From Bacteroidota bacterium (GTDB lineage Bacteria; Bacteroidota; Bacteroidia; Bacteroidales; JAAAOM01), in NCBI GenBank assembly GCA_009908855.1, contig JAAAOM010000033.1, positions 1-64,000 on the forward strand: a stretch of 64,000 bases of DNA. Reading direction: 5' to 3'. The notes under the pieces are model-generated. The model was not told where the DNA came from. It did no database searches and saw nothing but the letters and a program-made list of their open reading frames with translations. Below, piece after piece: positions 1-64,000 of this stretch. The translations under genes and the position numbers were made by a program. Position 1 is the stretch's first letter. Each line of letters opens with the position of its first letter.

Positions 1-198
1 CAATCCCCTATAGGGGAAGTCCTACGCGCTGATCCCTTTAGGGAAGCGAAGGGTGTGCGGTGGGATGAGCTCACTAACTAAACGGTATTGAATAATATAT
101 CGTCATGCGCTGTGGCTGATGCAATTGCACATAATCAATCAATCTGTAATCCGGAAGGATGATTTTTTGCTTGACACTAAACAGCATACTAAGGATAT

Positions 199-226
199 AA
201 AAAAGAGCGGAACCAATGTCCCGCTC
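199..226 (-). terminator. Rho-independent terminator of nifJ
   Basis: On the minus strand a 6-bp GC-rich stem (GAGCGG at 205-210 pairing with CCGCTC at 221-226, 10-nt loop) is followed by a run of six T (A on the plus strand, 199-204). It lies 12 bases beyond the nifJ stop codon. The rest of 1-198 has no gene I can support; it contains a 12-bp palindrome CCCCTATAGGGG at 5-16. Confidence 0.8.
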
Positions 227-237
227 CATGTTTATTG

Positions 238-3200
238 CTATGATTCAGATTTTGAATAATTCATGGCTGCCTGTCGCACATAACCATTGTATCGCCATTT
301 TGCATTTTCTTCAGCCGAACGGAATAACTCTGTTGCTTCCTTTGGAAATGCCTTTAGCAATGATGTGTAACGAACTTCACCTTTTAAGAAATCCTGGAAT
401 TTAGTCCAATCAGGCTCTTTTGAATCCAAAGTAAACGGGTTCTTTCCTTCTTCTTCAAGCATTGGATTATACCGCCATAGTTGCCAGTATCCGCAATCAA
501 CAGCGATTTTCTCTTCTTCCTGTGATTTGCTCATACCTGCTCTCAGACCATGATTGATACATGGTGAGTAGGCAATGATTAGAGATGGCCCTGGGTATGC
601 CTCGGCCTCTCTCAACGCTTTGAGGTAATGACTTTGGTTTGCTCCCATTGATACCTGAGCAACATAAACATAGCCATAAGTCATGGCCATGGCGCCAAGG
701 TCTTTTTTACGGATTTTCTTACCTGAAGCGGCAAATTTCGCAACGGCTCCAATAGGAGTAGCTTTAGATGATTGTCCGCCCGTATTGGAATATACTTCTG
801 TATCCATTACCAGCAGATTTACATCATCACCCGATGCTATCACATGGTCTACACCACCGTAACCAATATCGTAGGCCCAGCCATCGCCTCCAAATACCCA
901 GACCGATTTTTTAACCAGGTATTGATCAAGATCAGTGAGCTGCTTCACCCACTCACCTTTTTCTTTCTTCAAAGCAGCACGCACTTTGCTTGCAGATTCT
1001 TTGGATTCGTTGCCCAATTCACGAGTATCTATCCATTCCTGGAAAGCGGCTTTCGTATTATCATTGATCCCGTTTGACATGGCTTCGGTCATGATTCGTT
1101 CAATACGATCACGCATTTTGTTCACACCTGTGGCTATTCCATAGCCATATTCGGCATTGTCCTCAAACAGTGAATTGGCCCATGCCGGTCCGAGTCCCTG
1201 ATCATTCGTGCAATAAGGTGTAGCGGGAGCCGAACCACCGTAAATAGATGAACATCCGGTAGCATTGGCTACGATCATTCGATCGCCATATAATTGTGTA
1301 ATTAATTTAATATACGGTGTTTCGCCACATCCGGCACATGCTCCTGAGTATTCAAACAGCGGCTGTGCAAACTGACTGTTTTTAACAGACTTTTCTTTCT
1401 CCACAACCGTGTCTTTGTATGAGATATTTTTTGCAATGAATTCCCAATTTTCATTTTCCTTCATTTGTGTTTCCAAAGGCTCCATAATCAGTGCTTTTTC
1501 TTTGGATGGACATACTTCGGCACACACACCGCAACCTGTACAGTCTAACGGACTCAATTGAATGCGGTATTTATAATCGGTTAATCCTTTTCCTTTACCA
1601 TCCAGCACTTCAATACCTGCAGGTAATGTGGCTGCTTCTTTCTCATCAATTAAAAACGGACGTATACATGCATGCGGACAAACATACGCGCATTGATTAC
1701 ATTGGATGCAGTTTTCAGCGATCCACTCAGGTACATCAACGGCTATGCCTCTTTTTTCATAAGCCGTGGTTCCGGCCGGGAAACTTCCGTCTTCACGATC
1801 AACAAATGCACTAACCGGAAGTGAATCACCATTCTGTGCATTAATGGGCTCAACCACATTTTTAACGAACGCAGGAATATCCCGTTTATCAGCTTGTCCA
1901 TTCAGTGATATTTTTGCCCAGGCGGAAGGGATTTCCATTTTTTCCACTTCACCTCCACGTTCAACGGCCTTGTAGTTCATATTTACAATATCCTCACCTT
2001 TTCGGCCAAATGATTTAACAATGGCTTTTTTCATTTCGGAAACGGCATCTTCATAAGGTATTACTTCGGATATTTTAAAAAATGCTGACTGCATAATGGT
2101 ATTGGTCCGGTTACCCAAACCAATTTCCTGGGCAATTTTTGTTGCATTAATAATATAGGTGTTGATATTATTTTGCGCCAGATATCTTTTTACTGCATCC
2201 GGCAGGTGATTTTTGGTTTCTTCAGCATCCCATATACTGTTTAGCAAAAACGTACCACCTTTTTTCAATCCTTTTAGCATATCGTATTTACCCAGGTACG
2301 AAGGCACATGACAGGCTACAAAATCGGGTGTTCCTACCAGATATGTAGAACGAATTGGTTTATCACCAAAGCGTAAATGGGAGGTTGTTATTCCGCCTGA
2401 TTTTTTGGAATCGTAAGCAAAATAGGCCTGACAGAATTTATCAGTCGATTCACCAATAATTTTAATCGAATTCTTATTCGCGCCTACTGTTCCATCTGAT
2501 CCGATACCATAAAATTTAGCCTCATAAGTACCTTCGGCTGAAGCGTTTACTTCTTCTTTAACCGGCAGGGACGTAAATGTTACATCATCTACTATACCAA
2601 CCGTAAACCTGTTTTTGGGTTCTGACCTTTCAAGGTTCTCATAAACTGATATAATACTGGCCGGCGTAGTATCTTTTGAACTTAACCCGTATCTTCCACC
2701 AACAATTAATGGTGCATTCTCCTGCCCATAAAAAATATCCTTTACATCCAGGTAAAGCGGTTCCCCATTAGCACCGGGCTCTTTTGTTCTGTCGAGTACA
2801 GCTATACGCTTAACTGATTTTGGCAACACCGCTCTGAAATATTTTTCTGAAAACGGACGATAGAGATGAACCGTAACGAGTCCTGCTTTTTTACCCTGTT
2901 TATTCAGATAATCAATTGTTTCGCGAATAGTTTCACATACCGAGCCCATTGCAATAACAATTTGTTCAGCATCAGGCGCCCCATAATAGGTGAATGGTTT
3001 GTACTCACGACCGGTTATTTTGGCCATTTGTGCCATATATTCGGCTACCATATCCGGGATGGCATCATAAAAGCGATTAGAAGCCTCCCTGGCCTGAAAA
3101 TAGATGTCCGGATTTTGTGCTGTTCCCCGAGTTACAGGGTGTTCCGGATTTAAAGCATTGTTTCTGAATTTTTGCAATGCCTCATAATCAATTAGTTTAG

Positions 3201-3780
3201 CCAACTGATCAGTTGTGGGTGCTACCACCTTTTGTATTTCGTGAGATGTTCTGAATCCATCAAAGAAATGTAGAAACGGAAGACGACCTTTAATGGCTGC
3301 TAAATGCGCAACGGCCGCAATATCCATAATTTCCTGAACACTGCTGGTTGCCAACATGGCAAAACCGGTATGGCGTGTACTCATAACATCGCTATGGTCG
3401 CCAAAGATAGAGAGTGCCTGCGAAGCCAAACTTCGGGCGGATACATGAAAAACACCAGGCAATAACTCACCTGATATTTTGTACATATTTGGGATCATTA
3501 AAAGTAAACCTTGAGATGCAGTGTAGGTAGAGGTCAGTGCACCTGATTGCAACGATCCGTGAACAGCTCCTGCTGCTCCCGCTTCGGATTGCATTTCGGT
3601 AACCTTCACCGTTTCTCCAAAAACATTTTTTCTTCCATTGGCTGCCCATTCATCAATATATTCTGCCATAGTGGAAGACGGTGTAATGGGATAAATGGCT
3701 GCAACTTCACTAAACATATACGCAATATGCGATGCAGCATAATTACCATCACAAGTGATAAAATTTTTCTTCTCTGCCAT
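238..3780 (-). CDS. nifJ: Pyruvate:ferredoxin (flavodoxin) oxidoreductase
   Basis: Single-chain PFOR, 1180 aa, the usual length for the homodimeric enzyme. It oxidatively decarboxylates pyruvate to acetyl-CoA and passes electrons to ferredoxin or flavodoxin in the cytoplasm. Visible parts: N-terminal pyrimidine-binding TPP half (starts MAEKKNFITCDGN, with YPITPSSTM near residue 30), transketolase-C-like middle, a two-cluster ferredoxin domain (CIQCNQCAYVCPHAC near 690 and CTGCGVCAEVCPS near 746), the extra cluster cysteines CAGCGETPY near 815, and the TPP pyrophosphate-binding segment GDGWAYDIGYGG near 963. All cluster cysteines are present and the frame is unbroken. The gene stands alone with its own terminator. 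It points to anaerobic or fermentative capacity beside the respiratory complex at 52-60 kb. Confidence 0.97.
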   Translation of the reverse strand: MAEKKNFITCDGNYAASHIAYMFSEVAAIYPITPSSTMAEYIDEWAANGRKNVFGETVKVTEMQSEAGAAGAVHGSLQSGALTSTYTASQGLLLMIPNMYKISGELLPGVFHVSARSLASQALSIFGDHSDVMSTRHTGFAMLATSSVQEIMDIAAVAHLAAIKGRLPFLHFFDGFRTSHEIQKVVAPTTDQLAKLIDYEALQKFRNNALNPEHPVTRGTAQNPDIYFQAREASNRFYDAIPDMVAEYMAQMAKITGREYKPFTYYGAPDAEQIVIAMGSVCETIRETIDYLNKQGKKAGLVTVHLYRPFSEKYFRAVLPKSVKRIAVLDRTKEPGANGEPLYLDVKDIFYGQENAPLIVGGRYGLSSKDTTPASIISVYENLERSEPKNRFTVGIVDDVTFTSLPVKEEVNASAEGTYEAKFYGIGSDGTVGANKNSIKIIGESTDKFCQAYFAYDSKKSGGITTSHLRFGDKPIRSTYLVGTPDFVACHVPSYLGKYDMLKGLKKGGTFLLNSIWDAEETKNHLPDAVKRYLAQNNINTYIINATKIAQEIGLGNRTNTIMQSAFFKISEVIPYEDAVSEMKKAIVKSFGRKGEDIVNMNYKAVERGGEVEKMEIPSAWAKISLNGQADKRDIPAFVKNVVEPINAQNGDSLPVSAFVDREDGSFPAGTTAYEKRGIAVDVPEWIAENCIQCNQCAYVCPHACIRPFLIDEKEAATLPAGIEVLDGKGKGLTDYKYRIQLSPLDCTGCGVCAEVCPSKEKALIMEPLETQMKENENWEFIAKNISYKDTVVEKEKSVKNSQFAQPLFEYSGACAGCGETPYIKLITQLYGDRMIVANATGCSSIYGGSAPATPYCTNDQGLGPAWANSLFEDNAEYGYGIATGVNKMRDRIERIMTEAMSNGINDNTKAAFQEWIDTRELGNESKESASKVRAALKKEKGEWVKQLTDLDQYLVKKSVWVFGGDGWAYDIGYGGVDHVIASGDDVNLLVMDTEVYSNTGGQSSKATPIGAVAKFAASGKKIRKKDLGAMAMTYGYVYVAQVSMGANQSHYLKALREAEAYPGPSLIIAYSPCINHGLRAGMSKSQEEEKIAVDCGYWQLWRYNPMLEEEGKNPFTLDSKEPDWTKFQDFLKGEVRYTSLLKAFPKEATELFRSAEENAKWRYNGYVRQAAMNYSKSES

Positions 3781-3819
3781 TTTATTTCGCTTAATTAAAT
3801 TTTAAATTAACCTTTTTAA

Positions 3820-3827
3820 CAAAATTA
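3820..3827 (-). promoter_or_regulatory. Candidate -7 element for nifJ
   Basis: On the minus strand TAATTTTG fits the Bacteroidetes -7 consensus TAnnTTTG, about 40 bases upstream of the nifJ start codon. I see no matching -33 TTG at the usual spacing, so only the -7 box is supported. Confidence 0.35.
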
Positions 3828-3987
3828 TAAAAAAGCGACTTGGTTTTAATGCTTTTTAAACACATCAACCGTAATTCATTTTCATTACAAATAATGAACT
3901 GGCAATGGATAGCGAAAATTCTAATTTCTGTTTTAAACAGAATTATTCTAAATAATATTTATGTGAAGGCTGACAAATTAATAGCAT

Positions 3988-4020
3988 AAAAAACCCCTTA
4001 TCAGTTGTATCGATAAGGGG
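3988..4020 (-). terminator. Rho-independent terminator of rho
   Basis: A perfect 9-bp inverted repeat (CCCCTTATC 3994-4002, GATAAGGGG 4012-4020, 9-nt loop) is followed on the minus strand by six T (3988-3993). It lies about 30 bases beyond the rho stop codon. That the gene for Rho itself ends in an intrinsic terminator is common. Confidence 0.85.
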
Positions 4021-4049
4021 AAATAAATGTTTTAAAGGTAATAAAATTA

Positions 4050-5747
4050 TTATTCTCCGTTCATGGATATCAGGAATTCCTCATTGGTCTCGGTATGAGC
4101 CATTTTATCACGCAGAAATTCCATGGCTTCAACAGAATTCATATCTGTTAAATAGTTTCTGAGTATCCACACACGGTTTAGTATGTCTTTCTTAATAAGT
4201 AAATCTTCACGCCTTGTGCTGGAAGCAGGAATATCGATGGATGGGAATATGCGTTTGTTAGACAGTTTACGGTCTAGTTGAAGCTCCATATTTCCTGTTC
4301 CCTTGAACTCCTCAAAGATCACATCGTCCATTTTGGAACCTGTTTCGGTCAATGCCGTTGCAATAATGGTAAGCGAACCACCATTTTCAATATTCCGGGC
4401 TGCACCAAAAAAGCGCTTTGGTTTATGTAATGCATTGGCATCCACCCCACCTGATAATACTTTTCCGGATGCCGGTGAAATAGTATTGAAAGCCCTTGCA
4501 AGACGGGTAATGGAATCAAGTAAAATAACTACATCATGGCCACATTCAACCAGTCTTTTGGCTTTTTCAAGCACAATATTGGCAACACGTACATGTCTCT
4601 CTGCCGGCTCATCAAAGGTCGATGCTACCACTTCACCATTTACGCTGCGGGCCATATCGGTCACCTCTTCGGGACGTTCATCTATTAATAATATCATAAG
4701 ATATACTTCCGGATGATGATCGGCAATGGCATTGGCAACATCTTTCAATAAGGTAGTTTTCCCTGTTTTGGGTTGTGCAACAATGAGTCCGCGTTGCCCC
4801 TTACCAATAGGGGTAAACATATCAATTAGTCGTATGGATAAACCGGCACGGTTGCTACTGTCCAGTAATTTAAATTTTTCTTCGGGGAAAAGAGGTGTTA
4901 AGAAATCGAACGGTACACGGTCGCGAATGTAATCGGGATCACGTCCGTTAATTTCTTCCACTTTGATAAGCGGGAAATATTTTTCACCTTCCTTGGGCGG
5001 ACGAATAGTTCCACGCACATTATCACCCGTTTTGAGGCCAAACAATTTTATTTGCGACTGCGATACATAAATATCATCCGGTGAATTCAGATAATTAAAA
5101 TCAGAACTTCTCAGAAAACCGTAGCCATCGGGCATTATTTCCAAACATCCGGAGGCAGATATGATGCCATCAAATTCATAATTGCGATCACCGTTTTGAT
5201 CTTGCTGGTTTTGTTGTCTGTTACGGTTTTGCGAGGTATGTCCCTCTGACTTTTGTCGCCTGTTTTCACGAAAGCTGTGCTGCGACGATTTTTTCTTTTC
5301 CGGTTGTGATTCTCTTTCGGGCTGTTTTTCTCTTTCTGTTCGCACTTCTTTTTCCGGCTGGTCTGAGTTTTGAAAATTGTCCATATTCATTTGGGCGTTT
5401 TCCGTTTCTGTTTTGGCTGTTTTAACGATTTTTTCATCGTTTTGTGAGCCACTCTGTTCACCTCCCGGGCCTACCTTTTCATATTTGGGTGTTCTTTTGC
5501 GGCGACGGGTTGGTTTTTCTTCCGTACCCGAATCTTCCTTTTTAGCGGATTGTTTATTGTTGGCTTTACTTGCTAAACCGCTTTTTTCTTTGGGTGGAGT
5601 TTCAGTGGCCGCTATGGCCTGTTGATCCAGAATTTTATAGATAAGATCTTGTTTACGTAGGGATTCAACCTTTTTAACATTTAAATCTTTAGCTATTTCA
5701 CGTAATTCATTAACTAGCTTTTTGTTCAATTCAAGAATATCGTACAT
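4050..5747 (-). CDS. rho: Transcription termination factor Rho
   Basis: Hexameric RNA-dependent ATPase that ends transcription of untranslated RNA. 565 aa against about 420 for E. coli Rho; the excess is a low-complexity, charged R/Q/N/E/K-rich insertion at about residues 45-190 between the N-terminal helical domain (starts [16 protein letters not shown]) and the cold-shock-like RNA-binding domain (about 195-265, begins near the GYGFLR motif). The ATPase core carries Walker A (AQPKTGKTT near 324), Walker B ([13 protein letters not shown]) and the Q/R-loop region. Such insertions are known in Bacteroidetes Rho and are thought to bind RNA or promote condensates; here that role is inferred from composition only. 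Monocistronic, divergent from the sigma gene. Confidence 0.97.
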
Positions 5748-6052
5748 CTTCTTTAATTATGGGAATTTTATGATTGGTAAAATTAATTTCGAAAAAACGT
5801 TTGTTTGAGATGGGGTTCGATTAATTATAATCTGTTGGAATTAAGCTCTTGGTAATCCGTTGCAATAATAAGTAATTATGATCAAAGACCAAAAAAAAAT
5901 GATTATTTTTTCTAAAAATAAATTTAATGTATATTTTTTTGTATTTTTAGCCATATAAATCAATAAATTGGGATAAGTGTCGCTTTTCCAAATCCCACGC
6001 TATACCTAAATATGTTCTTTCATCTGTAAAAACCCTAAAAGCAACGTCTAGC
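5748..6052. other. Divergent intergenic region rho / sigma
   Basis: AT-rich 305-bp gap between the divergent rho and primary sigma genes, so it must hold promoters on both strands. I found no exact TAnnTTTG box with a spaced TTG on either strand. No ORF or RNA structure stands out. Confidence 0.5.
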
Positions 6053-6916
6053 ATGAGACAACTTAAAATTATCAAACAAGTTACGAACCGTGAAACCCCA
6101 TCCCTTGATAAGTATCTCCATGAAATTGGAAAAGTTGATTTAATAACCGCTGAGGAAGAAGTTGAGCTTGCAAGAAGGATCAAACACGGAGATCAAAAGG
6201 CGCTGGAAAAATTGATAAATGCCAACCTTCGGTTTGTTGTTTCAGTTGCTAAACAATATCAAAACCAGGGACTAAGCCTTCCGGACCTTATAAACGAAGG
6301 CAATTTAGGATTGATAAAAGCTGCACAACGATTTGACGAGACCCGGGGGTTTAAGTTTATTTCGTATGCCGTATGGTGGATTCGCCAATCCATCCTTCAG
6401 GCGTTGGCCGAACAGGCACGAATTGTAAGACTGCCGTTAAATAAAATCGGGTCCATCAATAAAATTAACAGAACCTTTGCAGAACTTGAACAGGTATTTG
6501 AACGTGAGCCCTCCATCCAGGAAATCGCCAAAGCACTGGAAGTGGCACCGGAGGAAGTAAAAGAATCTATTAAAAGCTCAGGCCGGCATGTTTCGATGGA
6601 TGCCCCGCTGGTTGACGGGGAGGATAGTAATATGTATGATGTAATGCTGAGTAAAGACACCCCTTCTCCGGATAAAGACCTGTTAACCGAGTCGCTGCGT
6701 AAAGAAATTGAACGGGTTTTGTCAACACTAACTTTTCGGGAAGCCAATATTATAAAACTGTATTTTGGATTGAATGGTAAACATCCACACACGCTTGAAG
6801 AAATAGGCGAAGAATTTAACCTTACACGGGAGCGGGTAAGACAAATCAAAGAAAAAGCTATTAAAAGACTTAAAAACGCCACCAGGTGTAAAGTTCTTCA
6901 ATCCTATTTAGGATAA
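6053..6916 (+). CDS. rpoD: Primary RNA polymerase sigma factor (RpoD/SigA type)
   Basis: 287-aa sigma-70 of the compact Bacteroidetes housekeeping form, lacking the long region 1.1 and the non-conserved region of proteobacterial RpoD. It directs core polymerase to the phylum-specific -33/-7 promoters. Order of parts: start [20 protein letters not shown], region 1.2 ([20 protein letters not shown]), region 2 core with [18 protein letters not shown] and the melting segment [13 protein letters not shown], region 3 ([11 protein letters not shown]), region 4 with [20 protein letters not shown] that contacts the -33 element. All regions are intact. Single gene upstream of rpe with an 84-bp gap. Confidence 0.96.
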
Positions 6917-6949
6917 TGCTTCCATTCCAATTATTGTCCTCATTGTTTT

Positions 6950-6957
6950 TATATTTG
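6950..6957 (+). promoter_or_regulatory. Candidate -7 box for rpe
   Basis: TATATTTG matches TAnnTTTG 43 bases before the rpe ATG. The nearest TTG (6934-6936) is closer than the usual 19-21 bp, so the -33 element is unsure. Confidence 0.35.
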
Positions 6958-7000
6958 TAATAAATGAATTGCAACATACATTTATTACACTAATGGTATC

Positions 7001-7666
7001 ATGAAAAAATATTTAGCGCCTTCCATCCTGGCAGCCAATTTTGGTAATTTAGCAGAAGATATTAATGAAGTTAACAACAGCGAAGCGGATTTTATTCATG
7101 TCGATGTGATGGATGGATGCTTTGTACCCAACATCTCCTTTGGGTTTCCTGTAATGGAATTATTGCAGAAAATAGCCAACAAACCACTGGATGTACATTT
7201 AATGATTGTAGAACCTGAAAAGTTTGTGATTGAATTTGCCCGACTCGGTGCACATTTTATAACTGTACATTATGAAACCTGTCCGCATTTACACAGGTTG
7301 ATTGAATTGATAAAATCGAATGGTGTGAAAGCTGGTGTAACCGTAAATCCCCACACCCCTGTTCAGGTACTCGAAGAAATCATACCTTATGTCGATATGA
7401 CACTGATCATGTCGGTTAATCCCGGTTTTGGCGGACAAAAATTTATCCCAACCACCCTGGATAAAGTTGCCAAATTAAAAGCCATGCGCGACCAATTAAA
7501 CCCTGGTATGCTCATTGAAATAGATGGTGGTGTATCCTTGCAAAATGCCGATCAGTTATACGCAGCCGGTGTGGATGTTTTGGTAGCGGGTAGTAGTGTA
7601 TTTCAAAACGGTAGTATAGCTAACAACATCAAACAATTTAAAGAAGCAGGTAATAAGTTTGCCTGA
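7001..7666 (+). CDS. rpe: Ribulose-phosphate 3-epimerase
   Basis: 221-aa TIM-barrel enzyme interconverting D-ribulose 5-phosphate and D-xylulose 5-phosphate in the pentose phosphate pathway. Family marks in order: N-terminal APSILAANFGNL, the metal-binding HVDVMDG segment near residue 32, LDVHLMI with the second metal His, the VNPGFGGQKF phosphate loop near 140, and EIDGGVS with the catalytic Asp near 173, then AGSSVF. Length is normal. It stands between the sigma gene and tmRNA and does not look operon-bound to either. Confidence 0.96.
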   Translation: MKKYLAPSILAANFGNLAEDINEVNNSEADFIHVDVMDGCFVPNISFGFPVMELLQKIANKPLDVHLMIVEPEKFVIEFARLGAHFITVHYETCPHLHRLIELIKSNGVKAGVTVNPHTPVQVLEEIIPYVDMTLIMSVNPGFGGQKFIPTTLDKVAKLKAMRDQLNPGMLIEIDGGVSLQNADQLYAAGVDVLVAGSSVFQNGSIANNIKQFKEAGNKFA

Positions 7667-7689
7667 AGCATATTTTTGCATTAATTTTG
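7659..7689 (+). promoter_or_regulatory. Promoter of the tmRNA gene
   Basis: TTG at 7659-7661, a 20-bp spacer, then TAATTTTG at 7682-7689 give a textbook Bacteroidetes -33/-7 promoter. It overlaps the end of rpe and lies 16 bases before the mature tmRNA 5' end, as expected for a short processed leader. Confidence 0.75.
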
Positions 7690-7704
7690 TGGTCATTCCT
7701 TCAT

Positions 7705-8097
7705 GGGGCCGACATGGTTTCGACAGCAGGTACATGGAGATGTAAGCATGCCGAGCCACGCATTAACGCTCGTTAATCAGGGATGCAACACTTTTAAACG
7801 GCGAAAATAACTACGCGCTTGCTGCGTAATCGAAGTAACAGTAGATTACCTTAATCCCGGTTCAAGGAACCAGGACAAGCTGTCTCTCTGAGACCCTTCC
7901 CGGCGGCCTCAGACCAAGAGACACCGAAAAGTTGGGATAGCCAGGTGATTGCCTCGGTCATTTGGTGAAATTTAAGAGGCTACGGTTTAAGTAGGTAGTC
8001 TGTGGCCGGCTTAAACCCGACAATAAAGCACGGACTAAGCATGTAGAAAGCATGTTTGTGGCCTGTTTGGACGGCGGTTCGATTCCGCCCGGCTCCA
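7705..8097 (+). ncRNA. ssrA: Transfer-messenger RNA (tmRNA)
   Basis: Single-piece tmRNA for rescue of stalled ribosomes with SmpB. The 5' end GGGGCCGACATGG pairs with the 3' end GGCTCC (8091-8096) plus discriminator A8097 to form the tRNA-like acceptor arm; the T-arm reads GGTTCGATTCC just before it. The tag frame is at 7800-7829 and encodes GENNYALAA followed by TAA, the usual Bacteroidetes tag ending in the ALAA degron. The 3' CCA is not encoded: the sequence after the discriminator reads CAA, so CCA must be added after transcription. Between tag and T-arm lie several stem-forming GC blocks (7860-7990) fitting the pseudoknots. Confidence 0.97.
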
Positions 8098-8162
8098 CAA
8101 AATCAGTTTGGAGTGTGAGTATTGAGCAAGAGCGAAATACGAACACGAGAAACTGATTTTGT
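8097..8162 (+). repeat. 13-bp inverted repeat abutting the tmRNA 3' end
   Basis: Perfect 13-bp arms at 8097-8109 and 8150-8162 (ACAAAATCAGTTT and its complement) with a 40-nt loop. The first base is the tmRNA discriminator base. A second 8-bp pairing (8119-8126 with 8165-8172, GTATTGAG/CTCAATAC) crosses the first and could form a pseudoknot or an alternative fold. It may act in tmRNA 3' processing or termination, or be the terminal stem of an IVS-like insert. Confidence 0.6.
8101..8132. repeat. 32-bp direct repeat, left copy
   Basis: Identical over 32 bp to 8544-8575. It starts four bases after the mature tmRNA end and precedes the four-helix-bundle gene. The pair brackets that gene exactly, with the right copy starting at the second base of its stop codon. 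Confidence 0.85.
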
Positions 8163-8197
8163 CCCTCAATACACAAACACCAACTCAAACTAACTCG

Positions 8198-8545
8198 ATG
8201 TTTGATTTTGAAAAATTGGAAGTATACAAAAAAGCCAAGTCATATAACCGATCGGTTAGTGATTTCTTAGCCAAAGATACTGTTGACAAAGTTACCTATG
8301 ACCAGCTCAAGAGAGCTTCTTTCAGTATCATGCTAAATATTGCCGAAGGTGCCGGAAGGTTTACCAATAAAGATAAACGAAACTTTTATGTTATCGCCAG
8401 GGGATCGGTTTTCGAATGTGTGGCCATTTTTGATTTCCTGAACGATGAACATAAAATTGATGAATTCTTTTTCAATGACTTTTACAAAGCCCTCGAAGAA
8501 ATTTCCAAAATGCTCTTTGCTTTGATTAAAAGCCTGGAACGGTAA
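8198..8545 (+). CDS. Four-helix-bundle protein (IVS/S23 type)
   Basis: 115-aa protein of the family first met as ORFs in 23S rRNA intervening sequences, related in fold to the Avd accessory proteins of diversity-generating retroelements. The start is taken at 8198 (MFDFEKLEVYKKAKSY) because this is where family homology begins; the frame stays open back to 8159 but that part is stem sequence. Diagnostic motifs: FEKLEVYKKA, LKRASFSIMLNIAEGAGR and a C-terminal helix ending LIKSLER. Biochemical function is unknown; members form pentameric basic bundles and probably bind nucleic acid. Here the gene is not in rRNA but directly after tmRNA, bracketed by a 32-bp direct repeat, which suggests it arrived as a unit. 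Confidence 0.9.
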   Translation: MFDFEKLEVYKKAKSYNRSVSDFLAKDTVDKVTYDQLKRASFSIMLNIAEGAGRFTNKDKRNFYVIARGSVFECVAIFDFLNDEHKIDEFFFNDFYKALEEISKMLFALIKSLER

Positions 8546-8575
8546 TCAGTTTGGAGTGTGAGTATTGAGCAAGAG
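8544..8575. repeat. 32-bp direct repeat, right copy
   Basis: Perfect copy of 8101-8132; it overlaps the TAA stop of the four-helix-bundle gene by two bases. It is followed by further GCAAGAG repeats (to about 8606). Confidence 0.85.
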
Positions 8576-8630
8576 TTAATAGCAAGAGTAGCGGGCAAGA
8601 GTGAGCTACAATTGATACAAGCTTATGAAA

Positions 8631-9509
8631 TTAATCTTCCAGAAATCCGAATTTTCCACTATTAAAATCCAAAAACGCTTGCTTTAATTCTTCTTTGGTA
8701 TTCATTACAAACGGGCCATGCGCAGCAATGGGTTCACCAATGGGGTTGCCACTTAATACCAATACCACCGACTTCTCAGCTGCTTCAATTTCAAAATTTT
8801 CACCATCATTAGCCATAAGTACCAGATTATCTGTTGGAACTTCTTCTTCACCATTTACTTTGATGCTACCTTCAATCACCAACAAAGCAGTATTGTAATG
8901 TCCTGGGAAATTGAAAGCCGCTTTACCTCCTGTATTTAACTTTGCATTAAACATGTGAATGAGCGTAAAGGTAGATGCTACTCCTTTAGTACCCTTATAT
9001 TCTCCTGCAATAACTTCGATAACACCACCATTTTCTGCTAGTTCATAGCGACTTATCCTGTCATTACGGATATCCTGGTATTTGGGAGCGCTCATTTTGT
9101 CCTTTTTGGGCAGATTCACCCACAGTTGCACCATTTGAAAATCGCCCCCTTTTTTACTCCACTGCTCTTCATGGTATTCTTTATGCAGAATGCCCCTGGC
9201 GGCTGTCATCCATTGAACATCTCCCTCGCCAATTACTCCGCCACCACCGCTACTGTCATGGTGAGCAACTTTACCTTTGTAGGCAATGGTTACGGTTTCA
9301 AATCCCCTGTGAGGGTGTACTCCTACTCCTCTTGGTTTATCAGCAGGCGGAAAGTGATATTTTGAATTATAATCCATCAGGATAAATGGATCCATTCTTT
9401 CCATATCAAGCCTGTACCCGCTTGGGATAAAATTGTGTACTCTAAACCCGTCCCCTACGAAATGAGGCTCTCTTGGTCTCGCTACTAATTCTACTGTACG
9501 TGTTTTCAT
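8631..9509 (-). CDS. Pirin family protein
   Basis: 292-aa bicupin of the pirin/YhaK family. Pirins bind one iron in the N-terminal cupin; some are quercetinases, others regulators or redox sensors, so the substrate here is unknown. The start is set at 9509 (MKTRTVELVARPREPHFVG) because upstream residues do not look like pirin; a longer frame reaches 9563. Cupin motifs: GVGVHPHRGFETVT with the metal His residues near 75 and HHDSSGGGGVIGEGDVQWMT shortly after; the pirin C-terminal domain follows. It lies 73 bp (20 bp if the longer start is used) downstream of the Crp-type regulator on the same strand and may be under its control. Confidence 0.9.
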   Translation of the reverse strand: MKTRTVELVARPREPHFVGDGFRVHNFIPSGYRLDMERMDPFILMDYNSKYHFPPADKPRGVGVHPHRGFETVTIAYKGKVAHHDSSGGGGVIGEGDVQWMTAARGILHKEYHEEQWSKKGGDFQMVQLWVNLPKKDKMSAPKYQDIRNDRISRYELAENGGVIEVIAGEYKGTKGVASTFTLIHMFNAKLNTGGKAAFNFPGHYNTALLVIEGSIKVNGEEEVPTDNLVLMANDGENFEIEAAEKSVVLVLSGNPIGEPIAAHGPFVMNTKEELKQAFLDFNSGKFGFLED

Positions 9510-9582
9510 AACTGTAATATTTAAATACATCACAAAAATACCCCATATCGGCCTCCGTTGCATTGATGTATGTTAAGAACGT

Positions 9583-10179
9583 TTATTGCTTGTTTTTTCG
9601 CGCTAATTCTTTACGTACGCGGCTTAACCCCTCCGGTGTTATGCCAAGGTATGATGCGACCATTTTTTGTGGAACACGAAGAAGAACATCCGGATACATT
9701 TTAACAAATGTCAAATACCTGTCTTCGGCCAGGGCGCTTAACAACAGGTTAACTCTGTTTTGAAGGTGACGTATTTGATTGTGCAGCAACCGGTTGTTAA
9801 AATCACGAAAAGCCGGTATTTTCTTTTCCAGTACCCGAATAAACTCTTCATCAATTAAAACAACTTGTGTCTCTTCAAGGGCCTGAATAAAGTATTGAGA
9901 GGGTTGATTAAAGTAAACACTCTCCCTGTCGGAAACAAACCAGTTTTCCGGGGCAAATTGCAGTATATGCTCTTTTCCAGCCGGGTCTATGGAGTATTGG
10001 CGAATTAATCCCTTTTCCACAAAAAAAGTATGACTACAAACCATTCCTGGTTGAAAAAGCAACTCATCCTTTTTATAAACGCGCCTGTTACAATCCTCTG
10101 TTAATGCCGAAATATCATTTGCTTCAACATTTAAATTCGATGTAAGAAAACTTGTGAAGCTAAATTCTTTCATTGACAC
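9583..10179 (-). CDS. Crp/Fnr family transcriptional regulator
   Basis: 198-aa cytoplasmic regulator with an N-terminal cNMP-binding-like beta roll (about 25-120; segments LLFQPGMVCSHTFFVEKG and HILQFAPENWFVSD) and a C-terminal winged helix (RVPQKMVASYLGITPEGLSRVRKEL near 165-192). No Fnr-type cysteine cluster is present, so an oxygen-sensing iron-sulfur role is unlikely; the ligand is unknown. Start MSMKEFSFTS, or MKEFSFTS two codons on. The palindrome TATGTTAACATA at 10194-10205 in the leader is a candidate autoregulatory site. The first 26 codons and leader are duplicated at 12326-12459. Confidence 0.9.
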   Translation of the reverse strand: MSMKEFSFTSFLTSNLNVEANDISALTEDCNRRVYKKDELLFQPGMVCSHTFFVEKGLIRQYSIDPAGKEHILQFAPENWFVSDRESVYFNQPSQYFIQALEETQVVLIDEEFIRVLEKKIPAFRDFNNRLLHNQIRHLQNRVNLLLSALAEDRYLTFVKMYPDVLLRVPQKMVASYLGITPEGLSRVRKELARKNKQ

Positions 10180-10227
10180 TTGACATTTACGACTATGTTA
10201 ACATAATTATGGCATGAGGAGTTCAAT
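10094..10227. repeat. 134-bp direct repeat, copy 1 (crp head)
   Basis: Covers the first codons of the Crp-type gene and its leader. It matches 12326-12459 at a constant offset of 2232 bases with four mismatches by eye (about 97% identity, no indels). This copy is inside the intact gene and is presumably the parent. Confidence 0.9.
10194..10205. promoter_or_regulatory. 12-bp palindrome in crp leader (candidate operator)
   Basis: Perfect palindrome TATGTTAACATA about 20 bases upstream of the crp-type start codon. Crp-family proteins bind such dyads, so autoregulation is plausible. It is conserved in the duplicated copy at 12426-12437. Confidence 0.35.
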
Positions 10228-10614
10228 TAAATTGAGAACAGCTGGTCCATTTTCCATTTACATGGATTAAATGTGCGTTAAGCTAAAATTGTCATAACTA
10301 TATCCAGATCAAATTGGATTTATACACAATCTTATCTGAACGAGGATGGTTTGACAAAACAAACCCGTACAAATGGCTGAAAAAAACATGATGTTTATGT
10401 ATGGCGGCTTAAATCCGGTGGGAGAGCTAAAGATTTTGAATTTTTATCATCCAATGACCTGCCTAAAAAGGGTGTATTAAGAAAATTTACTGCATTACAA
10501 ATCCTGAAGTACCCGTGACGGCATTTGAAAAAAAACTTTTTAAATCCATTTGTGAAAAATATCAACCAAATCGTTCCTTGCGATTATCATTATAAAATAT
10601 TTGTTATTTTTGAA
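10228..10614. other. Non-coding stretch with decayed coding fragment
   Basis: No intact gene. At about 10390-10502 an open stretch reads like protein (includes LSSNDLPKKGVLRKF) but has no start and is closed on both sides by stops and frame breaks. I do not recognise its family. It suggests a dead gene between the crp head and the riboswitch. Confidence 0.35.
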
Positions 10615-10795
10615 CCCTCATTGGTTTTCAATCCCGATAGCTGTCGGGAGAAATTAAAAGGGAATGCCGTGAAATTCAGCAACAGTTCCCGCTGCTGTGA
10701 GCTCCGGATAATGTTTTAGTAATTTGCCACTCTTAATCAATTAAGGGGAAGGTGCTAAAACAGGAGTAAGTCAGAAGACCTGCCGATGAAACATA
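10615..10795 (+). promoter_or_regulatory. Cobalamin (B12) riboswitch
   Basis: Conserved landmarks in the right order: AAAAGGGAATGCCGTGAA (10654 on), GTTCCCGCTGCTGTGAG, TTGCCACTC, AAGGGGAAGGTGC, and the B12 box AGTCAGAAGACCTGCC at 10769-10784. A hairpin CCCGATAGCTGTCGGG lies at 10633-10648 near the 5' side. It is followed by about 200 nt of leader including GAAACAT...ATGTTTC pairing that may be the expression platform. It should repress the methyltransferase gene at 10993 when adenosyl- or methylcobalamin is plentiful. Confidence 0.92.
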
Positions 10796-10992
10796 GATAT
10801 TGCAGTCTGCGGAGAACAGATAACTAATCAGAACAATGTTTCGTTAGCCTTCCTCCTGCATTGTATGTTGCAAAATCTAAAAAACTGTGTTTATCAATAA
10901 TAGTAGTCATGGTAAATAAAATACTAATTGACTTTTTGAGCCAAATTATCATGCCTGAATGTGATGTTTCGTTAACAATAAATAATTAATCA

Positions 10993-12000
10993 ATGAAAAA
11001 AATAAGCATGAAAGACTGGATAAACAAACGATTGGAATCAGAAAAACGTGAAATGATGCCTGTTATGACATATCCAGGGTTGGAATTTACCGGAAAAAAA
11101 ATTATTGACCTTGTAACCAATGGTGAAGAACACTTCAGGTGCATTGAAGCTCTGGCAAAATACTATCCGACCATTGCCAGTGTTATAGTTATGGACCTTT
11201 CTGCAGAGGCAGAAGCCTTTGGTTCAAAAATTTCCTTCCGGAATGATGACGTACCGACTATTGCTGAAAAATTATTACCTCAACTTACTGATGTGGATAC
11301 ATTGAATATGCCTGAAGTAGGTGCAGCAAGAACCAATGAGTATCTTAAAGCCGCAGCATTGGCAGCCAATCAAATATCTGACCGACCTACTTTTGCGGGT
11401 ATGATCGGTCCCTATTCACTGGCTGGTCGATTGGCTGATATTACAGAAATGATGACATATATCATAATGGACCCTGAAAACTCACATAAACTTTTGAGAA
11501 AGGCTACTGATTTTCTGAAAGAATATGCTATGAAATTTAAACAAACAGGTGCAGATGGAATTGTGGTGGCGGAACCTGCTGCCGGACTATTACCAGCGTA
11601 TATGTGCGACGAATTTTCTTCAGGATATATGAAAGAGATCGTTGACTACGTGCAGGACGATAATTTTTTGGTGATCCTTCATAACTGCGGAAATACGGTG
11701 GAATTGGTAGAATCTATGGTTTCCACCGGTGCCGGGTCATTGCACTTTGGAAACGCGATTAACATGAAAGATATAATGCCTCAGGTTCCGGAAAATATCA
11801 TTGCCATGGGCAACATTGATCCTGCCGGAATTATTAAAAGCAGCACACCTGAACAGGTAAAAAACATAACAGTACAATTATTGAAGGACATGAAACCCTA
11901 TCCAAATTTTGTTTTATCAACCGGATGTGATGTACCCCCAGGTTCACCTAAAGAAAATATTGATGCATTTTTCGATGCCTTACATGTTTTTAACAAATAG
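10993..12000 (+). CDS. MtaA/uroporphyrinogen decarboxylase-fold corrinoid methyltransferase
   Basis: 335-aa TIM-barrel protein of the HemE/MtaA/CmuA superfamily. I favour a corrinoid-dependent methyl transfer or salvage role over haem synthesis because the zinc-thiolate ligands of MtaA-type enzymes are present (LHNCG near residue 230 and STGCDVPPG near 312), the N-terminal substrate motif of true HemE is not evident, and the gene sits under a cobalamin riboswitch. N-terminus MKKISMKDWINKRLESEKRE; VVAEPAAGLL near 190. No corrinoid protein or methyltransferase partner (MtaB/MtaC type) lies beside it, so substrate and partner are unknown. The cassette lies between two copies of the crp head. Confidence 0.85.
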   Translation: MKKISMKDWINKRLESEKREMMPVMTYPGLEFTGKKIIDLVTNGEEHFRCIEALAKYYPTIASVIVMDLSAEAEAFGSKISFRNDDVPTIAEKLLPQLTDVDTLNMPEVGAARTNEYLKAAALAANQISDRPTFAGMIGPYSLAGRLADITEMMTYIIMDPENSHKLLRKATDFLKEYAMKFKQTGADGIVVAEPAAGLLPAYMCDEFSSGYMKEIVDYVQDDNFLVILHNCGNTVELVESMVSTGAGSLHFGNAINMKDIMPQVPENIIAMGNIDPAGIIKSSTPEQVKNITVQLLKDMKPYPNFVLSTGCDVPPGSPKENIDAFFDALHVFNK

Positions 12001-12325
12001 TGAGTATACCTAATAAGTATATACCTGACACTAATTAGATGGTACAAACAATCAAGAAACCTTCAGTCATACTGAGACCTTGATAGCATAAATGCACATT
12101 AATATAAAAAGTGACATATCAGGGGATAGCCAAAAATTGGAGCGCGTAATCGAAATTTAAATCCGCTACACCCAATTAATTAAACCTGCATGTCATGAGA
12201 CGCGGAGTCGAAGTCTGACACTTATGGTGTATTTTTTGCTGTACTTTGGCATAGTAAGCATATCAATAAGAATCTTTTTAAACCCTATTTTCCAAAATCT
12301 TCAGGCAACCTGACCGCCTCGCTTC
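12001..12325. other. Intergenic region with repeat-family fragment
   Basis: No gene. Bases 12039-12076 resemble 15828-15866 (shared ATGGTACA and CTTCAGTCA blocks), part of a dispersed intergenic repeat seen also at 60.2-60.4 kb. The rest shows no structure I can name. Confidence 0.35.
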
Positions 12326-12459
12326 TCCTCTGTTAATGCTGAAATATCATTTTCTTCAACATTTAAATTCGATGTAAGAAAACTTGTAAAGCTAAAATCT
12401 TTCATTGACACTTGACATTTACGACTATGTTAACATAATTATGGCATGAGGAGTTCAAT
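12326..12459 (-). pseudogene. Truncated duplicate of the crp-type gene head
   Basis: Second copy of the 134-bp crp head (see 10094-10227). It keeps the leader palindrome (12426-12437) and ATG (12403-12405 on the minus strand) and then breaks off after about 26 codons at 12326. It cannot encode a functional regulator. Together the two copies bracket the riboswitch-methyltransferase cassette in direct orientation. Bases 12460-12684 hold no supported gene. Confidence 0.85.
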
Positions 12460-12684
12460 AATTTGAAAATTGGCAAGAAAAAATTTAAATGGGGGTCGGA
12501 TTATTTTCCTGATGATAAAAAACCGATAGTCATATTTTGTTTTACTGGTAGTGATATAAATCATCTGTGTTTATTTTCAGAGTTCCTTAAAGTCTGCTAA
12601 ATTTATATAAACCCAACACTAACTCACCTCTTATCTAATAGTATATCCATTGATCATTTGTAATGTCAAATTTTTTTAAAGAAT

Positions 12685-15114
12685 ATGATTATGAGTAAAA
12701 GTATCTTATACGTGACGCTTCATTTTATCACGTGCGTTTTATACGGTCAATTAACAGTTAGTTCGGAAAATAATCTTTCTACAGCACCTATATTTCCCAA
12801 TAGCATTGCTGCCGATTGGGGAGATATAGATGGTAATGGCAATCCGGATATTGTGAGCGAAATAGCAGATCCCGGCACTAAATATTTAGGAACCGTAACA
12901 GATTTGTTAAGTACCGCTAATTTTACTGCACAAGATCATATTGACCAGGAAAATAACAATTTTTACGGCAATACGCTTGCCGATCTGGACGGTGACGGTG
13001 ACCTTGATCTTATAACAACAGGCCCCAACGGAACTATTTATAGCCCGAATAATATTTACTATTGGAATGCTGATTCGTCCAGGTTTGAATTTAAAGGCTC
13101 AGCATATTCCATTGATAATAAGTCTTTTTATGGTCGTACCGTAGTTACAGGGGATTTCAATAACGATACCAAACCCGATGTCATGTGGTTTGGCGGCTCC
13201 AAATACTATGTAGGTATGAATGCCACAACAACAACCGATAGTATCAAGTTAAGCTCAATAACAGCGTCTTCCACTACAATAGAAACCCCCAATAATGGGA
13301 ATTACTCGAGTGATACAGGTGATTTTAACAATGATGGCAACCTGGATGTAATAACCGTGGATGCTGGTTATTATTCCGGTGATTATGGTGGTTATTATCA
13401 ATTGTTGTTGGGAAATGGCGATAGCACTTTTAGTTATATAAGCCCCTCAAATGGCACTGATAGTTTGAAAGCGTTTTCTGTTGCTGCCGGGGATGTGAAT
13501 GCAGACGGAAAATCTGATTTTGTGCTGGTAAGGAGTGATTTATTTGATGATCGATGTGAAGTAATAATATATACACGAAACAGTGCGAATACCGGATTCG
13601 AACAAACCATCCTGGTATCCTCTACATCGTTTCACAGCCGTGGAGTGGTTATAGATGATATAAATAATGACTCCTATCCCGATATTCTTCTTCAAACAAA
13701 TAATGGCAATGCTATTTCAATATTCTTAAACCAGGGGGACGGAACCTTCCCGGCGACAGAGGAGCTTACATTTTATCCTTCTGATAGGGCCATGTTTTTT
13801 GTTCATGACGTGGATGGCGCAGGTTATAAAGATGTTATCACCCTTGATTATTCAAGCATTACCTATTATTCATTGGGGCTTGAACCGGACAAGCCCGTTG
13901 CTAATGATGGTGAGTACAAGTATGATGGCACGGAAAAAAGCGCTTCGGCCGATTCACCATCCGGTGACTCCATAGTATGGTATACCAACTCTTATGGAAG
14001 CACCACAACTAACGCGCCAACAGCAACTAATGTGGGAACATATAGTGCCTACGCAGCTGCCAGGGATACGGCAACCGGATTTGAAAGTTCATCAAGAACG
14101 TTGGTCACCCTCACCATCGATAAGGCACCTCTCTCAGTAACCAATGCCACTGCCGCCGACAAAACATATGACGGTAATACGGAGGCTGCGATATCCGGAG
14201 CCATACTGGAAGGGGTAGTCGGTTCGGAGGATGTGTCGCTGGCAAATGATGCTACAGGTACTTTTGCTTCCGCCAACCCGGGTACAGCCATTGCCGTTTC
14301 AACATCCATGACACTTGAAGGTGCCGATAAAGGCAATTATACCCTGTCTCAACCAGCCCTTACAGCCGATATCAGTGCCAGGGAACTGACAGTAACCAAT
14401 GCCACTGCCGCCGACAAAACATATGACGGTAATACGGAGGCTGCGATATCCGGAGCCATACTGGAAGGGGTAGTCGGTTCGGAGGATGTGTCGCTGGCAA
14501 ATGATGCTACAGGTACTTTTGCTTCCGCCAACCCGGGTACAGCCATTGCCGTTTCAACATCCATGACACTTGAAGGTGCCGATAAAGACAATTATACCCT
14601 GTCTCAACCAGCCCTTACAGCCGATATCACAAAAAGACCGCTGGGAATTAAAGCTGATCCGAATCAAAGCAAAATTGTCGGGACAACAGACCCTGACTTT
14701 ACTTATACCATTACAAGTGGTAACCTGGTAAATGGCGATAAGCTGTCCGGGAAGTTAAGCCGTGAAAAAGGTGAAACGGTTGGCTCTTACCAAATTAAAC
14801 AGGGGACACTCAGTGCCGGTGATAATTATGAGATATCATTTGTGGGTGCTGAATTTGAGATAGTAGCCGCTACTGATATCAATACCCATGAATCCAATAA
14901 TATCCGCTTTTACCCCAATCCAACCAACGGCATATTATATGTTGATACTGAACAGGCCTATATCAAAGTATTCGACATGAATGGAACATTGATATTCGAA
15001 ACCCAATTGAACCGTTCCAGGAAGATTGATATTAGTAACACTTCCCCAGGTGCTTACTTAATCCTTTTAACCACTGATAACGGCGTAATAAAGCATATAA
15101 TTATGAAAAAATAG
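12685..15114 (+). CDS. Secreted FG-GAP/VCBS and MBG-domain protein with T9SS sorting domain
   Basis: 809 aa, exported: hydrophobic signal peptide (about 5-22, ending LYGQ). Residues 25-400 hold repeated FG-GAP/VCBS calcium-binding blades (DWGDIDGNGNPDIV, DLDGDGDLDLI, DFNNDTKPDV, DFNNDGNLDVI, DVNADGKSDFV) that suggest a beta-propeller adhesin or enzyme scaffold. From about 400 come MBG/YDG-type Ig-like modules (KYDGTEKSA, two near-identical 80-residue units with DKTYDGNTEAAISG), then an MBG-2-like unit (IVGTTDPDFTYTITSG). The C-terminal about 75 residues form a type A T9SS sorting domain (RFYPNPTNGILYV, GAYLILLTTDNG, IIMKK). No catalytic motif is visible. Likely cell-surface binding protein. 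Confidence 0.88.
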   Translation: MIMSKSILYVTLHFITCVLYGQLTVSSENNLSTAPIFPNSIAADWGDIDGNGNPDIVSEIADPGTKYLGTVTDLLSTANFTAQDHIDQENNNFYGNTLADLDGDGDLDLITTGPNGTIYSPNNIYYWNADSSRFEFKGSAYSIDNKSFYGRTVVTGDFNNDTKPDVMWFGGSKYYVGMNATTTTDSIKLSSITASSTTIETPNNGNYSSDTGDFNNDGNLDVITVDAGYYSGDYGGYYQLLLGNGDSTFSYISPSNGTDSLKAFSVAAGDVNADGKSDFVLVRSDLFDDRCEVIIYTRNSANTGFEQTILVSSTSFHSRGVVIDDINNDSYPDILLQTNNGNAISIFLNQGDGTFPATEELTFYPSDRAMFFVHDVDGAGYKDVITLDYSSITYYSLGLEPDKPVANDGEYKYDGTEKSASADSPSGDSIVWYTNSYGSTTTNAPTATNVGTYSAYAAARDTATGFESSSRTLVTLTIDKAPLSVTNATAADKTYDGNTEAAISGAILEGVVGSEDVSLANDATGTFASANPGTAIAVSTSMTLEGADKGNYTLSQPALTADISARELTVTNATAADKTYDGNTEAAISGAILEGVVGSEDVSLANDATGTFASANPGTAIAVSTSMTLEGADKDNYTLSQPALTADITKRPLGIKADPNQSKIVGTTDPDFTYTITSGNLVNGDKLSGKLSREKGETVGSYQIKQGTLSAGDNYEISFVGAEFEIVAATDINTHESNNIRFYPNPTNGILYVDTEQAYIKVFDMNGTLIFETQLNRSRKIDISNTSPGAYLILLTTDNGVIKHIIMKK
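14135..14374 (+). repeat. 240-bp coding tandem repeat, unit 1
   Basis: Identical to 14390-14629 except one base (GGC to GAC in the codon after DK); period 255 bp, exactly 85 codons. It encodes one MBG/YDG Ig-like module. Confidence 0.9.
14390..14629 (+). repeat. 240-bp coding tandem repeat, unit 2
   Basis: Second unit of the repeat starting at 14135, 239 of 240 bases identical by eye. Such identity inside diverged Ig-like modules means a very recent duplication or ongoing recombination. Confidence 0.9.
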
Positions 15115-15142
15115 TGGTAGAAATGTAATTAGACAATGTATT

Positions 15143-15170
15143 AAACCCGGATTTTTTCCGGGTTTTTTAA
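15143..15170 (+). terminator. Rho-independent terminator
   Basis: Stem AAACCCGG (15143-15150) with CCGGGTTT (15158-15165) and a following T-run, 29 bases after the stop of the FG-GAP protein gene. Confidence 0.85.
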
Positions 15171-15541
15171 TGCTTTATTGTGAAACCTACCTTCATTAAA
15201 CCATTTATACCTGGATTCAATATGCTATACAAACCGTGAAATAAATTTTGCTTTTTATAAATACTCTGTCATTGTTTTAATCCCAACAAACGAAGTTAAG
15301 CATGTCATGCAAAATGGATTTTCGCACCCTTTTTCAATTACTGAAGACGGAATAAAATATGTACTGGCCAAGCAAAAGAATATAACACAAAAAGATATAG
15401 AAAGGTGAAATACTACTTTATTTTTTTATTAACTTTAATTAATACACCACCTCATTAAACTGTTAGCTTATATCTGTTCGATTCCTCAATTTAAAGGATA
15501 AATGACTTGTTTATGCAATTAATAAGATTTATAACATCATA
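15171..15541. other. Intergenic, no supported gene
   Basis: A frame at about 15220-15408 is open and ends with a 33-codon ATG ORF (15307-15408, starts MQNGFSHPF), but it has no recognisable family and no expression signal. Probably a remnant or chance. Confidence 0.3.
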
Positions 15542-15690
15542 AAAAAATTATCTATCAGCCAGAAATTGATGCTCGGAATTGCCGGTCAGGCAGTATTTAT
15601 AGCAATGCTTGTGTTTATTGTTTTAAACCCAGACGGGGAATTTACCCTGATCATTGGTTATGGCAAACCAGGGGGTGTGCAATGAATAGG
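15542..15690 (+). pseudogene. N-terminal fragment of a membrane sensor-like protein
   Basis: The reading frame gives KKLSISQKLMLG followed by a hydrophobic helix (about 15575-15625), the typical cytoplasmic start and first membrane segment of methyl-accepting chemotaxis proteins or sensor kinases. The resemblance stops at about 15630, where the dispersed intergenic repeat (15632 on) begins, and the frame ends at a stop at 15688-15690. It reads as a gene head cut off at the repeat boundary. The family call rests on one short segment. Confidence 0.4.
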
Positions 15691-15866
15691 CCGGGTGAGC
15701 TGCTAAGAAATGACGTATCATCTTCATTTCGAGATAATTAATCCACTTTATTTCAAAATCCAACCTGACCGATAAATAATACATCTATCCGGGTCCCAAC
15801 GACAACCTCGCGAAGCAATCCGATTCAATGGTACATACATAAAAGGAAATCTTCAGTCACCCTGTG
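15632..15866. repeat. Dispersed intergenic repeat, copy A
   Basis: Diverged copy of sequence found at 60165-60455. Shared blocks: TTTACCcTGATCATTGG (15641 on, with 60382 on), AATAATACATCTATCC (15775 on, with 60293 on), CGAAGCAATCCgATTC (15811 on, with 60328 on). It has no coding capacity. The 3' part also resembles 12039-12076. Confidence 0.7.
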
Positions 15867-16041
15867 CTCTTTACCTTCACAAAGTAACTTTGGCGGAGAC
15901 AAGTATATCATCAATCAATGCAATTGATCCAGGAAATTTCAGGCATTAAATAATAAATGATATAAATATCCCTATTTATTGGTATACCATTTATAATACC
16001 GTGTGTTAATATTGCAGTTTAGAATCATTATTAATAACAAA

Positions 16042-17199
16042 ATGAAAATTATGAAAAATTTACGCCACTTTAAACCACAATCACTTTTAATACTGGCGCT
16101 GGCTTTAGCCTTGTCAGCCTGCGAAGACAACGATTCAGATACAGACCCAAACACCTATACCATCCCCGATACTTATACTTTCTCCGATGATGAAGGAAAT
16201 AACACCGTAAGTTATCAGGGACAAATAGACCGGTTGAATCAGTTAAGTGAAATGAATGACCTTATGGACGAGGCAACCACCGGAACCATCGACGCTCAGG
16301 ACCTGAAAGACATGTATGCCAATACTGGCGACGACGGCAATGGCAATTTTTCATTCACATCCTCAAAACAGCTTAAAAACAAGACCTTTGGCGCCGGTGT
16401 CGATGCATCGACCCAGGAAATGTTTGAAAACTTTATGGATAGCCTTGCTGCCAATAGCGAAAGTTTTGATCAGACCGCGGCCGAAGGAGTTGCAGGAATT
16501 GCCTCCAGTGGTTCCGGCAATTATTTGGTGAGCGCCAATGGCATTGAGTACAAACAACTCATTGAAAAAGGACTTATGGGCGCCGTTTTCTATTACCAGG
16601 CGGTTTCGTATTACCTGAGTGATGCCAAAATTGGTGAGGGTGTTGATAACGAATCACCTTCCGATCCGGAAGCCGGCAAATACTACACTGCCATGGAGCA
16701 CCATTGGGATGAAGCATTTGGTTATTTTGGTGTTCCCGTTGATTTTCCTGCAACCTTAACCGACCGTTTCTGGGGAAAATACACCAACAGTCGTGATGAA
16801 GCAGGGTTAATGTCGTACGACAAAAGCGTAAACAATGCCATGATGGATGCTTTTATCGCCGGAAGAGCTGCAGTATCCAACGACGATACGGATGCCAAAA
16901 ACGAAAACATCCGGATCATCAGAGAAACCTGGGAGTTGATCTCAGCCGCACAGGCCATTGACTATTTTGAAGGGGCACAAGCCAACTTCGGTTCAGACAA
17001 TGCCAAGTTTCTTCATGAACTATCAGAGGCCTGGGCATTTACCAACACCCTGAAATATTCACCTGAAGAAACCCGGAAAATAACCAATGAAAAGGTAGAT
17101 CACATTTTAAATGACGTGATCGGTGATAATTTCTGGGAAGTTACTTCACAGGATTTATCAGATGCTATTGACGAAATAAAAACGGTTTATGGATTATAG
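16042..17199 (+). CDS. DUF4856 lipoprotein
   Basis: 385-aa predicted outer-membrane or periplasmic lipoprotein: start MKIMKNLRHF, hydrophobic segment, lipobox LSAC near residue 27, then an acidic D/N-rich linker. The mature part matches the DUF4856 family (segments YKQLIEKGLMGAVFYYQA, MEHHWDEAFGYFGVP, YFEGAQANFG, SEAWAFTNTLKYS). DUF4856 proteins occur mostly in Bacteroidetes next to imelysin-like proteins and TonB receptors; the conserved HHWDEAFGYFG motif could bind metal. The start at 16042 is chosen over 16003 because the upstream codons encode no signal sequence. First gene of a four-gene plus-strand locus; it overlaps the next frame by 11 bp. Function inferred from context as metal acquisition. 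Confidence 0.85.
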   Translation: MKIMKNLRHFKPQSLLILALALALSACEDNDSDTDPNTYTIPDTYTFSDDEGNNTVSYQGQIDRLNQLSEMNDLMDEATTGTIDAQDLKDMYANTGDDGNGNFSFTSSKQLKNKTFGAGVDASTQEMFENFMDSLAANSESFDQTAAEGVAGIASSGSGNYLVSANGIEYKQLIEKGLMGAVFYYQAVSYYLSDAKIGEGVDNESPSDPEAGKYYTAMEHHWDEAFGYFGVPVDFPATLTDRFWGKYTNSRDEAGLMSYDKSVNNAMMDAFIAGRAAVSNDDTDAKNENIRIIRETWELISAAQAIDYFEGAQANFGSDNAKFLHELSEAWAFTNTLKYSPEETRKITNEKVDHILNDVIGDNFWEVTSQDLSDAIDEIKTVYGL

Positions 17200-18385
17200 T
17201 ACCCTATCAATTTCACATACCAAAACAGACAAAGAGCCGGGCGCAAAGTTGCCCGGCACTTTGCGTTTGATCAGCCGGTTTTTTTTCATTTTAACGGTAT
17301 GTTTATTTACCATTACCAGCTGCGAAGATGAAGAAACCAATACCGGGTCGAATGAATTTGATCGAAGCACAATGCTTGCTAATTATGCGCATAATATTAT
17401 CATACCCAATTACGCAACACTTAATAACGCAGTAGATAGCCTGAATAAGGCGATTAATAATTTTACTTCATCACCGGATACCGTGAAATTACAACAACTG
17501 CGTGAAGCATGGTATAACGTTGCCATGAACTGGCAACATTGTTCAACCTTTGAGTTCGGCCCCGCTTCCGATGTATTGCTTCGGGCCTCTATGAACACAT
17601 TCCCGACGAATGTTGACCAGATCAACGATAACATATCCTGGGGAAGCTATAACCTCGAAACGGCGGGTAATATTGATGCCATTGGCCTTCCTGCACTCGA
17701 TTATCTCATAAACGGAGTGGGTGAAGATGATGAGTCCATCGTTTCAATGTATATGAATAATGATCAATCGGAGAACCGAAAACAATACTTAGCTGATCTG
17801 GCTGCGCAAATGCAATCCAAAGTATCTGCTGTTTATAACGATTGGGTAACAGATGGCGGAAATTATCAGAAAATGTTTATTGCGTCCGACGGTATGGATA
17901 TCGGCAGTTCGGTAGGACTATTGGTGAACGAATTAAATTTCGATTTCGAGATTATTAAAAATGCCAAAATCGGCATTCCGCTCGGTGAAAAAACGCTTGG
18001 TTCACCCCTGCCCCAACATGTTGAGGCCTTTTACCACAAGCAGTCAGTCGATTTTGCCGTTGAACACATCAAAGCCATTGACAATATTTTTAATGGCAGG
18101 AGTCGTGCAGGCATTGACAGCACAGGCCTCGACGATAATTTAAATGCGCTGGATGCAAAACACAGCAGTGGTATACCGCTGGCTGAGGCCATCAATAATC
18201 AGTTCGACGACTGTATTTCAGCCGTTGAGTCGATCCCTGATCCCTTGTCAGAAGCCGTGGAAAATAACAGTACTGTTGTTGATGCAGCGCATACCGAGCT
18301 AAAAAAACAAGTGGTATTGCTTAAAACAGATTTGCCCTCTACCCTGAGTGTTTTAATCACTTATCAGGATAATGATGGTGATTGA
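17189..18385 (+). CDS. Imelysin-like lipoprotein (peptidase M75 family)
   Basis: 398 aa at most. Lipoprotein signal (hydrophobic stretch from about 28, lipobox ITSC near 45), then an imelysin/EfeO-like helical domain: starts MLANYAHNIIIPNY, with YNVAMNWQHCSTFEFGPA and GLPALDYLINGVG (imelysin GxHxxE-like region replaced by GLPALDYL) and a second helical repeat after 210. Imelysins are iron-regulated surface or periplasmic proteins, not proven peptidases. The ATG at 17189 overlaps the DUF4856 stop and puts a strong hairpin (17236-17265) inside the first 26 codons; a TTG start at 17261 or 17267 would place the hairpin in the intercistronic gap and give a compact signal peptide. The true start is open. 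Confidence 0.85.
   Translation: MDYSTLSISHTKTDKEPGAKLPGTLRLISRFFFILTVCLFTITSCEDEETNTGSNEFDRSTMLANYAHNIIIPNYATLNNAVDSLNKAINNFTSSPDTVKLQQLREAWYNVAMNWQHCSTFEFGPASDVLLRASMNTFPTNVDQINDNISWGSYNLETAGNIDAIGLPALDYLINGVGEDDESIVSMYMNNDQSENRKQYLADLAAQMQSKVSAVYNDWVTDGGNYQKMFIASDGMDIGSSVGLLVNELNFDFEIIKNAKIGIPLGEKTLGSPLPQHVEAFYHKQSVDFAVEHIKAIDNIFNGRSRAGIDSTGLDDNLNALDAKHSSGIPLAEAINNQFDDCISAVESIPDPLSEAVENNSTVVDAAHTELKKQVVLLKTDLPSTLSVLITYQDNDGD
17236..17265 (+). promoter_or_regulatory. Two overlapping, mutually exclusive hairpins
   Basis: GCCGGGC (17236-17242) pairs with GCCCGGC (17251-17257); CGCAAAGT (17242-17249) pairs with ACTTTGCG (17258-17265). Both stems are perfect and share bases, so only one can form. 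They lie 37 bases after the DUF4856 stop codon and could attenuate or tune expression of the imelysin gene. Confidence 0.45.
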
Positions 18386-18406
18386 CCCATTTATAGCTAT
18401 GCACGC

Positions 18407-19747
18407 ATGAAAAATCTCCAAAAACAACTTGATAAACAAGTCTATATTGCACCTTTGATCACTTTCAGGGTGCTTTTTGGATTTATAATGCTGGTAAGCC
18501 TTATACGGTTTATGGCCAATGGCTGGGTTGATCAACTGTACGTTGCACCCAAATTCTTTTTTACCTATTACGGTTTTGACTGGGTTCAACCGCTGAACGA
18601 AACGGGTATGTATATCGTTTTTGGCCTGATGATAGCCGCTACTATAGGTATCATGCTTGGGTCATTTTACAAAACAGCCATCACCGTTTTTTTTATTTGC
18701 TTCACCTATGTTGAGCTGCTTGACAAATCGAACTACCTCAACCACTATTATTTCGTAAGTATCATTTCCTTTATTATGATCTGGCTTCCGGCTCACCGCT
18801 TCTTTTCAGTTGATGCATTGCGAAATCCATCCATCCGCCGGACACAAGTTCCTGCATGGTGTACAGGTAGTATTAAACTGCAATTGATAATTGTTTATTT
18901 TTTTGCCGGATTGGCCAAAATCAATAGCGACTGGCTTTTAAACGCCTTGCCATTAAAGATATGGCTGCCAGCAACCAGCGATTTGCCCGTTGCAGGGCCT
19001 TTTATGGATGAAGCCTGGGTGGCCTATTTGCTTAGTTGGTCCAGTTGTTTGTACGATCTGTCCATCCCCTTTCTCCTGTTGTACAAAAAAACAAGGCCCT
19101 ATGCTTTTATGGCCGTGATCGTATTTCATGTACTTACCAAAGTATTCCTCCCGGTTATTGGTATGTTTCCCTATATCATGATTTTGTCGACCACCATTTT
19201 CTTCCCGGGAGACAGACATAGAAAGATATTCACAACCATTCAACAATGCTTTGGCCGATTACAAAAAGTACCGGATACAGAATTGCATTTCCGTGCCATT
19301 CATAAAAAATCTTTAACCAGTCTCTTTGGACTGTTTTTTATGCTCCAGCTATTACTGCCGATACGCTATTTGCTGTATCCGGGAAACCTTTTTTGGACGG
19401 AACAGGGATATCGTTTTTCCTGGCGTGTGATGCTCATGGAGAAAGCAGGTACGGTCTTCTTTTACGTAAGAGACCCGTCCACAGAAAATGAGGCAGAGAT
19501 CACCAACCGCGATTATTTAACCCCTTTTCAGGAGAAAATGATGGCCACACAAGCGGATATGATCTTACAGTATGCCCATTTAATCAGGGATGAATACAAA
19601 AAGAAAGGTATTAAAAACCCCGAGGTAAGGGTTGAGTCCTATGTGTCGTTAAACGGCACTGGAAGCCGGTTATTTATCGATTCAACCGTGAATCTTGCGG
19701 CTGAAGAACGTGGTTTCAGGCATAAAGATTGGGTATTACAATATTAA
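18407..19747 (+). CDS. HTTM domain membrane protein
   Basis: 446 aa, multi-spanning inner-membrane protein of the HTTM family (horizontally transferred transmembrane domain), related to vitamin K-dependent gamma-carboxylase. Order: short cytoplasmic start MKNLQKQLDKQVYIAPLITF, about eight membrane helices up to residue 330, including KSNYLNHYYFVS, LIIVYFFAGLAKINSDWL and FHVLTKVFLP, then a soluble C-terminal domain (SWRVMLMEKAGTVFFYVRD, DSTVNLAAEERG). The K-x-N-x-LNH-Y segment matches the conserved active region of gamma-carboxylase, but whether bacterial members carboxylate anything is not known. It lies between imelysin (21-bp gap) and the TonB receptor (38-bp gap), so it belongs to the same locus. 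Confidence 0.87.
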   Translation: MKNLQKQLDKQVYIAPLITFRVLFGFIMLVSLIRFMANGWVDQLYVAPKFFFTYYGFDWVQPLNETGMYIVFGLMIAATIGIMLGSFYKTAITVFFICFTYVELLDKSNYLNHYYFVSIISFIMIWLPAHRFFSVDALRNPSIRRTQVPAWCTGSIKLQLIIVYFFAGLAKINSDWLLNALPLKIWLPATSDLPVAGPFMDEAWVAYLLSWSSCLYDLSIPFLLLYKKTRPYAFMAVIVFHVLTKVFLPVIGMFPYIMILSTTIFFPGDRHRKIFTTIQQCFGRLQKVPDTELHFRAIHKKSLTSLFGLFFMLQLLLPIRYLLYPGNLFWTEQGYRFSWRVMLMEKAGTVFFYVRDPSTENEAEITNRDYLTPFQEKMMATQADMILQYAHLIRDEYKKKGIKNPEVRVESYVSLNGTGSRLFIDSTVNLAAEERGFRHKDWVLQY

Positions 19748-19785
19748 TTATTTGTTGACATGTTTATAAAAACAATAGCAAATTA

Positions 19786-22233
19786 ATGGATAAGCAACTG
19801 AAAATTATACCAGGTATCCTATTACTACTATTTATTCTGAGTGCTTTAAACGCGCAGGAATACTCAGTTACCGGAAAGATTATTGATCAAAAAACCGGAA
19901 AGGGGCTTGAAGAAACATTTATAAAAGTCGAAAACCGGTCAAAACAGCTCATTACAAATTCGAACGGGTATTTCAGTATCCATCATTTAAAACCCGGCAT
20001 ACATAAAATAACCATTTTTGCCTTCGGTTATGAAGTTGTTGTACGCGAGATTGAGGTACAGTCAGAAGATATCGATGTAAATATTGAAATGAATGAGCTT
20101 GAAGAGCAGCTTGCGGAGATATTTGTTGAAAAGAGCCGGCAGGATAAATTTGGTATGGCCCACCTGCGATCCGTTGAGGGCATGTCAATTTATGCTTCCA
20201 GGAAAAACGAAGTTGTGTTGCTGGACAATATCAATGCCAACAAGGCCACAAACAATAGCCGCCAGATTTATGCACGGGTTCCGGGCCTCAATATCTGGGA
20301 AAGCGACGCCGCGGGCTTGCAATTGGGCATAGGCGGACGGGGTTTAAGCCCTAAACGAACCTCCAATTTTAATACCCGCCAAAATGGCTATGACATAAGC
20401 GCCGATGCCATGGGATACCCTGAAAGTTATTATACACCACCGGCAGAAGCACTGGAAAAAATTGAAATCGTACGAGGGGCAGCTTCGCTTCAATATGGCA
20501 CTCAATTTGGTGGTATGGTAAATTTTGACCTAAGAGACGGGCCTGCTGATAAAAAAATGGAATTGACATCACGGCAATCAGTAGGTTCTTATGGGTTGTT
20601 CAATTCCTATAACAGCCTGGGAGGTACCGTTGGTAACCTCAACTATTACACCTGTTATCACCACAAACAAGGCAATGGCTGGCGACCGAACACCTCCTTC
20701 GGGTCCAATACAGCGTTTATCAATCTTGGTTACACCTTTTCGGAGAATTTATCCATCGGGATTGATTTTACGTTTATGGATTACCAGTCTCAACAGCCCG
20801 GCGGACTCACAGACGATGAATTTAGAGAAGACCCGTCGCAATCCAACCGCGAACGAAACTGGTTTAAGGTAACCTGGAACCTCCCGGCGTTTTGGCTCGA
20901 TTACCGGTTCAGCCCAAAAACCAAAATAAACCTGCGTACCTTTGGGTTAATTGCTGAAAGAAGCTCTTTAGGTTATTTGGGAAGGATCGACCGGCCCGAC
21001 CCCATACCGCTTATTAACCGCGACCTGATATATGGCGCATTCAATAACTGGGGGACAGAATTGCGGTTCATGCAGCATTACAATGCCTTGTTCGGCAAAC
21101 GAGCGGTGTTGTTGCTCGGAAGCCGTTATTATATCGGTCATACAGTTAATAAACAAGGTTATGCCAATGATGGATACGGGGCAGATTTTACTTTTCTTCC
21201 CGATGAAAACCTGAAATCTTCCCACCAGTTACCCAGTACCAATTGGGCCTTTTTTGCTGAAAACGTTATTCACCTCTCACCCAAACTGAGCCTTACACCA
21301 GGGATTCGATTTGAATATATCAATACCGAAAGCAACGGTTATTATAATGAATCGCGTAAAGATTTCGCAGGCAATGTTATTTTAGAGCTCCAACACAAAG
21401 ATAGTTTGCAAAAGGAACGCTCCTTTGTACTGGTTGGATTAGGTGCCAGCTATAAACCGAATGAATCGATTGAGCTATACGCCAACCTTTCCCAAAACTA
21501 CAGGGCTATTAATTTCAATGACCTGCGCATTGACAACCCCAACCTGCGTATTGATGAAAACCTGAAAGACGAGAAGGGCTACAATGCCGAAATAGGGATG
21601 AGAGGAAATTACCGAAACAAACTGTCGTTCGATGCCAGCCTTTTTTACTTAAAATATAACAACCGCATCAATGGTATGAACACCAAAGACACTGTTGAGA
21701 TTGCTACCTATCGGTTCCGTACCAATGTGGGAGACTCCAGGTCGGTTGGCATAGAAACGTATATGGAGGCCGATCTGACCAGTATTTTTAAATCCGAAAC
21801 AGCGTTAAACCAGTTTTTACTATTTTCAAATTTCTCAGTCGTTTCAGCTCGGTATGTTCAATCAAAAAGGCCCGGTGTAAAAGGCAATGAAGTTGAATTT
21901 GTACCGCCTGTAACACTCAAAACAGGACTTACATATCGCAGAAAAGCCTTTTCCATTACCTGTCAATATGCCTACACGCATGAACATTTTAGTGATGCCA
22001 GCAATGCGGCAGAGGTAATGACTGCTACCAGCGGATTGATTCCATCGTATGCCGTAATGGACCTGTCGGCCCGTTATACTTTTAAATTTTTAACCCTGGA
22101 AGCCGGGATCAACAATCTTACCAACGAATCGTATTTTACTTTTCGTGCCACCGGTTATCCCGGGCCCGGAATTATCCCCTCCGAACCACGTGCATTTTAT
22201 ACCACGCTACAGATTAAACTATTTCCTCTTTAA
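19786..22233 (+). CDS. TonB-dependent outer-membrane receptor
   Basis: 815 aa. Signal peptide (cleaved near LNAQ, residue 24), carboxypeptidase-regulatory-like domain (VTGKIIDQKTGKGLEETFIK, to about 105), plug domain (RQIYARVPGLNIWESDAAG, QIG GRGLSPKR-like segment, EKIEIVRGAASLQYG near 225-240) and a 22-strand-type barrel ending in aromatic F-P-L. The RGxxSxxYG plug motif and the FecA-like architecture fit ferric-siderophore or other metal-chelate uptake rather than SusC-type glycan uptake, and no SusD is nearby. Last gene of the DUF4856-imelysin-HTTM locus. Confidence 0.92.
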   Translation: MDKQLKIIPGILLLLFILSALNAQEYSVTGKIIDQKTGKGLEETFIKVENRSKQLITNSNGYFSIHHLKPGIHKITIFAFGYEVVVREIEVQSEDIDVNIEMNELEEQLAEIFVEKSRQDKFGMAHLRSVEGMSIYASRKNEVVLLDNINANKATNNSRQIYARVPGLNIWESDAAGLQLGIGGRGLSPKRTSNFNTRQNGYDISADAMGYPESYYTPPAEALEKIEIVRGAASLQYGTQFGGMVNFDLRDGPADKKMELTSRQSVGSYGLFNSYNSLGGTVGNLNYYTCYHHKQGNGWRPNTSFGSNTAFINLGYTFSENLSIGIDFTFMDYQSQQPGGLTDDEFREDPSQSNRERNWFKVTWNLPAFWLDYRFSPKTKINLRTFGLIAERSSLGYLGRIDRPDPIPLINRDLIYGAFNNWGTELRFMQHYNALFGKRAVLLLGSRYYIGHTVNKQGYANDGYGADFTFLPDENLKSSHQLPSTNWAFFAENVIHLSPKLSLTPGIRFEYINTESNGYYNESRKDFAGNVILELQHKDSLQKERSFVLVGLGASYKPNESIELYANLSQNYRAINFNDLRIDNPNLRIDENLKDEKGYNAEIGMRGNYRNKLSFDASLFYLKYNNRINGMNTKDTVEIATYRFRTNVGDSRSVGIETYMEADLTSIFKSETALNQFLLFSNFSVVSARYVQSKRPGVKGNEVEFVPPVTLKTGLTYRRKAFSITCQYAYTHEHFSDASNAAEVMTATSGLIPSYAVMDLSARYTFKFLTLEAGINNLTNESYFTFRATGYPGPGIIPSEPRAFYTTLQIKLFPL

Positions 22234-22365
22234 TTTAATTAATGTGCATGAAAAAATAGTGGGTATGAACGCATGGACATTCTATAACCTCAATGATTGC
22301 CGGGTTATGCAAAAAGACTTTGGAATCTTAAAAATTCCTATTTTAGCTGTTTAACTAATAAACCA

Positions 22366-23631
22366 ATGACAATGGGTAACAACAAGCTGGTGCAACGCGA
22401 AACTTTGATCCCTTTTATTCTGCTAACAAGTTTATTTGCCTGGTGGGGGCTGGCCAACAACATGACCGACACACTGCTGGCAGCTTTTAAAAAAATAAAA
22501 AGTATGTCTGATTTTCAGACATCGCTTATCCAGATGGCTTTTTATGGCGCCTATTTTTGTTTTGCCCTGCCGGCCGCCATTTTTGTTACCCGGTTCACTT
22601 ATAAAAGCGGGGTGTTGCTCGGGCTGGCATTGTTTATCATTGGTGGCTTGCTGTTTTATCCTTCCAGTATCAGCATGCAATATGGGCACTTCCTGGTTTC
22701 ACTTTACATTTTGGCCGCCGGATTGTCTGTGTTAGAGACCAGCGCCAATCCCTATATTTTGGTTATGGGACCACCCGAAACGGCTACCCAACGACTAAAC
22801 CTGGCACAATCGTTTAATCCCATTGGTTCCATATTGGGTGTGTTAATCAGCAAGGTTTTTATTTTGTCAAACCTTAATGCGGTAAATAAGGCGGAACGAA
22901 TGGCAATGCCTGCCGAAGAACTCAGGCATATCCAGTCGGAAGAATTGACCGCCGTGATGAATCCGTATGTTACGGTGGCCTTCATTCTATTGATTGTCTG
23001 GATTGCGATTGCATTTCTTAAAATGCCCCGTGAAAAGGATACGCGTGATGTAAAAATAAAGGCTTCTTTAAGCCGGTTGCTAAAAAACAAAAATTATATG
23101 CTGGGTGTCCTGGCACAATTTTTCTATATAGGGGCACAAATAGGTATCTGGTCGTATACCATACGATATGTCATGCAGGAACTCGGGATTAATGAAGCAG
23201 CTGCCGCCAGCTATTACCTGGCATCATTGGGGTTATTTGCCCTGTTCCGGTTTATTTCTACCCTGTTAATGTCGTACATTAAGCCTGTAAACCTGTTGGC
23301 ACTATTATCCGTAATAGCCGCATTGCTTGTGCTAATTGTGATGAATATCGGAGGTATGACCGGTGTTATATCGTTGGTGTTAATATCAGCATGTATGTCG
23401 CTGATGTTCCCGACCATTTACGGACTGGCCCTTGAAAATGCCGGTGAAGATACCAAAATTGGCGGATCAGGATTGATCATGGCTATTTTGGGAGGAGCGG
23501 CATTAACGGCTGTGCAAGGAATTGTATCGGATAATGTTGGAATCAACTTCGCATTTATTGTGCCATTGTGCTGCTTCCTGGTCGTTTTCGGTTTTGCTTT
23601 TGTTAAAATGCGTGAAATTAGAAATGCATAA
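22366..23631 (+). CDS. FucP-type sugar MFS transporter
   Basis: 421-aa, twelve-helix major facilitator of the L-fucose permease subgroup; inner-membrane sugar:H+ symport. Marks: LFAWWGLANNMTDTLLAAFK with the N-N-D motif of FucP, FQTSLIQMAFYGAYF, LSVLETSANPYILVMGPPE and LNLAQSFNPIGSILG, AQIGIWSYTIRY, and SLMFPTIYGLALE near the C-terminus. The start at 22366 (MTMGNNKLV) is preferred to 22297 because the family begins there. The substrate is not determined; fucose, glucose, galactose or disaccharides are all possible in this subgroup. It lies 132 bp after the receptor and is probably a separate unit. Confidence 0.92.
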   Translation: MTMGNNKLVQRETLIPFILLTSLFAWWGLANNMTDTLLAAFKKIKSMSDFQTSLIQMAFYGAYFCFALPAAIFVTRFTYKSGVLLGLALFIIGGLLFYPSSISMQYGHFLVSLYILAAGLSVLETSANPYILVMGPPETATQRLNLAQSFNPIGSILGVLISKVFILSNLNAVNKAERMAMPAEELRHIQSEELTAVMNPYVTVAFILLIVWIAIAFLKMPREKDTRDVKIKASLSRLLKNKNYMLGVLAQFFYIGAQIGIWSYTIRYVMQELGINEAAAASYYLASLGLFALFRFISTLLMSYIKPVNLLALLSVIAALLVLIVMNIGGMTGVISLVLISACMSLMFPTIYGLALENAGEDTKIGGSGLIMAILGGAALTAVQGIVSDNVGINFAFIVPLCCFLVVFGFAFVKMREIRNA

Positions 23632-24012
23632 AGTATGACATGAATAAAATCTTAATTCGTGCCGAACTATCAGTGCTCAAAACATTCGCTTCTTCAAGTG
23701 TGCTAAAAACCGGAAATGGGGATGAATTAACAGGATTGAGCCGTATTATTGATTCGGAATTAAACCAATACTATGTACCCTATGGATGGTTGCCAGGTAT
23801 AAAAATATACAAGGTATACCATATTCTTTCAACGGATTAATATTCTACCTTCGGTCATATTTATTGCAAAGGTCTAGTGCACAGAAAAAAGCAGAACCCA
23901 CGTATAACTGTGAAACAGCTATTCAGAAACTTATACATTCAGCTGTTAATGCCGGCAGCAATAATGCATTTAAACACTTCTGACATTTTTTTTGCTTGTT
24001 ATTTCATTGTTT
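23632..24012. other. Intergenic with unsupported small ORFs
   Basis: A 66-codon ORF (23640-23840, MNKILIRAELSVLKTF) starts 8 bases after the FucP gene and an overlapping frame ends at 23983 (has NCETAIQKLIHSAVNAG). Neither matches a family I know; the pair reads like one short gene broken by a frameshift. I do not call a gene. Confidence 0.3.
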
Positions 24013-24044
24013 TTAAGGCAGCGCAATCGAACGCTGCCTTTTTA
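24013..24044. terminator. Bidirectional hairpin terminator
   Basis: AAGGCAGCG (24015-24023) and CGCTGCCTT (24032-24040) form a 9-bp stem flanked by T-runs on both sides (TTTT at 24011-24014 upstream and TTTTT to 24043). It separates the convergent FucP and DUF6958 genes. Confidence 0.85.
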
Positions 24045-24059
24045 ATTTAGACCCATTGG

Positions 24060-24344
24060 CTATTTCAACCTCAATTTATGCGGACTGGATCTTGGAACAC
24101 GTTCAATTACCTTCCCGGCTTCCGGATCGAGTTTTACGATAACCATGTACCATACTACTTTGCCATCAAAACTGTTGGTCAGTTCATCCACTGCCAGATC
24201 CGTTAATTCCTCAAAACTTATCTCGCCGCGGGTTTTGAGGGTGTTTAAAATAAATTGGCTAATTGCATCGTACCGTCTTTTGAGAATGTTTACCCCTTTT
24301 TTGCCTTGTGGATGGAGGGTGGTTATTTTTTCTTCGGTTCGCAT
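24060..24344 (-). CDS. DUF6958 family protein
   Basis: 94-aa soluble protein starting MRTEEKITTLHPQGKKG. The pattern LHPQGKKGVNI, followed by a helical region (YDAISQFILNTL, ISFEELTDLAVDEL) and WYMVIVKLDPEAGKVIERV, fits the small Bacteroidetes family DUF6958, which has a winged-helix-like look. Function unknown. Last gene of the minus-strand run, 36 bp after the small membrane protein. Confidence 0.7.
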   Translation of the reverse strand: MRTEEKITTLHPQGKKGVNILKRRYDAISQFILNTLKTRGEISFEELTDLAVDELTNSFDGKVVWYMVIVKLDPEAGKVIERVPRSSPHKLRLK

Positions 24345-24380
24345 TTTTAACGAAATTATTTTATGTATGATTGCCGATAT

Positions 24381-24632
24381 TCAAATTTGATTTTTTTTAT
24401 ACCGGTGGATCAATTGCGTAAGCCCATAAATGATCAACCTAATCACTGAAATAAACACGTAGATGGTCAATGCTACAATGAATACATAGTGCAAGCTGGT
24501 ATATATTTCGGTCCACTTATTTGATATCGTAATAATGGCATATATGTTCAATATGAGTGCAACAATCAAACAAGCCGTAAAAATCAACAATTCTTTTTTC
24601 TTAGCCTTAGCGGTTATAATTGTATCTCTCAT
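24381..24632 (-). CDS. Small two-helix membrane protein
   Basis: 83 aa with a basic start (MRDTIITAKAKKKE), two hydrophobic helices (about 16-36 and 48-70) and a basic tail (HRYKKNQI). I do not recognise a family. Only 6 bp separate it from the upstream oxidoreductase gene, which suggests cotranscription. Confidence 0.6.
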   Translation of the reverse strand: MRDTIITAKAKKKELLIFTACLIVALILNIYAIITISNKWTEIYTSLHYVFIVALTIYVFISVIRLIIYGLTQLIHRYKKNQI

Positions 24633-24638
24633 CTTAAT

Positions 24639-25934
24639 TTATATTTTATATTGTTCCGGAAAATATACAGTTTGATGTTTCTCAATGGCTTCTTCGCCCA
24701 TTAATGAAGCTATACTGGCATAAAAGCCCTGACGTGTAATTTCAGTATCAATGTGATTTTTACGTATGGATTCAACAAACGACTTTAGTAACATATCGGT
24801 TCCATCTCCATGCGGATCATTAGGGATAATTGGTTCACCGTCTCTATCAATCGCTGTTTCGGGCACCCAACTAGTGCCTCCTAAAGGAGTAGCCTCAAAA
24901 ATACCATGCTCAATATTGGTAATTAACTGAAGGATACCCGGTGCCGGAGGTGGTGTTTCAGGGTAGTATTTGTTTTTTTCGAGTTCCATGGTTCCTAAAT
25001 GACCTAAAATTTGTTCATCCACACCATATAGTTTATTGGAGGTAAGACAGTCGTAATTGAGTTTAACCCCCGATTGGTAATTATAAACCAAGCTTACGTT
25101 GTCACAAACTTCTCGTCCATCTTTCCAAAAATTGATACTACCTGAGCCCATAACCGATGTCGGAAAATCTTTCAATATCCAATTGCTCACCTGTATCTGA
25201 TGAGATGCAAGTTCGGTCATAACTCCCGCACTATATTCTTTGTATAGTCGCCAGTTTAACGTCCTTTCCAACTCCGGGGAAGGTATTTCTCTTCGCCAAT
25301 CATTGTTGCGATGCCAAAATGCCCGAATATGGGTAATTGTTCCCAGTTCTCCTTCATCTATGCGTTTTATACCATCAAGATATCTTACATCAAAGATACG
25401 TTGATGACCGATATAAAGCAACTTACCGGTACGTTCCTGTGCTTTTACCATTTTAAAACAATCTTCATAATTTCTGGCCATGGCTTTTTCACACATAACG
25501 TGCTTACCTGCTTCAAGCGCCTCAATGGTAATATGAGCATGCTGATATAATGGAGTTGCAATCACAACCCCGTCAATCTCATGCATATCTAAAATATGTC
25601 TGTAATCGGCCAATGCATTTTGTTTATCTACACCACTTAGTTTAATGGCTTCTTTAAGATGTGGGGGATAATTGTCACAAACTGCCGTAATTTCAACGCC
25701 GGGTATATACTTCAAATGTTCAATTAACAAAGTTCCTCTGACACCTATACCGATCACGCCCAGTTTAACTATCCTACCAGGGTCATGCACTGGTTCAGCG
25801 CCAAATACCTTAAACCAGGGTAAACTTGATAAGAAATAAGCACCACCGGCTAAAATCCCAAAGTTTTCAAGAAATTCACGTCTACCATATGTTGAAATGT
25901 CCGTCTCTCTTTTTTTATCGTTACACTTTGCCAT
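24639..25934 (-). CDS. Tat-exported Gfo/Idh/MocA oxidoreductase
   Basis: 431 aa. Twin-arginine-type leader (YGRREFLENFG near 16-27, then a hydrophobic segment) predicts folded export with bound NAD(P). Rossmann domain follows (VKLGVIGIGVRGT near 58, CDNYPPHL, VVIATPLYQHAH) and then the C-terminal alpha/beta substrate domain (HRNNDWRR, LASHQIQVSNWIL). The usual EKP motif is EKA here (CEKAMARNYEDC), which removes the proline next to the catalytic lysine, though the lysine stays. Such enzymes oxidise sugars or glycosides at C3 or exchange hydride within a tightly bound cofactor. The linkage to a DUF1080 protein points to 3-keto-glycoside chemistry. Confidence 0.88.
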   Translation of the reverse strand: MAKCNDKKRETDISTYGRREFLENFGILAGGAYFLSSLPWFKVFGAEPVHDPGRIVKLGVIGIGVRGTLLIEHLKYIPGVEITAVCDNYPPHLKEAIKLSGVDKQNALADYRHILDMHEIDGVVIATPLYQHAHITIEALEAGKHVMCEKAMARNYEDCFKMVKAQERTGKLLYIGHQRIFDVRYLDGIKRIDEGELGTITHIRAFWHRNNDWRREIPSPELERTLNWRLYKEYSAGVMTELASHQIQVSNWILKDFPTSVMGSGSINFWKDGREVCDNVSLVYNYQSGVKLNYDCLTSNKLYGVDEQILGHLGTMELEKNKYYPETPPPAPGILQLITNIEHGIFEATPLGGTSWVPETAIDRDGEPIIPNDPHGDGTDMLLKSFVESIRKNHIDTEITRQGFYASIASLMGEEAIEKHQTVYFPEQYKI

Positions 25935-26021
25935 ACCTACAAAATTAATGAAAAGAATTTTATTGTCATTTTGTTACATATTCTTACTACTTAAATTGTA
26001 AAACGCCTGTTAACATTCATT

Positions 26022-26954
26022 TCAAATTTCATCAACGCTATAAGTAATTATTTCGGGGGGGGTATTGTGATAAATTATTTCTGTTATAAGCGGTTTACAG
26101 TCAAAAAATTTTTTCAAAATACGTTTTTTCTCAGCTAAATCATCGGTGAGTAATAAAGACGTGGACAAGATTTCTGAATCAATGGCATTATTGGTAAGCG
26201 CACATACCATTTTGTTACCTTTTTGTATTTCTTTGGTTTTGGGGTTAAAGATGTGCCATAAGGCCGGCTGATTCGATGTTTCAATATCTCGTTGAAGTCC
26301 CGAAACCGATAAAAACTGATTATTTAGTTCTATTGTACAAGCACTTTGCGAAGGGCTATATATGTTTTTTATACCGATAGCCCAATTCTTACCAAACGGA
26401 TGAGTACCAATACCCATAATAGAGCTGTCGCCAAAATTTATAAGTCCGCTGGGTATTTGATTTTCAGAAACCATATCCGAAACCCGTTGCAGAGCCAATC
26501 CCTTACCATACCCACCAAGGTCAATAGCTACATGCTCTGAAGTAAATTTAATGGTCCGCTTTGAAGGATTTGTAATAATGCTTTCATTTGCATTGATATT
26601 AAAATCAAATGCATCATCTAATTGACTTGTGTTTTGCCCTTTGATCATTTTAAACACTTTCCCGTTAGAAACATCAAAATATCCCAACGTTTTGGCACAA
26701 TATTCCTGACAGGATAAGATTATATCAAATATTTCCTGGTCTACCGTCAGTTCTTTTTGCGAAGCGTATTGATTAACCAGAGAAATAGAACTATTGGACT
26801 GATAAGTAGATAACTTTTGTTCAATACGTTTGGTTTCAGCAACAATAGAAGTATATAACCTCTGTGCAGTATCCTTTTCAACACCAAAAAACACCACATC
26901 GAATCTTGTTCCCATTGCTTTGAAAGTGTTATGGTAATACTTCCCTGGTTCCAT
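26022..26954 (-). CDS. apbE: FAD:protein FMN transferase (ApbE)
   Basis: 310 aa. ApbE enzymes attach FMN through a phosphoester bond to Ser/Thr of target proteins, usually outside the cytoplasm. Marks: FKAMGTRFDVVFFG at the start, IDLGGYGKGLALQRV near 145, LINFGDSSIMGIGTHPFG near 170, LWHIFNPKTKE, and IDSEILSTSLLL in place of the common ADALSTALFV, keeping the D-x-(x)-L-S-T core. No clear signal peptide or lipobox is present, unlike most ApbE, so the location is uncertain; a longer start was not found. Its flavin acceptor is not in the window: none of the neighbours carries an FMN-binding domain I can identify. Confidence 0.88.
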   Translation of the reverse strand: MEPGKYYHNTFKAMGTRFDVVFFGVEKDTAQRLYTSIVAETKRIEQKLSTYQSNSSISLVNQYASQKELTVDQEIFDIILSCQEYCAKTLGYFDVSNGKVFKMIKGQNTSQLDDAFDFNINANESIITNPSKRTIKFTSEHVAIDLGGYGKGLALQRVSDMVSENQIPSGLINFGDSSIMGIGTHPFGKNWAIGIKNIYSPSQSACTIELNNQFLSVSGLQRDIETSNQPALWHIFNPKTKEIQKGNKMVCALTNNAIDSEILSTSLLLTDDLAEKKRILKKFFDCKPLITEIIYHNTPPEIITYSVDEI

Positions 26955-27067
26955 ATTGATATATTAAGTTGGAACAAAACACTCAGTGATTATTCTTAAA
27001 ATAGTTACTATTGTGTTTTATGCTTTTCAGTTTTATATTTTACTTTTACTTGATAGGGAGGCCACAA

Positions 27068-27117
27068 TGCAATAAATTAAGAGTACACACTGACCATGTG
27101 ACGCTTAATTTATTGCA
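27068..27117. repeat. 14-bp perfect inverted repeat
   Basis: Arms 27068-27081 and 27104-27117 (TGCAATAAATTAAG and complement), 22-nt loop, between the first Gfo gene and apbE. No T-run follows, so it is more likely a dyad regulatory site or an mRNA-processing hairpin than a terminator. Confidence 0.6.
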
Positions 27118-27130
27118 GAGATTATTCTGC

Positions 27131-28465
27131 TTAAACTTTTAATTCCCATCCCGGCTCATATTCCCTTGACCACATTTGCATGGCTTGCCCATCGTTACGG
27201 ATACGGCCGGTTGTGTTATCAATGTATAGTGTTCGGCCTACTTCTTGTGATATATTACCCAAATGACAATACAGATTGCTAATTACCCCTTCATCAATGG
27301 GGGAATTCAATTTTGCCCCTTCCCGGATACCATCAATTAAGTTGTTAAAATGCAGTACATCCAGAGGACCGGAGCCACTGATATTAATGGTGGCTGATTG
27401 ACCTTCTGCCTTTCGTTCCTTAACCAGGTTATTATCCATATCATAAAGTTTATAGATGTTTCTGTCCATCACCACGGTACCTTTTGTACCATGTATGGAA
27501 ACACCACGTGACATGCCGTAAAATTGCATTGGATTACAACTTTTACCTTCCCAACTGATTATTTTATTGTCCGAGAACTCAAAATTCGCTATCTGCGTAT
27601 CATAAAATTCCCAATCATCATTAAAATGATACCTGCCTCCATTGGATGATACTTTATCAGGATAATCAACCTTTAAAGCCCAACGACAAATATCTAATTC
27701 GTGTATGGCATTGTTGTTGATTTCACCTGTACCCCAATTCCAAAACCAATGCCAATTATAATGCACAATGTTATCACGATATTGTTCACGGGGGGCCGGA
27801 CCCTGCCAAAGCTCCCAATCGAGCCATTCAGGCACCGGCACCACTTTGCCATACCCAATTGAGCCTCTGTTATTAGCATAAAAGGCCTTTCCATAGTATG
27901 CTTCTCCAATAATTCCGTTATGAATATCATTAATAGCTTCAATGGTATGAGGAGCAGAACGTTGCTGATCACCCATCTGGATCAAAGGTTTGTATTTTTT
28001 CATGGTTTCAACCAGCAACTCGCCTTCCCGGGGGTTATGAGAGCAGGGTTTTTCAATATATACATGTTTGCCTGCCTGCGCGGCCATAACAGTCATAGGA
28101 GCATGCCAATGCTCTGGTGTGGCAATGGCAACTGCATCCAGGTCATCATTTTCAAGAAGCTTGCGATAATCTTTTACAGCTTTAGGCGTTTTGCCGGTAT
28201 ACTTTTCTACCATTGCGGCTGATTCTTCCAGAACCCGGGAATCAACATCACAAACATACCCTACCGAAGCGTTCTTTGCATCAATAATGGCTGATACAAG
28301 TGCTTTACCCCTTCCGTTTAGCCCTACTACTGCAAAATTTACATGATCATTTGCCCCAAGAATGTTTTTGGCTGATGCTGCTGCTGACAAATGATAAGCT
28401 CCCAAAGTAACACCTGCAGCTCCTAAACCTGATTTCTTAATAAATTCACGTCTTGATTTATCCAT
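27131..28465 (-). CDS. Tat-exported Gfo/Idh/MocA oxidoreductase
   Basis: 444 aa with a twin-arginine leader (MDKSRREFIKKSGLGAAG, then an alanine-rich hydrophobic stretch to about 32). Rossmann fold: VNFAVVGLNGRGK near 42, CDVDSRV, VAIATPEHWHAP, and the canonical catalytic YIEKPCSHN near 137. The C-terminal domain has IQMGDQQRSAPH, YNWHWFWNWGTGEINNNAIHELDICRW-type segments with the conserved G-T-G-E and H-x-x-D residues seen in glycoside-acting members. Clearly a paralogue, not a duplicate, of the gene at 24639. It follows the DUF1080 gene after 19 bp, so the two are probably cotranscribed. Confidence 0.92.
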   Translation of the reverse strand: MDKSRREFIKKSGLGAAGVTLGAYHLSAAASAKNILGANDHVNFAVVGLNGRGKALVSAIIDAKNASVGYVCDVDSRVLEESAAMVEKYTGKTPKAVKDYRKLLENDDLDAVAIATPEHWHAPMTVMAAQAGKHVYIEKPCSHNPREGELLVETMKKYKPLIQMGDQQRSAPHTIEAINDIHNGIIGEAYYGKAFYANNRGSIGYGKVVPVPEWLDWELWQGPAPREQYRDNIVHYNWHWFWNWGTGEINNNAIHELDICRWALKVDYPDKVSSNGGRYHFNDDWEFYDTQIANFEFSDNKIISWEGKSCNPMQFYGMSRGVSIHGTKGTVVMDRNIYKLYDMDNNLVKERKAEGQSATINISGSGPLDVLHFNNLIDGIREGAKLNSPIDEGVISNLYCHLGNISQEVGRTLYIDNTTGRIRNDGQAMQMWSREYEPGWELKV

Positions 28466-28484
28466 TTTTTATTAATTAAGTGGG

Positions 28485-29852
28485 TTATTTAATTGTTTTG
28501 ATTTTTATACTCCTAAAAGCCACTCTATTGCCATGATCCTGTAAGAGTATATGCCCTTTCTCTGCTTTTCCAAAGTTTTCCCATTTGGCATACTTACTTT
28601 CAGATACAAGCCTGTTAAAATTCTCGCTAAAACGGTCGTATTCCAATACCTTGAAATTATTCAGCCAATGCTCAGCGTGTTGTCCGTCAGATTTCACAAT
28701 GGCAAAGTTCCATTGTCCCACACCGGCGAACCGTTTATTTTCCGCTTTTTTTAGGTCATAAAGCGAGCTTAAGGTACGGCTCCCTTCATGATTACCAAGT
28801 TTGGCATCCGGATGTCTTTGATCATCCAATATCTGATACTCTAACCCAATGGCTGATCCTTCTGTTTCTTCATCTTCAGTAACGTAATACTTAATACCGC
28901 TATTTGCCCCTTCGGTTATTTTAAACTCCAGTTTGATTTCAAATTTATCATATTCACTGAGGGTAACAATATCACCACCATGTTCTGCTTCCCCTCCTCC
29001 TGATTCTTGTACAATAAGTTCGCCATTTTGTACGACCCAGCCAGTTTTAGGAAAACTATCTCTATGCGCGCCACGCCAATTTTCAGTACCCTTACCGTCA
29101 AATAATAATTCCCATCCATCCTCAATTTCGTTTTTTGTAAGTTTGTTAACCAAACGAGATTCTTGAGGGGCCGTTGATTCAAGCATATAATTTTCCGGAT
29201 TTTCTGTGATTATTCGGATGTTTCTCCATTTCATGGCATCCCCTTCCTTGCCATATCCTTCATGAACACTATGAACCTGTAGTCCTATAAAACCTACATG
29301 ATTCATTTCATCCAGGATATTAGCTGCAGATATACCGTTTACGTAAGTACGGATGGTATCTCCAATGGCTTCAATGCGTATTTTATTCCATTCTCCCGCT
29401 TTATATGCTGACCGGGCTTTGGTGTTTAGCGTAAGAGGGTATATCCAGCCGCGTCGGGATTCATCGTAAATACCTCCTGTCCATGCCCTGTCAGAGGGAT
29501 CAATTTCGCATTGGTAACCATGCACCCGGCCATCTTTATAATCGGGTATGCTATTACTACGAAATTGAATGCCTGAATTTAAATTACCTTGTCCTTTTAC
29601 TTCCAATTCGAGAATGAAATCACTGTAGTTGTTATTCGTACATAAAAAAGTGTTTGGTGTATTGGCTATTGCCGTGCCCACAATCACTCCGTTTTCAACG
29701 TTATATGTTGCTTCTCCGCCTTTACGTTTCCAGCCCTCTAAGTCGGTGCCATTGAAAATATCAACCCAGGGTTCTGGATTATTTGTACATGAAATACTCA
29801 ATAATAGTATTGATAGCAAATAAATACTTCTTTTAATGTTGTGCATATTCAT
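28485..29852 (-). CDS. Two-domain DUF1080 (3-keto-disaccharide hydrolase-type) lipoprotein
   Basis: 455 aa. Lipoprotein signal with lipobox SISC near residue 24 from the start MNMHNIKRSIYLL; an ATG at 29903 would add unlikely residues. Two tandem concanavalin-like DUF1080 domains: first begins VDIFNGTDLEGWKRKGG (about 35-215), with GQGNLNSGIQFRS and YQCEIDPSDRAWTGGIYDE; second begins WELLFDGKGTENWRGA (about 250-450), with FKITEGANSGIKYYV and LEYQILDDQRHPDA. DUF1080 members are reported as hydrolases or lyases of 3-keto sugars and glycosides, working after a Gfo/Idh/MocA oxidase has made the keto group. The adjacent oxidase fits this pathway; the substrate is unknown. Confidence 0.9.
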   Translation of the reverse strand: MNMHNIKRSIYLLSILLLSISCTNNPEPWVDIFNGTDLEGWKRKGGEATYNVENGVIVGTAIANTPNTFLCTNNNYSDFILELEVKGQGNLNSGIQFRSNSIPDYKDGRVHGYQCEIDPSDRAWTGGIYDESRRGWIYPLTLNTKARSAYKAGEWNKIRIEAIGDTIRTYVNGISAANILDEMNHVGFIGLQVHSVHEGYGKEGDAMKWRNIRIITENPENYMLESTAPQESRLVNKLTKNEIEDGWELLFDGKGTENWRGAHRDSFPKTGWVVQNGELIVQESGGGEAEHGGDIVTLSEYDKFEIKLEFKITEGANSGIKYYVTEDEETEGSAIGLEYQILDDQRHPDAKLGNHEGSRTLSSLYDLKKAENKRFAGVGQWNFAIVKSDGQHAEHWLNNFKVLEYDRFSENFNRLVSESKYAKWENFGKAEKGHILLQDHGNRVAFRSIKIKTIK

Positions 29853-29903
29853 AGTTTTATGGTTTAAATTAAATAACAGAGAACTATATGTGTTATTTAT
29901 CAA

Positions 29904-30252
29904 TTGATTAACTAGAGGCTTATAGATTTATAAACCATAAATAAACATTTTTTTTATAAATTCCAATTTTGACTATCCTGAATTATCCCTATGTTTTTCA
30001 TAATAAGTTAAAGCCCCTTAGGGATAGCTTGTAATGGTACTTCTTGCAATCAAAAGCTTTAGGCGACTTTTTTCAATGGTGGTGGGCAGAACCACATTTA
30101 CCGCAGACCTTGATCTGCTTAAGGCTGTAATTTTAATAAGTGCTGTACAAATTTCATCTGTTTATTACCTGAAGGTGGCAAAAAGGTACGGAAAACCGGA
30201 AAGATGATACTGCAAATAGGGCCCCAGGTTTTTAAATAGTCCTGCAACAACG
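29904..30252. other. Intergenic with a short decayed frame
   Basis: AT-rich leader of the DUF1080 gene, then at about 30080-30208 a frame without start (contains TADLDLLKAVILISAVQ and ends KRYGKPER) that looks like the tail of a lost protein. I cannot name its family. Confidence 0.3.
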
Positions 30253-30441
30253 CTAAATGACATGATACAATCATTAAATGAGGTGCAACATTGATTGAAC
30301 GACCGGCGCAAACCGTTAAACCAGGTGTAACAATGATTGAATGACTAAATTAAGTTGTTAAACGAGGTTGGCATGTTGTTAAACGGAGTTGGCTTTTTAT
30401 TCAATGCATTTCCGAAAAGGCTTAACAATGCTTAATGTTAA
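30253..30441 (+). repeat. Decayed 21-bp tandem repeat (nine units)
   Basis: Imperfect units with exact 21-bp period start at 30253, 30274, 30295, 30316, 30337, 30358, 30379, 30400 and 30421. Each begins with a (C/T)T(A/G/C/T) codon plus AAC or AAT, so one frame reads Leu-Asn-(Asp/Glu/Gln) at every seventh residue (last intact stretch LLNEVGMLLNGVGFL). Several units now carry stop codons. It looks like a dead heptad-repeat (coiled-coil) gene segment. 30442-30640 holds nothing I can name. Confidence 0.65.
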
Positions 30442-30650
30442 CTGAATGATATGGCATTATTTGAAAAAACCGGTCAATCTTCGCCCAACCTTGAAATTTA
30501 CCGGTAGCTATATTTGTAAATTTTGTATTTTGTTGTGAACAAATTCTTCATATTTAATGGGCAAAATAGTTATAAATGCAATAACGATATAATGATGTTT
30601 TGCCTGCAATAGCAGCAGAGTGATATAGCAACAAAAATTCTGATTTGATT

Positions 30651-30680
30651 TTGATTAAGTAAACTAATTGGTTAACTTTA
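30651..30680 (+). promoter_or_regulatory. Promoter of the RelE/HTH toxin-antitoxin operon
   Basis: TTG at 30651-30653, 19-bp spacer, then TAACTTTA at 30673-30680 (TAnnTTTG with a final A). It lies only four bases before the toxin ATG, which would give a leaderless or nearly leaderless mRNA. Confidence 0.4.
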
Positions 30681-30684
30681 CGGA

Positions 30685-31026
30685 ATGATTAGAAAGATAA
30701 TTGCGTACAAAGACAATTTTGTGAACTTCTATAAAAGTCAAGATTTACAAGTTCAGGAAAAAATTGAATATGTACTTGATTTGGTGAGATTTGAAAGACA
30801 AGTACCGAAAAAATTTTACAAATTACTTGAAAATACAGATGGGATTTGGGAAATAAGAGTAATAACGACTTTTAAAAGCATTCGGATTCTGTGTTTTCAA
30901 GATAAAGGTAACCTAGTAGTGCTGACAAATTGCTTTCTAAAAAAATCGCAGAAAACTCCAAAAAAGGAGATAAAAACTGCAGAGAATTTGAAAAAAGAGT
31001 ATTTGACAGATAAATACGGAGGATAA
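30685..31026 (+). CDS. RelE/ParE-family toxin
   Basis: 113 aa, type II toxin of the RelE/HigB-like (Gp49-related) family, expected to be a ribosome-dependent or free mRNA endonuclease. Typical segments: FYKSQDLQVQEKIEYVL, KLLENTDGIWEIRV near 53, SIRILCFQD and NCFLKKSQKTPKKEI with the conserved basic C-terminal tail. Length and frame are intact, in contrast to the toxins further on. Toxin-first order with a 3-bp gap to the antitoxin, as in HigBA. The promoter box lies directly in front of the ATG. Confidence 0.88.
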   Translation: MIRKIIAYKDNFVNFYKSQDLQVQEKIEYVLDLVRFERQVPKKFYKLLENTDGIWEIRVITTFKSIRILCFQDKGNLVVLTNCFLKKSQKTPKKEIKTAENLKKEYLTDKYGG

Positions 31027-31029
31027 ATA

Positions 31030-31320
31030 ATGAAAAATGTTACTGATTTCGAGGACTTATTAAAAGACAAGTATGGAGAAAAAGGTACTCCATCAAGAGA
31101 TAAGTATGACGCTGATTCTCTATCTTTTAGATTAGGAATTATGCTTAAAGAGGCGAGAAAAGAGGCGCAAATTACCCAACAGGAACTTGCTGCAAAAACC
31201 GGGACAAAAAAAAGCTATATCTCACGGATTGAGAGAGGTCAAAGTGATATCCAGATTTCGACTTATTACAAATTGATTGAGATGGGATTGGGTAAACACC
31301 TAAATATTTCGATTGGATAA
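31030..31320 (+). CDS. HTH antitoxin (Xre/HigA type)
   Basis: 96 aa with a Cro/C1 helix-turn-helix (RLGIMLKEARKEAQITQQEL, then LAAKTGTKKSYISRIERGQS, residues 38-77). The N-terminal 30 residues (DFEDLLKDKYGEKGTPSRDK) are the usual toxin-binding or hinge segment. It should neutralise the toxin encoded upstream and repress the operon. Intact. Confidence 0.88.
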   Translation: MKNVTDFEDLLKDKYGEKGTPSRDKYDADSLSFRLGIMLKEARKEAQITQQELAAKTGTKKSYISRIERGQSDIQISTYYKLIEMGLGKHLNISIG

Positions 31321-31333
31321 AAAGCTACAGCAG

Positions 31334-31460
31334 GCAACACACGGTATAGCCAATAAGGGTTTCAATGGTATGCGAAGGTTTGTAGTCCGCTTCAAATTTT
31401 CGTGTAACTTGATAGGTGATTAGCCCGCAATCCCTTACTGGCCATACCCCTGTCCGTTGG
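31334..31460. repeat. Long imperfect hairpin between TA modules
   Basis: Arms 31343-31359 and 31432-31448 match at 15 of 17 positions, extended outward by CAAC (31335-31338) and GTTG (31456-31459). The right end GTTGGGC fits the integron core GTTRRRY; the left end fits RYYYAAC only in part. The loop is about 70 nt. It resembles a recombination-site spacer but no integrase is present. Confidence 0.45.
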
Positions 31461-31540
31461 GCCATTTCTTGAATTTCGCAGCGAAAGAAAAATTGCGGGA
31501 GAAATGAGTATTGAGTATAGATTTTCTATATTTTTTGGGT

Positions 31541-31548
31541 TATATTTG
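31541..31548 (+). promoter_or_regulatory. Candidate -7 box for the yefM/yoeB operon
   Basis: TATATTTG fits TAnnTTTG, 32 bases before the antitoxin ATG. The nearest TTG (31511) is too far for the usual spacing. A TGTACA...TGTAC dyad just downstream (31547-31564) may be the antitoxin operator. Confidence 0.4.
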
Positions 31549-31579
31549 TACAGATTAATGTACGTTAAAATGTATTGTC

Positions 31580-31831
31580 ATGTTAACAACAACGATTACA
31601 GATTTTAGAAAAGATATAAAAAGATATCTGGATAATGTTACTCAAAATTTTGAGACTTTGATTATAAATCGGGGAAAAGATACTGGAGTCGTGATAATGT
31701 CATTAGATGAATATAATTCGTTATCAGCTACCCAACATGAATTATCTAGTAAGGCTAATGAGAAAAGGCTTGATTCAGCAATAGAAAAATTCAATAATGG
31801 TTTATCATTTGAAAATGATTTGCCTGAGTGA
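31580..31831 (+). CDS. Phd/YefM-family antitoxin
   Basis: 83 aa. The N-terminal half (TTTITDFRKDIKRYLDNV, ETLIINRGKDTGVVIMSLDEYNS) is the DNA-binding YefM/Phd fold; the C-terminal half is the flexible toxin-wrapping segment. It binds the YoeB toxin and autoregulates the operon. Its stop overlaps the toxin start (TGATG), which couples translation. Confidence 0.92.
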   Translation: MLTTTITDFRKDIKRYLDNVTQNFETLIINRGKDTGVVIMSLDEYNSLSATQHELSSKANEKRLDSAIEKFNNGLSFENDLPE

Positions 31832-32088
31832 TGAAATATGTATTTGTAGATGAGTCTTGGGAAGATTATTTATATTGGCAAAATACCGATAAAAAGGTTG
31901 GTAAAAAAATAAATAAACTGTTGAAAGATATTGCTCGCCAACCTTTTTCAGGATTAGGAAAGCCAGAGCCACTAAAATATAAATACATAGGATTTTGGTC
32001 TCGTAGAATTACAGACGAACATAGATTAATTTATAAATACCGAGAAAATGAAATTTTAATTGCTAAGTGTCGATTCCATTATGATTAG
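31831..32088 (+). CDS. YoeB-family toxin
   Basis: 85 aa, ribosome-dependent mRNA interferase of the Txe/YoeB family. Start ATG at 31831 in the TGATG overlap; a GTG one codon upstream is also possible. Family marks: FVDESWEDYLYWQ, INKLLKDIARQPFSGLGKPEPLKY with the catalytic-region Glu, GFWSRRITDEHRLIYKY and C-terminal HYD (His-Tyr involved in catalysis). Intact, as is its antitoxin. Confidence 0.93.
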   Translation: MKYVFVDESWEDYLYWQNTDKKVGKKINKLLKDIARQPFSGLGKPEPLKYKYIGFWSRRITDEHRLIYKYRENEILIAKCRFHYD

Positions 32089-32399
32089 ATGGTTAATTTT
32101 CATGACTTTTCTACTATCTATTGGAGTAAATAATCAGGATAAATTATTAGAAATTGTGAAGTTTATAATACAAGAATTGTTTTAGATTAGATTCTTAAAT
32201 GCATCTTTGGAGGCTGAAACACAAATAATGCCTTTTTTCGAATACAGAATAACATTAATAATTGTAGAGAAATGAAATATAATTTTGTACTTATATAAAG
32301 CGATGGTGAAAGCGGCTTCTGGGTTTATGCCCAACGTTAGCAAAAATGCCGTGAGAGCGTCGTACAAGAAAAACCACCAGTAAATTACCATATTGGTAA
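32089..32399. other. Spacer between TA modules
   Basis: No gene. At 32328-32345 TATGCCCAACGTTAGC contains GCCCAAC directly against GTTAGC, reminiscent of joined integron-type core sites. The TA remnant downstream starts within 65 bases of it. Confidence 0.35.
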
Positions 32400-32519
32400 C
32401 ATTTTCGTATCTTTATCAGTAGATTGATTACGCATATAAACTATTTGAGACAGTGGGTTTTTATTAGATTCATTGGTACGCACACAGATTATAATAAAAT
32501 TGACGCAGAAAAAATTTGA
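32400..32519 (+). pseudogene. C-terminal remnant of HigB toxin
   Basis: The frame before the HigA-type gene reads HINYLRQWVFIRFIGTH followed by TDYNKIDAEKI and stop, the conserved C-terminus of HigB-type toxins. It is closed upstream by a stop at 32397-32399 and has no start; about 60 N-terminal residues are missing. The TGA at 32517-32519 overlaps the TTG start of the antitoxin, so the original operon spacing is preserved. Confidence 0.8.
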
Positions 32520-32881
32520 TTGCTACGAATATTAAAGTGATTAAAAACGAGGATGATTACCAAAAAGCTCTTGAAAGATTTGAGGTGATATTTGATGCCG
32601 CGATTGATTCTCCCGAAGGAGATGAAGCGGAGATTTTAAGCATCTTGATTGAGAAGTACGAGGATGAGCATTATCCGATTGGACCACCTGATCCGATTGA
32701 AGCGATTAAGTTTCGAATGGAGCAGATGGATATGAAAAAAAGTGATTTGGCTAAGATAATTGGATACAAAAGTAGAGTTTCCGGGATTTTTAGCAGAAAG
32801 CGTAAATTGACTTTGCCGATGATACGTAAGCTGCATGAAACTTTAAAAATTCCATACGAATCATTGATTGCAGATTACTAA
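32516..32881 (+). CDS. HigA-type HTH antitoxin, orphaned
   Basis: 121 aa with a TTG start (no usable ATG before residue 65). The N-terminal part IKVIKNEDDYQKALERFEVI and EGDEAEILSILIEKYEDEHYPI followed by DPIEAIKFRMEQMDM is the standard HigA lead, and the HTH (KSDLAKIIGYKSRVSGIFSRKR) is intact. The partner HigB is reduced to its last 39 codons directly upstream. The protein may persist as a solo regulator or as an anti-toxin immunity factor, or be on its way out. Confidence 0.85.
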   Translation: MIATNIKVIKNEDDYQKALERFEVIFDAAIDSPEGDEAEILSILIEKYEDEHYPIGPPDPIEAIKFRMEQMDMKKSDLAKIIGYKSRVSGIFSRKRKLTLPMIRKLHETLKIPYESLIADY

Positions 32882-32892
32882 TGGCGCATTTT

Positions 32893-32973
32893 GCTAATCG
32901 AGTAGATGGCTGACAGGATTGTAGCCCTGCCGGTGCAACTTTCACAACTTGTCCCGCACCTTTGGTCGGGGCC
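32893..32973. repeat. TA-spacer repeat, copy 1
   Basis: Related to 33669-33746. Shared GCTAATCGAG at the start and a 28-bp block (32942-32969 with 33715-33742) that differs at one base. It begins 12 bases after the HigA-type stop. Confidence 0.75.
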
Positions 32974-33277
32974 ACCTACCCCAAAAGCTTTCGGGAAATC
33001 ACGTATACGCCGATTCTCCAAATCAAAGGGAAATACTAACTTAAAAAGTTAGAATACCTGCTTTTTCAAGCGGGTATTGCGTAAAAACAGGAGAGACGGA
33101 ATGATAATACGCAAGAAGTGATTCATAGACCCGTTTTTTTCAGCCTGCTAATGGAGACGCTCACTCCCCGGATAAAATGACAAGCGCCCTAACACCTTGA
33201 AATAGAATGGAATATTATTTTACACTAAAAGTGTAAACCTATTTAAACAAAAAGGCCAGGAGGTACGTGTTATTTAA
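32974..33277. other. Spacer with inverted repeats, no gene
   Basis: Contains small hairpins (AACTTAAAAAGTT at 33041-33053; CCTGCTTTTTCAAGCGGG near 33059-33076; TTTACACTAAAAGTGTAAA at 33218-33236). The last is an 8-bp dyad. I see no antitoxin gene for the PIN remnant downstream. Confidence 0.4.
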
Positions 33278-33673
33278 TATTCATTTGCACGGATAAATAG
33301 AGAACCTTTCGCTGAATACTCTTCCCAAGTGATAGGTTTATGTAAGACTGTTAAAATAAAAGGATTTGTAACGCCAGTGATTTATAGTAATGTTTATTAC
33401 TTATTGAGACAAACAGCCAAGCATGACAAAGTGATTGTTAATCTTAAGCAATTACTAACAATTACAGATATCTTGAATATGGATAGAGAAGTAGTGAGCA
33501 ATGCCTTAAATTCCCGATTTAGCGATTTTGAGGATAGTTTACAGAATTTTGCAGCAATGAAAAATGGGGAAATTGATGTAATTCTGACACGTAATTTAAA
33601 AGATTATAATAAAAGTGAGATTGGGGTATTAACACCAGAATCATATATCAAATCGATTATAGCCAGCCGCTAA
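33278..33673 (+). pseudogene. Decayed PIN-domain (VapC-like) toxin
   Basis: The frame from 33278 reads INREPFAEYSSQV, then VTPVIYSNVYYLLRQTA, LNSRFSDFEDSLQNFAAM and DVILTRNLKDYNKS, TPESYI: the body of a Bacteroidetes PIN ribonuclease with its internal and C-terminal acidic residues. The N-terminal beta strand with the first catalytic Asp is gone: the matching DNA at about 33268-33298 reads Asn-Ile-His and changes frame, and there is no ATG. A GTG at 33329 could start a 114-aa product without the active site. No antitoxin gene precedes it. Confidence 0.75.
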
Positions 33674-33860
33674 TCGAGCAGGAAGTCGCCCGACATAGCC
33701 TGGTGGTGCATCGCTCACAACTTGTCCCGCACCATTGGTCGGAACCGAGATTTTTGTTGAGCAATCTGATAGGTTCAAAGCGTATGCAAATCGCACGATC
33801 CAAACCTATTGTTCAGCGCAGCGGATGCCATACTGCCTTCCGTTAAATGACGGGCGATTG
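33669..33860. repeat. TA-spacer repeat, copy 2, with long hairpin
   Basis: 33669-33746 repeats 32893-32973; the PIN stop codon lies inside its first ten bases. Terminal inverted repeats TCGCCCGACAT (33686 on) and ATGACGGGCGA (33847 on) enclose an inner imperfect dyad (33757-33818), giving a long cruciform-type structure. Confidence 0.55.
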
Positions 33861-33907
33861 AAAATATCATACTACTCTTTTAAGCCCGGATAAACACATA
33901 TTTTTAT

Positions 33908-35449
33908 TTAAAAAGGCGGGTTATCATCAAATCCCGTGTTGAAATTCAGGTCATTATTCCCAAAACCACCATCGTTGGATTGATCTTCGTTCATTTTAGA
34001 ACCTACCGTGAATGATTGTACGGCCTGGCTGTCATCAAAATCATCGAGTGGTGCAATTTCATCATCTTCCAGGTCGGTAAACTTGGCCTGCTCATCTTTG
34101 AAACGCAGCACAACATCACCAATAGCGCCGTTACGGTGTTTGGCCAGAATAATATAAGCCAGTCCCTGCAACGAATTGCCATTTTCATCTTCCAAAAAGC
34201 CGTATTTCTCAGGCCGGTGGATAAAGGTTACCATATCAGCATCCTGCTCAATGGCGCCTGATTCGCGTAAATCGGATAATTGCGGACGCTTGTCCCCGCC
34301 CCTCACTTCAACCGAGCGGTTAAGTTGCGACAAGGCTATTACCGGCACATTCATTTCTTTGGCAATACCTTTCAGCGAACGGGAAATCGTACTTACCTCC
34401 TGCTCTCGATTACCACGGGTTTCAGGTGTGCCGGTCATAAGCTGCAGGTAATCGATAATCACAATATCAATGGTATGTTGTCGTATTAACCGACGCAGTT
34501 TGGCACGCAGCTCAAAAATGGAGATACCCGGCGTATCATCAATATAAATAGGCGCATCTTCCAATACCTGTACTTTGTGTTCAAGCATTTGCCATTCAAA
34601 ATCTTCCAGTTTACCATTGCGTATTTTTTCAGATCCTATGCCTGTTTCAGCCACAATTAAACGATTAACCAATTGAATGGATGACATTTCCAGGGAAAAA
34701 ACAGCCACCCCCCGGTTATGCTCAACGGCCATGTTACGGGCCATGGATAATACAAAAGCTGTTTTACCCATAGATGGACGGGCGGCCACGATTACCAGGT
34801 CAGAGGGTTGCCATCCACTGGTCATACGGTCCAGCTTGGTAAATCCCGATGGCACACCGCTCAGGCTATCCTCACGTTTACTGGCCTCCTCTATTTGCTG
34901 AATAGCTTCTTTGAGTATTGAATTCAGTTTCGATGTTTGTTTCTTAATGTTTCCTTCAGCGATGTTAAAAAGTTCACCTTCCGAAAAATCCAGTAAATCA
35001 TTCACATCAATACTATCATCAAATGCCCGACTTTGTATCTCTGAAGCAACCCTGATCAATTCACGCTGAATATGTTTTTGGGCAACAATTCGCGCATGGA
35101 AATCGATATGCGCCGCAGAGGCCACTTTGTTTGAAAGTTGGGTAATGTACACCGGTCCGCCAATCTCATCAAGCTCTTCACTTTTGCGCAATTCCTCAGT
35201 TACCGTTAAAATATCGATGGGCCTGTCCTGGCTGGCCAATCTAATAATGCCCTTAAAAATTTTTTGATGCGTTTGGTTATAAAAACTCTCCGCCACCAAA
35301 ATATCCAACACATCGTAAACCGCATTTTTTTCAAGCATCAGCGCCCCCAAAACAGCCTCTTCCATGTCAATTGCCTGGGGTGGCATTTTGCCAAAATCAA
35401 GATTTACAGGATTTATCGCCGGCTTATTTGTTGGATTTGTTCGCGCCAT
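33908..35449 (-). CDS. dnaB: Replicative DNA helicase DnaB
   Basis: 513 aa, hexameric 5'-3' helicase of the replication fork. N-terminal primase-interacting domain (PPQAIDMEEAVLGALMLEK, about 20-130), linker helix, RecA-like ATPase: Walker A (AARPSMGKTAF near 220), Walker B (IDIVIIDYLQLM near 325), arginine finger region (LSQLNRSVEVRGGDKRP) and DNA-binding loop. The C-terminus is an acidic, Asn/Gly-rich tail ending DDNPPF. No intein. Stands alone. Confidence 0.97.
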   Translation of the reverse strand: MARTNPTNKPAINPVNLDFGKMPPQAIDMEEAVLGALMLEKNAVYDVLDILVAESFYNQTHQKIFKGIIRLASQDRPIDILTVTEELRKSEELDEIGGPVYITQLSNKVASAAHIDFHARIVAQKHIQRELIRVASEIQSRAFDDSIDVNDLLDFSEGELFNIAEGNIKKQTSKLNSILKEAIQQIEEASKREDSLSGVPSGFTKLDRMTSGWQPSDLVIVAARPSMGKTAFVLSMARNMAVEHNRGVAVFSLEMSSIQLVNRLIVAETGIGSEKIRNGKLEDFEWQMLEHKVQVLEDAPIYIDDTPGISIFELRAKLRRLIRQHTIDIVIIDYLQLMTGTPETRGNREQEVSTISRSLKGIAKEMNVPVIALSQLNRSVEVRGGDKRPQLSDLRESGAIEQDADMVTFIHRPEKYGFLEDENGNSLQGLAYIILAKHRNGAIGDVVLRFKDEQAKFTDLEDDEIAPLDDFDDSQAVQSFTVGSKMNEDQSNDGGFGNNDLNFNTGFDDNPPF

Positions 35450-35589
35450 ATCAGTGATTTTATAAAGAGCCTCAAAAGTAGTTATAAACCTACCCTACAT
35501 GCAATTTATTTGCCGGTTTAATGTTCACAATATATAAAGTGTTATTATGAACAAATTGTTGATAAAATATTTACACCAAAAAATGACTT

Positions 35590-36177
35590 CTAACGCATCC
35601 CGATTAATTTATGCAGCTGCAAACTCAGGCGCCAGCGATTATTGCTGTGCTTATTCATTTGTGCAACCAAGCGCATACTGTCTTCTATGTTCATTATGCC
35701 GTTTTCTTCAAGCGGACTGATAAAATGATCTGTGGCCTGTATTTTGGTTTCAAGAGATGACAAATAGTCAACATTAAGTTTATCATTTACTACGCGCAAT
35801 TCATCGGCATAAAACTGGTTTATATGCTTTTTGGGTGAAACGGTTATGTAATCAATTTGTCCGTTGTATCGTTCCAGACTGATGGTGCCATTGGTTTCGA
35901 TGGCAATCCAATAGGCTTTTGCTTTGAGTGCATTTAAAAGTTCGTTTAATGGCTGGGCGCTTGGTTCACCACCGGTTAGTAATATCGATTGACAGGGATA
36001 TTTGGCTATTTCCTCCATAATTTCTTCAACTGTATATTCGGTATAAGGGTGATAATTGGTATCGCACCAAACACAGGATAAATTACAACCGGCCAGGCGA
36101 ATAAAAATAACTTCTTTTCCCTGATTAAAACCCTCACCCTGCAGACTGAAAAATATTTCGTTTACTCTATACTTCAT
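35590..36177 (-). CDS. queE: 7-carboxy-7-deazaguanine synthase
   Basis: 195-aa radical SAM enzyme that contracts carboxytetrahydropterin to 7-carboxy-7-deazaguanine in queuosine synthesis. The start is placed at 36177 (MKYRVNEIFFSLQGEG); this overlaps the queD end by 11 bp. The cluster motif is CNLSCVWC (C-x3-C-x2-C), followed by ILLTGGEPSAQP (SAM-binding GGE) and ITVSPKKHIN. Third gene of queC-queD-queE. Confidence 0.94.
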   Translation of the reverse strand: MKYRVNEIFFSLQGEGFNQGKEVIFIRLAGCNLSCVWCDTNYHPYTEYTVEEIMEEIAKYPCQSILLTGGEPSAQPLNELLNALKAKAYWIAIETNGTISLERYNGQIDYITVSPKKHINQFYADELRVVNDKLNVDYLSSLETKIQATDHFISPLEENGIMNIEDSMRLVAQMNKHSNNRWRLSLQLHKLIGMR

Positions 36178-36496
36178 AAATAGCAACGTTTCCCTGGCTT
36201 TCCTGTACTTTTACTTTATAGCAGTTGGTTATTTGTTGGCATATCCATTGGGCAATATTTTCAGCAGTGGTATTCACGGGCAATACCTTGTTCAGGTCTT
36301 TATGATCCAGCTTGTCTTTAATATTATGCTTTATTTCCGAAAAGTCGACTACCATTCCGTTATGATTCAGTTTGTCGCTTTTACAATATATGGTGATCAG
36401 CCAGTTATGCCCATGGGGTTCGGTACATTTACTTTCGTAGTCCAGTATTAAATGGTGGCTGGCAGATATTTCGAATGTTTTTTCGATGTAAAACAT
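36167..36496 (-). CDS. queD: 6-carboxytetrahydropterin synthase
   Basis: 109-aa PTPS-fold enzyme acting on 7,8-dihydroneopterin triphosphate. Zinc His residues in ISASHHLILDYESKC and EPHGHNW; the catalytic Cys (KCTEPHGH) and Glu/His/Asp relay (DHKDLNKV, QESQGNVAIYEV) are present. Sits 11 bp after queC and overlaps queE. Confidence 0.95.
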   Translation of the reverse strand: MFYIEKTFEISASHHLILDYESKCTEPHGHNWLITIYCKSDKLNHNGMVVDFSEIKHNIKDKLDHKDLNKVLPVNTTAENIAQWICQQITNCYKVKVQESQGNVAIYEV

Positions 36497-36507
36497 GGTG
36501 AATGGTA

Positions 36508-37221
36508 TTAAATTTTGTTTTCATATTCCAATGGGTCCGGGTATCCTGCTTTCTCAAAAGCCTGCAATCGCAATTGACAACTGTCGCAAGTACCGCAAGG
36601 TTTATCATCGCCGCGATAACAGCTCCAGGTTAGGCCATAGTCCACACCCAGACGTATACCCAGCGTTATTTCCTGGTCTTTATTTTTATACATAAAAGGT
36701 GCATGTATACGGATGGGTTTATTATCCTCTACCGCACAAACTGTTCCTTTGTTAATCGCAGCCTGCATGGCATCAATAAATTCTTTACGGCAATCAACAT
36801 ATCCCGAGTAATCGACCTGGCTTATTCCTGTAAAAATATCATAAGCCCCGATGGCCTCGGCGTATGAGGTAGCGATGGATAGAAATATCATATTCCGGGC
36901 AGGCACGTATGTAACAGGGATATCTTTATGATCTGCTCTGTAATCAGGTACATTAATGGATGTATCCGTTAACGCAGAGCCTCCCCAGGCCGATATATCA
37001 ATTGAAATAATTTGATGATTGGAAATATTCAGTTTATGAATTGTCTTTTCAGCAACATCCAGTTCCCGGCTGTGCCGCTGGCCGTAGCGAAACGATATGG
37101 CATGAACATCATATCCTTTTGAGCGGGCCAGGTATAATACGGTTGTAGAGTCTAATCCTCCTGAAAAAAGTACAACTGCTTTTGGTGCCATTTTCTCCGG
37201 TTTAATCAGGTAATATCCCAT
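36508..37221 (-). CDS. queC: 7-cyano-7-deazaguanine synthase
   Basis: 237 aa at most; start [11 protein letters not shown] or the second Met ten codons on ([12 protein letters not shown]). ATP-dependent conversion of the carboxylate to preQ0 nitrile. PP-loop [13 protein letters not shown] near residue 20, [23 protein letters not shown], and the C-terminal zinc site [18 protein letters not shown]. First gene of the que operon. No preQ1 riboswitch is recognisable upstream. The pathway continues with tgt at 41838; queF and queA are not in the window. Confidence 0.96.
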
Positions 37222-37382
37222 ACTTCAATTCAAAACCGGGGAAAAGATTTAAGAGAAAGTAAATCCTTTCATGTGCCATACACATCTCTCGGCCCTAGTT
37301 TTGTTTATAGACAGGATGGGATTTCGAACTGTCTTTTATGTGGCAAAGTTAATCATTTAACTGACTTAACGACAATACTGAT

Positions 37383-37841
37383 TTAGTTGACCACAATTTT
37401 TTCAATGTATAATACTTTGGTGTCATCAACAATTTCTAACATATATATGCCTTCACGGGTTAACAGGTTAGAGAATGAATTGGTTGATCCGGATTTTAGC
37501 GGTCGGGAAATCAGTTTATTGCCATCCAGACAAAAAACTAATAATCGGGCTTTTTTCAGCCGACCTTTAAGAGTAACATCTACATTTCCGGTTGATAAGT
37601 CGGATTGAACAGACAATTGTTCCGGTCCAATGTGATTATTATTAGGATTTAGTTTTTTCACTGCTTTCTTATTAACAGGTGTTAACTGGTTAGCCGAATT
37701 CATATCAGCATCACCGGCAGCAGTACTTTCGATAAATGTTTGTGCATTAATCGTTAATACACAACATAATAAGAGAAGTAAGGGGAATACATTCTTTTTA
37801 AAAGAAATAGGGGCTTGATAAACAGGTTTTTTTTTAGTCAT
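37383..37841 (-). CDS. Small exported protein with T9SS-like C-terminus
   Basis: 152 aa from the start MTKKKPVYQAPISF; a longer frame to 37946 has no sensible signal. Hydrophobic signal segment VFPLLLLLCCVLTINAQ near 18-35, a low-complexity linker, then a short beta domain (NVDVTLKGRLKKARLLVFCL) ending GIYMLEIVDDTKVLYIEKIVV, the shape of a type A T9SS sorting domain but with little passenger in front. Function unknown. Confidence 0.65.
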   Translation of the reverse strand: MTKKKPVYQAPISFKKNVFPLLLLLCCVLTINAQTFIESTAAGDADMNSANQLTPVNKKAVKKLNPNNNHIGPEQLSVQSDLSTGNVDVTLKGRLKKARLLVFCLDGNKLISRPLKSGSTNSFSNLLTREGIYMLEIVDDTKVLYIEKIVVN

Positions 37842-37946
37842 AGGTTCAAAATAACTACAGCTCAAACAAATAATGTAGTAAAAGAGTTCAAAGAATATTC
37901 CTATTGAGGTGCAAAAATTGAAAAAAAACAAGGAAATATGGGGCAC

Positions 37947-38071
37947 AACTACAGCAGGAAAAAATGGATAACTAAAATGACGTCACATACCAGATTTAAT
38001 CCCGGAAATCTATTTTTAAAGATAAAGTAAACCACTATCAGTATGATAAAAATTTCAGTGAAAATAGAACA
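37947..38071. other. Intergenic, nothing recognised
   Basis: AT-rich leader of the small exported gene and flank of the transposase remnant. No structure I can name. Confidence 0.3.
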
Positions 38072-38266
38072 AATGACGGGCTGGTTACAATGAGTTTCGG
38101 CCAGTTTCACAAATATCTTACTGTAAGGGAGATCGCACCAGGCATTAGTGTCACTACAAAGTTTTTAAGGGGCATCAAACTCCAACAAATCCCGGCAGGG
38201 TCATCCATGAGCAAAGGCAATGAGAAGCAGGACTACCGGGTGTTCGGGTTTATATTCAATCAGTAG
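38072..38266 (+). pseudogene. IS4-family transposase remnant
   Basis: 64 codons in one frame, NDGLVTMSFGQF, VREIAPGI, SSMSKGNEKQDYRVF and stop, match the N-terminal region of IS4-type transposases of Bacteroidetes (compare FGQ..S.R(D/E)I and S.SN.KRDYR(I/V)F). Start, DDE catalytic core and terminal inverted repeats are missing. 38267-38500 holds no gene. Confidence 0.6.
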
Positions 38267-38502
38267 TTGAAATATTTAATGACCTATTATAAAAGACATG
38301 ATAACTACCAGGTCATAAAGGAAATAGTAGGAAAATTAGATATAAGATAAAATGTTCAAGCATTTTAGGCTAAGATATAAATTTCTTATCCCTGGTTTTT
38401 AGGTTTTTAAGTTTTAAGATCATTATCTATTAAGTAATGTTCGGACAGATATGAATATAAATACAACAATTGAATTAAATTAGTTGCAGTATATACAAAG
38501 CA

Positions 38503-38532
38503 AACCCCGGAACAAACTAATGTGCCGGGGTT
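38503..38532 (-). terminator. Hairpin terminator after the biotin carrier gene
   Basis: AACCCCGG (38503-38510) and CCGGGGTT (38525-38532) form an 8-bp stem with a 14-nt loop, 22 bases beyond the stop codon. The T-run is weak, interrupted by GC. Confidence 0.55.
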
Positions 38533-38554
38533 CCATATTCAATTGTGAACATAC

Positions 38555-38938
38555 CTATTCATATTCGATAAGCATCGCACCTTTGGAGATTCTGTCGCCG
38601 GTGGCTACATGAATTTTCTTTACCTTTCCATCATAAGGAAACATAATGCGATTCTGCATTTTCATTGCTTCCAGGATCAACATTTCATCACCTTCTTTTA
38701 CTTCCTGACCTTCAGCAACAAAAATTTTCTGTATCGTTCCCGGAATTAAGGCATTCACTTGTTTACGATTGGGTAGTTCCCATTTTTTTCTTTTTTCATA
38801 TTTGGTAGTGAGCCTGGTTTTATATTTTGTTCCATTCACTACCAGATTTTTACAACGTATGTTACCCTTCCCACATTCGCTCTCAATGGTTTTATTGCTC
38901 ACAGTGGTTACAGGTTGTTCTAATGTTTGTGTACTCAT
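38555..38938 (-). CDS. Biotin carboxyl carrier protein
   Basis: 127 aa. The C-terminal 70 residues are a biotinyl domain with the modification motif EAMKM (ILEAMKMQNRIMFP, Lys near 93); the N-terminal half is a charged linker with VNGTKYKTRL like that of decarboxylase gamma subunits. It starts 12 bp after the carboxyltransferase gene and so forms a two-gene unit. It carries CO2 for a propionyl/methylmalonyl-CoA enzyme. No biotin carboxylase or sodium-pump beta subunit is adjacent. Confidence 0.9.
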   Translation of the reverse strand: MSTQTLEQPVTTVSNKTIESECGKGNIRCKNLVVNGTKYKTRLTTKYEKRKKWELPNRKQVNALIPGTIQKIFVAEGQEVKEGDEMLILEAMKMQNRIMFPYDGKVKKIHVATGDRISKGAMLIEYE

Positions 38939-38950
38939 AAGTTATACAAT

Positions 38951-40495
38951 TTAGAATGGAGGTATACCATGTTTTTTTCTGGGCATAGATATTTGCTTCT
39001 GTTTAGAAACGTCAATACAATGAAGCAGTACTTTTCGTGTTTCTTCCGGTTCTATTACCGAATCGATGTATCCCTTAGCTGCTGCTACATAGGGGTTTGC
39101 AAATTTTTCTTTATATTCCTTTACTTTTTGTTTACGCATTTTTTCAGGGTCTTCGGCAGTCGTAATTTCTTTGCGGAAAATTATATTGGCAGCTCCTTCA
39201 GGCCCCATCACTGCAATTTCGGCAGATGGCCATGCAAAAACAAAATCAGCCCGCAGGTGTCTTGATCCCATAGCAATATAACCACCACCATAAGCCTTAC
39301 GAACAATAACCGTAACCTTAGGAACAGTAGCTTCGCTATAGGCATATAATACTTTAGCTCCGTGGCGAATCACGCCGGCATGCTCCTGATCAACACCCGG
39401 TAAATAACCTGGTAAATCTACCAGGGTTACAATGGGTATATTAAATGAATCGCAGTAACGTATAAAACGGGCTGCCTTATCCGATGAATCAACATCCAAA
39501 ACGCCGGCAAGCACCAACGGTTGATTACAAACGAACCCAACCGTTTCGCCATTCATACGACCAAAACCGATTACCATATTAGACGCCCATAATTCCTGAA
39601 CTTCAAAGAAATCAGAATTATCAACGAGTCCGCGAATTACATTTCGAATATCATAAGGTTGCGTAGGATCACCCGGTACAATATTCTCAACCTTGAATTC
39701 CGGCTTGGGGTCTTTGGGTGCATACACTTTTGATTTTTTATCGTTATTGGGTGGTATAAAGGACAGCAAGCTCTTGATCTGTTCAAAACAATCCTTTTCA
39801 TTTTCGGCAAAAAAATGTGCATTCCCGGTCATTTCACTCTGCACCCGTGCACCCCCAAGTTCTTCCATAGAAATTTCTTCGCCGATAACGGTTTTAATAA
39901 CTTCAGGTCCGGTGATAAACATTTTAGAGATGTTGTCCACCACAAACACAAAATCTGTTAAAGCCGGTGAATACACCGCTCCCCCGGCGCATGGGCCAAG
40001 TATAACGGATATTTGCGGTATTACACCAGACGAAATTGTATTTCGAAAGAAAATTTCACCATATCCGGCCAAAGAATTAACGCCCTCTTGTATGCGTGCA
40101 CCACCGGAATCATTAATTCCAATCAAAGGCATTTTCATTTTCAGGGCATGGTCCATGATTTTGGTGATTTTACGGGCATGCATACTCCCCAGTGATCCGC
40201 CTGCAACAGTAAAGTCCTGTGCAAAAATACATACCGGACAATAGTCAATTGTTCCGGTTCCGATAATAACGCCATCTCCATGCAATTTCTTCTTATCCAT
40301 ATTGAAATCACGTGCGTCATGCTCAACAAATAAATCATATTCGTTGAAGGAGTCTTCATCCAAAATAGAAAGAATTCTTTCACGGGCTGTTAGTTTACCC
40401 ATGGCCATTTGTTTTTCAATGGCCTTTTCACCTCCCCCCATCTGAACTTCTTCTCTTTTTTTCTTAAGCTCCTGGATTTTTCTCTTTAAAGGCAT
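38951..40495 (-). CDS. Acyl-CoA carboxylase/methylmalonyl-CoA decarboxylase carboxyltransferase subunit
   Basis: 514-aa crotonase-fold carboxyltransferase (PccB/MmdA family). Tandem domains: N-terminal with GARIQEGVNSLAGYGEIFFRN near 130 and GPCAGGAVYSPALTDF, C-terminal with LPGYLPGVDQEHAGVIRHGAK and the oxyanion GGGYIAMGSRHL and WPSAEIAVMGPEGA. Sequence cannot separate propionyl-CoA carboxylase from methylmalonyl-CoA decarboxylase; both carry MmdA-like subunits in this phylum. Works with the biotin carrier encoded directly after. Role in propionate/succinate interconversion is inferred. Confidence 0.92.
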   Translation of the reverse strand: MPLKRKIQELKKKREEVQMGGGEKAIEKQMAMGKLTARERILSILDEDSFNEYDLFVEHDARDFNMDKKKLHGDGVIIGTGTIDYCPVCIFAQDFTVAGGSLGSMHARKITKIMDHALKMKMPLIGINDSGGARIQEGVNSLAGYGEIFFRNTISSGVIPQISVILGPCAGGAVYSPALTDFVFVVDNISKMFITGPEVIKTVIGEEISMEELGGARVQSEMTGNAHFFAENEKDCFEQIKSLLSFIPPNNDKKSKVYAPKDPKPEFKVENIVPGDPTQPYDIRNVIRGLVDNSDFFEVQELWASNMVIGFGRMNGETVGFVCNQPLVLAGVLDVDSSDKAARFIRYCDSFNIPIVTLVDLPGYLPGVDQEHAGVIRHGAKVLYAYSEATVPKVTVIVRKAYGGGYIAMGSRHLRADFVFAWPSAEIAVMGPEGAANIIFRKEITTAEDPEKMRKQKVKEYKEKFANPYVAAAKGYIDSVIEPEETRKVLLHCIDVSKQKQISMPRKKHGIPPF

Positions 40496-40697
40496 AACAT
40501 GTCAATTAAATGATTTTAAGCTACTGAATAATATGACTTTTATATCCCCCTGTCAAATTATTATGACTACAACGTTACGAAAACAAAACAATTTTTAAAA
40601 ATTTTTTAAATAACTATATGAGTATTCCAAAATTAAAATATTGTACATCAACAAATTGAAAATTAAAGATTGATCAAATCTAAATAATATCAAAAGT

Positions 40698-41792
40698 CTA
40701 CTTTGGTGCCAATTTGTACAGTATTATTGCCACAAAGGTAAAAATAATATTGGGCGTCCAGACTGCCAGCATAGGACTAAAAGCCCCGCTAATAGCAAAT
40801 TGTGTTGAAAATTGCATAAACAGAATATATGTAAAGCCAATTAACATCCCCAGGCCTATATGCATACCGATACCACCCCTTACTTTACGGGATGAAACGG
40901 ATACACCAATAACCGTGAGAATGAATGTTGAAAAAGGAAAGGCAAACCGTTTGTATTTCTCCACCAAATAGGCCGGTATATTTGGTGATCCCTGCATGCG
41001 TTGTTCGTCGATAAAATCATTCAACTCACCCAGGCTCATGGATTCAATTACATTATCCCGTCGTTTAAACTCTTCGGGATGCATATTTAAGGTTGTGTCA
41101 ATATTTCTGCCCAGCGTTAATTTTTGTTCGCCCCCGGGAAGATAATCCCTTATCCAATAATTGTATATTTTCCATTTGTTAGTTGTTGTATCCCAACGAA
41201 TATAATCGCTCAGCAATTTCGACTTCAGATTACCATTCTCAAAATATTCCATGGAGAATTTATATCCGGTATTGCTGGCTGTGCTGTAATTATCCATATA
41301 CACAAAAAGACCGGGTTCAATTTGTTTATGAATATGCTTTTCGGTAAACCGGCGTGGTGATGAATGATAATATCTTTCCTCAAATTCAAATCGCTTTTCA
41401 TTGGCATGCGGAATGGCATAATTATTCAGGATGATGGCCATAATGGTAATCACTGTAGCGGATACAAAATAGGGAACCAACATGCGTCTGAAACTAATGC
41501 CATTGCTAAGAATCGCAATAATTTCGGTGTTATAGGCCATTTTTGAAGTAAAGAAGATAACTGAAATAAGTGTAAACAAAGAGCTAAATAATACCGCAAA
41601 ATAGGGTATAAAATTCAGGTAATAATCGCGTAAAATAGCTTCTAACGGGGCACTGTTTTCCATGAAATCATCGATTTTTTCAGAAAAATCGAAAATGATG
41701 GCTATACCAATAATGAGTATAATGGCAAAAAAGAATGTCCCCAAAAACTTTTTTACAATAAATACGTCCAGTCTTTTAATTCCCCGGTTCAT
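40698..41792 (-). CDS. LptF/LptG family permease
   Basis: 364 aa. Inner-membrane subunit of the LPS-export ABC transporter: three N-terminal helices (LDVFIVKKFLGTFFFA start, VLFSSLFTLISVIFF, YFVSATVITIMAIIL), a periplasmic beta-jellyroll (about 115-265), and three C-terminal helices. Bacteroidetes often carry separate LptF/G paralogues far from lptB; which of the two this is cannot be told. Follows tgt by 45 bp and is probably cotranscribed. Confidence 0.93.
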   Translation of the reverse strand: MNRGIKRLDVFIVKKFLGTFFFAIILIIGIAIIFDFSEKIDDFMENSAPLEAILRDYYLNFIPYFAVLFSSLFTLISVIFFTSKMAYNTEIIAILSNGISFRRMLVPYFVSATVITIMAIILNNYAIPHANEKRFEFEERYYHSSPRRFTEKHIHKQIEPGLFVYMDNYSTASNTGYKFSMEYFENGNLKSKLLSDYIRWDTTTNKWKIYNYWIRDYLPGGEQKLTLGRNIDTTLNMHPEEFKRRDNVIESMSLGELNDFIDEQRMQGSPNIPAYLVEKYKRFAFPFSTFILTVIGVSVSSRKVRGGIGMHIGLGMLIGFTYILFMQFSTQFAISGAFSPMLAVWTPNIIFTFVAIILYKLAPK

Positions 41793-41837
41793 CCCAAACT
41801 TATTATAAATTTTTCTTTCATGGCCAAATTTAGCATG

Positions 41838-42974
41838 TTACAGGCGGTTTTCAAGCTTAGGAATCATTTTATGCTTCCAATCCTCAAAAATTCCGGCTTT
41901 AATTTTTTCCCTGGCTGTTTTTACCAATTTCAAATAGAATCCCAAATTATGCACACTGGCAATTTGTGCACCCAACATTTCATTCGAAACCACCAGGTGT
42001 CGCAAATAGGCTTTTGAGAAATGGTCAACAAAGGTTGTACCATTCGTATCTATGGGCGTAAAATCACGCATCCACTTTTTATTCTTTATGTTTATAATGC
42101 CGTCTGCGGTAAATAACATTCCGTTTCTTCCGTTACGTGTAGGCATTACACAGTCAAACATATCTGTTCCCATTGATATGGCTTCCAAAATATTAGCCGG
42201 TGTACCAACCCCCATTAAATAACGCGGTTTATTGTCCGGTAATATTTCATTCACAATTTTTAACATGGCATACATATCGTTAATGGGTTCTCCGACTGAT
42301 AACCCGCCAATGGCATTTCCTTCCAGCTCCATAGAAGCTATAAACTCGGCTGATTGTGTTCTTAAATCGGGATATACACTACCCTGCACAATCGGAAACA
42401 GAAATTGCCTGTGTCCATAAATATCAGCAGTATTCTTAAACTGATTGATGCACCTTTGTAACCATCGGTGCGTAAGCTCCATGGAGGTAATAGCTTCTTT
42501 TTTACCACAAGGAAAAGGTGTGCACTCATCAAATGCCATGATAATATCAGCACCTATTATGCGTTGGATATCAATAACATTTTCAGGGGTAAAAACATGC
42601 CTTGAACCATCAATATGAGATTGAAAATAGGCGCCCTCTTCTTTTAATTTACGATTATCAGACAATGAAAAAACCTGATACCCGCCACTGTCGGTTAATA
42701 TCGGTTTATCCCAATGCATGAAGCGATGTAAACCACCGGCTTCTTCCATCACCTCCATACCCGGGCGTAAAAATAAATGGTAAGTATTACCCAAAATGAT
42801 TTGCGCTTCTATATCCTGCTCCAAATCGCGGTGATGTACACCTTTCACTCCGCCTAATGTTCCCACAGGCATAAAGATTGGTGTTTCTATTTCTCCATGC
42901 CCGGTACTAAAAACCCCGGTTCGTGCAGGGGATTTATCATCAGTAGCCAGTATATTAAAATATGAATTGTTCAT
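41838..42974 (-). CDS. tgt: Queuine tRNA-ribosyltransferase
   Basis: 378-aa TIM barrel that exchanges G34 of tRNAs for preQ1. Catalytic Asp in LTDSGGYQVFSL near 95 and nucleophilic Asp in MGTDMFDCVMPTRNGRNG near 265; GGLSVGEP binds substrate. The zinc cysteines of the usual CxCxxC are absent: the corresponding loop reads NGTTFVDHFSKAYLRHL, while the His of the HNL segment remains (SVHNLGFYL). I recall the same loss in other Bacteroidetes Tgt, so this is probably lineage-wide. Complements queCDE 5 kb away. Confidence 0.95.
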   Translation of the reverse strand: MNNSYFNILATDDKSPARTGVFSTGHGEIETPIFMPVGTLGGVKGVHHRDLEQDIEAQIILGNTYHLFLRPGMEVMEEAGGLHRFMHWDKPILTDSGGYQVFSLSDNRKLKEEGAYFQSHIDGSRHVFTPENVIDIQRIIGADIIMAFDECTPFPCGKKEAITSMELTHRWLQRCINQFKNTADIYGHRQFLFPIVQGSVYPDLRTQSAEFIASMELEGNAIGGLSVGEPINDMYAMLKIVNEILPDNKPRYLMGVGTPANILEAISMGTDMFDCVMPTRNGRNGMLFTADGIINIKNKKWMRDFTPIDTNGTTFVDHFSKAYLRHLVVSNEMLGAQIASVHNLGFYLKLVKTAREKIKAGIFEDWKHKMIPKLENRL

Positions 42975-43429
42975 TTCGCCGGCAAATATACCCTAAATTA
43001 GCAAATCCTCCACTTGTATGAAGCATAAAACCAATTGGGATAGCCTGTTTAGATTTCGCCACCAGCAAGGAATACGCCAAATTATGAAAATCATGCTCTG
43101 TTGATTTTAGGTATACTTCCAATGCATCAAACAATTATCAGCGATATTACCTCATATATTGAGTGAATGAGTTGTGAATAAGTTTTTAGGTTATTGGCAC
43201 CAGGATTTTGTTCGGTATCAAAACATTTAATAAACTTGTATAAATGTCGTTACGGTCAAAAAATTTGTCACAACTACCCTTTTACCTGCCTAAAGGGCGC
43301 AGTGCAAAGACCACCCTTAAAGAGTCGCCCCGCCCACATAAAGTGGAAGGATTAAGGGCGTTGGCAAAAATTTTAATTATAGACAATCCTTAACTGAACG
43401 ACATTACAATGTGTATCTAAATAAGATGA
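42975..43429. other. Intergenic between tgt and the GT2 gene
   Basis: 455 bp between divergent genes. Contains GC-richer CTTAAAGAGTCGCCCCGCCC near 43317 amid AT-rich sequence but no ORF, clear hairpin or promoter box I can support. Confidence 0.35.
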
Positions 43430-44572
43430 ATGGAGATTTACTACCAAAATATACTTCGTGATCCAAATCAGTTCTTACTGACTTTGTTTACGCTTTTTGC
43501 ATTTTTCCAACTGCTATATTATTTTTTTTTATACACCAGGTTGGCCTTTAAGAAAATAAGTAATGACCTGCCCAATAATTTTCCGCCGATATCGGTAATC
43601 ATTTGTGCAAAAAATGAGGCGGAAAATCTTGGGCTTCATCTGCCCAAGGTGCTCACACAGGATTACCCGGATTTTGAAGTTATTGTTGTTGATGATTGCT
43701 CGGAGGACGAAACAGACATGGTATTGGCTGATCATAAAAAGCAGTTTTCGCATTTAAAAATCACCTCCATTTCACCGGACCGAAAATTCACCCATGGTAA
43801 AAAACTGGCCATTACCGTTGGTATAAAGGCAGCTACCCACGAATGGCTTGTATTTACGGATGCAGATTGTTACCCGTTATCAGATCAATGGCTTCGGTAT
43901 CTGGCCCGTAATTTCGATGAAAAAACACAAATCGTACTGGGTTACAGTGGTTTTCAGCCAAGAGCCACCCTGTTGAATAACTATATTCGTTTCGATGCGT
44001 TTTTTATTGCCCTCCAATACCTTAGCTACGCCTTAAACAGAAATCCTTATATGGGAGTTGGCAGAAACCTGGCTTATCGAAAATCTTTGTTTTTCAAACA
44101 TAAAGGATTTGCCAAACATTATCATATTTTATCAGGTGATGACGACCTGTTTGTAAATGAAAATGCCACAAAAGATAATACAAAGGTTGAGATACATCCG
44201 AAAAGTTTTACCCGCTCTGAAATGAAACCAACATTCAGAGAATTTTTCAAACAAAAAATGCGGCACTTTAGCACCTATAAATTATATAAACCGAAACATA
44301 AATATTTGCTGGTAACAGAACTGCTTACACGTCTTGGCTTTTACGGCTGTTTCGTGTATTTAATGACAATGAATTTATTTGTGTACGAAGTGTTAATTAT
44401 TTTTAGCATAAGGTTTTTCATTCAATTTATTATTTTTACCACTTCACAAATGAAACTAAAAGAAAAACATATTTGGCCCACATCGCCAATTTTTGATGTT
44501 ATATCTTTGTTTATTAATTTTGGAATTGATCTGAATAAACGACTTAGAACAGGAAGAGGACAATGGCAGTAA
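43430..44572 (+). CDS. Membrane-anchored GT2 glycosyltransferase
   Basis: 380 aa. N-terminal helix (about 15-35), GT-A catalytic domain: SVIICAKNEAENL near 55, VIVVDDCSEDET near 87, FTDADCYPLS (DxD) near 142, GDDDLFVNENA near 240, and two C-terminal hydrophobic helices (about 305-345). Processive-type GT2 topology; the product is unknown. Its end overlaps the ECF sigma start by 10 bp. Confidence 0.9.
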   Translation: MEIYYQNILRDPNQFLLTLFTLFAFFQLLYYFFLYTRLAFKKISNDLPNNFPPISVIICAKNEAENLGLHLPKVLTQDYPDFEVIVVDDCSEDETDMVLADHKKQFSHLKITSISPDRKFTHGKKLAITVGIKAATHEWLVFTDADCYPLSDQWLRYLARNFDEKTQIVLGYSGFQPRATLLNNYIRFDAFFIALQYLSYALNRNPYMGVGRNLAYRKSLFFKHKGFAKHYHILSGDDDLFVNENATKDNTKVEIHPKSFTRSEMKPTFREFFKQKMRHFSTYKLYKPKHKYLLVTELLTRLGFYGCFVYLMTMNLFVYEVLIIFSIRFFIQFIIFTTSQMKLKEKHIWPTSPIFDVISLFINFGIDLNKRLRTGRGQWQ

Positions 44573-45162
44573 GTACAAATTTATCTGATAAAGCGCGACT
44601 GGATTATGAGCTGGTAAAAAGAGCTGCCAAGGGAGATCAAAAAGCATATGCCGATCTGCTTGGAAAATACCGGGATGCCATCTATTTCATGCTTCTCAAA
44701 ATGGTTAATAATCCCAGTGATGCTGAAGACCTGACAATTGAAGCATTTGGAAAGGCATTTAAAAACATCCAACAATATACACCCAACTACGCTTTTAGTA
44801 CCTGGTTATTCAAAATTGCATCAAACAACTGCATCGATTTTATACGTAAAAAAAAGGCCAACATGATATCGCTGGATGAGCATGATGATGAACAGGATCG
44901 TGCACCAACCGATATCCAGGCTTCATCGTTAGACCCCGAAGAAAGTCTGATGAAACAACAGAAAGTTGATCTGATGCGGAGTATAGTTTCCAAGCTGAAA
45001 CCACGATACCGCAGGTTAATTGAATTAAGGTATTTCAAAGAATTGTCATACGAAGAAATATCTGAAGAACTTGAATTGCCTATTGGTACGGTTAAGGCAC
45101 AGCTTTTCAGGGCGCGCGAATTGCTTTTCAATATTTTAAAAACATCCAACCAAAAAATATAA
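44563..45162 (+). CDS. ECF RNA polymerase sigma factor
   Basis: 199 aa. Region 2 (VKRAAKGDQKAYADLLGKYRDAIYFMLLKM, DAEDLTIEAFGKAFKNI, FSTWLFKIASNNCIDFIRKKK) and region 4 (KLKPRYRRLIELRYFKELSYEEISEEL, LPIGTVKAQLFRARELL). No anti-sigma gene is adjacent, and it is translationally linked to the GT2 gene and followed by rsmG, a common Bacteroidetes order, so it may act in a general rather than envelope-stress role. Confidence 0.94.
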   Translation: MAVSTNLSDKARLDYELVKRAAKGDQKAYADLLGKYRDAIYFMLLKMVNNPSDAEDLTIEAFGKAFKNIQQYTPNYAFSTWLFKIASNNCIDFIRKKKANMISLDEHDDEQDRAPTDIQASSLDPEESLMKQQKVDLMRSIVSKLKPRYRRLIELRYFKELSYEEISEELELPIGTVKAQLFRARELLFNILKTSNQKI

Positions 45163-45186
45163 ATTGGCATAGGCGGGTTTCTATTC

Positions 45187-45813
45187 ATGGAACTAATTCA
45201 TAAATATTTCCCACATTTAACAACCAGGCAGGTCGAACAGTTTGAGCAACTGAAGCCACTTTATACCGACTGGAATCAGAAGATCAATGTAGTTTCGCGA
45301 AAGGATCTGGACAATTTATACCAAAACCACATTTTGCACTCCCTGTCCATTGCACGATGTTATACATTTAATAAAGGGCATACAGTTGCTGATGTGGGAA
45401 CAGGCGGCGGTTTTCCAGGCATTCCACTGGCCATTATGTTCCCCGATGTAAGTTTTACTTTAATTGATGCCACGGCAAAAAAATTAAAAGTGGTGGAGTC
45501 GGTAGCCCGTGAAATTAACCTGACAAACTGCCAAATACGCCATAATCGGATTGAAAATATACAGGAGCGTTATCATTTTGTTGTTAGTCGTGCGGTTACT
45601 CAATTTCCGGTTTTTGTAAACTGGGTATGGCGAAAAATTAAACCACAAACCAGCCATTTATCCGACCGGGACAATGGAATTTTTTATCTGAAAGGCGGTG
45701 ATTTTGAACAAGAAATCATCAATTACAAATGGGTGCAGGTTAAATCGGTATCCGATTATTATCAGGAAGATTTTTTTGAAACCAAAAAAATCATTTACCT
45801 TCCAAAAAAATAA
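45187..45813 (+). CDS. rsmG: 16S rRNA (guanine-527-N7)-methyltransferase
   Basis: 208-aa SAM-dependent methyltransferase acting on the 530 loop of the small subunit. N-terminal cap (FEQLKPLYTDWNQKINVVSR), SAM site VADVGTGGGFPGIPLA near 62, LIDATAKKLKVVESVA, and VVSRAVTQFPVFV. 24 bp after the sigma gene. Confidence 0.95.
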   Translation: MELIHKYFPHLTTRQVEQFEQLKPLYTDWNQKINVVSRKDLDNLYQNHILHSLSIARCYTFNKGHTVADVGTGGGFPGIPLAIMFPDVSFTLIDATAKKLKVVESVAREINLTNCQIRHNRIENIQERYHFVVSRAVTQFPVFVNWVWRKIKPQTSHLSDRDNGIFYLKGGDFEQEIINYKWVQVKSVSDYYQEDFFETKKIIYLPKK

Positions 45814-45824
45814 AATTTATTCTA

Positions 45825-45854
45825 TTGTATGCAATATTTATTTTATTACCTTTG
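45825..45854 (+). promoter_or_regulatory. Promoter of rpmH
   Basis: TTG at 45825-45827, 19-bp spacer, TACCTTTG at 45847-45854: a full Bacteroidetes -33/-7 pair 45 bases before rpmH. Confidence 0.7.
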
Positions 45855-45899
45855 CAACCTCTAAAAATCAGATGATAGACGAATAAACACAATAATGTC

Positions 45900-46058
45900 A
45901 TGAAACGAACATTTCAACCATCCAGGAGAAAAAGAAAGAATAAGCACGGTTTTAGAGACAGAATGAAATCCGTTGGTGGAAGAAAAGTACTTAATGCCCG
46001 TCGTGCAAAAGGCAGAAAAAAGGTTTCTGTTTCTGACGAACCCCGTCATAAATGCTGA
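45900..46058 (+). CDS. rpmH: Ribosomal protein bL34
   Basis: 52 aa, start ATG at 45900, stop TGA at 46056-46058. It reads [20 protein letters not shown], then [20 protein letters not shown] and [12 protein letters not shown], the standard L34 with its R/K-rich body and a Bacteroidetes-type tail. rnpA, the usual neighbour of rpmH, is not found after it. Confidence 0.96.
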
Positions 46059-46416
46059 TAAACTTCGGGAGGTTATTCCTGATTTATGCTTTCCAATGGA
46101 TTTGATATTTATATTTTATCCAACAATTCACAATGGCTTTGGTCAATTAATGTAATACGATTGCGATCATTTGTTTTAGGTCAACAAAAAAGTCCATTTT
46201 AACTCCCTCCGCATTTCAACCTTACCCCGGGTCTTATATTAATAATTGATTTATTCTCTTATTTTACAGGTAAAAATTATATTTGCAGTTAACATGTTTT
46301 AAATAGCTGATAGGTATATCGAATTCGCAGGGCTTTCAATTAACATTGTAGATAATTCCTTGCAGGATATTGGATTTATATTGGTAGTCATCAGCTTACA
46401 TTAATCAGGGCTCAAC
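46059..46416. other. Intergenic between rpmH and the second GT2 gene
   Basis: No gene. TATATTTG at 46278-46285 matches the -7 consensus but the nearest TTG (46246-46248) is 29 bp upstream, so promoter status is uncertain. Confidence 0.35.
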
Positions 46417-47235
46417 ATGTACGGCAATTATAAAACAGGTATCGTAATACCATGCTTCAACGAACACAAACGATTGAACGTAGCATTAATAGATGATTAT
46501 ATTAAAAATACATCGGGAGTAATGCTGCTTTTTGTCGATGATGGCAGCACAGATAATACAAAATCGTTATTACAACAAATTGATAATGAATACTCTGCAG
46601 TTTCATGCTTTTACCTGGATCAAAACCAGGGCAAAGCAGAAGCAGTACGACAGGGGATAAACCATCTGTTACAAAATGGTCTTACGTATGTCGGGTATTT
46701 TGATGCCGATTTTTCTACCCCCCTTAGTTGTATCAATACATTTATTGAGATACTCGAAGATTCGAATGAGCAGTTATCAGTAGTAATCGGATCGCGCGTT
46801 AAAAGGTCAGGATCAGAAATCAGCCGGAAGTTATCCAGACACATAATAGGAAGGATTTTTGCAACCTTAATTTCCTATACACTTGGTTTACCCGTTTATG
46901 ACACACAATGCGGTGCCAAGATATTCAGGCGCGAAGTGGCCGAAAATGTATTCAGTGAAAGATTTCAAAATCGTTGGCTCTTTGATGTCGAAATATTCGC
47001 AAGGTGTATTATTAAACTGGGGTATAAAAATACCAACAACATGATACTGGAATACCCCCTTGAAATATGGAAAGATGCAGGTGATAGCAGAATAAAATTC
47101 AAAGATTCTGTTAAATTACCATTTGCTTTATTAAAATTGTATGTAATATTCCATCATAAAATAAAAAAAATAAAAATAGCCGAGGCCAACCATGACAAAA
47201 AAACAAAAAAAGGTATCAAAAGCTCCCGGGCGTAA
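46417..47235 (+). CDS. GT2 glycosyltransferase, polyprenyl-phosphate hexose synthase type
   Basis: 272 aa without the usual C-terminal helices. GT-A motifs: GIVIPCFNEHKRL near 10, LLFVDDGSTDNTK near 37, GYFDADFSTP (DxD) near 103, IGSRVKRSGSEISRK near 128, YDTQCGAKIFRREV near 168 and NRWLFDVEIFARC near 188. This matches dolichyl/undecaprenyl-phosphate glucosyl- or mannosyltransferases, which charge a lipid carrier for membrane GT39-type enzymes such as the one encoded next. It overlaps that gene by 44 bp. Confidence 0.9.
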   Translation: MYGNYKTGIVIPCFNEHKRLNVALIDDYIKNTSGVMLLFVDDGSTDNTKSLLQQIDNEYSAVSCFYLDQNQGKAEAVRQGINHLLQNGLTYVGYFDADFSTPLSCINTFIEILEDSNEQLSVVIGSRVKRSGSEISRKLSRHIIGRIFATLISYTLGLPVYDTQCGAKIFRREVAENVFSERFQNRWLFDVEIFARCIIKLGYKNTNNMILEYPLEIWKDAGDSRIKFKDSVKLPFALLKLYVIFHHKIKKIKIAEANHDKKTKKGIKSSRA

Positions 47236-49942
47236 ACCATTATCCATAATTTTCAATGTTGAATCTGAAGCAAATTTATCATCGGTTCAAAAAACCATAA
47301 AAAATTTCAGCAATAACATTGAAAAAGAAGACCAGATAATTGTATTAAGCGATGTGATTCAGCAATCAGAAAATCAGGATGCTGATAGTCATACCGCAAG
47401 TACGCAAAACATTAGCTATTTAAACATCTCCTCCGATAAAGAATTATTACATACCATTAATAATGAGCAGATTATGCTTGTTACAGGCGAAAGCCTTCAT
47501 GCTGAGCTTACATTAAACGAAGTAATACACCAGAAAAAAGAAATTCATGAAGGCATCCTTTATTTAAATTATTCAAATACCGGCCTGATATATGACAAAG
47601 CTCCAATACTGATATTCAACAAATTATTACTGGAAGAACACGCCGGTATAATCAAAAACTCGGCCGGATTTCATCGCACAATATTGTTTATAATTGACCG
47701 CAGTGTCCGGAATATACAATCCGGAATCTTGCCTAAACAGTCGAATGTAAATTTCAATTCAAAAATCAGTATTGGGCAATGGGCAGGTTCGTTAAAGTTA
47801 TGGTATTCATGGCTTGTAACTGAACCGGTAAAGGAAATTTTTATCCAAAAAAAAATAGGTTATGGTAACAACGCACCCATATTCAGACTGGCATTTTTGG
47901 TTATAGCCATCACTTCATTGGCCTTTATGCTAATATTCTCGAAAGACGCCGGAATATCAGGCGATGAACCGGTAAATTATGAGCATGCCGAATACGTTTA
48001 CAACTATTATGCCGAAGGTGACAGTGCCGCCTTGCACACACCAAAAACCAAATTGCAATATTATGGCCAATCATTCGACAACTTAACTTACCTTTATAAT
48101 CATATCACCGGTAGTGATAATCCATACCGAAGCCGTCATTTTTTTAACTCACTTACCGGTTGGCTGGCTATGTTATTCACCGGGATACTGGCAATTTATT
48201 TAATGGGTTGGCGAGCCGGCGTGTTGGCATTTTTATTAATCGTTTTTTCACCCCGATTTCTTGGACATGCCTGGAACAATCCGAAAGACATACCATTTGC
48301 CTTTACCTATATCCTATGTTTGTTTTATCAGATAAAACTATTAGCCGAATTGCCGAAACTCAAGTATTCAACACTTATTACATTGGCCTTTGCCATAGGT
48401 TTATCGATAAGTGTGAGAATTGGAGGATTACTTTTAATCATATACCAGTTTTTATTCCTGGCCATTTATGCGGTAGCTGTAAGACCCTATAAAAACACGC
48501 CCAAACCATTAAATAATTTTATTAATACCGGGCTACAGTTATTAGGTGTTAGCGTAATTGGTTATTTCCTGGGCCTGGTCATGTGGCCCTATGCACTGGA
48601 AGACCCGTTTAATCATCCTTTTGAAGCGCTTGAAATGATGACTAATTTCTCTGCCAGCTTAAAACAGGCCTTTATGGGAGATGTTATTTGGTCGGACAAG
48701 GCACCCTGGTACTATACACCTATTTATATATTGTTTACCACACCCATTGTTATAATAGCCGGTATGGCGATATTTGCGATTTTCGTGTGGAAACATCCAC
48801 GTAAAAAACTATTTCTTAACTTATTTGTAGCATTTGCATTTGCCTTCCCCATTGTATATATCATTTATCGTGGGTCGAATGTATACGGAGGATGGCGTCA
48901 TGTACTATTTTCATTTCCGCCCTTAATAGTGATCGCCAGTGTCGGTCTAAACGAGTTGCTTAACAGGTTTAAACCAAAATTACAGCCCTATCTACTGGCT
49001 GTTGTAATATTATCAATGGCCTTGCCTATTTACCATACCTTTAATAATCATCCCTATCAGTATGTTTATTTCAATCAGTTTGTAGGTGGCGTAAATGGTG
49101 CTTATGGCGACTATGAAATGGATTATTATTACCATTCCCTAAAAGAAACAACCGAGTGGGTATTAGAGAATAAATTGGATGAAGCCAGTATAGACGATAA
49201 GCTGGTGGTTGCATCGAATCATTCATCGTTAAGCGGTAACTATATCAATAAACATCGCGATAAAATTTCCATGCCTTATATCCGATATTACGAAAGAGGA
49301 AACACAGATTGGGATTATGCTGTTATAGCCAACAGCTATATCAGTCCATACCAGCAAGAAAAAGGATATTGGCCACCGGCCAATGCCGTATATGAAGTTA
49401 AAGTTGGAGATGCGGTTATTGGTGCGGTTATTGAACGCACAGACAGAAATGATTACTATGGTTACCAGGCGATGAGAAACAGAAACTATAGCCAAGCCAT
49501 CGTACATTTTGAAAAAGCATTAGAGGCGAATCCAAATAATGAAGCAGCCCGAATAAACCTTGCTCGGATACTAATTGAGCAGAACCGACTGAATGAAGCG
49601 CAAAAGATTGCTCAAAAAACGCTCCAGATTTATAAGGACTATGACAAAGCGCTGAATCTGCTTGGTACGGTCTACATGAAAAAAGGAGAGTTTGAGAATG
49701 CGTTGGGAACATTCAATTATTTGCTAAAAATAAATCCTAAATATACCACAGCCTTTCACAATATCGGTGTTATTCTTTTAAATCAACAAAAATTAGATCA
49801 AGCACTTACTTACTTTCAAAAAGCCATTGATGCTAATCCGCGTTATAAGCCTTCATACATGGGCATTGCGCATATTTTGCGTCAACAAGGCAGAAATGAA
49901 GAAGCACAACGCGTGATCAAAGCCGCCCAAAGTATACAATAA
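47192..49942 (+). CDS. GT39/ArnT-like membrane glycosyltransferase with TPR tail
   Basis: 916 aa in three parts. Residues 1-220: a soluble domain with LSIIFNVESEANLSSVQKTI that looks like a decayed or divergent GT2/nucleotide-binding fold (no DxD found). Residues 225-640: about eleven membrane helices with DAGISGDEPVNYEHAEYV (the conserved first-loop Asp-Glu of GT-C enzymes) and LGHAWNNPKDIPFAFTYI, the GT39/ArnT signature. Residues 750-910: three to four TPR units (NYSQAIVHFEKALEANPNN, KALNLLGTVYMKKGEFENAL, KYTTAFHNIGVILLNQQK). It probably transfers a sugar from a polyprenyl carrier (made by the preceding gene) to an exported acceptor held by the TPRs. Confidence 0.85.
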   Translation: MTKKQKKVSKAPGRKPLSIIFNVESEANLSSVQKTIKNFSNNIEKEDQIIVLSDVIQQSENQDADSHTASTQNISYLNISSDKELLHTINNEQIMLVTGESLHAELTLNEVIHQKKEIHEGILYLNYSNTGLIYDKAPILIFNKLLLEEHAGIIKNSAGFHRTILFIIDRSVRNIQSGILPKQSNVNFNSKISIGQWAGSLKLWYSWLVTEPVKEIFIQKKIGYGNNAPIFRLAFLVIAITSLAFMLIFSKDAGISGDEPVNYEHAEYVYNYYAEGDSAALHTPKTKLQYYGQSFDNLTYLYNHITGSDNPYRSRHFFNSLTGWLAMLFTGILAIYLMGWRAGVLAFLLIVFSPRFLGHAWNNPKDIPFAFTYILCLFYQIKLLAELPKLKYSTLITLAFAIGLSISVRIGGLLLIIYQFLFLAIYAVAVRPYKNTPKPLNNFINTGLQLLGVSVIGYFLGLVMWPYALEDPFNHPFEALEMMTNFSASLKQAFMGDVIWSDKAPWYYTPIYILFTTPIVIIAGMAIFAIFVWKHPRKKLFLNLFVAFAFAFPIVYIIYRGSNVYGGWRHVLFSFPPLIVIASVGLNELLNRFKPKLQPYLLAVVILSMALPIYHTFNNHPYQYVYFNQFVGGVNGAYGDYEMDYYYHSLKETTEWVLENKLDEASIDDKLVVASNHSSLSGNYINKHRDKISMPYIRYYERGNTDWDYAVIANSYISPYQQEKGYWPPANAVYEVKVGDAVIGAVIERTDRNDYYGYQAMRNRNYSQAIVHFEKALEANPNNEAARINLARILIEQNRLNEAQKIAQKTLQIYKDYDKALNLLGTVYMKKGEFENALGTFNYLLKINPKYTTAFHNIGVILLNQQKLDQALTYFQKAIDANPRYKPSYMGIAHILRQQGRNEEAQRVIKAAQSIQ

Positions 49943-49945
49943 AAC

Positions 49946-51049
49946 ATGAACAGAATAACACGGTATATCATAATTGCGGTTATAGCGGCCATTGTGGGGT
50001 TTATTTTATGGTATTTCCAGCACATTGTAGCGTATATATTAATCTCCGGTGTTTTATCGTTGGTTGGTAGACCCATTGTAGATATGATGGGACAAATAAG
50101 AATAAATCAACGAAAAATTGCGCTCGGGCTGAGAGCACTTTCCGCTTTGATTATTTTGTGGCTGATATTTTTTACTTTTTTCAGAATATTTATTCCCCTG
50201 GTTGCCAACGAAGCCTATGCATTGTCAAATTTAGATGTTAATAAAGCAGTTGAAAGTCTTGAAGTACCTATCGACAGGTTTGAACAACTGGTAAATAAGT
50301 TTTTCGTTTCCGATTCGTCGTTTTCATTGGAGGATTATTTAACACAAAAAATAATATCAGTGCTCGACATTTCAATCTTATCAAACTTCGTAGGTTCGCT
50401 GGCAAGTGTGTTGGGTAATATATTTGTAGCCATTTTTGCCATTTCCTTCATCACCTTTTTCTTTTTGAAAGACGAAAATTTGTTTTCAAACGCCATACTT
50501 GCCTTTGTACCTGACCATGAAGTATCACAGGTTAAACATGCGCTCAAATCAACCCGCCGCTTACTTATGAGGTATTTCATAGGTATTGGCGGGCAAATTA
50601 CCGGGATTATCATCCTTGTTACTGCCGGACTAAGCATTGTTGGCATCGAATTTAGCAGGGCATTGGTAATGGGGTTAATTGCCGGTATAATGAATGTAAT
50701 TCCCTACTTAGGCCCTGTATTAGGTACTACCATCGGACTTGTTTTGGGAATAGCCGGTAATCTTGATCTCAATTTTTATGATGAACTGGTTCCGCTAACT
50801 ATTTACATGGTCCTGGTATTTATTACGGTACAACTAATTGACAATACACTTTTTCAACCGCTCATTTACTCAAGCAGTGTAAATGCTCATCCACTGGAAA
50901 TATTTTTGGTTATCATGATTGCAGCCAGTTTAGCGGGTATAGCAGGTATGATTTTAGCCATACCCACCTACACCATACTGCGGGTTTTTGCAAAAGAGTT
51001 TTTCAGCGAGTTTAAAATTGTTAAAAAATTAACCCGGAATATTGAATAA
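49946..51049 (+). CDS. AI-2E family transporter
   Basis: 367 aa, eight-helix inner-membrane protein of the AI-2E/PerM/YdiK family. Marks: basic start MNRITRYIIIAVIAAIVGFI, FITFFFLKDENLFS, GIGGQITGIIILVTAGLSIVG, GLIAGIMNVIPYLGPVLGTT near 245 and LEIFLVIMIAASLAGIAGMI. Members export diverse small molecules or exchange Na+/H+; the substrate is not known. Only 3 bp after the GT39-like gene. Confidence 0.92.
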   Translation: MNRITRYIIIAVIAAIVGFILWYFQHIVAYILISGVLSLVGRPIVDMMGQIRINQRKIALGLRALSALIILWLIFFTFFRIFIPLVANEAYALSNLDVNKAVESLEVPIDRFEQLVNKFFVSDSSFSLEDYLTQKIISVLDISILSNFVGSLASVLGNIFVAIFAISFITFFFLKDENLFSNAILAFVPDHEVSQVKHALKSTRRLLMRYFIGIGGQITGIIILVTAGLSIVGIEFSRALVMGLIAGIMNVIPYLGPVLGTTIGLVLGIAGNLDLNFYDELVPLTIYMVLVFITVQLIDNTLFQPLIYSSSVNAHPLEIFLVIMIAASLAGIAGMILAIPTYTILRVFAKEFFSEFKIVKKLTRNIE

Positions 51050-51102
51050 GTTTTTTTTACATTCACCGCCGATATCAATATATTTACGGGTTTAATACAG
51101 GA

Positions 51103-51954
51103 TTGAGCAAAATGAAAAGGCTTTTCATCATATTTCTTATGATTATACTTACCAAAACTATTATGGTTGCTCAACCTGATTTTATAGCTGATACATTATC
51201 AGGCTGCGATCAGTTAACCGTTACTTTTACCATTGACACCGCCACTGTTGATTTGGATACAATTACAGCCGCCCTATGGCGCTTCGGCAATGGCTCCGGA
51301 AATAATAATATTTATCCGCAACCTGTGCAATACAATGTATCCGATAGTACACAACAATTTGATATAGCACTTTTTTTAAACAATGACACCCTGAATAACA
51401 GTATCATTAAAAACGATTATATTACCGTCCATAAAACATACAATGCCCGCTTCTATATTCAGGAATTAAATGAATTAAACGCCTCTTTTTCAACCGTTCC
51501 TCAGAAATGGACGGACCCGTCAGCAAATTATCAGTTTAACTGGAATTTCTCTGACGGAACATCATTATCCAATGGTGTTAATAAAATTGTTCACACCTTT
51601 AGCGATACCGGCTCATATAACATTTCATTAAGGGTTACAGATGACTACGGCTGCACCGCTCAATTCGACACCACGGTTGTCTTAAATGACAGTTACGACT
51701 TCCCGAACATATTGATCACAAGCAGAAATGATTATATATTATACGAATACAATAACACCATCCCTATTCATTTTCAGGTGTTTACCAGAAGTGGAATTAA
51801 GGTGTATGAATCCAATGCACCCGCAATTTACTGGGACGGCAGAAATTTATCCGGGCAATATTTAAATACCGGTATCTATTATTATCTAATTCAATCGGAC
51901 ATGCAATCAGAGACTTTACAGCATAAAGGATTTATTTATATTGTATCAGATTGA
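51103..51954 (+). CDS. PKD-domain protein with T9SS type B sorting domain
   Basis: 283 aa, exported: signal MKRLFIIFLMIILTKTIMVA. Residues 75-200 are a PKD-like beta domain (NFSDGTSLSNGVNKIVHTFS, GSYNISLRVTDDYGC). The C-terminal 85 residues (FQVFTRSGIKVYESNAPA, IYWDGRNLSGQYLNTGIYYY, GFIYIVSD) form the CHU_C/gliding-motility-associated type B sorting domain, which routes the protein through T9SS without the A-LPS anchor. No enzymatic motif. Confidence 0.88.
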   Translation: MSKMKRLFIIFLMIILTKTIMVAQPDFIADTLSGCDQLTVTFTIDTATVDLDTITAALWRFGNGSGNNNIYPQPVQYNVSDSTQQFDIALFLNNDTLNNSIIKNDYITVHKTYNARFYIQELNELNASFSTVPQKWTDPSANYQFNWNFSDGTSLSNGVNKIVHTFSDTGSYNISLRVTDDYGCTAQFDTTVVLNDSYDFPNILITSRNDYILYEYNNTIPIHFQVFTRSGIKVYESNAPAIYWDGRNLSGQYLNTGIYYYLIQSDMQSETLQHKGFIYIVSD

Positions 51955-52074
51955 TTGCTTTAAAATTTTATTAAAAAACCGAATTTTTTAATTTATATGC
52001 AAGCATTACCAAAGCCTATTATTTTTAACACTTTACAATAAGTCCCGTTATTATTGGATTAAAGGATCGTATAT

Positions 52075-52106
52075 TGGTCTAAATTATTTTGAAATAATAA
52101 TATTTG
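52075..52106 (+). promoter_or_regulatory. Probable promoter of the act operon
   Basis: TTG at 52075-52077, 21-bp spacer, AATATTTG at 52099-52106 (TAnnTTTG with the first base changed), about 90 bases before actA. Confidence 0.4.
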
Positions 52107-52195
52107 CAGACCGATGGCTAGTTTTTTCTATTTTTGGGACGGCTTAATTAAATTGAATCAAGTTCTATATTAAATATAAAATAATTGCTATAAGA

Positions 52196-53437
52196 ATGTG
52201 TAAGGCAAATTGTTTCAGAGGATTATATTTAACGGTATTAAACATTATATTATTCATTTCCCCTTCCATATTCAGTTATGCTGCAGAGGCGGATACGGTT
52301 ACCACAACAGATAATCAGGATTCTTTAACACATATTATCAACAATCAGGCTGGCACCCATGATGATCATAACGATTATTACCAGGGTAATACCCATGACG
52401 AACATCATGGATTTGATTTAAATATGAAAAAAGCCGAAAGGATTTTTTACGGACTGTACCAACAGGAAGGAAACACACAATCATGTGCAAGTTGCCATAA
52501 TACCTTTGCCATCGACACATTCAACTGGAATCCTTCAGCACTGGATATAGCAAAACTGTATGTAAATAAAACAGAAGATGACCTGGCCGGTACATTACTA
52601 AATCCAACCGGCAAGGTTACTTCCAAAGCACACGCCAATTATAATTTTAGCGAAGAACAAATTCAATTATTGAAAGGGTTTCTGGATAAATATTCAGCCG
52701 AGCATGAATCCTTACCAAGCAAACCTAATATTACACAAACACTTATATTTATAGGAATTACCTTGTTGTTCTTACTGGCATTGGTTGATCTGCTTTTCAC
52801 CAAAAAAGTTCGTCTCAGGGCCCTGCATTTAATTATTATATTGTTCTGTTTGGTTTACAATACCCGTGTAGTTGTTGAAGAAGCTATTGCACTGGGTCGC
52901 CAGGAAAACTATCAACCCGAACAGCCAATTAAATTCTCCCATGAAATACATGTTCAACAAAACAATATCGATTGCAGGTATTGTCATAGCACTGTTGATT
53001 TCAGTAAATCGGCCAGTATACCACCAGCCAACACCTGTCTTAACTGCCATACCTTAATAAGGGAAGGCAGCCATTCGGGAGCATTCGAGATAAACAAAAT
53101 TCACGAAGCCGTTGAAAGCGGACAACCTATAGAATGGGTTAAAGTACATAACCTACCCGACCATGTATATTTCAATCATGCCCAACATGTAGGCGCCGGT
53201 AACCTCGATTGTGCCGATTGTCATGGAGTGGTTGAAGAAATGCATGAAGTTCGTCAGGTAAGCGACCTTTCGATGGGCTGGTGTCTGGACTGCCACCGAA
53301 CCAATGAAATACAGTTTACGTCAAATAAATACTATGCGGAATTTGAAAAACTGCATGAAGACCTTAAAGCTGGAAAGATAGATAAAGTAACACCCGAAAT
53401 GGTGGGTGCTACCGATTGTATGAAATGTCATTATTAA
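52196..53437 (+). CDS. actA: Alternative complex III cytochrome c subunit ActA
   Basis: 413 aa. Signal/anchor (about 8-28), a short periplasmic domain with one CASCH (near 98), a membrane segment pair near 180-225 (QTLIFIGITLLFLLALVDLL, ALHLIIILFCLVYNTRVV), then a multihaem domain with CRYCH, CLNCH, CADCH, CLDCH and CMKCHY. Six CxxCH motifs in all, five in the C-terminal domain. ActA is the multihaem cytochrome that hands electrons from the complex to cytochrome c or oxidase. First gene of the operon, 26 bp before actB. Confidence 0.93.
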   Translation: MCKANCFRGLYLTVLNIILFISPSIFSYAAEADTVTTTDNQDSLTHIINNQAGTHDDHNDYYQGNTHDEHHGFDLNMKKAERIFYGLYQQEGNTQSCASCHNTFAIDTFNWNPSALDIAKLYVNKTEDDLAGTLLNPTGKVTSKAHANYNFSEEQIQLLKGFLDKYSAEHESLPSKPNITQTLIFIGITLLFLLALVDLLFTKKVRLRALHLIIILFCLVYNTRVVVEEAIALGRQENYQPEQPIKFSHEIHVQQNNIDCRYCHSTVDFSKSASIPPANTCLNCHTLIREGSHSGAFEINKIHEAVESGQPIEWVKVHNLPDHVYFNHAQHVGAGNLDCADCHGVVEEMHEVRQVSDLSMGWCLDCHRTNEIQFTSNKYYAEFEKLHEDLKAGKIDKVTPEMVGATDCMKCHY

Positions 53438-53463
53438 TGAGAATTTTTTAAACCATTATTTTA

Positions 53464-56448
53464 ATGGAAAAACAATATTACAGAAGCTTAGACGAGTTAA
53501 AGGTTGATCGGGAAAAGGTGAATGAAAAACCCGTGAAGGAATTTGAAGCAGAGAAAGATGTTCTTCTTGATCTTATGGAAGAAAATAATTTCAACACCTC
53601 CTCATCACGACGGGATTTCTTAAAAGTATTTGGATTTAGTATTGCTTCAGCCGCCGTTTTAGCCAGTTGCGAACAACCTGTGCGCAAGGCAATCCCTTAT
53701 TTAAACAGGCCTGAAGAAATAACTCCGGGAAAAGCAAACTATTATGCCTCCACATATTTTGATGGCAATGATTATTGTAGTGTACTCGTAAAAGTGCGAG
53801 ATGGACGACCCATTAAAATTGAAGGAAATACCCTGTCATCTGTAACCAAAGGTGGTACCAACGCACGCACACAAGCCTCGGTTCTGAGCCTGTATGATAA
53901 CGCCCGATATAAAGCCCCTGCCATTAAAGGTGAAGAAACAACATGGAAAAATATTGACCAGGATATTCAAAACCAGCTGAACCAACTTACACAAAATAAG
54001 GAAAAAATCGTTCTCCTTACACCAACCATTATCAGCCCGTCTACCAAAGCTGTGATTGAGCAGTTTCAGCAAAAATATCCCACAACACAACATATACAAT
54101 ATGATGCTGTTTCGGCAAGTGGTATATTAGATGCCAATAAAAAAACATTCGGACAGGCTTTCATCCCGTCTTATCACTTCGAGAAAGCAGCGACCATTGT
54201 CAGCTTTGGAGCTGACTTTTTAGGATCGTGGTTATCACCTGTTGAATATACCAAGCAGTATGTGCAAATGCGAAAACTGGATGAGGGTGAACAAAAAATG
54301 TCTCATCACATACATGTTGAAGCAGGCATGTCGTTAACCGGTAGTAATGCCGATAAACGCATTATCGTAAAAAACTCCCGACAGAAAGCTGTAATTGCCA
54401 ATGTTTATAACCATTTACTGGCACTAAGCGGCCAGTCCACATTTAATGCCCCTGAGACATCTGTTGATACCAAAGCCATTGCCGAAGAACTTTATAAAAA
54501 CAGGGGTAAATCGCTTGTTGTTTCCGGTTCCAATGATACGGATGCACAAATGATGGTTAACGGAATCAATCAGTTATTAGGTAATTTCGGAAAAACCATT
54601 GATACTTCCGTTCACTTAAAAATTAAACAAGGTATTGACCAGGAAATGGAATCCCTTGTTCAGGAAATGAATGAGGGTACTGTGGGTGGCGTAATTATGT
54701 GGAATGTGAATCCCGTGTATGACTACCCCGGAACAGATGCTTTTTCATCTGCTTTAAAAAACACAAAGCTGCGCGTATCACTGGCCGAATCGAAAAATGA
54801 AACAGCCGAAGAAACGGAATATATTTGTCCGGTCAACCATTATTTAGAAAGCTGGAATGATGCAGAAATAAAAACAGGCCATTATTCGCTTGGCCAACCT
54901 GCCATTCGTCCGATTTTTAGCACACGCCAGGGGCAGGAAAGCCTTTTGAGATGGACCGGATCAAATACCGAGTACCATGAATATTTAAAAAACTACTGGA
55001 CCGGTAATCTATTCCCGGCATCCGGATATTTATCAGCCGATAAATTCTGGACCGATAAATTACATGATGGTATTTACGAAACCGATCAATCTGAAACCAA
55101 CATAAATGGTTTTTCGTCCAACGCAATAGTGAATGCTGTTAGCCAATTAAAAAACGAATCCACTAAAAATATTGAATTAGAGCTGTATCAGAATGTAAGT
55201 GTGGGAAATGGTACACATGCCAACAACCCCTGGTTACAGGAATTACCCGACCCGGTAACCAAAATTTGCTGGGATAACTATGCAGCCATATCCCCTAAGC
55301 TAGCTGAAGAAATGGGTATTGAAGATAATGACCTGATTCGTATTGATCAAAAACCCATTCCGGCCGTTATTCAACCCGGTCAGGAATATAAAACCATTTC
55401 TGTTGCACTGGGCTATGGCCGGCAAAAAGCAGGTACAGTAGGAGAAAAAGTAGGTGTAAATGCATACATTTTTTCGCGGTTTGCTGATGGTCAACGGCTT
55501 ACCTGGTCAACGGTAAAAGAAGTGAATAAAGCCGGGGAAAAATACCCTTTGGCACGTACACAAACGCATCATTCGATGGAAGGCAGAGCCATTGTACGCG
55601 AAGCTACCCTTAAGGAATATCAAAAAAATCCTGCTGCCGGAAATGAATTACATGAAAAAATTGAATCACATCATAAAACATTATATGATAAACACGAATT
55701 CCCGGGGCATCACTGGGGAATGGCCATAGACCTGAATTCATGTACAGGTTGCAATGCCTGTGTAGTTGGATGTTCGTCAGAAAACAACGTCCCGGTTGTT
55801 GGCAAAAAGCAGGTATTGATGGCCCGTGAGATGCATTGGATTCGGATTGACCGCTATTATCAGGGCGATCAGGAAAATCCGTCGGTTGTGCGTCAACCGG
55901 TTATGTGCCAACATTGCGATAATGCACCTTGTGAGAATGTATGTCCGGTTGCAGCCACCACGCATAGCAACGAAGGTATCAACCAAATGGCTTATAATCG
56001 TTGTATTGGTACTCGTTATTGCAATAATAACTGTCCTTATAAAGTACGACGTTTCAATTTTTATGATTATACAGGAGCCGATGCATTGCCCGGAAATATA
56101 GTTGATCCGGCCGAGATGACGCTTGACCTGAAACGCATGGTATTAAATCCGGATGTAACCATCCGAGCCAAAGGGGTGATTGAAAAATGCTCATTCTGTG
56201 TGCAACGTATCCAGGAGAAAAAACTGGATGCCAAGCTGGAAAACCGGCAGTTGGGCGACGGAGAGATCAAGCCTGCCTGCGCACAGGCATGTCCTGCTGA
56301 TGCTATTGTGTTTGGCGATTTAAATGACGAAAACAGTAAGGTATCCAAGATATTCAAAGACCAGCGAAGCTATCATTTGCTTGAAGAATTGCATACATTA
56401 CCATCCGTTGGTTATTTAACAAAAATCAGGAATAAAGAAGAAGCATAA
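53464..56448 (+). CDS. actB: Alternative complex III iron-sulfur/molybdopterin-fold subunit ActB
   Basis: 994 aa, fused B1-B2 form. An unusual Tat signal preceded by about 45 residues (SSRRDFLKVFGFSIASAAVL), then a molybdopterin-oxidoreductase-like domain to about 700 that in ActB carries no Mo cofactor, then a ferredoxin domain with four cysteine sets: CTGCNACVVGC near 760, CQHCDNAPCENVC, CIGTRYCNNNC and CSFC...CAQAC. These match the one 3Fe-4S and three 4Fe-4S clusters of the complex. Periplasmic, on top of ActC. Confidence 0.95.
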   Translation: MEKQYYRSLDELKVDREKVNEKPVKEFEAEKDVLLDLMEENNFNTSSSRRDFLKVFGFSIASAAVLASCEQPVRKAIPYLNRPEEITPGKANYYASTYFDGNDYCSVLVKVRDGRPIKIEGNTLSSVTKGGTNARTQASVLSLYDNARYKAPAIKGEETTWKNIDQDIQNQLNQLTQNKEKIVLLTPTIISPSTKAVIEQFQQKYPTTQHIQYDAVSASGILDANKKTFGQAFIPSYHFEKAATIVSFGADFLGSWLSPVEYTKQYVQMRKLDEGEQKMSHHIHVEAGMSLTGSNADKRIIVKNSRQKAVIANVYNHLLALSGQSTFNAPETSVDTKAIAEELYKNRGKSLVVSGSNDTDAQMMVNGINQLLGNFGKTIDTSVHLKIKQGIDQEMESLVQEMNEGTVGGVIMWNVNPVYDYPGTDAFSSALKNTKLRVSLAESKNETAEETEYICPVNHYLESWNDAEIKTGHYSLGQPAIRPIFSTRQGQESLLRWTGSNTEYHEYLKNYWTGNLFPASGYLSADKFWTDKLHDGIYETDQSETNINGFSSNAIVNAVSQLKNESTKNIELELYQNVSVGNGTHANNPWLQELPDPVTKICWDNYAAISPKLAEEMGIEDNDLIRIDQKPIPAVIQPGQEYKTISVALGYGRQKAGTVGEKVGVNAYIFSRFADGQRLTWSTVKEVNKAGEKYPLARTQTHHSMEGRAIVREATLKEYQKNPAAGNELHEKIESHHKTLYDKHEFPGHHWGMAIDLNSCTGCNACVVGCSSENNVPVVGKKQVLMAREMHWIRIDRYYQGDQENPSVVRQPVMCQHCDNAPCENVCPVAATTHSNEGINQMAYNRCIGTRYCNNNCPYKVRRFNFYDYTGADALPGNIVDPAEMTLDLKRMVLNPDVTIRAKGVIEKCSFCVQRIQEKKLDAKLENRQLGDGEIKPACAQACPADAIVFGDLNDENSKVSKIFKDQRSYHLLEELHTLPSVGYLTKIRNKEEA

Positions 56449-56469
56449 TCATTTTAAATCTAAATACGC

Positions 56470-57840
56470 ATGTACGTATCTCCGGTTAGAGAACCATTAA
56501 TAAAAGGGAAAAAGGACTATAATAAAGTTACAGAAGATATTACTGCTCCCATGGCAGGAAAGCCATCGAAATATTGGTATATGGGGATTGGCTTATCACT
56601 GCTTGCTTTGTTGGCAGGCGGAATAGGAACGGTTATTACCATTTGGTATGGAATAGGTACCTGGGGGCTCAACAAAACCATTGGATGGGGTTGGGGAATT
56701 ACCAATCTGGTATGGTGGATTGGAATAGGTCATGCCGGCACCTTTATATCTGCTATTTTATTGTTGTTCCGCCAAAAGTGGAGAACCAGTATCAACCGAT
56801 CAGCCGAAGCCATGACACTTATGGCCGTTACATGTGCCGGATTTTTTCCGCTTATTCACATGGGGCGATTATTACTTGGTTTTTTTATCATTCCTTATCC
56901 CAATACACGCGATTTATGGGTAAACTTTAATTCCCCCCTTTTATGGGATGTATTCGCAATTTCAACATACGGTATTGTATCCCTATTGTTTTGGTATACC
57001 GGCTTAATACCAGATTTGGCTACGATGCGTGATCGTGCTACACATAAAATTAAGAAAGCAATTTATAATTTATTAAGTTTCGGATGGACGGGATCGGCAA
57101 GACATTGGAGCCGTCATGAAACTTTAAGTCTAATCATGGCCGGATTGGCAGCACCCCTGGTTCTCTCTGTTCATACCATTGTAAGTTTTGATTTCGCCAC
57201 ATCCGTAATCCCGGGTTGGCATACCACTATATTCCCGCCATATTTCGTATCAGGTGCAATATTCTCGGGTTTTGCGATGGTATTAACACTGATGATTGTT
57301 GCCAGAAAAGCACTGAACCTTGAAGATTATATTACTGTGAATCATGTGGAGTCCATGAATAAAATTATTATAACCACAGGTTCAATTGTTGGAATTGCTT
57401 ATTTAACAGAGCTCTTCGTTGCATGGTATTCAGGTGTGGAATATGAACAATATGCCTTTATGAACAGAGCATTGGGGCCTTATGCCTGGGCTTACTGGAT
57501 TATGATGACATGCAATGTGATCACTCCGCAATTGTTTTGGTTTAAAAAAATCAGAAGAAGTTTAATCGCCACATTCATAATTTCCATTTTTGTGAACATT
57601 GGCATGTGGTTCGAAAGATTTGTAATTATTATAACTTCGTTGCACAGGGATTTTTTACCATCAAGTTGGTCGATGTATGCACCATCGTTGGTGGAAGTGG
57701 CTTTATTTATTGGTACGCTGGGATTATTTTTCACCCTGTTTCTGCTGTTTATCAGAGCATTCCCAATAATTGCAATTGCGGAAGTAAAAAGTGTATTGAA
57801 ATCGTCAGGAGAAAATAAGAAACATTCAAATCATGAATAA
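56470..57840 (+). CDS. actC: Alternative complex III NrfD-like quinol-binding subunit ActC
   Basis: 456 aa, ten-helix NrfD/PsrC family. Start [20 protein letters not shown]; helix marks [20 protein letters not shown] (quinol-site His and acid), [38 protein letters not shown]. Oxidises menaquinol and passes electrons to the ActB clusters. Overlaps actD by 8 bp. Confidence 0.96.
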
Positions 57841-58357
57841 TCAACAATATATAACTGCTTATTATTTAGATGATGATGACCTCATGAAGTCGGTGAAGCA
57901 TATCAGGGAAAAAGGACTTTCGATTAACGATGTACTTACTCCTTTCCCGGTTCACGGATTGGATAAATTACTGGGTCATCGTCGTTCGTACCTGCCTCAG
58001 GTTGGATTTATCGGTGGCGCGATTGGTGCTATATGTGGATTCTATTTTCAGTATTGGATATTTACCGAAGCATATCCTTTGAATTTTGGAGGTAAACCAT
58101 TTGCTTCAATTCCCTCTTTTATACCTGTAACATTTGAATGTACCGTGCTTTTTGCGGCTTTTTCAATGTTTTTTGCATTTTTAATACGGTCTGGTTTAGG
58201 GTTGGGGGCACAAGCAAAAATTCATGATGAAAAGGTTACTGACGATCGCTTTATGGTGATTATTCCGATTGACGAAAGCAATCGACAGGATAGCATAAAC
58301 CATATTGAAGCTGTTTTAAACGAAACAGGAGCCAAAGAAGTTAAAGTAAACGGATAG
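57833..58357 (+). CDS. actD: Alternative complex III subunit ActD (DUF3341)
   Basis: 174 aa. N-terminal soluble part with [18 protein letters not shown] and [16 protein letters not shown], two membrane helices ([36 protein letters not shown]) and a C-terminal ferredoxin-like part. Structural subunit of the complex. Confidence 0.95.
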
Positions 58358-58373
58358 AAATTATTTTATAAAC

Positions 58374-59546
58374 ATGGAGCATAAACAATTCCAATTTAAC
58401 AATAAAGTTATAATCCCGTCGGTTTTATTGCTGATTTTAGGTATTCTGGCAGTAATCGGAGCATTGGTAACTGATATTCCACGCGAAAGAATCATTGCCA
58501 ATCTTCATTTAAATAATGTCTATTTCCTGGCATTTGCATTATGTGGATTATTTTTTGTGGCCGTTCATTCCATAGCAGAATCCGGATGGCATACAAGCAT
58601 TCAGCGTATTCCTGAAGCCATGGGAATGTTTGTGCCCTTTGCAGGAATAATAATGCTTGTTTTGTTTATTTTCGGCAAACATGACCTTTTTCACTGGACC
58701 CATACCGATCATCTCGATGAAGTATTGCTTCACAAACAGCCCTATTTAAATTCAACATTCTTTTATATCCGTTTTGTTGTTTATTTCCTCGGTTGGGGGC
58801 TGTTGGGATATGCCCTTCGTAAAAATTCATTGCTGTTGGGTGAAACCGGAGACATTAAATACTTTAACAAGCAAAGAACTTTTTCGGCAATATTTGTGGT
58901 GTTTTTTGCTATTACCAGTTCAACAGCGTCATGGGATTGGTTAATGTCTATTGATGCCCATTGGTTTAGCACGCTATACGGCTGGTACATATTTTCCAGC
59001 TTATTGGTAAGTGGTATGGCTGTGATAACATTATTTGTGCTGCTTCTAAGACGTATGGGATATTTACCACATGTGAATATTGAACATTTGAATGACCTGG
59101 GACGGTATATGTTTGCATTTAGTATATTCTGGATGTATCTGTGGTTTTCTCAGTATATGCTTTATTGGTACGGTAATATTCCCGAAGAGACAGTTTATTA
59201 CTATGAACGATTAAATAATTTTGAGAACTATTTCTTTATAAATATCATACTTTGCTTTGCAGCACCTTTTTTGATTATTATGCTCCGTCAAATGAAGCGC
59301 ATACCGTTTGTATTAGGTATAACATCTGTGATTATTATTGTGGGACACTGGGTTGATTTTTATCAACTTATTATGCCCGGTTCCATTGGTGATAAAGCAG
59401 GATTTGGAATGTTGGAAATCGGATTGACACTGGGGTATTTTGGTTTGTTTGCATTGTTTGTATTCAGGGCATTGTCAAAAGCGCCCTTAGTTCCAAAGAA
59501 TCATCCGTTTTATAAAGAAAGTCTGGAATATCATACCAATTATTAA
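58374..59546 (+). CDS. actF: Alternative complex III membrane subunit ActF
   Basis: 390 aa, ten-helix quinol:cytochrome c oxidoreductase subunit, second NrfD-like protein of the complex but without the ActC quinol motif. Marks: HSIAESGWHTSIQRIPEAMG, SSTASWDWLMSIDAHWFSTL, FSIFWMYLWFSQYMLYWYGN, VGHWVDFYQLIMPG. It precedes the cytochrome subunit, whereas the usual order is E before F. Confidence 0.92.
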   Translation: MEHKQFQFNNKVIIPSVLLLILGILAVIGALVTDIPRERIIANLHLNNVYFLAFALCGLFFVAVHSIAESGWHTSIQRIPEAMGMFVPFAGIIMLVLFIFGKHDLFHWTHTDHLDEVLLHKQPYLNSTFFYIRFVVYFLGWGLLGYALRKNSLLLGETGDIKYFNKQRTFSAIFVVFFAITSSTASWDWLMSIDAHWFSTLYGWYIFSSLLVSGMAVITLFVLLLRRMGYLPHVNIEHLNDLGRYMFAFSIFWMYLWFSQYMLYWYGNIPEETVYYYERLNNFENYFFINIILCFAAPFLIIMLRQMKRIPFVLGITSVIIIVGHWVDFYQLIMPGSIGDKAGFGMLEIGLTLGYFGLFALFVFRALSKAPLVPKNHPFYKESLEYHTNY

Positions 59547-59550
59547 GATT

Positions 59551-60120
59551 ATGAAGAATGTAAAAATATATTGGCTGTTTATTTTCGTAGTTACGCTTTT
59601 GTGTTCATGCACCGATGATCCTGAGCATCCTGGCTATGCCTATTATCCTGATATGGCTTATTCCCAGGCTTATGAAACACAGTCGGAGAACCCTTTGTTT
59701 GCCGATGGTAAAACCATGCGCGAACCGGTGGAAGGCACCATACCTCGAGGTTATGCACCCTTCCCATACGAAAAAAACAATGATGACCGTGCACTTGCAG
59801 GCCAGGAATTATCGAATCCCATGGAGGCGACACCCGAAAATATTAAACGTGGCAAGGTAGCTTATGGTTATTATTGCCTTCAATGTCATGGCGATCAGGG
59901 AGATGGCCAGGGACATCTGTTTACCAGTGGTTTGTATCCTTATCCGCCCGCAAGTTTAATCAATGAGCGCATGCAAAATGCTCCTGACGGAGAATTCTAC
60001 CATGCCATTACCGTTGGCTTTGGTATTATGGGCGCGCATGGCCATATTGTAAGACCGGATGATCGTTGGAAAATTATTACTTACATCCGTGAGGTTCTGC
60101 AGGATCAGGATAATTCGTAG
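59551..60120 (+). CDS. actE: Alternative complex III monohaem cytochrome c ActE
   Basis: 189-aa lipoprotein (signal to LLCSCTDDPEHPGY near 18-25). The N-terminal part PDMAYSQAYETQ and MREPVEGTIPRGYAPFPY is typical for ActE; a class I cytochrome c domain follows with CLQCHGDQGDGQGH near 110 and axial Met in FGIMGAHGH near 165. Last gene of the operon, 4 bp after actF. No oxidase genes follow. Confidence 0.94.
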   Translation: MKNVKIYWLFIFVVTLLCSCTDDPEHPGYAYYPDMAYSQAYETQSENPLFADGKTMREPVEGTIPRGYAPFPYEKNNDDRALAGQELSNPMEATPENIKRGKVAYGYYCLQCHGDQGDGQGHLFTSGLYPYPPASLINERMQNAPDGEFYHAITVGFGIMGAHGHIVRPDDRWKIITYIREVLQDQDNS

Positions 60121-60164
60121 GCCTGATTTATAAACTTATATTTTTCAGTTAACAATTGCATTGC

Positions 60165-60455
60165 GATGCATTGGTGGTAGTAAACCTTGCTTTTGTGCCA
60201 TGAACATGCCATGCGAACTGCTTCTAAATGAGGTAATGTATTCATTGCAAGGTAATAAATCACTTAATTTAAAATACCAACCTAACCATTAAATAATACA
60301 TCTATCCATGTCCTGTCGACTGCCTCCCGAAGCAATCCAATTCGATGATACAATCATAAGATTGCTACTGCAGGTGGGCATTTTACCTTGATCATTGGTA
60401 TGGTGATACCTGATTTTGTACAATGAACATGCCTTGTGATATGCAATGACGTGAT
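60165..60455. repeat. Dispersed intergenic repeat, copy B
   Basis: Fills most of the gap between the convergent actE and adhesin genes. Diverged copy of 15632-15866, arranged as block 1 (60166-60237), block 2 (60241-60360) and block 1 again (60371-60453): two half-repeats around a core. No coding capacity. Confidence 0.65.
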
Positions 60456-60479
60456 GCCGTCATTACATATCAATGGATA

Positions 60480-63400
60480 TTATTCATTTAATATCATCAC
60501 CGGTTTAATACCTGCCCGGCCGGCTGAAATAATATTTATCATGTAATAACCTGGCTCAAATCCGGATATATTTAACTCATATAGTTGCTTTCCGGGCTTT
60601 AAGGATGTTGTTTTCTGAACAACGCCCCTGGTATCTAAAATTTCAATTTTTGCCTCTTTTTCTAATTCATTGGCAAATGATACATACGCCGAATAATTAA
60701 TCGGATTGGGATACACCGTAAATGATAACTCATTTCGTTTATGGGTTGTATAAGGAATATCTAACAAACCTTGTGGCTGATAGGAAGCAGCCTGATAAAC
60801 CAATTGATTGCTCTCATCCTGAACAAATGCAACAACACGTAAATTTTTCACATTGTAAACCGTCTGATTTACCTGGTAGGAATACCCAATGGTAGCTGAA
60901 TCACCAATTGACCAGGGATTTAAGAAGTTAGTACCTGCAGAATTGGGTTCCATCGATTTAACCACCTGCCTGAATACCTTATCACCATTAATGCCTTCAA
61001 CATCATCTTCGTCGATCACTGTTTCAATAATGACAATGTATAATGTTATATCAGCACTTGTGAAATTACGTTTGGCCTTAATAGTAACATCACCGCTTAT
61101 TATGTTATTCGATTTAGAACCTGTAATTTCAATACCAAACGCTTCCTCCTTCAGGCTTTCTGTAAGTAAGGCAGCGGCGTTCCAGGGATTGCCCGGAAAA
61201 GAATATTCCATGTTACCATTTATAATTGAGAAAGGGATCAATTCATCATCAATGTCATAATAATAAACACGGTCTCTGGCAACCTGCGGATTGTCCTTAT
61301 TAAGCGGGTCTTCTCCGGGTACTTCAGTGTGATACTGAATATCGATCACATCTAATGGATACTGATCGGTGATGTTATCAACCAGGTTATCGGCATCAAG
61401 GCTGTTATTGTCGGCGCTGTTGGTAAAATGTTCCAATAACACCACCCTGCTCCGTTCGCCCAGCCAGAAGTTGTCAAAAGCAAAACCATCAGCCGAACCT
61501 GTGCGGTTCACGGCACCATAAGCCATTCTGAATTGTACATATTCTTCACCATTCAACACATCCAGATTACTGCGGGCAGGATCACCCCAATCACTATCGT
61601 TACCGGACCAACCCATGGATGATCCACCGGGTTCTCCGTCAATTTCGTCAGCATTGTACCATTTAATGCCATTGTCAACTGACCCGACATCTGTCCATGT
61701 ACGCCCATTATCTGTTGTATATTGAAGAATAACACCGTCCCTGTCATTGCTTTCAAAATCCTGCCAGATATTCATCTTTACCATAGGTCTTTTGGTGTTC
61801 TCGAAACTAAAGCATGGACTGGATACCCAGGATTGTTCATTTGCCTGATTAGCGGATACAGATGTATACCATGCCCTTGAGGTATCATTGATTAATTGGC
61901 CACTTGGCTCGCCCAGTGTCCAGCTATTCACTTCCGAAGATGATGAACTCATCCATCCGGCCGGATTAGCCGATTCGAAGGTTTGTAAATAGCCTTCTTC
62001 TGTAAGGGTAATCAGCGGTTTCAATGTAATATCCTGTGATATGCTGTCTTTACACCCATATTCATTACCTATGATCAATTTCACATTATAGGATTCGATA
62101 TCTTCAAATGTATATGAAACCTCCATGTCAGTAAGCACACTATCCCCAAAAAACCATTTATAATCGTTAATATTTACCTGGCCGGTGGATGTATTGGTAA
62201 ATTCAGTAGCATCACCGTTTGTATAACAATTGTTTTCTGTATAGAATCCTGCTATAGGAATATCACTTATAACCAAATTTTTGATTTTTGATGCAGAACA
62301 ATTATTAATAGTTGTGGCCGATAGTTCAATGTTTCTCGGGCCGGCTTCGCTGTAATAATGTGAAGGACTAAATTCCGGACTGAAATTAGCCGATCCGCTG
62401 TTGATATCATCAAAGTTCCAACTCCAGGAGATGATCGAATCAGTCGAAACCGTTTCATTGATAAAATTAGCCTGCGCATTGTTTGCAATATCCACACAAA
62501 TATTATCCAGTGAAAAGTCAATATCCGGTATCGGATTCAAATAAATGGTTTCATCCGCTTGTCGTTTACAACCGTTGCTGGTGGTGTATATGTAAGAAAT
62601 AACCGATGAATCTTCGCCCACCTGTGGGGGTCTGAATTCAAATCCACTACCGATATTACCAAATACCCCCTGGCCTTCAAAAAAGGCACTGGAATTATTA
62701 CCGATTAATGTAATATTGGTTCCGTTTTCACATACTTCCTGTGGTAAATCAGTTATGATCCATATTGAATCAACATATTCAACTTCAATATCTTTGGTGA
62801 GTTCAAATGTATCATCATCAAAATAAGTATAGGTAATAGTAAAATTGCCATCTTCCAACATACCAGGAAAAATGGTTGCTGTATTATTGCCATTATCCAC
62901 CAGTCCTTCATTACCTGAAATACTAAAACTTCCTGTATCCTGTGCTGTATTTACACCATTCACAATAAACGGGTCGTCATTAAAACAGTAAACATCTTTT
63001 TCGTTTTGTATCACAATATCTCCATCGGCACCAATTACAAAAACAGTGTCGGTATCACTATTGGTACAGGATGTATTCGGATCGGTATATTGATAATTTA
63101 TATAATGGGTTGGTGCAAATTCATAGGCTTCCTCCGGTGAGAAATATGAATTCCCGCCATCCATAATAATGCCATCAGAACCGGAGAATGTACCACCGGT
63201 AGGAGAGCCTGTAAGCAATACATCCTCACTGGTAGCACTATAAATACTTTCTAATCCTACGATTTCCACTTCCGGTAATTCATTGATGGTTATTTCACCC
63301 GAACCGTATGCCTCACCCGGACAATATGCATCATTCATTGCTGTAATGGTATAATTTCCCTCCAGATAGGCTTCGAGGTTATACGTACCGGATGCTATAT

Positions 63401-64000
63401 TGTTAATAGTATCGAAAGGAACACCATCGATGGCATAAGCGAAACTATAAGGAGCAGAACCATTAAAAACAACTGTTATTTCATCGCTTGTGTCACCAAC
63501 GCATATAGCTTCACCATCGAATATAGTGGCAAAGGGAGAATCCCGGTGATCAACAATACCCAGGCCGGATGTTGTACCACCACCACAACGTGAATCGGAA
63601 AGTGATGTCAATACATAATTTCCTTCCTGGTGCGCATCAATATAAATTGTATCGCTTGTTATACCGGTTATGGATTGTGGATTTGTACCATTTATGGTAT
63701 AGGTTAAGTTCCACGGGGCCGCACCTGTTAAAGTAATCATCAGCTCGGCTGTATCCTCCTCACAAATTATTTTATTGCCATGAATGGTAGCCGTAGGAGT
63801 CGGAATTTGGTTAATGATTGCCTGCCCGGAGACCTGACCATCGCAGTTATCATCACTCATGGAGATGAGTTCATATAAACCGGGCGTAGTAACCTGGAAA
63901 CTATATGGATCACTAAATACATTACTGCGGGTTATGGTATCCTCATCGTCAATTGAATATGTGAACGAATAAGGCTGTGTACCCTGGAAGTCCAGATTAA
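60480..64000 (-). CDS. Giant T9SS-exported Ig/PKD/Omp28-like protein (5' end outside window)
   Basis: At least 1173 codons, open to the window edge; an internal Met at 63860 is not the start because the repeated Ig-like pattern continues upstream. Order from the visible N-terminal side: several gliding-type Ig-like repeats of about 80 residues (GAAPWNLTYTINGT, GSAPYSFAYAIDG), bacterial adhesin-like beta modules, PKD domains (SWSWNFDDINSGSANF, YKWFFGDSVLTDME), a MAM/lectin-like module (WVSSPCFSFENTKRPMVKM, FAFDNFWLGERS), an Omp28-like domain (VVLLEHFTNSADNNSLDADN to about FVQDESNQLVYQ), and a type A T9SS sorting domain (FTVYPNPINYSAYVSF, YYMINIISAGRAG). A surface adhesin or cargo protein; no catalytic site seen. 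Confidence 0.88.
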   Translation of the reverse strand, partial: NLDFQGTQPYSFTYSIDDEDTITRSNVFSDPYSFQVTTPGLYELISMSDDNCDGQVSGQAIINQIPTPTATIHGNKIICEEDTAELMITLTGAAPWNLTYTINGTNPQSITGITSDTIYIDAHQEGNYVLTSLSDSRCGGGTTSGLGIVDHRDSPFATIFDGEAICVGDTSDEITVVFNGSAPYSFAYAIDGVPFDTINNIASGTYNLEAYLEGNYTITAMNDAYCPGEAYGSGEITINELPEVEIVGLESIYSATSEDVLLTGSPTGGTFSGSDGIIMDGGNSYFSPEEAYEFAPTHYINYQYTDPNTSCTNSDTDTVFVIGADGDIVIQNEKDVYCFNDDPFIVNGVNTAQDTGSFSISGNEGLVDNGNNTATIFPGMLEDGNFTITYTYFDDDTFELTKDIEVEYVDSIWIITDLPQEVCENGTNITLIGNNSSAFFEGQGVFGNIGSGFEFRPPQVGEDSSVISYIYTTSNGCKRQADETIYLNPIPDIDFSLDNICVDIANNAQANFINETVSTDSIISWSWNFDDINSGSANFSPEFSPSHYYSEAGPRNIELSATTINNCSASKIKNLVISDIPIAGFYTENNCYTNGDATEFTNTSTGQVNINDYKWFFGDSVLTDMEVSYTFEDIESYNVKLIIGNEYGCKDSISQDITLKPLITLTEEGYLQTFESANPAGWMSSSSSEVNSWTLGEPSGQLINDTSRAWYTSVSANQANEQSWVSSPCFSFENTKRPMVKMNIWQDFESNDRDGVILQYTTDNGRTWTDVGSVDNGIKWYNADEIDGEPGGSSMGWSGNDSDWGDPARSNLDVLNGEEYVQFRMAYGAVNRTGSADGFAFDNFWLGERSRVVLLEHFTNSADNNSLDADNLVDNITDQYPLDVIDIQYHTEVPGEDPLNKDNPQVARDRVYYYDIDDELIPFSIINGNMEYSFPGNPWNAAALLTESLKEEAFGIEITGSKSNNIISGDVTIKAKRNFTSADITLYIVIIETVIDEDDVEGINGDKVFRQVVKSMEPNSAGTNFLNPWSIGDSATIGYSYQVNQTVYNVKNLRVVAFVQDESNQLVYQAASYQPQGLLDIPYTTHKRNELSFTVYPNPINYSAYVSFANELEKEAKIEILDTRGVVQKTTSLKPGKQLYELNISGFEPGYYMINIISAGRAGIKPVMILNE

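Follow-up and report, generated by a model that had tools for sequence, protein, structure and literature searches.

Intervening sequences (IVSs) of 23S rRNA are inserted within a helix of the rRNA and excised by RNase III. In Coxiella, Leptospira and Brucella, such IVSs carry an S23, or four-helix-bundle (4HB), ORF (PMC4990558). In the 64,000-nt stretch of Bacteroidota DNA analyzed here (the window), a gene of this family lies directly behind the tmRNA gene, which raises the question of what kind of unit it belongs to and how that unit came to sit at the end of a structured-RNA gene. A sequence-only reading of the locus had proposed either a mobile IVS-like element that lands at such ends or a gene linked to tmRNA processing.

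The structured unit and the 4HB gene behind tmRNA

The features of the locus are as follows.

7705–8098, + strand: tmRNA gene (ssrA), the anchor (ARAGORN; Rfam gives 7705–8100, E 4e-68)
7705–7711 and 8090–8096, + strand: tmRNA acceptor stem, the next base being A8097
8097–8191, + strand: unit 1, the structured 5′ unit of ~95 nt, hairpin then leader
8097–8162, + strand: unit 1 hairpin, 66 nt, with an outer 13-bp stem, covarying inner stems and an apical GC-AAGA-GC
8163–8191, + strand: C-rich leader of unit 1, CCCTCAATACACAAACACCAACTCAAACT, as read from the sequence
8101–8132, + strand: copy 1 of a 32-nt direct repeat, the 5′ part of unit 1
8198–8545, + strand: 4HB gene, 115 aa, PF05635/TIGR02436
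8544–8575, + strand: copy 2 of the 32-nt direct repeat, the start of a truncated unit 2, overlapping the stop codon
8557–8601, + strand: tail of unit 2, a degenerate repeat with a 13-nt offset between copies

The ORF at 8198–8545 matched PF05635 (E 1e-23) and TIGR02436 (E 4e-21), and 2GSC and 2RLD are relatives of its product among solved chains. Together with the ARAGORN and Rfam calls for tmRNA, this bears out the earlier placement of a 4HB gene directly after tmRNA. The gene is the sole ORF within the window element, which does not encode a tyrosine integrase. The 13-bp inverted arms that had been noted (8097–8109 and 8150–8162) are present and perfect, and their first base, A8097, lies at the tmRNA 3′ edge. 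Both copies of the 32-nt repeat are likewise perfect, and no further copy was found in the 3.35-Mb genome with up to 3 mismatches allowed. The gene had been described as bracketed by this repeat; the copies stand, but a bracket made by target-site duplication was rejected, because the copies begin two units and elsewhere whole units occur in tandem. The 32-nt repeat is the common beginning of two unit copies, the second of which is truncated, an arrangement that fits two stacked units. No displaced tRNA or tmRNA 3′ fragment was found after the window element. Rfam returned no match for the structured unit in the window; at 10605–10801 it identified a cobalamin riboswitch, upstream of an ORF at 10993–12000.

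Compared with shuffles, the window hairpin gave a folding z of −3.9 in a 116-nt context and of −6.2 in a 101-nt one, and the median z for 46 units was −4.3. In an alignment of 11 units, all of one geometry, 92.9% of the cells paired and 8 pairs were changed on both sides; the covariation score was reached by none of 500 shuffles, and slid controls collapsed. Stem lengths were too different for a covariance model, and units were searched for with profile HMMs of two unit classes. A T-run of at least 4 stands at the 3′ foot of the hairpin in 35 of the 46 units, which gives the hairpin the appearance of a terminator. The window copy has a short T-run, and a consensus terminator scan made no call on the + strand.

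The 8-nt crossing match from which a pseudoknot had been suggested (8119–8126, GTATTGAG, with 8165–8172, CTCAATAC) exists in the window, and the leader of unit 1 is partially complementary to the 5′ arm and to 8544–8575. Arms and leaders from one locus were, however, no more complementary than those taken from different loci, indicating a family-wide property and no locus-specific signal, and a pseudoknot or arm–leader switch was rejected on this ground. Classical attenuation was rejected from the layout, since the leader is positioned 3′ of the T-run and therefore cannot act before termination. In 23S IVSs, complementary ends keep the ORF in a loop; here, complementarity between the leader and the downstream repeat was above the 95th percentile of swapped pairs at 7 of 44 clade loci and partial in the window.

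Placement of the clade behind tRNA and tmRNA genes

A protein scan of genomes yielded 79 4HB loci, mostly from draft MAGs and some with doubtful labels, of which 66 had enough upstream DNA to be evaluated. On the 5′ sides of the scanned loci, the window-type unit was found repeatedly, immediately after the end of a tRNA or tmRNA. By ARAGORN, 49 of the 66 evaluable loci have a same-strand tRNA or tmRNA gene no more than 800 nt upstream, whereas a rough expectation from tRNA density is ~0.5%. The family does recur near ssrA, tmRNA being the target at 14 of these 49 loci; the others lie behind tRNA-Leu (14), tRNA-Arg (9), tRNA-Lys, tRNA-Met and tRNA-Phe (3 each), and tRNA-Asn, tRNA-Glu and tRNA-Thr (1 each). 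Among the remaining 17 of the 66, several show what is left of a tRNA or tmRNA 3′ end in front of the unit, and others have tmRNA nearby or behind an inserted island. None of 30 other PF05635 loci from the order had a gene for tRNA or tmRNA in the 500 nt upstream. The tRNA/tmRNA placement is not accidental, and within our sample the tRNA link is restricted to one 4HB clade. In a protein tree with few columns and many unresolved forks, the tRNA-close loci formed a group (SH-aLRT 97) that also took in two distant long-branch rows; the adjoining RNA gene changed at least 26 times. A phylum-wide profile search at E 1e-25 found, besides the window, only relatives of the non-tRNA type. The proposed link to tmRNA processing gains no support: members of the clade also follow tRNA genes of eight or more types, and the unit frequently persists beside a truncated 4HB gene or with none at all.

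Unit DNA alone, used as an independent query against 247 genomes of the order, matched 7 of them. The sites were at tRNA-Arg (G082, G515 and G604), tRNA-Lys (G604), tRNA-Ser (G514) and tmRNA (G533 and the window genome), with ectopic copies besides. Placement, target switching and this search support the mobile alternative of the sequence-only reading, an element with an IVS-type protein that uses the ends of structured-RNA genes. Fluviicola, Crocinitomix and Labilibacter are among the carriers of the element. In G604, a one-contig genome, tandem arrays of ~390-nt repeats lie behind tRNA-Arg and tRNA-Lys (L210, L211); the inner part of these arrays resembles another dispersed repeat of that genome.

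Among order relatives with a readable tmRNA, the unit was absent behind tmRNA in 27 of 28, an indirect counterpart of the empty site by which mobility was to be checked. The exception (L016) has two solo units behind tmRNA, and a duplicate of the tmRNA end, 18 nt long, stands before the first of these. A same-species or fully syntenic empty site was not found, and the sole same-genus relative of G082 gave no tRNA match. Searches of phage (50,697) and plasmid (72,556) records gave no relative, and viral contigs held one distant relative; phage or plasmid carriage was rejected on these record searches.

Traces of insertion, stacking and decay

A match to the 3′ end of the local tRNA, with a score of at least 10, was found no more than ~150 nt after the 4HB stop at 7 of 45 loci, against an expectation of 0.17 obtained with tRNAs of other types; at most of the 45 loci a displaced fragment is absent. 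The displaced fragments measure 10–18 nt (17 nt at L083, L084 and L133, 10 nt at L075), and most begin at or just past the T loop. Islands integrated in tRNA genes show a comparable fragment start (PMC4383910), and by this analogy a tRNA 3′ fragment after the 4HB stop would be the mark of integration into the tRNA gene. Fragments of 10–18 nt speak for site-specific DNA recombination as in tDNA islands, and not for the insertion at RNA ends that had been envisaged. The fragment at L142 matches a different tRNA-Leu isoacceptor than the adjoining tRNA; some fragments may therefore be carried along by the element or be part of an adjacent unit.

In G027, tmRNA is followed by 7.2 kb with a tyrosine integrase, then by a 13-nt tmRNA end and a 4HB array. 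At L091, foreign DNA is followed by a 14-nt tmRNA end and then by an element 95% like that of L093, which lies directly behind tmRNA. From these layouts it follows that island integrases act at these tRNA/tmRNA ends. Most elements have no adjoining integrase. Units form tandem arrays of varying copy number; L116 and L117, which are 97% alike, contain 3 and 4 unit copies, respectively, and also differ in cargo. Between or after units there are genes for HigB toxin, TIR-domain, AAA_14/DUF4143 and ATPase_2 proteins and type ISP restriction-modification. The cargo-bearing loci L140, L088, L118, L151, L115 and L209 lie behind tRNA genes. Decay is seen as solo units and as broken, truncated or missing 4HB genes beside retained units.

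The window genome itself holds a solo unit (C22:17203) and a decayed copy of the window element that consists of the hairpin, the leader and the first 4HB codons (C36:30744–30836). Its contigs 13, 33, 36 and 38 (L006, L008, L010 and L012) also contain dispersed repeats, without a 4HB gene, in which GTCCGGCTGAGCGTAGTCGAAG adjoins GAGTAAGGAGCAAGAG-like stretches. A second 4HB gene of this genome (L001; G000:C21:108970–109287) stands behind a long degenerate array of 7/14-nt period, and an 18-nt repeat, which includes the 4HB start codon, is present at both ends of that array. 4HB genes of the tRNA clade often have 7–8-nt repeats, and other PF05635 genes (L044–L073, L154–L156 and L239) have degenerate repeats with a 6–8-nt period on both flanks; complementarity between the downstream and upstream flanks of PF05635 genes was above the 95th percentile of swapped pairs in 20 of 32. 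Heptameric repeats lie upstream of the ORF in the Coxiella 23S IVS (PMC4990558). Upstream of tmRNA, after a conserved region, L024 has a gene-less, inverted, heptad-like hairpin, and at the same position L107 has a 4HB gene between such heptad-like arms; the two are possibly an empty and a filled hairpin loop.

Origin of the elements and comparison with known systems

We consider it reasonably likely that window positions 8099–8575 are one copy of a group of tiny, tDNA-anchored mobile elements of Bacteroidota that lack an integrase and are moved in trans. A full element (~0.5 kb) would comprise the structured ~95-nt unit and the 4HB gene, on the same strand and directly behind a tRNA or tmRNA 3′ end. 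It would enter by site-specific recombination at the T-arm/3′ end of a tRNA gene, the incoming DNA restoring the tRNA 3′ end and a fragment of 10–18 nt being left beyond the element. Because the element encodes no recombinase, these mini-islands probably depend for movement on integrases that target tRNA genes and act in trans, the putative movers being tyrosine integrases of islands with the same tRNA sites. The hairpin would make good the tRNA gene's loss of its terminator, so that insertion would be tolerated. Repeated insertion at one tRNA end would pile up units, and such stacking would account for the 32-nt direct repeat. The 4HB protein, which is kin to rRNA-IVS proteins and to Avd, probably binds its own unit's nucleic acid. 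A broader proposal, which we put forward tentatively, is that of a new class of integrase-less, sub-kilobase parasites of tRNA genes, in which the terminator-like hairpin unit would be a recombination and insulation module and the 4HB protein would take an active part in movement; on this view, one superfamily would have as sister forms the rRNA IVSs and the Bacteroidota 4HB genes that are bracketed by inverted repeats.

It is unlikely, in our judgement, that the elements are instead remnants of larger islands, that is, of tRNA-targeting ICEs or IMEs that carried the unit and the 4HB gene beside attL and of which the rest was deleted. Integrase-bearing islands do share the sites (G027, L091), and HigB, TIR, AAA/DUF4143 and type ISP cargo lies between or after units. 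However, several loci consist of exactly the unit and the 4HB gene, followed by a tRNA fragment within ~150 nt of the stop, which weakens this explanation because independent deletions sharing one end point would be improbable, and in G027 and at L091 the island sits between the RNA gene and the element, not around the element. Lower still is the probability that we give to RNA-mediated mobility, in which tRNA–element transcripts would be reverse transcribed and re-enter tRNA gene ends with the 4HB protein in the role of the Avd protein of diversity-generating retroelements. PF05635 proteins are homologous to Avd and share its four-helix-bundle fold (PMC10053308), and the unit is a structured RNA fixed at the tRNA 3′ edge. 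By contrast, no reverse transcriptase, template repeat or variable repeat was seen at these loci, the single reverse transcriptase region of the window genome lies on another contig and has an in-frame stop, and tRNA fragments of ~17 nt fit integrase crossover sites. A vertically inherited host system, positioned behind tRNA genes for 3′ maturation or termination of tRNA and tmRNA, would agree with the same-strand orientation, the tight spacing and the terminator-like hairpin, but the unit is rare and patchy (7 of 247 order genomes), its tRNA targets switch, the gene is often broken or absent and units amplify in tandem, so that we regard such a system as highly improbable.

The integrase-less elements favored here resemble 23S IVSs in their PF05635 gene, their size (~0.43 kb), their structured RNA ends, their one short and decaying ORF and their scattered distribution. 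They differ in sitting behind tRNA/tmRNA genes, not inside a 23S rRNA helix, and in having a conserved terminator-like unit, tandem stacking and target switching. Cis-mobilizable elements (CIMEs) and integrase-less satellites carry cargo between att-like sites and have no recombinase of their own. The present elements are far smaller and combine a conserved structured unit with a single conserved gene, and their mobilization is putative; both terms occur in PMC5704250. Islander catalogs tDNA islands in tRNA and tmRNA genes (PMC4383910). With such islands the elements share a same-strand start at the tRNA/tmRNA 3′ end, tmRNA among the targets, a regenerated tRNA 3′ end and tandem arrays, and at 7 of 45 loci, the window copy not among them, also a displaced 3′ fragment; they measure ~0.5 kb instead of many kb and have no integrase. 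Islander drops candidates that are shorter than 2 kb or lack an integrase (PMC4383910), and integrase-less elements of ~0.5 kb would therefore be missed.

No prior description was found in the literature searched, which was of limited extent, and the element seems to be a mobile parasite of tRNA gene ends not described before. To our knowledge, the 4HB proteins of IVSs have no agreed function, and the mechanism of IVS movement is not settled. The clade places IVS-type 4HB proteins in another niche, the ends of tRNA and tmRNA genes, where traces of insertion, stacking and decay open mobility to direct testing. Two further things are indicated: tRNA-gene islands of a size that Islander's filters are built to exclude, and a conserved structured RNA whose window copy has no match in Rfam.
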